From a virus: a stretch of 22,608 nt of DNA. A program made the translations under genes and the position numbers. Location: the IMG/VR virus record IMGVR_UViG_3300027741_000287, positions 1-22,608 of that record. One strand, written 5' to 3'. The first letter of the stretch is position 1; each line of letters opens with the position of its first letter. Positions 1-22,608 of the stretch are shown here, in pieces. Under the pieces are notes generated by a model. It worked only from the letters and a program-made list of their open reading frames with translations, ran no database searches and was not told where the DNA came from.

Positions 1-71
1 TAGTTGTATATTGGTATGGAGAAGATGGGACTGAAATGTCATTAGAAGAATATATCTCTAAAATGAAATAA
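1..71 (+). CDS. 3' end of an unrecognised phage protein (partial)
   Basis: An open frame enters from the left edge and ends at the TAA at 69-71, whose last base is the first base of the next ATG (TAATG overlap). The last 22 residues are visible; they are acidic and aromatic (starting VVYWYGEDG) and end in SKMK. The overlap shows it belongs to the same early operon as ninG. Too little is present to name a function. Confidence 0.6.
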   Translation, partial: VVYWYGEDGTEMSLEEYISKMK

Positions 72-595
72 TGGCTAAGTGTGCATTCTGCAAAAAACAA
101 TTCACTCAATTCAATAGCTTAAACAAGGTATGCAGTATCAAGTGTGCTATTGAGTTGGGTAAATTGAAGCCTGCAAAAGTCAATTATAAGAGGGTTAATT
201 CGCAGCTAAAAAGTGAAGCAAAAGAGAAACTTGAAACATACAGCCAAAAGGTAAACAAGGCAAAAGTAATCTTTCAAAAATGGATCAGAGAAAGGGATAA
301 GAACGAACCTTGTATATCATGTGGTACTTTAACAGCAAACGAATGGCACGCTTCACATTTTAAAAAAGCAGAAATCTATAGCGGTGTTATATTCAATGAA
401 ATTAACGTTTGGCGTAGTTGCAAAAAGTGCAATGTCTTTCTTAATGGTAACGAATTAAACTATCGTGAAAGACTTGTAAAAAAAATAGGACTTGATCAGG
501 TTATTGCACTTGAAGACTTAGCGAATGAAACACGAACAAAAAAATGGACAATAGAAGAATTACAAACAATTAAAACCAAATACAAAATAAAATGA
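71..595 (+). CDS. ninG: NinG/Rap-like recombination protein
   Basis: This 174-residue protein resembles the lambda NinG (Rap) family, which aids phage recombination and acts on branched DNA such as Holliday junctions. Visible in the sequence are an N-terminal zinc-finger-like set (C4, C7, C21, C25), a second pair at C81/C84, the WHASHF segment at about 92-97, and a C117-x2-C120-N motif followed by GNELNYRERL and a small C-terminal helix. The length and order of these elements fit NinG. The start shares one base with the previous stop, and the TGA overlaps the next ATG as ATGA, so translation is probably coupled. The family call rests on motif recognition; the biochemical role is taken from the family. 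Confidence 0.85.
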   Translation: MAKCAFCKKQFTQFNSLNKVCSIKCAIELGKLKPAKVNYKRVNSQLKSEAKEKLETYSQKVNKAKVIFQKWIRERDKNEPCISCGTLTANEWHASHFKKAEIYSGVIFNEINVWRSCKKCNVFLNGNELNYRERLVKKIGLDQVIALEDLANETRTKKWTIEELQTIKTKYKIK

Positions 596-855
596 AAAAA
601 CCAAAAACACAAATTGAAGCAATCATCTGCTACTTGATAGCAGGCAACAACATCACATCAATTCAAGCTACTCAAAAGCAATTTGGCTATTGCACCAAAT
701 TACCTCAAAGAATTGCAGACATCATCGCACTGGGATTCTCAATCAAAAAAGAAAGAGTTACTAAACTTTCAATCTTTGGCAATAGCTGTTCCTTCATTGA
801 GTATTCTTTGGACTTCAAGAAGACATCTAAAAAGCTAATCAATAGTTACCAATGA
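592..855 (+). CDS. Small helix-turn-helix protein
   Basis: This 87-residue protein looks like the small winged-helix proteins often found beside ninG in Bacteroidetes phages (HTH_39-like). The segment at about 8-50 (an N-terminal helix, then NITSIQATQKQFG, then LPQRIADIIALGF) reads as helix, helix-turn-helix and recognition helix. It is followed by a short beta-wing region with IKKERV and FIEYSL. It overlaps ninG upstream (ATGA) and the methyltransferase downstream (ATGA at 852-855), so it is in the same translational unit. A DNA-binding role is inferred from the fold; the target is unknown. Confidence 0.6.
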   Translation: MKKPKTQIEAIICYLIAGNNITSIQATQKQFGYCTKLPQRIADIIALGFSIKKERVTKLSIFGNSCSFIEYSLDFKKTSKKLINSYQ

Positions 856-1496
856 TAGAAATAACTAACGAAGACAATATGGATTTAATGGCAAGGTATT
901 CTGACAATTATTTTGACTTAGCTATTGTTGACCCTCCTTATGGGATTGATGCTGATGTAAAAAATAGTACTGATAAAATGCAAACTAAAAAATCTAAAGC
1001 AAAATCTAAAAAATATGGTTCTCAATTATGGGATTCAGATATTCCTACGAATGAATATTTTAATGAGTTAAATAGAGTATCTAAAAAACAAATTATATGG
1101 GGTGCAAATTATTTTGGTTTAGTTGGCGGAATGATATATTGGCATAAAAATGTAACTATGCCTACTTATAGCACAGGAGAACTTGCTTGGGTTAGTTGGT
1201 TAAACAAATTAGATTTTGTAAATATATCTTGGCACGGAATGATTCAGCACGATATGAGTAATAAAGAAACTAGAATACATCCAACTCAAAAACCAGTACA
1301 ACTTTACAAATGGATTTTAGATAAATACGCAAAGCAAGGCGACAAAATACTCGATACTCATTTAGGTAGTGGCAGTATTGCAATAGCTTGCCACGATTAT
1401 GGATTTGATTTAACAGCTTGCGAATTAGACAAAGAGTATTTTGAAGCAGCAATGAAAAGGCTAAAAGACCACCAAAAACAATTAAAATTAATTTAA
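852..1496 (+). CDS. DNA methyltransferase (N6-adenine or N4-cytosine), beta-type order
   Basis: This 214-residue protein is a stand-alone site-specific DNA amino-methyltransferase using S-adenosylmethionine. The catalytic motif IV is DPPYGI at 27-32. The HPTQKP segment lies near 143-148, and the SAM-binding motif I (LDTHLGSGS) comes after it at about 166-174. Catalytic motif before SAM motif is the permuted beta-class order. The middle portion (about 40-135) would hold target recognition. Motif I reads DTHLGSG where DPFxGSG is usual. No restriction endonuclease is next to it, so protection of phage DNA or regulation is more likely than a full restriction-modification system. It overlaps the upstream gene by ATGA. 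The modified base cannot be told from the motif alone. Confidence 0.85.
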   Translation: MIEITNEDNMDLMARYSDNYFDLAIVDPPYGIDADVKNSTDKMQTKKSKAKSKKYGSQLWDSDIPTNEYFNELNRVSKKQIIWGANYFGLVGGMIYWHKNVTMPTYSTGELAWVSWLNKLDFVNISWHGMIQHDMSNKETRIHPTQKPVQLYKWILDKYAKQGDKILDTHLGSGSIAIACHDYGFDLTACELDKEYFEAAMKRLKDHQKQLKLI

Positions 1497-1499
1497 CCA

Positions 1500-1589
1500 A
1501 TGATAGCCAAGATAATCATAACTATAACAGTATGGGAATTATTTGTGAAGAAATATCTCTTAAAATTATTCCATTATTTCATTAAGTAG
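1500..1589 (+). CDS. Possible 29-residue hydrophobic peptide
   Basis: A short frame starts three bases after the methyltransferase stop (TAACCAATG) and runs to TAG at 1587-1589. It encodes 29 residues: MIAKIIITITVWELF, then KK, then LLKLFHYFIK. This is a hydrophobic run with basic residues at both ends and could be a single-pass or amphipathic membrane peptide. Its tight spacing suggests translational coupling, but in A+T-rich DNA such frames arise by chance. No family was recognised. Confidence 0.3.
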   Translation: MIAKIIITITVWELFVKKYLLKLFHYFIK

Positions 1590-1593
1590 TAGT

Positions 1594-1601
1594 TATATTT
1601 G
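1594..1601 (+). promoter_or_regulatory. Candidate Bacteroidetes -7 box (TATATTTG)
   Basis: The octamer matches the TAnnTTTG form of the Bacteroidetes -7 element. It lies just upstream of the paired repeats of the leader and 105 bases before the replication gene. No clear TTTG -33 element is present 19-21 bases upstream, so the match is only partial. If real, transcription would begin near 1608 and include the whole leader structure. Confidence 0.35.
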
Positions 1602-1612
1602 CATTGTAGTTC

Positions 1613-1702
1613 GGTCTCACGTTATAGAACTTAAACTTATTAAATAGCCTATTTATTTGACTTTGGAAGTGAGACCCCAAATGATGATTTATAGGCTTTT
1701 TT
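1613..1702 (+). promoter_or_regulatory. Structured 5' leader with two crossing inverted repeats
   Basis: GGTCTCAC (1613-1620) is perfectly complementary to GTGAGACC (1669-1676). AGCCTAT (1646-1652), in the loop of that first stem, is perfectly complementary to ATAGGCT (1691-1697), which lies outside it. AAA at 1642-1644 can further pair with TTT at 1699-1701 across one mismatch. The second right arm is followed by TTTTT and ends nine bases before the ATG of the replication gene. The two stems cross, so the RNA can form an H-type pseudoknot, or the second stem can act as a terminator-like hairpin that competes with the first. Position and geometry suggest control of the downstream gene; this is inference. 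Confidence 0.5.
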
Positions 1703-1706
1703 ATTT

Positions 1707-2498
1707 ATGAGCAAACTTAGAAGCATAAACACAGTAATTTGGAGTGATACTTGGTTTGAAACATTAGCAGTAGGGCAAAAATTATTATTCATTTATTTAA
1801 TTACAAATGAAAAAACTAATATGCTTGGAGTGTATGAAGTTTCAACACGCAAAATCTCATTTGAAACTGGACTTAAAGAAATTGAAATCGAAAAATATTT
1901 ACTTGACTTTGAGAAATCAAATAAAATAAAGTACAAAGAACATCGAGTTATTATGCTTAATTTCTTAAAACATCAAAATTACAATTTTAATATGATGAAA
2001 TCTGCAATAGACATTTATAATGATTTGCCATCCTCGTTAAAGATTGAAAACATTAATAAGATTGAAAGGGATAAGGAAGGGTTTGAAACCCTTTGCAAAG
2101 GGTTTGGAATGGTTCGGAAAGTAGAAGTAGAAATAGAAGAAGAAATAGAAGAAGAAGATAAAAATGAAAGTGAATTAATTTTAACACATCCACTTCAAAA
2201 TTATATTATTAGTACTTTAAAAAATGTTTCAAAATTATCCAACCAATTAACTTATGATGAATGCGTAAAACTAATGTCAAGTTATGATAGGGAAAAAATA
2301 GGCAATATATTATTGCAGATGGAAAATAAAAAGGATTTGACTAAGAAATACACATCAGTATATTTGACTGCTTCAAGTTGGCTAAAAAAAGATTTTAGCA
2401 ACAAAGGACAAAATTTGTCCAATGGTCAACCAAGCAAAATGGAATCAATGGTAAATAGCGCAAAAGAGGCTCTTAATATGATACACGATGAACAATAA
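1707..2498 (+). CDS. Phage replication initiator / DnaD-like replisome organiser
   Basis: This 263-residue protein resembles the replication proteins of Bacteroidetes phages that begin MxKLRSINTxxWxD. Such proteins bind the phage origin and help load the host replicative helicase. The N-terminal portion (about 1-105) looks like a winged-helix domain: SDTWFETLAVGQKLLFIYLIT, LGVYEVSTRKISFETGL, then the KHQN segment. A very acidic linker (EVEIEEEIEEEDKNE, about 138-153) follows, then a DnaD-like helical domain (about 160-235) with the YLTASSWLKKDF segment. The C-terminus is polar and probably flexible. It is not overlapped by its neighbours and has its own structured leader, so it is likely regulated separately. 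An origin may lie in or near the gene, but no clear iterons were seen. Confidence 0.65.
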   Translation: MSKLRSINTVIWSDTWFETLAVGQKLLFIYLITNEKTNMLGVYEVSTRKISFETGLKEIEIEKYLLDFEKSNKIKYKEHRVIMLNFLKHQNYNFNMMKSAIDIYNDLPSSLKIENINKIERDKEGFETLCKGFGMVRKVEVEIEEEIEEEDKNESELILTHPLQNYIISTLKNVSKLSNQLTYDECVKLMSSYDREKIGNILLQMENKKDLTKKYTSVYLTASSWLKKDFSNKGQNLSNGQPSKMESMVNSAKEALNMIHDEQ

Positions 2499-2541
2499 AA
2501 TATTCATTATGGCTAAAATGTCATTAAAAGCATAATATAAT

Positions 2542-2636
2542 ATATAACGTTCCCACGCTAGAAGCAGTTAGGGGATTTTCGGGACAAAGTGGGTTAAGTA
2601 CTCTTCCGCCCTAATTGCTTTTAGCGTGTGTTAGGT
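2542..2636. repeat. attC-like hairpin site 1 (integron recombination-site architecture)
   Basis: A left arm (2554-2573) and right arm (2609-2628) pair over 20 bp without interruption: 18 Watson-Crick pairs plus two G-U pairs (2561/2621 and 2567/2615). The loop is 35 nt. Outside the stem lie ATATAAC (2542-2548; one mismatch from the attC core RYYYAAC) and GTTAGGT (2630-2636; full match to GTTRRRY). The overall span of 95 bp is in the usual attC range. The left spacer GTTCC has five bases and the right spacer one base, the same layout as the second site at 3305-3405. No integron integrase gene is in the window. Confidence 0.55.
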
Positions 2637-2673
2637 GTTAGCCATTATCTCTAATTATAAAAATAAATAAACT

Positions 2674-2681
2674 TAAATTTG
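2674..2681 (+). promoter_or_regulatory. Candidate -7 box (TAAATTTG) of the first cassette-like unit
   Basis: The octamer fits TAnnTTTG and lies 13 bases before the ATG at 2695. No TTTG -33 element is visible at the right distance, and the implied leader would be very short, so support is weak. A private promoter would fit a cassette that carries its own expression signal. Confidence 0.3.
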
Positions 2682-2694
2682 TCAAAATAAAAAT

Positions 2695-3180
2695 ATGAAA
2701 AAACAACAATTTGAAATGTGTCTTGCAGAAGCAAAAGACCAACTAAAACATATTAATTCTTCAATACAAGAAACAAGGTCAAAAATATATTTTCTAATAG
2801 GCTTATTTTTTGCCATAATAGGATATTTTTCTGAGGACTTTTTTCTTTTAAAATTTGACACTTTTAAAAGTGTTATATTAATATTTACCATCCCCTTTTT
2901 TGTCTTAATATTAGTTTTTTGTAAAGAGTCTATCGTCCCTTTAAAATTAAGGTTTGATGGATTTCGTCCAGATAACTTTAAAAAGGCAATAAAAAAGGAT
3001 GACGAACAAACACAAGAAAATATTTTATTTACATATCAAGTGTCTATAGATATTAATGGAACTCATTTAACAAAATTGGCAAAAGGGTATAATAGAACTT
3101 TTAAAACTTTATTATTATGGCTATTTCTTGTCAGCTGTTTCTGTCTTTATATTTTTATCACTAAAAGTTTCAAAGCTTGA
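2695..3180 (+). CDS. Membrane protein of unknown function (cassette-like unit 1)
   Basis: This 161-residue protein has a charged, helical N-terminus (about 1-30, with EAKDQLKHINSS). Two hydrophobic segments follow at about 32-45 (YFLIGLFFAIIGYF) and 62-78 (VILIFTIPFFVLILVF). A soluble middle region with KKDDEQTQENILFTYQV comes next, and a third hydrophobic segment lies at about 140-157 (LLLWLFLVSCFCLYIFI). The layout suggests an inner-membrane protein with a cytoplasmic central loop, loosely like the SLATT type of effector-associated membrane proteins; no family was truly recognised. It is alone between two attC-like hairpins, well separated from neighbours, and does not overlap the operon on either side. 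Its membership of a cassette suggests a host- or phage-defence accessory role, which is inference. Confidence 0.6.
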   Translation: MKKQQFEMCLAEAKDQLKHINSSIQETRSKIYFLIGLFFAIIGYFSEDFFLLKFDTFKSVILIFTIPFFVLILVFCKESIVPLKLRFDGFRPDNFKKAIKKDDEQTQENILFTYQVSIDINGTHLTKLAKGYNRTFKTLLLWLFLVSCFCLYIFITKSFKA

Positions 3181-3252
3181 ACCGTTGTCTTGTGGTTTAA
3201 TAGTGGTGTCAACCTTAATAGGCTCTACTGGTGGATTGTTTTTTTCTGTCAT
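3121..3252 (-). CDS. Possible 43-residue hydrophilic protein, antisense to the end of the membrane-protein gene
   Basis: On the - strand an ATG at 3252-3250 opens a 43-codon frame ending in TAG at 3123-3121. The product is strongly hydrophilic: MTEKNNPPVEPIKVDTT, then a KPQDNGSSFETF segment, then a lysine-rich end. That composition is more protein-like than most chance antisense frames. It overlaps the last 60 bases of the convergent gene, where the other strand encodes a hydrophobic helix, and this could itself create the polar antisense composition. It lies inside the first cassette-like unit. It could be a small partner of the membrane protein or spurious. Confidence 0.3.
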   Translation of the reverse strand: MTEKNNPPVEPIKVDTTIKPQDNGSSFETFSDKNIKTETADKK

Positions 3253-3304
3253 AATAGTCTAATTTAATTTTATAAATAATATTTAAATGTTGCTAAATGG
3301 TTAC

Positions 3305-3405
3305 ACCTAACGTTTTCGGGCTTTGCGTTCGTTTTTTGCCTATCCGAATGTTCAAAGTTAGCAACAATGTTAAAGGCAAAAAATGACGCAAAACCCGTGT
3401 TATAG
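3305..3405. repeat. attC-like hairpin site 2
   Basis: Left arm 3317-3340 and right arm 3375-3397 form a long stem starting CGGG/CCCG and ending TTTTTTGCC/GGCAAAAAA. It has 23 pairs, two of them G-U, one C/A mismatch (3321/3393) and one unpaired base on the left arm (C3330). Single extrahelical bases on one arm are typical of attC sites. The stem is flanked by ACCTAAC (3305-3311; full match to RYYYAAC) and GTTATAG (3399-3405; partial match to GTTRRRY). Spacers are GTTTT on the left and a single T on the right, as in site 1, although the stem sequences differ. The span is 101 bp. Confidence 0.55.
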
Positions 3406-3414
3406 GCAGTAGGG
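3399..3414 (+). repeat. Left copy of an inverted repeat bracketing the second methyltransferase
   Basis: GTTATAGGCAGTAGGG here is the reverse complement, with one mismatch, of CCCTATTGCCTATAAC at 4282-4297. The two copies bracket the methyltransferase gene. In an integron cassette the first bases of the cassette are expected to be complementary to the 1R core near its own end, which is what is seen; here the match is longer than the core. Confidence 0.6.
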
Positions 3415-3426
3415 ATTTTTAGCAGA

Positions 3427-4212
3427 ATGTTTAATCGAAGCACTAAAGAAAAAAAAGAAAAAATGCGAAGCGAGGGAATTTTAAATACAATTTTTAATGA
3501 GGACTGCTTAATTACTATGAGCCGAATTGAAAGCGGAACAGTAGATTTAATTTTGCAAGACCCACCATACGGAACAACAGGCAATGAATGGGATATTATA
3601 CCTGATTTTGAAGTAATGTGGAAAGAATGGGAAAGGATATTAAAGCCTGATGGAATGGTAATAATGACTGCAAGCCAACCATTTACAAGCAAACTGATTT
3701 TGAGCAACGAAAAACTGTTTAAATACTGCTGGGTGTGGAATAAGAAACTTGCAGGAAATGGAATACTTGCAAAAAGGCAACCATTGAAAATACACGAAGA
3801 TGTGGTGGTATTTGGAAAAGGAACTTGCAGATACAACCCAATAAAACGAAAAGGAGTTTATAGGGCAAAAGGTGGAATAACTGACAAGCACGGAACTTTT
3901 AATGGTGCAGGAAGTGAAATAACATTTAATGATGAATACTACCCTGAAAGCATTATTGATTTTTCGGGTGCAGGAATGAGAAGCGATAGAATACACCCAA
4001 CTGAAAAGCCGATTGATTTAATGCGGTATATGATACAAACATACACGCAGGAAGGAGAAATAGTGTTTGATGGATATATGGGAAGCGGAACGACTGCACA
4101 CGCCTGTATAACTGAAAAACGCAAATACATAGGAAGCGAAATGAATGAACAATTTTATAAATTATTAAATGAACGACTTGAACGAGAATACTCTCAACCC
4201 AAATTGTTTTGA
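3427..4212 (+). CDS. DNA methyltransferase (N6-adenine or N4-cytosine), cassette-like unit 2
   Basis: This 261-residue enzyme transfers a methyl group from S-adenosylmethionine to an exocyclic amino group in DNA. Motif IV is DPPYGT at 45-50, preceded by NEDCLITMSRIESGTVDLILQ. HPTEKP lies at about 190-195, and motif I (FDGYMGSGTT) follows at about 214-223, again the permuted beta order. It has a fuller central recognition region (about 75-185) than the first methyltransferase, and the two are not obvious duplicates. The start at 3427 adds a lysine/glutamate-rich lead (residues 1-13); an internal ATG at 3463 is an alternative start. It has no partner nuclease. It sits alone between attC-like site 2 and an inverted repeat, unlike the overlapping genes elsewhere, so it looks like an acquired accessory gene. 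Confidence 0.85.
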   Translation: MFNRSTKEKKEKMRSEGILNTIFNEDCLITMSRIESGTVDLILQDPPYGTTGNEWDIIPDFEVMWKEWERILKPDGMVIMTASQPFTSKLILSNEKLFKYCWVWNKKLAGNGILAKRQPLKIHEDVVVFGKGTCRYNPIKRKGVYRAKGGITDKHGTFNGAGSEITFNDEYYPESIIDFSGAGMRSDRIHPTEKPIDLMRYMIQTYTQEGEIVFDGYMGSGTTAHACITEKRKYIGSEMNEQFYKLLNERLEREYSQPKLF

Positions 4213-4229
4213 AAAAACAAAAGAAGCGT

Positions 4230-4285
4230 GGGGCATTTTTTCTTTTTTTTCTTCCACAAATGTTGAAACGAAGAACGTCTGCCCT
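4230..4285 (+). other. Imperfect hairpin after the second methyltransferase
   Basis: GGGGCA (4230-4235) can pair with TGCCCT (4280-4285), and TTCTTC (4249-4254) with GAAGAA (4270-4275), leaving a 15-base tip. The two paired blocks are separated by a long T-rich strand on the left. It lies just past the stop codon and may act in transcript ending or belong to a degraded recombination site. It is not a clean intrinsic terminator because no T run follows. Confidence 0.35.
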
Positions 4286-4297
4286 ATTGCCTATAAC
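4282..4297 (-). repeat. Right copy of the inverted repeat; possible truncated third attC core
   Basis: CCCTATTGCCTATAAC pairs with 3399-3414 with 15 of 16 matches. Its end, GCCTATAAC, resembles the RYYYAAC core at the start of an attC site. The hairpin expected after such a core is missing: a promoter begins two bases later. This point therefore looks like the right-hand junction of the inserted island. Confidence 0.5.
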
Positions 4298-4298
4298 T

Positions 4299-4329
4299 TT
4301 TGGATATAAGAAATTATATTATAATTTTG
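4299..4329 (+). promoter_or_regulatory. Bacteroidetes-type promoter for the middle operon
   Basis: TTTG (4299-4302) and TAATTTTG (4322-4329) are separated by 19 bases, matching the published Bacteroidetes form TTTG-N19-21-TAnnTTTG. Initiation would fall near 4336, giving a very short leader before the ATG at 4339. This is the best promoter match in the window and lies immediately right of the cassette-like island. Confidence 0.6.
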
Positions 4330-4338
4330 TAATTAAAA

Positions 4339-4554
4339 ATGAGTGATATAATTATAATAAGATATACTTTTGAACCATACTTTAGTGGCTATTATGAAGA
4401 TGGCAATTGGTTTAATAAAGATGGCAAAAAAATAAACAAACGTAGTTACAATGGCTGCATTTGTGTTCAAGATGGGCAGCGCAGATATGGAATGAAAAAA
4501 TTAAAAACATTTGCAAAAAAAATAGAAACAACAAAAACCAAATTACCATTTTAA
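4339..4554 (+). CDS. Small protein of unknown function, first gene of the middle operon
   Basis: This 71-residue protein has a beta-rich N-terminal half (IIIIRYTFEPYFSGYY, then EDGNWFNKDGKKI) and a basic C-terminal half (RRYGMKKLKTFAKKIE) ending KLPF. The pattern of a short strand, GK, then a strand and a basic helix recalls small DNA-binding modules such as NUMOD4, but the likeness is too weak to name a family. The gene follows the promoter at 4299-4329 directly and is separated from the next gene by one base, so it leads an operon. Confidence 0.55.
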   Translation: MSDIIIIRYTFEPYFSGYYEDGNWFNKDGKKINKRSYNGCICVQDGQRRYGMKKLKTFAKKIETTKTKLPF

Positions 4555-4555
4555 A

Positions 4556-5266
4556 ATGAAAACAAACGACAACCACTACTTAATTGCACTCAAATCAAAA
4601 CTAATAGTTGATATGCAGCAACAAGAACTTAAAGACCGAGTAATAAAAGTACTTGCAAAGACTTACATTGATTGCGGAAAGGTAATTGAATCTAAGGAAC
4701 TAATCAGCCTATCAAATGGAGTTATAAACGAAATCAAGCGATATTTTATTAACTTAAAGATTGATGAACTTGATTTATGCTTCCAAAATGGTGTAAGAAA
4801 AGTTTATGGCGAATACTTTGGTTTAAACATCGTAACTTTTCACCAATGGATTAAGTCTTTTATGGCTGAAGAAAAGCGATTAGAAGCTATTAAAATACGT
4901 TCTACACCAAGAATTGAACCTATTAAGGAATATACCGATGAAGATAAGTTAAGAATTAGGGATGAATTTATGAGTTATGCAAAGTCTCTTTATTTAAAAA
5001 CTGGTCATTTTGGACTTTATGAACCAAGCATAGGCGATATTTACAAGATTTTAGTTGATACAAATCAGGTAAGTAATATTGAGTTCACCGCTAATATGCA
5101 GGAGGCTTATGAGATTGTATTGGAAGACTTTGAAATGCAGTCTAAAACGAATGATTTATTATTGCGAAGAAAACTAAGGGCAAAGATTGAAACGCTCACA
5201 ATGGAATCAAAAGAAGTGATTAATATGGCAAAACAAATAACAATAAAAGACTTATGGAATCAGTAA
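4556..5266 (+). CDS. Conserved phage protein of unknown function (replication-region type)
   Basis: This 236-residue protein is mostly helical. Its central part, VIKVLAKTYIDCG...LCFQNGVRKVYGEYFGLNIVTFHQWIKSF (about 28-102), matches a pattern I recognise from Bacteroidetes phage proteins found near replication genes; I do not know a proven function. The second half holds an EYTDEDKLRIRDEF segment and a lysine-rich C-terminus (RRKLRAKIETL). It starts one base after the previous stop and its end overlaps the next gene by 13 bases. A helicase-loader or primosome-type role would fit the position but is a guess. Confidence 0.6.
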   Translation: MKTNDNHYLIALKSKLIVDMQQQELKDRVIKVLAKTYIDCGKVIESKELISLSNGVINEIKRYFINLKIDELDLCFQNGVRKVYGEYFGLNIVTFHQWIKSFMAEEKRLEAIKIRSTPRIEPIKEYTDEDKLRIRDEFMSYAKSLYLKTGHFGLYEPSIGDIYKILVDTNQVSNIEFTANMQEAYEIVLEDFEMQSKTNDLLLRRKLRAKIETLTMESKEVINMAKQITIKDLWNQ

Positions 5267-5493
5267 AAGAAACAGCAGTAGAATGGTTAATTGACCAGGT
5301 AGTAAATCTCGATTGGAAAAATCTGCAAGGCGAGGAAAAGATTAAAATTTTTAAACAAGCCAAAGAAATGGAGAAGCAACAGATAATGAAAGCTGTTGAT
5401 GATGGATTTGAAGAAGGTTCTAAATTTCCTGAAGATATTAATTTATATGATGCAGAAGAATACTTTAACGAAACATACGGAGGTAACAAATGA
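5254..5493 (+). CDS. Small conserved phage protein (KETAVEWLIDQ type)
   Basis: This 79-residue acidic, helical protein begins MESVKETAVEWLIDQV and contains IKIFKQAKEMEKQQIMKAVDDGF, then a tail with AEEYFNETYGG. This is a familiar small protein in Bacteroidetes phage early and middle regions, with no function known to me. It overlaps the upstream gene by 13 bases in another frame, which argues for coupled translation. No membrane segment or metal-binding motif is present. Confidence 0.7.
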   Translation: MESVKETAVEWLIDQVVNLDWKNLQGEEKIKIFKQAKEMEKQQIMKAVDDGFEEGSKFPEDINLYDAEEYFNETYGGNK

Positions 5494-5527
5494 CAATAAA
5501 ATATTAATTTTTATGATTTTTATTAAT

Positions 5528-5535
5528 TATTTTTG
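5528..5535 (+). promoter_or_regulatory. Candidate -7 box (TATTTTTG) before the sigma-like gene
   Basis: The octamer fits TAnnTTTG and sits in the 91-base gap between two operons. The -33 region has only a TTTTTA run rather than TTTG. If used, transcription would begin near 5542, about at the ATG of the 15-codon leader frame, or within it. Confidence 0.3.
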
Positions 5536-5540
5536 CATCA

Positions 5541-5588
5541 ATGGAAAGAGAAGATGAAATATTTGCATTATTAAACCCTGATGAATGA
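5541..5588 (+). CDS. Possible 15-residue leader peptide coupled to the sigma-like gene
   Basis: ATG at 5541 opens a 15-codon frame (MEREDEIFALLNPDE) whose TGA at 5586-5588 overlaps the ATG at 5585 as ATGA. The peptide is acidic and has no recognisable family. The exact overlap, shared with real gene pairs in this genome, suggests a leader that controls entry of ribosomes to the next gene, or the remnant 3' end of a lost gene. Chance cannot be excluded. Confidence 0.3.
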   Translation: MEREDEIFALLNPDE

Positions 5589-6046
5589 AACCCGATAGGC
5601 TGCATTTGGTTGATGTTATAGTAAGCGACAAGTCATTCAAAGAAATGTGCTATAAGATTAATATTCATTATGCTGAAGACATCTACCAAGAAACTATCTG
5701 CGAAATTCTAACTATATCAGATGAACGATTACCCGACCTTAACTATTTAAAGTTTTGGTTTTACCGAGTAGCTTTCAATGTAATGTCAAGAAATGGCAAG
5801 TTAGGAAAGATAGTTCTAAGGGAGTTAATCGAGTTCGACATCTATACACCAAGTGAACTAAGCAAAGAAATAATGACTAAGGAAGCGGAGCAGTTTATGC
5901 TTTCCTTAAACGAATTTGAAAATCGGATTATATTATTATATAATCAGTTCGGGGATATGAAGAAAGTCCAAAGGCTAACAGGCATTAGTTATTCAGCATT
6001 GAGGGCAGTCAAAGAAAAAATTAAACAAAAAGCGAAACAGATATGA
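5585..6046 (+). CDS. Sigma-70-family-like transcription factor
   Basis: This 153-residue protein looks like a compact phage sigma factor. The segment AEDIYQETICEIL (about 30-42), followed by LKFWFYRVAFNVMSR, resembles sigma region 2. The C-terminal segment EFENRIILLYNQFGDMKKVQRLTGISYSALRAVKEKIKQK (about 110-150) resembles region 4 with its helix-turn-helix. It probably directs RNA polymerase to phage promoters; its position just before late genes suits a middle-to-late switch. It may have an upstream leader frame, and its stop overlaps the start of the glycosyltransferase (ATGA). The target promoter sequence cannot be read from the protein. A plain helix-turn-helix regulator is the alternative. 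Confidence 0.6.
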   Translation: MKPDRLHLVDVIVSDKSFKEMCYKINIHYAEDIYQETICEILTISDERLPDLNYLKFWFYRVAFNVMSRNGKLGKIVLRELIEFDIYTPSELSKEIMTKEAEQFMLSLNEFENRIILLYNQFGDMKKVQRLTGISYSALRAVKEKIKQKAKQI

Positions 6047-7116
6047 TTAAACTACTAATAGTTATACCAAGTTACCCAAAGATTAGCGGAGTTGATTATC
6101 ATAGGTTATGGATGCCTCACAATGTGATGTCAGACCTTTTCAAAGATGAGATTGAGATAAGCCTAATAAATGAAGTAGACAGTGCAACAGATGAGTTCTT
6201 AAAGGACTTTGACTTAGTTGTTATGAATAGGTTTGCATCAAAGACAAACGAACCGCAGGCACTAATTGATAAACTAAAAAGAGTTGGTTTACCTTATGTG
6301 ATTGATTTGGATGATGATTATATCCTTCCAAAAAATCATATCTTATACTATGCAGCAAAGGATGGCAACCATACCGAACAAATTAGTTTAGCAGTAAAGA
6401 ATGCAACCGCATGCACAACTACTCATGAATTATTGGCGAATACACTCACTAAGGAATTAGGGCAAAAAAATATTTACATAGTACCTAATGGAATTTATCC
6501 AGAGGGACATTTTGAATTAAGAGAACCACAATTCAATGGTAAATTAAACTTTGGTTGGAGTGGGTCAATCACTCACTTAGAAGATGTAATTTTAATGCAC
6601 GATAGTTTATATTCGTTATACACGGCAGAAGATTACAAAGATAAGTTTAAAGTTGTTTATGGTGGTTTTGCAAGTCAATCAGATACAAGTCAAGCTATAT
6701 TAAGTGTATTGAGCGCAAGGGGTAAGGCAAATGAATCTCAATTTGGAATCTTCAAAGAAACTGGAGTAAAGGAATATGGAAACTTTTATGACTTGATAAA
6801 CGTATCACTTATACCACTTCGGAACAATCGTTTTAATAACAACAAGTCAAACTTAAAACTATTGGAGTCAGGATTTAAGATGAAAGCAGTAATATGCAGC
6901 GATGTTTACCCTTATTCGCCCGACTTAAAACATGGGGTTAATTGCCTAAAAGTTAAACATAAAAACGATTGGTATAAGTACATGACTAAACTAATAGATA
7001 ATCCGAACCTTGTTGAAGATTTGAGGGCGCAATTATATATTGATATGCAACGCTACCACATGACTAATGTAGCAACTGAAAGATTTGAAGCATACAAACA
7101 AATTTTAAATAAATAA
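6043..7116 (+). CDS. Glycosyltransferase, GT4-like (GT-B fold)
   Basis: This 357-residue protein resembles group 1 (GT4-type) glycosyltransferases, which move a sugar from a nucleotide-sugar donor. The N-terminal half has LLIVIPSYPKISGVDYHRLWMP (from residue 3), DLVVMNRF and PYVIDLDDDY. The hinge contains the IYIVPNGIYP segment typical of the family. The C-terminal half has a start of the second Rossmann-like domain (LNFGWSGSITHLED) and a NNNKSNLKLLESGFKMKAVI stretch (about 263-282) that carries the donor-binding loop. A length near 360 fits a single GT-B enzyme. It lies between a sigma-like gene and a membrane protein, far from any host sugar locus. In phages such enzymes can decorate DNA bases, virion proteins or host surface; the acceptor is unknown here. 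Confidence 0.75.
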   Translation: MIKLLIVIPSYPKISGVDYHRLWMPHNVMSDLFKDEIEISLINEVDSATDEFLKDFDLVVMNRFASKTNEPQALIDKLKRVGLPYVIDLDDDYILPKNHILYYAAKDGNHTEQISLAVKNATACTTTHELLANTLTKELGQKNIYIVPNGIYPEGHFELREPQFNGKLNFGWSGSITHLEDVILMHDSLYSLYTAEDYKDKFKVVYGGFASQSDTSQAILSVLSARGKANESQFGIFKETGVKEYGNFYDLINVSLIPLRNNRFNNNKSNLKLLESGFKMKAVICSDVYPYSPDLKHGVNCLKVKHKNDWYKYMTKLIDNPNLVEDLRAQLYIDMQRYHMTNVATERFEAYKQILNK

Positions 7117-7117
7117 T

Positions 7118-7363
7118 ATGATAACACTTTTAGGATTACCTTTTTTATGGATTAGTTTTTTTACCGCAGGTAGTTTACCAAGTTGGTTAGACTTCAAACC
7201 TTTTAACTGCATTGTATGCCTTTCTTTTTGGAGTACATTATTTGGAGTACTATTTTTTATATTTGTACCGATAACGCAACCTATTCTTATTGGATTAGGG
7301 TATGGTGGATTTGCAAGCTACTTAGCTATATTGATGAAAAGACTTTTAATTAAATTATACTGA
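7118..7363 (+). CDS. Small two-helix membrane protein
   Basis: This 81-residue protein has two or three hydrophobic stretches: MITLLGLPFLWISFFTAG (1-18), FWSTLFGVLFFIFVPI (about 37-52) and a third ending in LAILMKRLLIKLY. A conserved-looking FNCIVCLSFW loop (about 29-38) with a CxxC pair lies between the first two. I recognise this form from other Bacteroidetes phages, but its role is not known to me. It could be mistaken for a holin by size, but it is far from any lysis gene. It starts one base after the glycosyltransferase stop and shares one base with the next gene. Confidence 0.6.
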   Translation: MITLLGLPFLWISFFTAGSLPSWLDFKPFNCIVCLSFWSTLFGVLFFIFVPITQPILIGLGYGGFASYLAILMKRLLIKLY

Positions 7364-7644
7364 TGAAAACCTTTGATGAAATTTACAGCGAGATAATTTT
7401 TAAGGATGAGACGATTCGTTTTTCATTGCGTGAACTTTTGCACGTATTTCAAACCGAGAATAGTTGGATAGGTCAAACAAACCAACTGCTTCAATTAAAA
7501 GAATTTCAACACGAATTAACGGGAATAAGACCAGGCGGTTGTAGTGGATGTAATATTGAAGTACTAATGAACATGATAAGGTGGGTTAATAAATATGAAT
7601 CAGATAAGGCAGCGCAAGAAATAAAAGCAAAGAAAAAAAAATGA
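7363..7644 (+). CDS. Small unknown protein with CSGC motif
   Basis: This 93-residue protein has an acidic helical N-terminus, a central WIGQTNQLLQLKEFQHELTG segment, a GGCSGCNIEVL motif (about 58-68) and a lysine-rich end. The single CxxC could bind metal in a dimer or be redox-active. No family is recognised. It is overlapped by one base upstream and by four bases (ATGA) downstream, so it is embedded in the same operon as the glycosyltransferase and the methyltransferase. Confidence 0.6.
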   Translation: MKTFDEIYSEIIFKDETIRFSLRELLHVFQTENSWIGQTNQLLQLKEFQHELTGIRPGGCSGCNIEVLMNMIRWVNKYESDKAAQEIKAKKKK

Positions 7645-8171
7645 TAAGCGATAAAGAATTTTTAGAAGAAGAATTGAAAATGGGAATTGACCCATTCAAT
7701 CAAGACTTCATTAACCTATGCAACGCAACCGCAAACGCAATAGAACAAGAAATAACATTTAAAAATGTATTGGATTATGGTGCAGGTGTAGGGGCTTATG
7801 CTGATGCTTTCCATAAGAAAGGTTATGAGGTGTCAGCCTTTGAATATTTTGAGGCACACCGCAACTATTTAGCGGATAAAATGCCACATATCAAAGTAGT
7901 ACCCAAACCGATTACAACTGACTTAATGCTATTTATTGAGGTGTCGGAACACATGACCGATAAGCAGATTACATCTCTATTTAAAAAGATTAAACCTAGT
8001 CATATTCTATTTAGTTCAACACCTAATATAACCGATAGGGATAAAGATTGGGGACATATCAACATAAAGACACATGATGAATGGAACGCCACCTTTGAGA
8101 AATTAGGCTATGAATTTATAAAAGACCTAACATTGCCAACAACTTGGAGTAAATTATACAAACTGAAATAA
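7641..8171 (+). CDS. SAM-dependent methyltransferase, class I (not a DNA amino-methyltransferase)
   Basis: This 176-residue protein has the Rossmann-type SAM-binding motif VLDYGAGVGAYADAF at about 43-57, followed by the acidic end of the second strand (SAFEYFEAH). A motif IV-like IEVSEHMTD lies near 99-107, and SSTPN...DWGHINIKTHDEW follows (about 130-152). These match the methyltransferase 11/23 type that modifies small molecules, sugars or proteins, and it lacks the DPPY motif of DNA enzymes. Its closeness to the glycosyltransferase suggests joint modification of one acceptor, for example a sugar. That link is inference. It ends one base before the small terminase gene. Confidence 0.7.
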   Translation: MISDKEFLEEELKMGIDPFNQDFINLCNATANAIEQEITFKNVLDYGAGVGAYADAFHKKGYEVSAFEYFEAHRNYLADKMPHIKVVPKPITTDLMLFIEVSEHMTDKQITSLFKKIKPSHILFSSTPNITDRDKDWGHINIKTHDEWNATFEKLGYEFIKDLTLPTTWSKLYKLK

Positions 8172-8172
8172 A

Positions 8173-8574
8173 ATGGGAAAGAGTAAATACATTGAAACAC
8201 CCGAAAAGATGTGGGAATACTTTGAAGCATATCGCCAAAAAGTAAAAAGTAACCCTATTTTAGTTCAAGACTTTGTCGGAAAGGATGGTGATGAGGTAAA
8301 CAGAAAGAAAGAAAGACCATTGACATTGGAAGGTTTTGAAGTATGGTGCTTTGAAAACAATATTATAAGCGATTTAAGCGACTATTTTGAAAATAAGCAA
8401 GAAAGATACACAGACTATGTCCCTATCTGTCGCACGATACGCAAAATGATTAGAAACGACCAAATTGAAGGAGGTATGAGTGGAATCTACAACCCAAGCA
8501 TAACACAGCGTTTAAATGGTTTGACAGATAAGAGTGAAGTAAGGCATATTGAGCAGCCACTTTTTCCCGAGTAA
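8173..8574 (+). CDS. Terminase small subunit (gp3-like DNA-packaging protein)
   Basis: This 133-residue protein precedes the large terminase and has the pattern of the gp3-type small terminase: TPEKMWEYFEAYRQKVKSNP at the start, RPLTLEGFEVWCFENNI in the middle, CRTIRKMIRNDQIEGGMSGIYNPSITQRLNGL near the end, and an acidic LFPE tail. The small subunit recognises phage DNA and guides the large subunit to cut and package it. Helical content, length and gene order agree. No DNA-binding site (cos or pac) could be pointed to in the sequence. Confidence 0.75.
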   Translation: MGKSKYIETPEKMWEYFEAYRQKVKSNPILVQDFVGKDGDEVNRKKERPLTLEGFEVWCFENNIISDLSDYFENKQERYTDYVPICRTIRKMIRNDQIEGGMSGIYNPSITQRLNGLTDKSEVRHIEQPLFPE

Positions 8575-8580
8575 ACAGCA

Positions 8581-8617
8581 ACTAAAATAAATTTAGTAAG
8601 CCAAAACAAAGGTTTTG
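8581..8617. other. Two short inverted repeats in the gap before the large terminase gene
   Basis: ACTAAA (8581-8586) pairs with TTTAGT (8592-8597), and CAAAAC (8602-8607) pairs with GTTTTG (8612-8617). Both stems are six pairs with small loops and lie in the 71-base gap between the two terminase genes. They may affect translation or processing of the transcript; A+T-rich repeats of this size can also arise by chance. Confidence 0.25.
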
Positions 8618-8645
8618 ATTTAAAATACCACCATTCACATAAATA

Positions 8646-9821
8646 ATGTTTAAACGTACAACCGCAATAAATAGATTATTGAAGTTAACTGCCCGAAAGA
8701 AGATTATACAAGGCGGAACAAGTGCAGGCAAAACATTTGGAATCTTACCCATCCTAATTGACAGGGCAAGCAAAACACCACATCTTGAAATATCAGTAGT
8801 TTCTGAAACCATCCCACATCTTCGCAGGGGTGCAATGAAAGACTTTTTAAAAATAATGGAGTGGACTGGTCGTTATTCCGATTTGAATTGGAATCGCTCA
8901 CTACTTACCTATCGTTTTGCAAATGGTTCATACATCGAGTTTTTTTCAGCCGAAATGGAAAGCAAGTTAAGAGGTGCAAGAAGAAACATCCTATACATTA
9001 ACGAAGCGAATAATATAACCTTTGAATCTTATCATCAATTAGCAGTCCGAACAAGTGGCGAAATATGGTTAGACTTTAACCCTACCAATGAATTTTGGGC
9101 GCATACCGAATTGATGAATGATCAAGACACTGAACACATCATATTGACTTATAAAGATAATGAAGCACTACCCGAAACAATTATACACGACATTGAAGCA
9201 GCCGAACTAAAAGCTAAAACCTCAACTTATTGGGCGAATTGGTGGCAAGTTTATGGACTTGGGCAAGTAGGAAGCCTGCAAGATGTTATCTTTGACCAGT
9301 GGAAACAGATTGACACCATCCCAGAGAAAGCCGACTTAGTAGGTCATGGAATGGATTTTGGATTTACGAATGACCCAAGCACACTTGTAGCGATTTACAA
9401 GTACGAAGGCAAACTAATCATTGATGAATTACTATACCGAACTAATATGACAAATAACGACTTAGGTAACTTTCTTAAGTCCATCCAATTTGGGCGCAAG
9501 GAGTTAATCTGTGATAGTGCCGAACCTAAGTCAATCGAAGAGTTAAGGCTGCAAGGTTTCAATGTTAGACCTGCGGTTAAAGGTCCTGATAGTATCAAGA
9601 TAGGAATTGACATATTAAAGAGATATGAGATACAAGTTACAAAGAACTCAACTAATCTAATCAAAGAGTTAAGGGGCTACACATGGGAGAAAGATAATGA
9701 GGGCAAACTAACAGGCAAACCAATAGATAGTCTAAACCATTGCGTTGACCCTATGAGATATGTAGCACTCTTAAAATTAAATAACCGACCAAGTGGCAAA
9801 TATTCAACAATTTCAATTTAA
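8646..9821 (+). CDS. terL: Terminase large subunit
   Basis: This 391-residue protein is the packaging motor ATPase and nuclease (PBSX/Terminase_3-like). The Walker A motif is GGTSAGKT at 23-30; the Walker B segment with catalytic glutamate is NILYINEA at about 114-121. The C-terminal RNase H-like nuclease shows acidic positions in GMDFGFTNDPS (about 235-245), CDSAEPKSIEEL (about 289-300) and near the end at DPMRY. The length is usual for this group. An in-frame stop just before 8646 fixes ATG 8646 as the first possible start. It uses ATP at the portal to drive DNA into the prohead and cuts the concatemer. The portal it partners is unusually far away, at 20387. Confidence 0.9.
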   Translation: MFKRTTAINRLLKLTARKKIIQGGTSAGKTFGILPILIDRASKTPHLEISVVSETIPHLRRGAMKDFLKIMEWTGRYSDLNWNRSLLTYRFANGSYIEFFSAEMESKLRGARRNILYINEANNITFESYHQLAVRTSGEIWLDFNPTNEFWAHTELMNDQDTEHIILTYKDNEALPETIIHDIEAAELKAKTSTYWANWWQVYGLGQVGSLQDVIFDQWKQIDTIPEKADLVGHGMDFGFTNDPSTLVAIYKYEGKLIIDELLYRTNMTNNDLGNFLKSIQFGRKELICDSAEPKSIEELRLQGFNVRPAVKGPDSIKIGIDILKRYEIQVTKNSTNLIKELRGYTWEKDNEGKLTGKPIDSLNHCVDPMRYVALLKLNNRPSGKYSTISI

Positions 9822-9838
9822 ACTTATATTTATAAATA

Positions 9839-10462
9839 ATGATAGGCAATTACAACCAACTAACGATTAAGCAATTTTTAAAAATCAAACTAATTAGCGA
9901 ACTTGAACAAGACTCTTTGCATAGAAAGGTTTTGATATTAAGCGAAATTAGTGGTGTTTCAGTTGATGAAATCGAAAGTATGCCAATAGGCGAAATGATT
10001 GATGCACTAAAAGGACTTGATAAGATTGAGAACCTGCAAGCGGATGAAAAGATTAAGTTAAAATTCAAAGTAGGTGGTAGAAAGTTTATCGTTAAGTGGA
10101 AAGAGCAAGAATTAACAAGTGAGCAATTCATCGATGTTAGTCACTTTTGCAAAGAGCCTGAAAAGATATTGACTAATATACATAATATACTTGCTTCGGT
10201 ATGTGTGGAACGTAATTGGTATGGTAAGGAGTTAGGATATAAAGGCGATAACCACAAAGAGATTGCAGATCTATTCTATAATGAGATGAAAATATCGACT
10301 GCATATCCTATCATGCTTTTTTTTTGCAAATACTACGAGGCATTGCAGCGAAATATCCTAACCTTTTTGGAATCGGAAGCGATGAAAGCGATGGACAGCA
10401 CGAAGGACCTGATGGAGAAATTCAAACTTTTAGAACAAAGTGGGGATGGATTGCAAGCATAA
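9839..10462 (+). CDS. Tail assembly chaperone, short form (gpG-like)
   Basis: This 207-residue protein resembles the tail chaperones of long-tailed phages: a helical start with LTIKQFLKIKLISELEQDSL, the pattern VDEIESMPIGEMIDAL, then a beta-containing LKFKVGGRKFIVKWKEQELTSEQF segment and a helical end. Such proteins coat the tape measure protein during tail assembly and normally exist as two forms made by frameshifting. Here the frame crosses a run of nine T (10317-10325), and a second open frame in the -1 register continues to 10605. That combination is the strongest support for the call. The last 45 residues, after the run, are specific to the short form. Confidence 0.65.
   Translation: MIGNYNQLTIKQFLKIKLISELEQDSLHRKVLILSEISGVSVDEIESMPIGEMIDALKGLDKIENLQADEKIKLKFKVGGRKFIVKWKEQELTSEQFIDVSHFCKEPEKILTNIHNILASVCVERNWYGKELGYKGDNHKEIADLFYNEMKISTAYPIMLFFCKYYEALQRNILTFLESEAMKAMDSTKDLMEKFKLLEQSGDGLQA
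10317..10325 (+). promoter_or_regulatory. Probable -1 ribosomal frameshift slippery run (nine T)
   Basis: In the first frame the codons read CTT TTT TTT TGC; slipping back one base gives TTT TTT TTG and enters the 93-codon second frame. Phenylalanine tRNA can re-pair fully at TTT TTT after a -1 shift. Position, register and neighbours match the programmed frameshift conserved in tail chaperone genes of long-tailed phages. Confidence 0.7.
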
Positions 10463-10605
10463 ATGATATATGCAAAGATGACCGAACAAAATGGGATTAT
10501 TTTTTTAGGATGAATGTAATTGAGTTTCTAAACACAATGACATTTTATAAAGATAAAAGCGAACACGAAAAAGAAATATGGACAAGGCAGCAGCAGCAGC
10601 ATTAG
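10324..10605 (+). CDS. C-terminal extension of the tail chaperone (gpT-like part, -1 frame)
   Basis: This frame of 93 codons has no good start of its own: a TTG at 10324 directly follows the T run and the first ATG comes very late. It is best read as the continuation made when ribosomes slip back one base at 10317-10325, giving a fusion of about 255 residues (162 from the first frame plus 93). The extension holds TKWGWIASINDICKDDRTKWDYFF and MNVIEFLNTMTFYKDKS, with the W-A-I/KWD/FLN-M pattern of gpT-like extensions that contact tail tube subunits. It overlaps the short form by 139 bases and the next gene by 28. Confidence 0.65.
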   Translation: MQILRGIAAKYPNLFGIGSDESDGQHEGPDGEIQTFRTKWGWIASINDICKDDRTKWDYFFRMNVIEFLNTMTFYKDKSEHEKEIWTRQQQQH

Positions 10606-11204
10606 GAGCAAGGTTTGGAGAGTCAATTAAAGACTATACAAAAGCAAGTGAGAATATCATTGAGGCTATTGTTATCGACCATTGCAACGAAGGTATAAAG
10701 TTGATGTCTAAACAGATAAAATCAAAGGCAAGGACAGGGCAAGCTAGTACATTAGCAGCAAGTATGAGTAATGTTCCTATTCAAGTAAGTGCAACTAAGT
10801 TTCAAGTCAATACAATTAGCACCGAGTATTATGCTGACTTTGTAGACAAGGGAGTGAAAGGAGTTAGAAACAAAGGAAAAGCACCAAGCAGCCCTTATAG
10901 TTTTAAGAACTTAGGAACATCAAAGGCAATGATTGAATCGTTTAAGGATTACATTGCAAGAACAGGCAGCAAGTCAATGAATAAAAAAACATTGATACGC
11001 AAAAACAAGAAAAAACAATCAGACCTAATAACTAAGGAAGCTAAACAAATGGCAGTTGCAACTAAAATAGGAGGTATTAAACCAATGAATTTTATAAGCA
11101 AAGCAGACAATCCACAAAGAACAAAACAACTTGCTCGAAACTTAGCAGCGGCATTAGGCAAGGCAATGGCAAAGAATATAAAAATATCAATCAATGGCAA
11201 TTAA
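10578..11204 (+). CDS. HK97 gp10-like minor structural protein
   Basis: This 208-residue basic protein resembles gp10-like or neck/tail-completion proteins. The key segment is TISTEYYADFVDKGVKGVRNKGKAP (about 80-104), where the YADFVDKGV motif is typical; the C-terminal part has many lysines (NKKKQ) and ends with a helix LARNLAAALGKAMAKNIK. It would join head and tail or finish the tail. The N-terminal MDKAAAAAL is encoded by a short GCA repeat. It overlaps the chaperone extension by 28 bases and the next gene by 11. The family assignment is moderately sure; exact position in the virion is not known. Confidence 0.55.
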   Translation: MDKAAAAALGARFGESIKDYTKASENIIEAIVIDHCNEGIKLMSKQIKSKARTGQASTLAASMSNVPIQVSATKFQVNTISTEYYADFVDKGVKGVRNKGKAPSSPYSFKNLGTSKAMIESFKDYIARTGSKSMNKKTLIRKNKKKQSDLITKEAKQMAVATKIGGIKPMNFISKADNPQRTKQLARNLAAALGKAMAKNIKISINGN

Positions 11205-12345
11205 CATCATATCAAACCCTAACAGCGTAGTAAGTGCATTTAATCAAATGGCATTTAATGTTAGTTCAACTCAAGCAGGGCAAAGCAATTTTAATTTTAT
11301 AGCCGATGTATATGTGAGTGGAATTACTAACGCAGTAAGTAGAATCGCAATACCAAAACATCCAAGTGTGAATACTTGTTTGATTGATACAAGTCCGATA
11401 TTGAAGAACTATGTTAAAAATGATTTCTTCAATGTAAATAGTTCTTATATATATTGTGAGCCTAACTTAAATAGTAGGGTAAAATATTATGTTCAATATG
11501 GGGAGTTATACGATGTTAGTGGAGTGCCTACTATTTATGATAACCTTAGAAGATTCCCGACATCAGGAAGTAACACCGCAGTAAATTCGATATTTGGATT
11601 TGAGCAATTCAACACTAATGTTTGGAATAATTATGATGTAAGCGGATTTGGTTTCTTAACCAATATTCCCGAAAGAATAACAATCGAACAAGGTCAAGAA
11701 TTGAGATTGAGTTTTTACGACCCAAGCAATTTGATAAGATTTTTATATGTTGATGGTGTGTATGAAGACTATATTTTGCCAAATAAAGTAAGTGGAGAAT
11801 TCTTATATAACGTAAATATAAAAAACGTACTTGGTACGGGTGCACCTTATCAAACCATAGGAACTCATACAATAACACTTGCTAATAGTTTTGTCGCAGC
11901 GGTTAAAACCATAACGATTGAGATAGTTGCAAAGTGTTCTAAGTTTGATACAATACGTTTACATTGGTTAAATAACTTAGGGGGATGGGATAGTTACAAC
12001 TTCACAAAACAATCCATTAAAGCAATGGATATTGAACGCAAGCAGTTTAAGAAAATGATGTCAATCGGGTATTCAAAGAGTGACAGATTAAAGACTAACT
12101 ACAACACAACCATAATAGACAAGTTACAAATAAATTCGGATTGGATAAGCGATGACATGGCTGATTGGTTTCAAGGATTGCTTACAAGTCCGATAGTCTA
12201 TTTAGAAAGAGGTCCGAATGACTTCGTTTCAATTAACATAACCAACTCATCATACCTCATTCAAGAATATTTGAATGGTCGCAAAATTCACAACTTGCAG
12301 TTAGATATTGAATACTCATACAACCGTTATAGTCAATCATTATAA
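11194..12345 (+). CDS. Tail structural protein of unknown position
   Basis: This 383-residue protein is rich in beta-strand patterns, asparagine and aromatic residues, as in virion proteins. Notable segments are SPILKNYVKNDFFNVN (about 67-82), ERITIEQGQELRLSFYD (about 159-175), IRLHWLNNLGGWDSYNFTKQS (about 253-273), and a DWFQGLLTSPIVYLE stretch near 327-341. Proteins with the LNxxGGWDxYxF pattern occur near the tape measure in Bacteroidetes phages and are probably tail-tip or distal-tail parts. It overlaps both neighbours (11 bases upstream, one base downstream), showing coupled expression with the 864-residue tail protein. A precise function is not assigned. Confidence 0.55.
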   Translation: MAINIISNPNSVVSAFNQMAFNVSSTQAGQSNFNFIADVYVSGITNAVSRIAIPKHPSVNTCLIDTSPILKNYVKNDFFNVNSSYIYCEPNLNSRVKYYVQYGELYDVSGVPTIYDNLRRFPTSGSNTAVNSIFGFEQFNTNVWNNYDVSGFGFLTNIPERITIEQGQELRLSFYDPSNLIRFLYVDGVYEDYILPNKVSGEFLYNVNIKNVLGTGAPYQTIGTHTITLANSFVAAVKTITIEIVAKCSKFDTIRLHWLNNLGGWDSYNFTKQSIKAMDIERKQFKKMMSIGYSKSDRLKTNYNTTIIDKLQINSDWISDDMADWFQGLLTSPIVYLERGPNDFVSINITNSSYLIQEYLNGRKIHNLQLDIEYSYNRYSQSL

Positions 12346-14939
12346 TGCAGAAAACAGAACTAAAAATATACGCAGATAGTAAGTATTTCAATGTGGACTT
12401 ATTCGACAATGAGCCTATTGAACTAACTAAGTCTATAATTGAATTGACAGAACCTGAACAAAGGAAGTCAGACTATACAAAGACAATCAACATACCAGGA
12501 ACTGCAAACAATAATTCAATCTTCTCAAACATATTTGATGTCAATCACTCAATATTGAATGGAGACAATGCTAACTTTTATGTAGACTTTGACCCACGCA
12601 AGAAAGCTAATTGTATTTTATATCGTGAGGAGATTCCGCAGTTAAGAGGCTATCTACAAATGACCTCAATTAATATACTTGATGAGCAAAACATCACTTA
12701 TGAATTAGTGGTTTATGGTAGGGTTGCTAACTTGTTTCAAGATGTTGGGGATAGGTTATTGACCGATTACGATTTCAGCGAATACACTCACTTATGGAAC
12801 GAAACTAACGTACGAAACTCAATCAATACTTCAATTATTATAAATGGTGTTACCGCTTTATTCCAATTAGGCAGGGGTTATGTTTACCCATTAATTGATT
12901 ATGGATTTGACAATAACAAGCAACAGACTTATAATGTAGATCAATTATACCCTGCAATTTATGTGAAGACTATTTTAGACAAGATTTTAAAAACACATGG
13001 TTATAGATACGAAAGCACAATCCAATCAAATAACTTTTTAAATTCAACAGACTTTAAGCGGTTGATAATCCCTGCAAGTGGAGTTCCAAGATTAACAGAC
13101 GCTCAAATAATAGATAAAACATTTGTAGTTGATAGAACAAGCGATGACAATTTAGGCGCAGCAACTAATAATGCAGTTAAATTAATATTTAACAATACAG
13201 CGCAAGATACAGACCCTGCAGGAGTAGCAGTTGACCATTCATCATGGGTAGTACCTGCTAATAGTGGTGGTACTTATAATCTTGTATTAAAGTTATTCTT
13301 TAATATTGAGTTAAATATTATTGTTCCTTTATCTTCTGGAGAAAATGTTGAATTTGTAATTAATATTTATATTGAAACTACAAGTGGAAGGCTTTTAAAT
13401 CCAGGCGGAACTTCTCAAATTATAGATATGGATGTAAATAATAGAAGTCAAGATTTAAGTTGTATATTTCAAACTGATAATAGGTTGCTTTATGATGGTG
13501 AAGAAATTTTAGTTAAATGGCAAATTACAAACGTAAGAGTTAGATATCCAAATGGGAAAGCATGGTATACGCCATCTGTATTAAATATCATAATTAAAAC
13601 AGGAACACAATTTTACGACATACCAAAACCTGAACTATCTGAATTTTCTTATGTAAATCCGACAAGCGCACTTCCTGAATTAAAGGCTAAGGACTTTTTA
13701 ACTGCATTGATTAAAATGTTCAATCTTTACATTGAGCCAAATCAACTTGATGATAGGTTGTTAGCGATTGAGCCTCGAGATATTTATTATAATAGTAATG
13801 TAGTAGACATAACTAATAACTTAGATGTGAGCAAAGACTTCATTCAAAAACCTATGGGCGCATTAGATTTCAAAAGACTTGAATTTAGCTATGCTATGGA
13901 TGATGACTATTGGAACAAAGACTACACAGACAAGTATAATTATAATCATGGATTTAAGAGGTTAGAAGTAGCAAATGATTTTTTAGTAGAGACAAAAAAG
14001 ATTGAATTACCATTCGCACCAACACCATTAGCGAAGCCTACAACCGATAGGATTATACCACAGATAGTGTGGTGGAAAGACCAGAACTTTGGTGGTGTTA
14101 GAGTAAACAAAACAGCAAAACCAAGAATATTATATTATGGTGGATTGAAATATACAGGAAAACCATTGACTATTCACTCAAATGGAACACCACCAACAAA
14201 CACACAATATTCAAGCTATGGTTATGCAGGCCACGTTGATGACCCTGTAAATCCTAACTATGATTTGAATTGGGCGACATCGCAAGAAATTCAATACACT
14301 ATTGGAGGGCTAACACCGATTACGATAAACAACCTTTATAAACGATACTGGGAGAAAAATATCAAAGAGATAACTGATAAGGACAGCAAGATAATCGAGT
14401 GTTATATGTACTTTAATAATGTCGAATTGCAGAATTTATCATTCAGAAACCTTTATAAAATAGACCGACAATATTATAGACTTTACAAAGTCGAAACCGA
14501 CTTGAATAGTAATGAGCCTGCAAGATGTCAGTTCTTAAAATTAAAGAATATCAATGTTCCATTAGCAGACCAAGTATTAATCAATGGTGGTTCTCAAACG
14601 ATAACAGGCGAAAGATACACACCGATAATCAGTCAAACACCAAATAGGATTGATGTAATAAATCAAAGAGAGAATTTTAACGTAGAGATTGAAAGCGCAA
14701 TGGGCATAACAGATTATAGGATTGAGCCTAAATCGCAATTCATAAAAGTAGATAATGATGTTTACTTACCACCTGCTAATGCTTCATTTGATTATGATAA
14801 TAACAAATCAATAGAGATTAAAATTTACAATAATCATAGCGGTAATATTAGAGTTTACACAGCAGTAGATTCGCACAACGTAGCGAGGAAAACAGGAATC
14901 ATATTTTATTCAGATGGAACAAATTGGTATCATTTATAA
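12345..14939 (+). CDS. Large tail/baseplate-type structural protein
   Basis: This 864-residue protein begins with a pattern familiar in Bacteroidetes phages: VDLFDNEPIELTKSIIELTEPEQRKSDYTKTINIPGTANNNSIF (about 18-60; an LF-NEPI...SDYTKTI-IPGT signature). The rest is beta-rich with many asparagines, including DFLTALIKMFNLYIEPNQ (about 449-466) and ESAMGITDYRIEPKSQF (about 783-799). I read it as a tail-hub or tail-tip protein because of its length, position before the tape measure gene and the signature. No enzyme motif (lysozyme or peptidase) was found. The last residues (AVDSHNVARKTGIIFYSDGTNWYHL) look like a small domain exposed on the particle. It starts one base inside the previous stop. 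Confidence 0.6.
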   Translation: MQKTELKIYADSKYFNVDLFDNEPIELTKSIIELTEPEQRKSDYTKTINIPGTANNNSIFSNIFDVNHSILNGDNANFYVDFDPRKKANCILYREEIPQLRGYLQMTSINILDEQNITYELVVYGRVANLFQDVGDRLLTDYDFSEYTHLWNETNVRNSINTSIIINGVTALFQLGRGYVYPLIDYGFDNNKQQTYNVDQLYPAIYVKTILDKILKTHGYRYESTIQSNNFLNSTDFKRLIIPASGVPRLTDAQIIDKTFVVDRTSDDNLGAATNNAVKLIFNNTAQDTDPAGVAVDHSSWVVPANSGGTYNLVLKLFFNIELNIIVPLSSGENVEFVINIYIETTSGRLLNPGGTSQIIDMDVNNRSQDLSCIFQTDNRLLYDGEEILVKWQITNVRVRYPNGKAWYTPSVLNIIIKTGTQFYDIPKPELSEFSYVNPTSALPELKAKDFLTALIKMFNLYIEPNQLDDRLLAIEPRDIYYNSNVVDITNNLDVSKDFIQKPMGALDFKRLEFSYAMDDDYWNKDYTDKYNYNHGFKRLEVANDFLVETKKIELPFAPTPLAKPTTDRIIPQIVWWKDQNFGGVRVNKTAKPRILYYGGLKYTGKPLTIHSNGTPPTNTQYSSYGYAGHVDDPVNPNYDLNWATSQEIQYTIGGLTPITINNLYKRYWEKNIKEITDKDSKIIECYMYFNNVELQNLSFRNLYKIDRQYYRLYKVETDLNSNEPARCQFLKLKNINVPLADQVLINGGSQTITGERYTPIISQTPNRIDVINQRENFNVEIESAMGITDYRIEPKSQFIKVDNDVYLPPANASFDYDNNKSIEIKIYNNHSGNIRVYTAVDSHNVARKTGIIFYSDGTNWYHL

Positions 14940-14942
14940 GTC

Positions 14943-16613
14943 ATGGCAGAAGAAAAAGTAATAATAGAAACAGAGGTTAAACTCGGTAATTCGACTAACT
15001 CAGTAAAGAGTTTAAAAGCAGAGTTAAGACAAGTTACAAATGAACTTGCAAACCTTGAAGAAGGTAGTGCAGCATTTGTACAAGCAGCACAAAGAGCAGG
15101 TGCATTAAAAGACCAAATCGGAGATATAAAAGATACAGTTAATGCCTTTAATCCTGAAAAGAAATTTCAAGCTATAGCAGATAGTGTAGGAATAGCAGCA
15201 AATGGATTTTCAGCAATGCAAGGTGCAATGGCTTTGTTTGGCAGTGAAAGTGAAGACCTTAACAAAGTAATTGCTAAAACGCAAGGCGCAATAGCATTAG
15301 CAACAGGATTGAATGGTTTATTGGGAATGGGTGATGCTTTCAAGAATTTATCACTTGTTATTAAATCGCAAGTCGTTTCTGCATTTGCAACATTAAAATC
15401 TTCATTAATAAGTACTGGCATAGGGGCATTAGTTGTAACTATTGGTTTAGCAATAAATGAAATAATAAAATACAATGAAGCAATAGATGAGGAATCTAAT
15501 AAACAAAAAAAGTTAAATGATGAATTAGAAAAATCTAAAAATCTAATGGAGAAAGTTGCAGATGCGAGTGAAAAAAAACGCAATGCACAAAAAGGTGGAC
15601 TTGATGATTTAAAAAGAGAATTAGAATTACTTACAGCTAAAGGAGCGAGTGAAAAAGATATTTTTGAAAAAAATCAAGAAATAACAAGACAAGAATTACA
15701 AAATTTAAAAACAAAAAAATATTCAGGATTAGAAGTTAGTAAAGAAATAGCAGACAAAGAAAATCAATTAAAAGTTAATGAACTTGCCTTTAATAAAAAG
15801 ATGCAAGACCAAGCTATTGAAGACCAAAAAAAGAAAGAAGATAAAGCAAAAAAGAAAAAAGAAGAGGCTAAATCTGATTTTGAATTTTATGAAAATTTAA
15901 CTAAGCAAGAAGAAAAGAAAAAGTTAGCAAGACAAAATGAATATGACAAACAAGTAGAAGATAATAGACAATATAATTACGAACAAAAATTATTAGATAT
16001 TGAAGATGAAAAGAAATTAAATCAAGAGGTTGCAAAAGACACAACAAAAACCGCAGAGGAAAGATATGCAGCATTAGCCAAATTAGCTAAAGATGGAGTT
16101 ATAACGGAAAAGGAAGCAAGCGATGCAAAAATAGCAATCGCACAAGCGGAACAAGATGCTAAATTAGCTTTAATAGGTGCTTATGGACAGACACTAAACC
16201 AAGTTGCAGAATTATTAGGTAAGAATACAGAGGAAGGAAAGGCAGTTGCAATCGCAGCAACAACGATTGATACTTTTGTTGCAGCATTTAGAGCATATAA
16301 AGAAGGTTTGAAAATAGACCCCACAGGAACATTCTCAATAATAGCAGCAGCAGCAGCAACAGCAACAGGATTAAAAGCAATTCAAGGTATCATCAATACA
16401 CCAATACCAGGCAAAGGTGGTGGAGGTGGTGGCGGTGGTTCAATGCCAAGTATGCCAGCAGCACCTGCAATGAGACCAACAGGATTCTCGACAGGGCAAC
16501 CAAGTCAAACACCTCCAAAAGTAGAACCACAAAAAGTATTTGTAGTGGAAAGCGATATAACGAACTCACAAAACAAAGTAGCGAGAATTCAAAGCAAAGC
16601 AACTATTCAATAA
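14943..16613 (+). CDS. Tape measure protein
   Basis: This 556-residue protein sets tail length. It has an N-terminal coiled-coil part (VKSLKAELRQVTNELANLEEGSAAF, about 19-43), a hydrophobic middle (SSLISTGIGALVVTIGLAINEII, about 152-174) and a long charged coiled coil (about 180-370, rich in K, E and Q). A second alanine-rich segment follows, then a linker of eight glycines (about 493-500) and a VFVVESDITNSQNKVARI end of the type seen in Bacteroidetes tape measures. At about 0.15 nm per residue the tail would be near 80 nm, short to medium. A downstream position relative to the tail chaperone is expected, but here three genes intervene. Confidence 0.75.
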   Translation: MAEEKVIIETEVKLGNSTNSVKSLKAELRQVTNELANLEEGSAAFVQAAQRAGALKDQIGDIKDTVNAFNPEKKFQAIADSVGIAANGFSAMQGAMALFGSESEDLNKVIAKTQGAIALATGLNGLLGMGDAFKNLSLVIKSQVVSAFATLKSSLISTGIGALVVTIGLAINEIIKYNEAIDEESNKQKKLNDELEKSKNLMEKVADASEKKRNAQKGGLDDLKRELELLTAKGASEKDIFEKNQEITRQELQNLKTKKYSGLEVSKEIADKENQLKVNELAFNKKMQDQAIEDQKKKEDKAKKKKEEAKSDFEFYENLTKQEEKKKLARQNEYDKQVEDNRQYNYEQKLLDIEDEKKLNQEVAKDTTKTAEERYAALAKLAKDGVITEKEASDAKIAIAQAEQDAKLALIGAYGQTLNQVAELLGKNTEEGKAVAIAATTIDTFVAAFRAYKEGLKIDPTGTFSIIAAAAATATGLKAIQGIINTPIPGKGGGGGGGGSMPSMPAAPAMRPTGFSTGQPSQTPPKVEPQKVFVVESDITNSQNKVARIQSKATIQ

Positions 16614-16631
16614 TTTAATATTTAAAAGAGT

Positions 16632-17639
16632 ATGGCAATAGATAAGAGAATACCCATTTATAGATTTGTAGTTGGTGAGGATGATGAAGCAGGAGTTACC
16701 GCAGTTGCATTAGTTGATAATCCTGCAATCGAGATGAATTGGCAAGCATTCGCAGCAAGTAAAATATCATTTGATTTCGATGACACACTTTCAACTTTAA
16801 GAGGTCAAGAATTAGCACAGCAATTAATTGATAAGGGTGCAATAATCTATGTTATATCTGCACGCCAAGATGTGCAAGGTATGCTTAAAACTGCAAAAGA
16901 CTTAGGCATTCCTGAATCAAGATTATTCGCAACAGGAAGCAATAAGGCAAAGATTGAAAAGGTTAAATCATTAGGCATAACAAAGCATTACGATAATAAC
17001 GCTGATGTCATTAAAGAATTAGGCAGCATAGGTAGCAAGTTCGTAATGGATAAAATCACTTGTTCTAATTGTGGGCATACTTGGATGGTTGCCGATGGTG
17101 GCGAAGACCCTTATAAGTGCAATATGTGCGGAATGGAAAATCAATTTATTGTTGAGCTAAAACAGATTGACCAAAAGATGAGCAAGTTTTCATCTAATAA
17201 AGAAAAGAAAATAATAAGCGGTGCATTGATGGTGGCAGATTTACCAATATATCGCAAAGATGAACAAGGCGAATATTATGGATTATTTACAGCCGAAGAC
17301 ATTTACAATATCCGAAACAAGTTCTTTAAAAATAATAATACCAAATCGGTTAATGAAATGCACGACCCAAACAAGATGGTTGAAGGAGTGTATATGATTG
17401 AATCATTTATTATAGATAGTAAAAGAGGAATAAATGCACCTGATGGGTTGAAGCTAACAGATGGTTCATGGTTTGGTAGCTATAAAGTAGACAATGAAGA
17501 TATATGGAACTACTTTATAAAGTCAGGCGAGTTCAAAGGATTTAGTGTTGAGGGTGTATTTAAGACCACTAAGATTGATGCTAAGCCACTATCTATAATA
17601 AAGCAAGCTATTGACATCATAAAGCAAATTGAAGACTAA
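16632..17639 (+). CDS. XkdF-like prohead protease with inserted HAD and zinc-ribbon domains
   Basis: This 335-residue protein is a composite. Residues 1-42 (IPIYRFVVGEDDEAGVTAVALVDNPAIE) look like the first strands of a phage prohead protease. Residues 44-131 form a HAD-like phosphohydrolase domain: FDFDDTL with D48 and D50, S76 in VISAR, K107, and the acidic HYDNNADV at 119-126. Residues 144-166 form a zinc ribbon (C144, C147, C163, C166). Residues 190-330 resume the XkdF-type protease with ISGALMVADLPIYR, a candidate catalytic His in NEMHD (H244) and Ser in GFSVEG (S305). It would process scaffold and capsid subunits. Its gene sits just before the scaffold candidate and major capsid genes. 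The extra domains have no known role in this setting. Confidence 0.75.
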   Translation: MAIDKRIPIYRFVVGEDDEAGVTAVALVDNPAIEMNWQAFAASKISFDFDDTLSTLRGQELAQQLIDKGAIIYVISARQDVQGMLKTAKDLGIPESRLFATGSNKAKIEKVKSLGITKHYDNNADVIKELGSIGSKFVMDKITCSNCGHTWMVADGGEDPYKCNMCGMENQFIVELKQIDQKMSKFSSNKEKKIISGALMVADLPIYRKDEQGEYYGLFTAEDIYNIRNKFFKNNNTKSVNEMHDPNKMVEGVYMIESFIIDSKRGINAPDGLKLTDGSWFGSYKVDNEDIWNYFIKSGEFKGFSVEGVFKTTKIDAKPLSIIKQAIDIIKQIED

Positions 17640-17683
17640 AAAAGCAACGTAAAAACAAATTAATATTTAATAATAAAAAGAAC

Positions 17684-18241
17684 ATGACACCGAAAGAAGC
17701 ATTAACAAAATTAACAATGTTATTCAGTAAAGAAATGGCAGCACAACAAGCTAAATTAGCTGATGGAACTATTATCTCATGGGAAGGCGAATTGAAAGAA
17801 GGCGCAGCGATTATGGTAGTTGATGAATCAGGCAATATGACACCTGCACCCGATGCAACTCACACATTAGAAGATGGAACAGAAGTTTACACAGTTGGCG
17901 GTTTAGTAACTGCAATCGAAAAACCAAGCGAAGATACAGGTCCTTTAGAAATGTCAAGCGAATTTGAGCAAATCTTCACTAAGCACATCGAACAATTTAG
18001 CGGTGTAATTGGTAGAGTTGAAGCATTAGAAAATTCATTTGCAGAATTAAGCAAAGTAATTGCAGATTCAAAGGTAGATGTTGAAAGCAAGTTTAGCAAA
18101 GTAGTTGAATTAGTTGGAGAGATTGCAACTGAACCAAGTGTTAGCACACCTGCACCAAAAAACTTATTATTCAAAAAAGACAAACCTGCAAAATCTGCAG
18201 TTGAGTTATTCATGGAATTTAAAAAATCACAAAATAAATAA
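17684..18241 (+). CDS. Candidate scaffold / capsid assembly protein
   Basis: This 185-residue protein has a lysine- and alanine-rich helical start, two LADGTxI/LEDGTEV-type beta segments (about 25-77) with GELKEGAAIMVVDESG, and an acidic helical second half (about 85-150) with repeated EQF...RVEALENSFAELSKV coiled-coil pattern. A basic tail (LLFKKDKPAKSAVELFMEFKKSQ) ends it; such tails in scaffold proteins bind capsid subunits. The position between protease and major capsid supports the scaffold call. A head-decoration protein is an alternative for the DGT-containing half. Confidence 0.55.
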   Translation: MTPKEALTKLTMLFSKEMAAQQAKLADGTIISWEGELKEGAAIMVVDESGNMTPAPDATHTLEDGTEVYTVGGLVTAIEKPSEDTGPLEMSSEFEQIFTKHIEQFSGVIGRVEALENSFAELSKVIADSKVDVESKFSKVVELVGEIATEPSVSTPAPKNLLFKKDKPAKSAVELFMEFKKSQNK

Positions 18242-18250
18242 AAAAAAATT

Positions 18251-19204
18251 ATGGCATTTTCATTTAGCAATTTATCAGATTACACCAAGACCAATGAGCA
18301 GATGCTTATTGTTAAGTCTTTCTTCACTCCAAAGACTGCAACTTATATGCAGAAATTAACAGGAGTGAAATTCGCAATGCAAGTACCTTCATTAACCGAT
18401 GATTTCTATTGGAAAAATGGTGGAACTTGTGGACTTTTAGACGCATCAGGTAACACTACAATTTCATCAAGAAATTTAACGGTTGCACCTATCAAGATTG
18501 AAAAATCTTGGTGTATTGCAGACTTAGAAAAGAAGTACACACAATTGATGTTATCACCAGGTTCACAATATGAATCATTACCAGGCGGAATTGATGAAGC
18601 ATTTATGAACTTCATTATGGGCGCACAAGGTGAGAAAGTAGAAATCGCATTATGGCAGTCAGTATCGGGCGGTGGTTCAAGCGACTATACATCTAAATTT
18701 GATGGTTTAATTCAAATCATTGGAGCAGCTACAGGAGTTATAAGTGCAAATGCAAGTGCATACATTACACCAGTAACAGCAGTAACCTCATCAAATATTA
18801 TTTCAGTATTACAAGCTACATATCAAGCTATTCCCGCTGCAATTTTAGACAAAGAAGATTTAAAAATATTCATAGGTCAAGATTGGTCAAGATTGTATCA
18901 AAGTGCATTAGTTAATTCAAATGCAGCATACAATGTAAACAACTACATTAATACAGATGCAACAGGTGAGTATTATTTATTGGGAACAAACGTAAAGATT
19001 GTACCAGTACCAGGATTAAATTCAACTAATAAAGCATACGCATTGAGAACAGGAAATATGTTCATGGGTGTAGACTTAGAAAATGAAGAAGAAGAAATGA
19101 AGATGTGGTATTCTCAAGACTATGATTCAGTATTCATGAGAATGAAGTTTAAGTTAGGAACTCAAATTTCACAACCTACAGAAATAGTAAAATTCATCGT
19201 ATAA
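18251..19204 (+). CDS. Major capsid protein (HK97-like)
   Basis: This 317-residue protein is the likely main shell subunit. It follows protease and scaffold genes directly, has an N-terminal helix, then TPKTATYMQKLTGVKFAMQVPSLTDDFYWKNG, and a middle SSRNLTVAPIKIEKSWCIADLEKKY with the pattern of Bacteroidetes phage capsids. The C-terminal half has a DWSRLYQSAL segment, GTNVKIVPVPGL and NMFMGVDLENEEEEMKMWYSQDYDSVFMRMKFKLGTQ, typical of the P-domain and its final strands. An intrinsic terminator follows within four bases, which is usual after a highly expressed capsid gene. The HK97 fold itself is inferred. Confidence 0.8.
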   Translation: MAFSFSNLSDYTKTNEQMLIVKSFFTPKTATYMQKLTGVKFAMQVPSLTDDFYWKNGGTCGLLDASGNTTISSRNLTVAPIKIEKSWCIADLEKKYTQLMLSPGSQYESLPGGIDEAFMNFIMGAQGEKVEIALWQSVSGGGSSDYTSKFDGLIQIIGAATGVISANASAYITPVTAVTSSNIISVLQATYQAIPAAILDKEDLKIFIGQDWSRLYQSALVNSNAAYNVNNYINTDATGEYYLLGTNVKIVPVPGLNSTNKAYALRTGNMFMGVDLENEEEEMKMWYSQDYDSVFMRMKFKLGTQISQPTEIVKFIV

Positions 19205-19207
19205 TTT

Positions 19208-19230
19208 AAGGGGGTTAATAGCCCCTTTTT
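19208..19230 (+). terminator. Intrinsic terminator after the capsid gene
   Basis: AAGGGG (19208-19213) pairs with CCCCTT (19222-19227) around an eight-base loop and runs into TTT. It lies four bases past the capsid stop. It should lower transcription of what follows, or stop most of it. Confidence 0.7.
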
Positions 19231-19238
19231 AAACTTAA

Positions 19239-19244
19239 AAGGAG
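19239..19244 (+). promoter_or_regulatory. Strong Shine-Dalgarno sequence (AAGGAG)
   Basis: AAGGAG lies ten bases before the ATG at 19255. It is a clear ribosome binding site of a kind not found before most genes here, which start in overlaps or A-rich leaders. It supports the 19255 start and suggests high expression. Confidence 0.6.
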
Positions 19245-19254
19245 AAAACAAAAT

Positions 19255-19773
19255 ATGCCATGTGCAATAGTTAGTTCATACGCCTTAGACTGCAAAGACG
19301 CAGTTGGAGGTATCAAAAATATTTACATCACAGAACTTGCAAATGTTACAGCGGTAACAGAGAATGCAAGCGGATTTGTAACAGCAATCACAAAAGCAGG
19401 TGGAACAAAGTTTTATAAATATGCTTTGCTTCCAAGAGCCAAAAACGATTTCAGTCAAAACATAATGGCTGATGCAGCATTGGGAACGGTTGCTTATGAG
19501 CAAACCATAAATACTAATTTTACTAAATTAGCTTATGTAACTCAATTTCAATTACAGACTTTGATTGCTAACAGATGTTCAGTTATTGTAGAAACAAAAT
19601 CGGGTCAATACTTCTTGTTTGGAAAAGAGAATGGTGTTGAAGTAACCGCAGGTAGTGCAGCAAGTGGAGCAGCAATGAATGAGTTTAATGGATATATCTT
19701 GACCTTTACAGGAATGGAGAAAGCATTAGCAAACGAAGTTAGTTCGAGTATTATCGCAGGATTATTGACATGA
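19255..19773 (+). CDS. Abundant virion protein, probably major tail (tube) protein
   Basis: This 172-residue protein matches a family I recognise in Bacteroidetes phages, starting with a Cys-containing ALDCKDAVGGIKNIYI segment (about 9-24) and ending with AMNEFNGYILTFTGMEKALANEV (about 140-162). The middle (FYKYALLPRAKNDFSQNI, then SVIVETKSGQYFLFGKENGVEVT) is beta-rich, as in tail tube subunits. Strong terminators on both sides and a good Shine-Dalgarno site fit a highly expressed building block. The TGA at 19771-19773 is followed in frame by 27 sense codons, mostly glycine, and then TAA. The chosen end is the TGA; the true end could be 19857 (see findings). Capsid decoration is an alternative function. 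Confidence 0.65.
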   Translation: MPCAIVSSYALDCKDAVGGIKNIYITELANVTAVTENASGFVTAITKAGGTKFYKYALLPRAKNDFSQNIMADAALGTVAYEQTINTNFTKLAYVTQFQLQTLIANRCSVIVETKSGQYFLFGKENGVEVTAGSAASGAAMNEFNGYILTFTGMEKALANEVSSSIIAGLLT

Positions 19774-19857
19774 ATCGGATCTAGTGGTGGTGGAGGTGGA
19801 GGTGGCAATGAACAAATTGGTGGTGGTGGAATTGGTGGTGGAGTAGTGACACCTTAA
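19774..19857 (+). other. In-frame glycine-rich extension behind a TGA codon
   Basis: From 19774 the same frame runs 27 codons to TAA at 19855-19857. The product would start IGSSGGGGGGG and end GIGGGVVTP; 14 of its 27 residues are glycine. GGT/GGA repeats on the DNA level produce this. It could be a read-through tail, a domain cut off by a TGG-to-TGA change, or a product from a strain in which the codon is different. TGA ends many other genes here, so a changed genetic code does not explain it. Confidence 0.5.
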
Positions 19858-19887
19858 GTAAAAAAAATATTGTTTTATGTATTATTT

Positions 19888-19920
19888 AAAAGCCACTCTT
19901 AATCGGAGTGGTTTTTTTTT
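19888..19920 (+). terminator. Intrinsic terminator after the tube-like gene
   Basis: CCACTC (19893-19898) pairs with GAGTGG (19906-19911) around a seven-base loop and is followed by nine T. AAAA before the stem makes weaker use on the other strand possible. It lies inside the first codons of a longer open frame starting at 19877, which argues that this longer start is not used. Confidence 0.8.
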
Positions 19921-19954
19921 AGCAAAATTTTCAAAGACTTATATATATAAGTAT

Positions 19955-20386
19955 ATGTTAAGAGTTGAACAAAATACAATCCAAAATATAATTCTTACTT
20001 TAACCGAAAACAAGGTTGATAAAAGGGAGTATTATTTAATGGAATGTACAAACCAAGTTACAAATGATATTGCATATAGTATTTTATCTAATGATTTAAG
20101 CGCATATCCTGAAAGATATAATGAGTTTGAGTTTACAGTATCACAATCCTTTGTTGATGGCAAAGACAATAACATTAACTTACTCTATTCAGGATTTTAT
20201 ACTTATGTTGTATTTGAAACATCAATGACTTTAAATGACTTTGTAAGTATCGCAAATGCAGCACAAGCAGTCGGTTTTATTATAGGGGAATTAGAAACAG
20301 GATTATTATGGCTTAAACCAACTGCTCAAAACAATACAGAATATAATCCAGCCGATTCAACTACCTTTGTTTACACACCACAATAA
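19955..20386 (+). CDS. Virion-region protein of unknown function
   Basis: The frame is open from ATG 19877 (169 residues), but the first 14 codons of that version cover the terminator at 19888-19920, so I chose the next ATG at 19955, giving 143 residues starting MLRVEQNTIQNIILTL. The protein has alternating strands (EYYLMECTNQ, FEFTVSQSFVDG, SGFYTYVVFETS) and a short acidic helix, resembling tail-associated or head-completion proteins in Bacteroidetes phages. It is followed without a gap by the portal gene. The promoter that serves the gene was not identified; a run of TA steps (about 19939-19954) lies just upstream of the start. Confidence 0.55.
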   Translation: MLRVEQNTIQNIILTLTENKVDKREYYLMECTNQVTNDIAYSILSNDLSAYPERYNEFEFTVSQSFVDGKDNNINLLYSGFYTYVVFETSMTLNDFVSIANAAQAVGFIIGELETGLLWLKPTAQNNTEYNPADSTTFVYTPQ

Positions 20387-22390
20387 ATGACAGATAAAAA
20401 AGAATATAATCCAAGTGTAATGGTGCTTAAATTTACGAATGATAAAGTGCCTGCATTTGTTGAGCCTAAGTCTTCGCAAAGATTGAAGTATGTTAAGTAT
20501 GGAGAGAACAATAACTACCCAAACTTTTTATTAACTTTATTCAATAGAAGTGCAAAGCATAACGCAATTTTAACAAGCAAGCAGCAATACATAACAGGTC
20601 AAGGTTGGATGTTTGATGAATTAGGAATGCAAGGCGAAGAAGTAGTGGCATTGAAAGCGTTTATAGACAATCCTAATCCTTACGAAACATTAAAAGACTT
20701 ATTAAATAAAACAGATTTAGATAATGAGATATTTGGAGGTTGTTACCTTAAAATTGTAAGCGACAAAAAGGGTGGAATTTCAGAAATTTATCACGTTAAT
20801 TATTGTGATGTAAGAAGCACAGAAGATAACAGCGAATTTTATATAAGCGATAAATGGTTAAATAGTGAAGGTGGCGAAAATACTAACATCAAAGAAGATG
20901 AATATAAGACCTTGCCACCATTCGACCCAAGTTTAAAAAAGCTACCGAGTGAAAGTATCTATTATTACAAATCGTATCGACCTAACATCAATACTTATAC
21001 ACTACCCGAGTATATTGGTGCAATTCCTGCAATTATTACTGATGCTGAAATAGCAAATTTTCACAGAGCCGAAATTCAAAATAGTTTCAAGGGTTCTAAA
21101 ATGATTGTATTCAAGAATGGTGTCCCTTCAGACGAGGAAATGAAGTCAACTGAACGCAAGTTAAAAGCTAAGTTCACACCAACTGACAATGCAGGGAGTA
21201 TAGTAATTGATTTTGTAGATGACCCGCAAAGAGTACCCGAAATATTAGACCTTGCATCAGGAGATTTTGATAAGAAATATCAAGCATTAAACGATACTAT
21301 TCAACAAGAGATATTTGTAGGACATAAGATTACATCACCAATGTTATTTGGAGTCAGAGTAGAGGGTCAATTAGGTGGGCGAAATGAAATGGTTGATGCT
21401 TACAATTTATTCGCTAACACTTACGTTAATCCAAAACAAAGAATACAAGAAGAAATTTATAACCTATTCGCACCGGTAAAGGGAAAGCTAAAAATAAAAG
21501 CATTAGAACCAATCATGCCAAGTTTTAGCGAGCAAACTTTAATGACAATTCTAACAAAGGATGAAATGAGGGAAATCATAGGTAGAAAACCATTAGACAT
21601 TCAAACTAATGTAAATTCAACCATTAGCGATGCTTTAAATTCGTTAAGTCCATTAGTTGCAAATAAGGTATTATCTTCATTAAGTCAAGATGAAATAAGA
21701 GGCATTGTAAACAAACCACCATTAGCAGCCGATGCAGTTCTACCAACAGATACAACAGCGCAATTCTCAAAGTGTTCACATGATGAAATAGCAGATGATG
21801 ATTTGGACTTTAGTATATTCTCAAAGTATGGTGAACCTATCGAGAATTTTGTAAGCATTAAGCATAAGAAATTCATATTTAGCACGCAGCAATTCGCATT
21901 GAGCAAACAAGATAATGGGGTATTAGATTTAATTCAGAAAACACCTAATATCACCATTGAAGAACTAACCAAGATTTTAAAGACAGATAAGACCTCAATC
22001 ATTGAAAGTTTGACAGCATTAGGGGATGAAGGTTTAATTGATTTAGATAGTCAAGGCAAAATAAGTTTAACAAGGTCAGGAACAAATAAAGTAGTGCCAA
22101 GTTTTGAAGAGTTATATATCCGTTATAGATACGTTTTAAGACCTGATGCACCTGCATTAGTTAAAGGTGGGTCAAGTAGACCTTTTTGTGAAGCAATGAT
22201 GGCAAATCCTCGTTATTTTTCAAAGGATGACATTGATAAAATTGGTCAAGAATTAGGGGCGATTTATGGAATACCTAACTATGATGCTTTTCGTAGAAGG
22301 GGTGGATGGTATCACGACCCGAAACAAGATGTAAATTTACCTTTTTGTAGACATATTTGGTCACAAGAATTAGTTAAGAAAATAAGATAA
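20387..22390 (+). CDS. Portal protein fused to a winged helix and a MuF-like C-terminal domain
   Basis: This 667-residue protein is larger than a plain portal. Residues about 1-400 form the portal: RLKYVKYGENNNYPNFLLTLF (about 28-48), then a YITGQGW stretch and DLDNEIFGGCYLKI (about 110-123), then the clip/stem region with HKITSPMLFGVRVEG. Residues about 505-568 look like a winged helix (GVLDLIQKTPNITIEELTKIL, then IIESLTALGDEGLIDL). Residues about 575-667 form a MuF-like domain: YIRYRYVLRPDAP, RPFCEAMM (C601), DIDKIGQELGAIYG, RRGGWYHDP, and a final FCRHIW (C654, H656, W658). The portal is the ring for DNA passage and motor docking. It begins right after the previous stop and overlaps the adaptor gene by one base. 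Confidence 0.75.
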   Translation: MTDKKEYNPSVMVLKFTNDKVPAFVEPKSSQRLKYVKYGENNNYPNFLLTLFNRSAKHNAILTSKQQYITGQGWMFDELGMQGEEVVALKAFIDNPNPYETLKDLLNKTDLDNEIFGGCYLKIVSDKKGGISEIYHVNYCDVRSTEDNSEFYISDKWLNSEGGENTNIKEDEYKTLPPFDPSLKKLPSESIYYYKSYRPNINTYTLPEYIGAIPAIITDAEIANFHRAEIQNSFKGSKMIVFKNGVPSDEEMKSTERKLKAKFTPTDNAGSIVIDFVDDPQRVPEILDLASGDFDKKYQALNDTIQQEIFVGHKITSPMLFGVRVEGQLGGRNEMVDAYNLFANTYVNPKQRIQEEIYNLFAPVKGKLKIKALEPIMPSFSEQTLMTILTKDEMREIIGRKPLDIQTNVNSTISDALNSLSPLVANKVLSSLSQDEIRGIVNKPPLAADAVLPTDTTAQFSKCSHDEIADDDLDFSIFSKYGEPIENFVSIKHKKFIFSTQQFALSKQDNGVLDLIQKTPNITIEELTKILKTDKTSIIESLTALGDEGLIDLDSQGKISLTRSGTNKVVPSFEELYIRYRYVLRPDAPALVKGGSSRPFCEAMMANPRYFSKDDIDKIGQELGAIYGIPNYDAFRRRGGWYHDPKQDVNLPFCRHIWSQELVKKIR

Positions 22391-22608
22391 TGGCAAAGGC
22401 GATATTTTTAAGTGAAGCAACATTAAAGCAAGAATCAATCTTGCAAGATAATGTAGATATGAAGGTAGTAACACCGACTATAATTGATGTGCAATCATTT
22501 TATATTTTACCGATATTAGGAACAGCATTATACAATGATTTTGTAAGTAAAATTATAGCAGGAACATTGAGTAATTCATACAAATTATTACTCGATACTT
22601 ACATTACA
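22390..22608 (+). CDS. Head-tail adaptor (DUF6712-like), 5' part
   Basis: ATG at 22390 shares one base with the portal stop, and the frame stays open to the window edge (73 codons seen). The visible segment VQSFYILPILGTALYNDFVSKIIAG, followed by YKLLLDTYI, is characteristic of the DUF6712 / gp6-like head-tail connector family in Bacteroidetes phages, which sits under the portal. The C-terminal part lies beyond the window. Position right after the portal agrees. Confidence 0.7.
   Translation, partial: MAKAIFLSEATLKQESILQDNVDMKVVTPTIIDVQSFYILPILGTALYNDFVSKIIAGTLSNSYKLLLDTYIT

Follow-up and report, generated by a model that had tools for sequence, protein, structure and literature searches.

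The prohead protease encoded in the window, that is, in the whole stretch of 22,608 nucleotides of viral DNA analysed here, is a socket: small self-contained domains (cassettes) are gained and lost at the linker that joins its N-terminal strands to its core and, in other clades, at its C-terminus. This follows from the presence of other small domains, or of none, at the same spot in close relatives. In the window the slot holds a HAD domain followed by a zinc ribbon.

The cassette slot of the protease

The open reading frame at 16632-17639 (plus strand) encodes a protein of 335 amino acids of a tailed phage and lies in the head gene cluster, flanked by a tape-measure-like gene and by putative scaffold and major capsid genes. 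The portal gene (20387-22390) was identified by PHROG, and the reading frames between protease and portal may be described, from their position, as scaffold-like and capsid-like. The Pfam family PF14550 (Peptidase_S78_2/XkdF) covers residues 186-312 with a score of 50.8 bits, where the cut-off is 24 (E = 2.1e-13); by this match the protein belongs to the XkdF proteases, with a putative proteolytic role in proheads. The core (residues 186-314; 17187-17573, plus strand) contains the candidate catalytic residues His244 and Ser305, both invariant in 26 full-length relatives and also in 13 diverse cores. The N-terminal conserved segment (residues 1-40, ending in EMNWQAF; 16632-16751, plus strand) is kept in relatives with or without inserts. 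In insert-free relatives it runs straight into the core, and the intervening region of the window protein is therefore an insert between two parts of one protease. An earlier note on this DNA had described an XkdF-type protease split by a HAD domain and a zinc ribbon, placed between its first strands and its catalytic part; the Pfam core match, the predicted HAD fold, the conserved cysteines and the direct joining of N-terminal segment and core in insert-free relatives all bear this out. A chimeric or misassembled gene was ruled out, as the architecture is repeated in independent metagenome contigs. Relatives were found in assemblies of Flaviramulus, Psychroflexus and Chitinophagaceae and in Nonlabens phages, an occurrence that points to a host among the Bacteroidota. 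Two further genes of the window (852-1496 and 3427-4212) resemble DNA methyltransferases and contain DPPY motifs.

Seventy-eight relatives from IMG/VR agree in their N-terminal segment (..IEMNWQAF) and in their core, while the content between them varies. About half of these loci carry no cassette at all, so the cassettes are dispensable. The names used here for the cassettes (HAD, ZnR, ESED, DYP, MPHY and HiPIP-like) were coined in this analysis. ESED (about 45 amino acids, ..ESEDEFISRC..W) and DYP (about 97 amino acids, ..DYPxAAxENA..WGGDEGIEWA) are both short and helical and the HiPIP-like cassette is Cys-rich; being small, Cys-rich or helical, several of the cassettes resemble binding modules more than enzymes. 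Among full-length relatives the slot was found to be empty or to contain HAD-ZnR, HAD-ZnR-ESED, HAD-ZnR-ESED-DYP, ZnR, ZnR-ESED, ZnR-DYP, DYP, ESED-DYP, ESED-HAD, ESED-HAD-DYP, ESED-DYP-HAD, DYP-HAD-ESED and more. A search with HAD only retrieved 80 loci with new orders, including ESED-HiPIP-HAD-DYP, and a fixed cassette order, which the first 78 loci had suggested, was rejected on these grounds. Together the loci yielded more than 30 architectures, with up to six segments per protein; the loci were found with window-protein, HAD or DYP patterns, and architecture frequencies accordingly describe an enriched sample. Rarer pieces, which sit in the slot or C-terminally, include KTSC (PF13619), DUF3721, DUF5824-like, a domain that is cupredoxin-like by eye, an RPFC domain and a GNAT acetyltransferase. 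In another XkdF clade, sampled by its core, the N-side slot was unused in all 82 members, and 27 of them had DYP as a C-terminal piece; use of the slot is thus clade-specific. Taken over the loci sampled, a recurrent cassette slot in XkdF-type proteases is as good as certain.

Parsimony on a 127-row tree of the N-terminal segment and core requires the slot content to change 44 times or more, a figure that describes the enriched sample and comes from a quick tree in which 46 of 123 inner branches are weak. By cassette, at least 11 changes are needed for HAD, 23 for DYP, 14 for ESED and 6 for ZnR on the same tree. Within a well supported group of 12 rows that contains the window, six different slot contents occur, and in one pair of loci (L091 and L104) the N-terminal segment and core are identical while the slot contents differ. 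Silent-site divergence between the window and L002 amounts to 0.09 in HAD, a value that comes from five changes, versus 0.45 in the core, which is in line with separate histories of the two parts.

The zinc-ribbon cassette of the window (residues 140-172; 17049-17147, plus strand) shows a weak match to PF19134. That a four-Cys ribbon follows the HAD domain, as had been proposed, agrees with the conservation of its cysteines (C144, C147, C163 and C166), which are kept in 11 of 11 distinct copies; in four loci (L019, L024, L028 and L036) the ribbon occurs without HAD. Downstream of it lies a scar (residues 176-182; 17155-17177, plus strand), consisting of the C-terminal tail LKQIDQK of a DYP cassette after an in-frame deletion, as seen by comparing the junction with L018 and L004, both of which retain the whole DYP cassette. 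The ribbon is thus fused to the DYP tail (..NQFIVE|LKQIDQKM..). In comparisons with relatives that bear other cassettes, nucleotide homology breaks at 16750/16751 and is back from 17155. A comparable event is found in L003, where a DYP piece was deleted in-frame across a 6-nt CAAAAG repeat.

The HAD domain and its active site

The HAD cassette occupies residues 41-137 (16752-17042, plus strand). Searches of the whole protein against Pfam, NCBIfam and PDB sequences found no HAD, and the Pfam HAD models scored below the cut-off; profile libraries miss the domain or match it weakly, and it was revealed by relatives and structure. The structure prediction that the earlier note had called for gave a Rossmannoid HAD fold: AlphaFold, run on the domain alone with an alignment of relatives, reached a pLDDT of 98.4, and the full-length protein reached 80.6, where most of the HAD blocks exceeded 80 and many exceeded 90. 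The predicted structure has no cap insertion. Comparison with VIA-align (residues 41-138) matched the T4 Pnkp 3'-phosphatase with Z 11.2 and an rmsd of 2.0 Å over 95 residues, and a second comparison with T4 Pnkp phosphatase gave Z 10.4 and an rmsd of 1.9 over 91 residues. The top ranks are shared by the T4 Pnkp 3'-phosphatase, phosphoserine phosphatase, other HADs and universal stress proteins. Because of the tie with the last of these, it is the DxD...S/T...K...D motifs that decide for HAD, and by motifs and predicted fold together the domain is a member of the HAD superfamily.

Weak profile links connect the domain with nucleotidase and 5'-nucleotidase families and with polynucleotide kinase; two of 22 members match a polynucleotide kinase PHROG weakly (best E = 0.008), and T4 Pnkp was absent from the profile matches in PDB sequences. 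Filing the domain as Pnkp was set aside, since no match to a kinase domain was obtained in the window protein and identity to the T4 Pnkp phosphatase is 17-18%. A host origin of the domain was likewise rejected after genome scans with the HAD profile, in which no relative was confirmed; 395 genomes of one host phylum yielded five weak HAD matches only, and XkdF was present in 5 of the same 395 genomes.

The earlier note had numbered the motif residues as D48, D50, S76, K107 and D121/D125. The numbering is right and the first five positions are conserved, with D48, S/T76 and K107 kept in 69 of 69 distinct copies and D50 and D121 in 68 of 69; position 125, however, varies (D in 40 and E in 12 of the 69). 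Free variation of the catalytic aspartates, which would have spoken against the proposal, was thus looked for and not seen. R78 and H119 are invariant in the same 69 copies. As the search patterns contain motif I and the DNN motif, conserved copies are favoured in this sample. Among close copies dN/dS lies between 0.08 and 0.16, and a median of 0.16 was obtained over 37 usable pairs of diverse copies, with pairs involving L020 left out on account of an alignment offset by one codon. Motif residues conserved at 99-100% and these dN/dS values sustain the view that the domain looks active, and the window HAD is very probably an active phosphohydrolase; given purifying selection and an intact active site, a Mg-dependent enzyme is most likely. 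Capless HADs act on large substrates or have their site closed by oligomerising. With no cap and with the T4 polynucleotide 3'-phosphatase among the closest structural matches, a nucleic-acid-end or nucleotide phosphate is the favoured candidate substrate, a choice made tentatively since a fold tied with several others does not fix the substrate.

Carriers beyond the XkdF slot

The HAD cassette was also identified as a C-terminal addition to XkdF proteases (L118, L120 and L121) and to a portal (L124, assigned as portal by PHROG with E = 7e-63), and on the N-side of S78 proteases (L139, L144 and L148-L150; PF04586 in L144, E = 3e-19). In four further loci (L112, L116, L129 and L138) it is encoded as a small stand-alone gene, at times together with ESED, a few genes at most from terminase, so the domain need not be attached to a protease in order to work. 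Stand-alone HAD genes were seen directly upstream of terminase genes, with a ParB-like neighbour in L112 and L129. The idea of one fused protein therefore holds for the window, where the fusion is present, but the HAD part is an interchangeable cassette that occurs on other head proteins and alone.

The DYP cassette reaches haloarchaeal viruses, being present in the prohead protease of HGTV-1 (63.5% identity over 92 amino acids) and in a portal-MuF protein of HRTV-28. The carriers sampled are mostly prohead-interior proteins. In HGTV-1 gp11 (L320, 1636-4302) and the HRTV-28 portal (L321, 1381-4800), DYP is 56-64% identical to that of Bacteroidota-type phages and is accompanied by other Cys/His-rich pieces. 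S-CBS1 gp04 (L322, 2899-5409) and a CRP-406 protein (L324, 2534-4918), for both of which the annotation reads major capsid protein, join an N-terminal DYP to an S78 protease and a capsid protein. One XkdF protease (L041, 4959-5969) bears a C-terminal GNAT acetyltransferase (PF13508, E = 1e-6) attached via a GGPGSGPQGGEG linker. The portal of the window (20387-22390) has a C-terminal winged-helix (about 21917-22051) and an RPFC/MuF-C-like Cys-His domain (about 22175-22381), and the RPFC domain is also found within the protease slots of L251, L265 and L285.

Possible roles of the cassettes

Domain fusions on portal and MuF proteins are already known and have been proposed as delivered effectors (PMC5512222). 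What is added here is a recurrent socket in a prohead protease whose content turns over faster than the core sequence, together with the recurrence of its cassettes on further head proteins, both of phages and of archaeal viruses. In the literature searched, where subscription journals are thinly covered and absence is weak evidence, no description of XkdF proteases with cassettes was found. The window protein resembles XkdF/PF14550 proteases in its core, in the conserved His and Ser positions and in its place in the head gene cluster; it is unlike the Pfam model, which consists of the core only, in having HAD and a ribbon in a slot of variable content before the core. With the 3'-phosphatase of T4 polynucleotide kinase-phosphatase (5uj0) it shares the HAD fold and motifs, but its domain is shorter as well as distant in sequence. 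Like the polyvalent proteins and MuF-portal effectors described in the main text of PMC5512222, it combines several disparate domains (protease, HAD and ribbon) in one head-associated polypeptide among virion genes; unlike them, as that text presents them, its carrier is a prohead protease. The same main text mentions neither a zinc ribbon nor XkdF and, in the passages covered, uses "had" as a verb only. Domains are also shuffled within phage proteins in the domain mosaicism treated in PMC10684548, in whose main text the word protease is absent.

The cassettes may be cargo of the prohead or virion, a reading that we favour with reserve, and the same reserve applies to a protease that would be both socket and cargo carrier. 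The protease, which needs to enter the prohead for its own job, would carry the cassette domains in; its own proteolysis would then free them; and some would stay with the DNA and be ejected into the next host, or would act on DNA inside the head. Such a route, and with it the injection that the earlier note had raised beside a putative trimming of nucleotides or phosphates in the head, is plausible by analogy with MuF and portal fusions and with the internal proteins of T4, which are processed in the prohead and then enter the host (PMC9026906). Prohead entry, processing and exit with the DNA are common to the proposed route and to the T4 internal proteins and Alt, although the T4 cargo consists of separate proteins with a short capsid-targeting peptide and not of domains internal to a protease (PMC9026906). 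Weighing against cargo are the many relatives that lack any cassette, the difference in slot use between clades, the resemblance of several cassettes to binding modules and the existence of stand-alone HAD genes. The fullest version, in which the Bacteroidota-type prohead protease would be a cargo platform with autoproteolytic release and DNA-borne delivery, and HAD a virion-borne nucleic-acid-end phosphatase repairing or countering host damage early in infection, is rather unlikely when all of its parts are taken together.

Two other explanations, each of them unlikely, concern when and where the cassettes would act. They could be assembly adaptors that attach to scaffold, shell, portal or DNA and adjust the place or timing of the protease in the growing prohead; while assembly proceeds, HAD would be a module for binding or an enzyme of local action, and it would be degraded later. 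Most of the sampled carriers are indeed assembly proteins (protease, portal and protease-capsid fusion), the ribbon, ESED and DYP have no recognisable enzymatic motif and several cassettes are helical or Cys-rich; on the other hand, near-identical cores lack cassettes or swap them freely, which is unusual for an assembly interface, and the HAD active site is complete in 69 copies, also outside proteases. Alternatively, HAD might act late in the infected cell, in nucleotide or nucleic-acid metabolism, and owe its fusion only to strong late expression of head genes and an insert-tolerant linker. The stand-alone genes near terminase and the weak profile matches to families of nucleotidases and 5'-nucleotidases would suit such a cytoplasmic enzyme, which nevertheless leaves unexplained why many unrelated domains sit on prohead-interior proteins of bacterial phages and archaeal viruses.

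That the linker is simply a soft spot, filled through illegitimate recombination by domains without a selected function, appears improbable. The 44 or more content changes, the deletion at the CAAAAG repeat in L003 and the scar in the window speak for it, but dN/dS in HAD is low, the catalytic residues are invariant and what recurs is a small set of cassettes, not random sequence. Least probable is an insert that plugs or spaces the protease and holds back its folding or activity until the insert is cleaved and removed. Its location between the N-terminal strands and the core would be apt, and junctions in many loci are rich in F-A/F-S pairs (HFAG, KFAE), which are possible protease sites or recombination seams; insert-free relatives are common, however, and other clades load the C-terminus. 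Junctions hold 103 F-A/F-S pairs in 3110 letters and domain interiors 205 in 29714, an enrichment that is not an independent count because the junctions share ancestry, and as cleavage sites they are suggestive. Returning to the cargo reading, the slot content would, if it holds, be a catalogue of candidate virion-delivered functions readable from sequence; if the cassettes are not cargo, their turnover still offers a clean way to test which inserts such a protease will accept.

In L125/L126 a protease ORF ending in ESED (1942-3675) overlaps a DYP-HAD ORF in another frame (3593-4291), possibly a frameshift fusion or a recent break. A viral protein in BFVD (A0A6J5KKZ6) that matches over XkdF bears the annotation "zeta toxin domain containing"; a protease with a kinase cassette would be in keeping with the idea of a slot.
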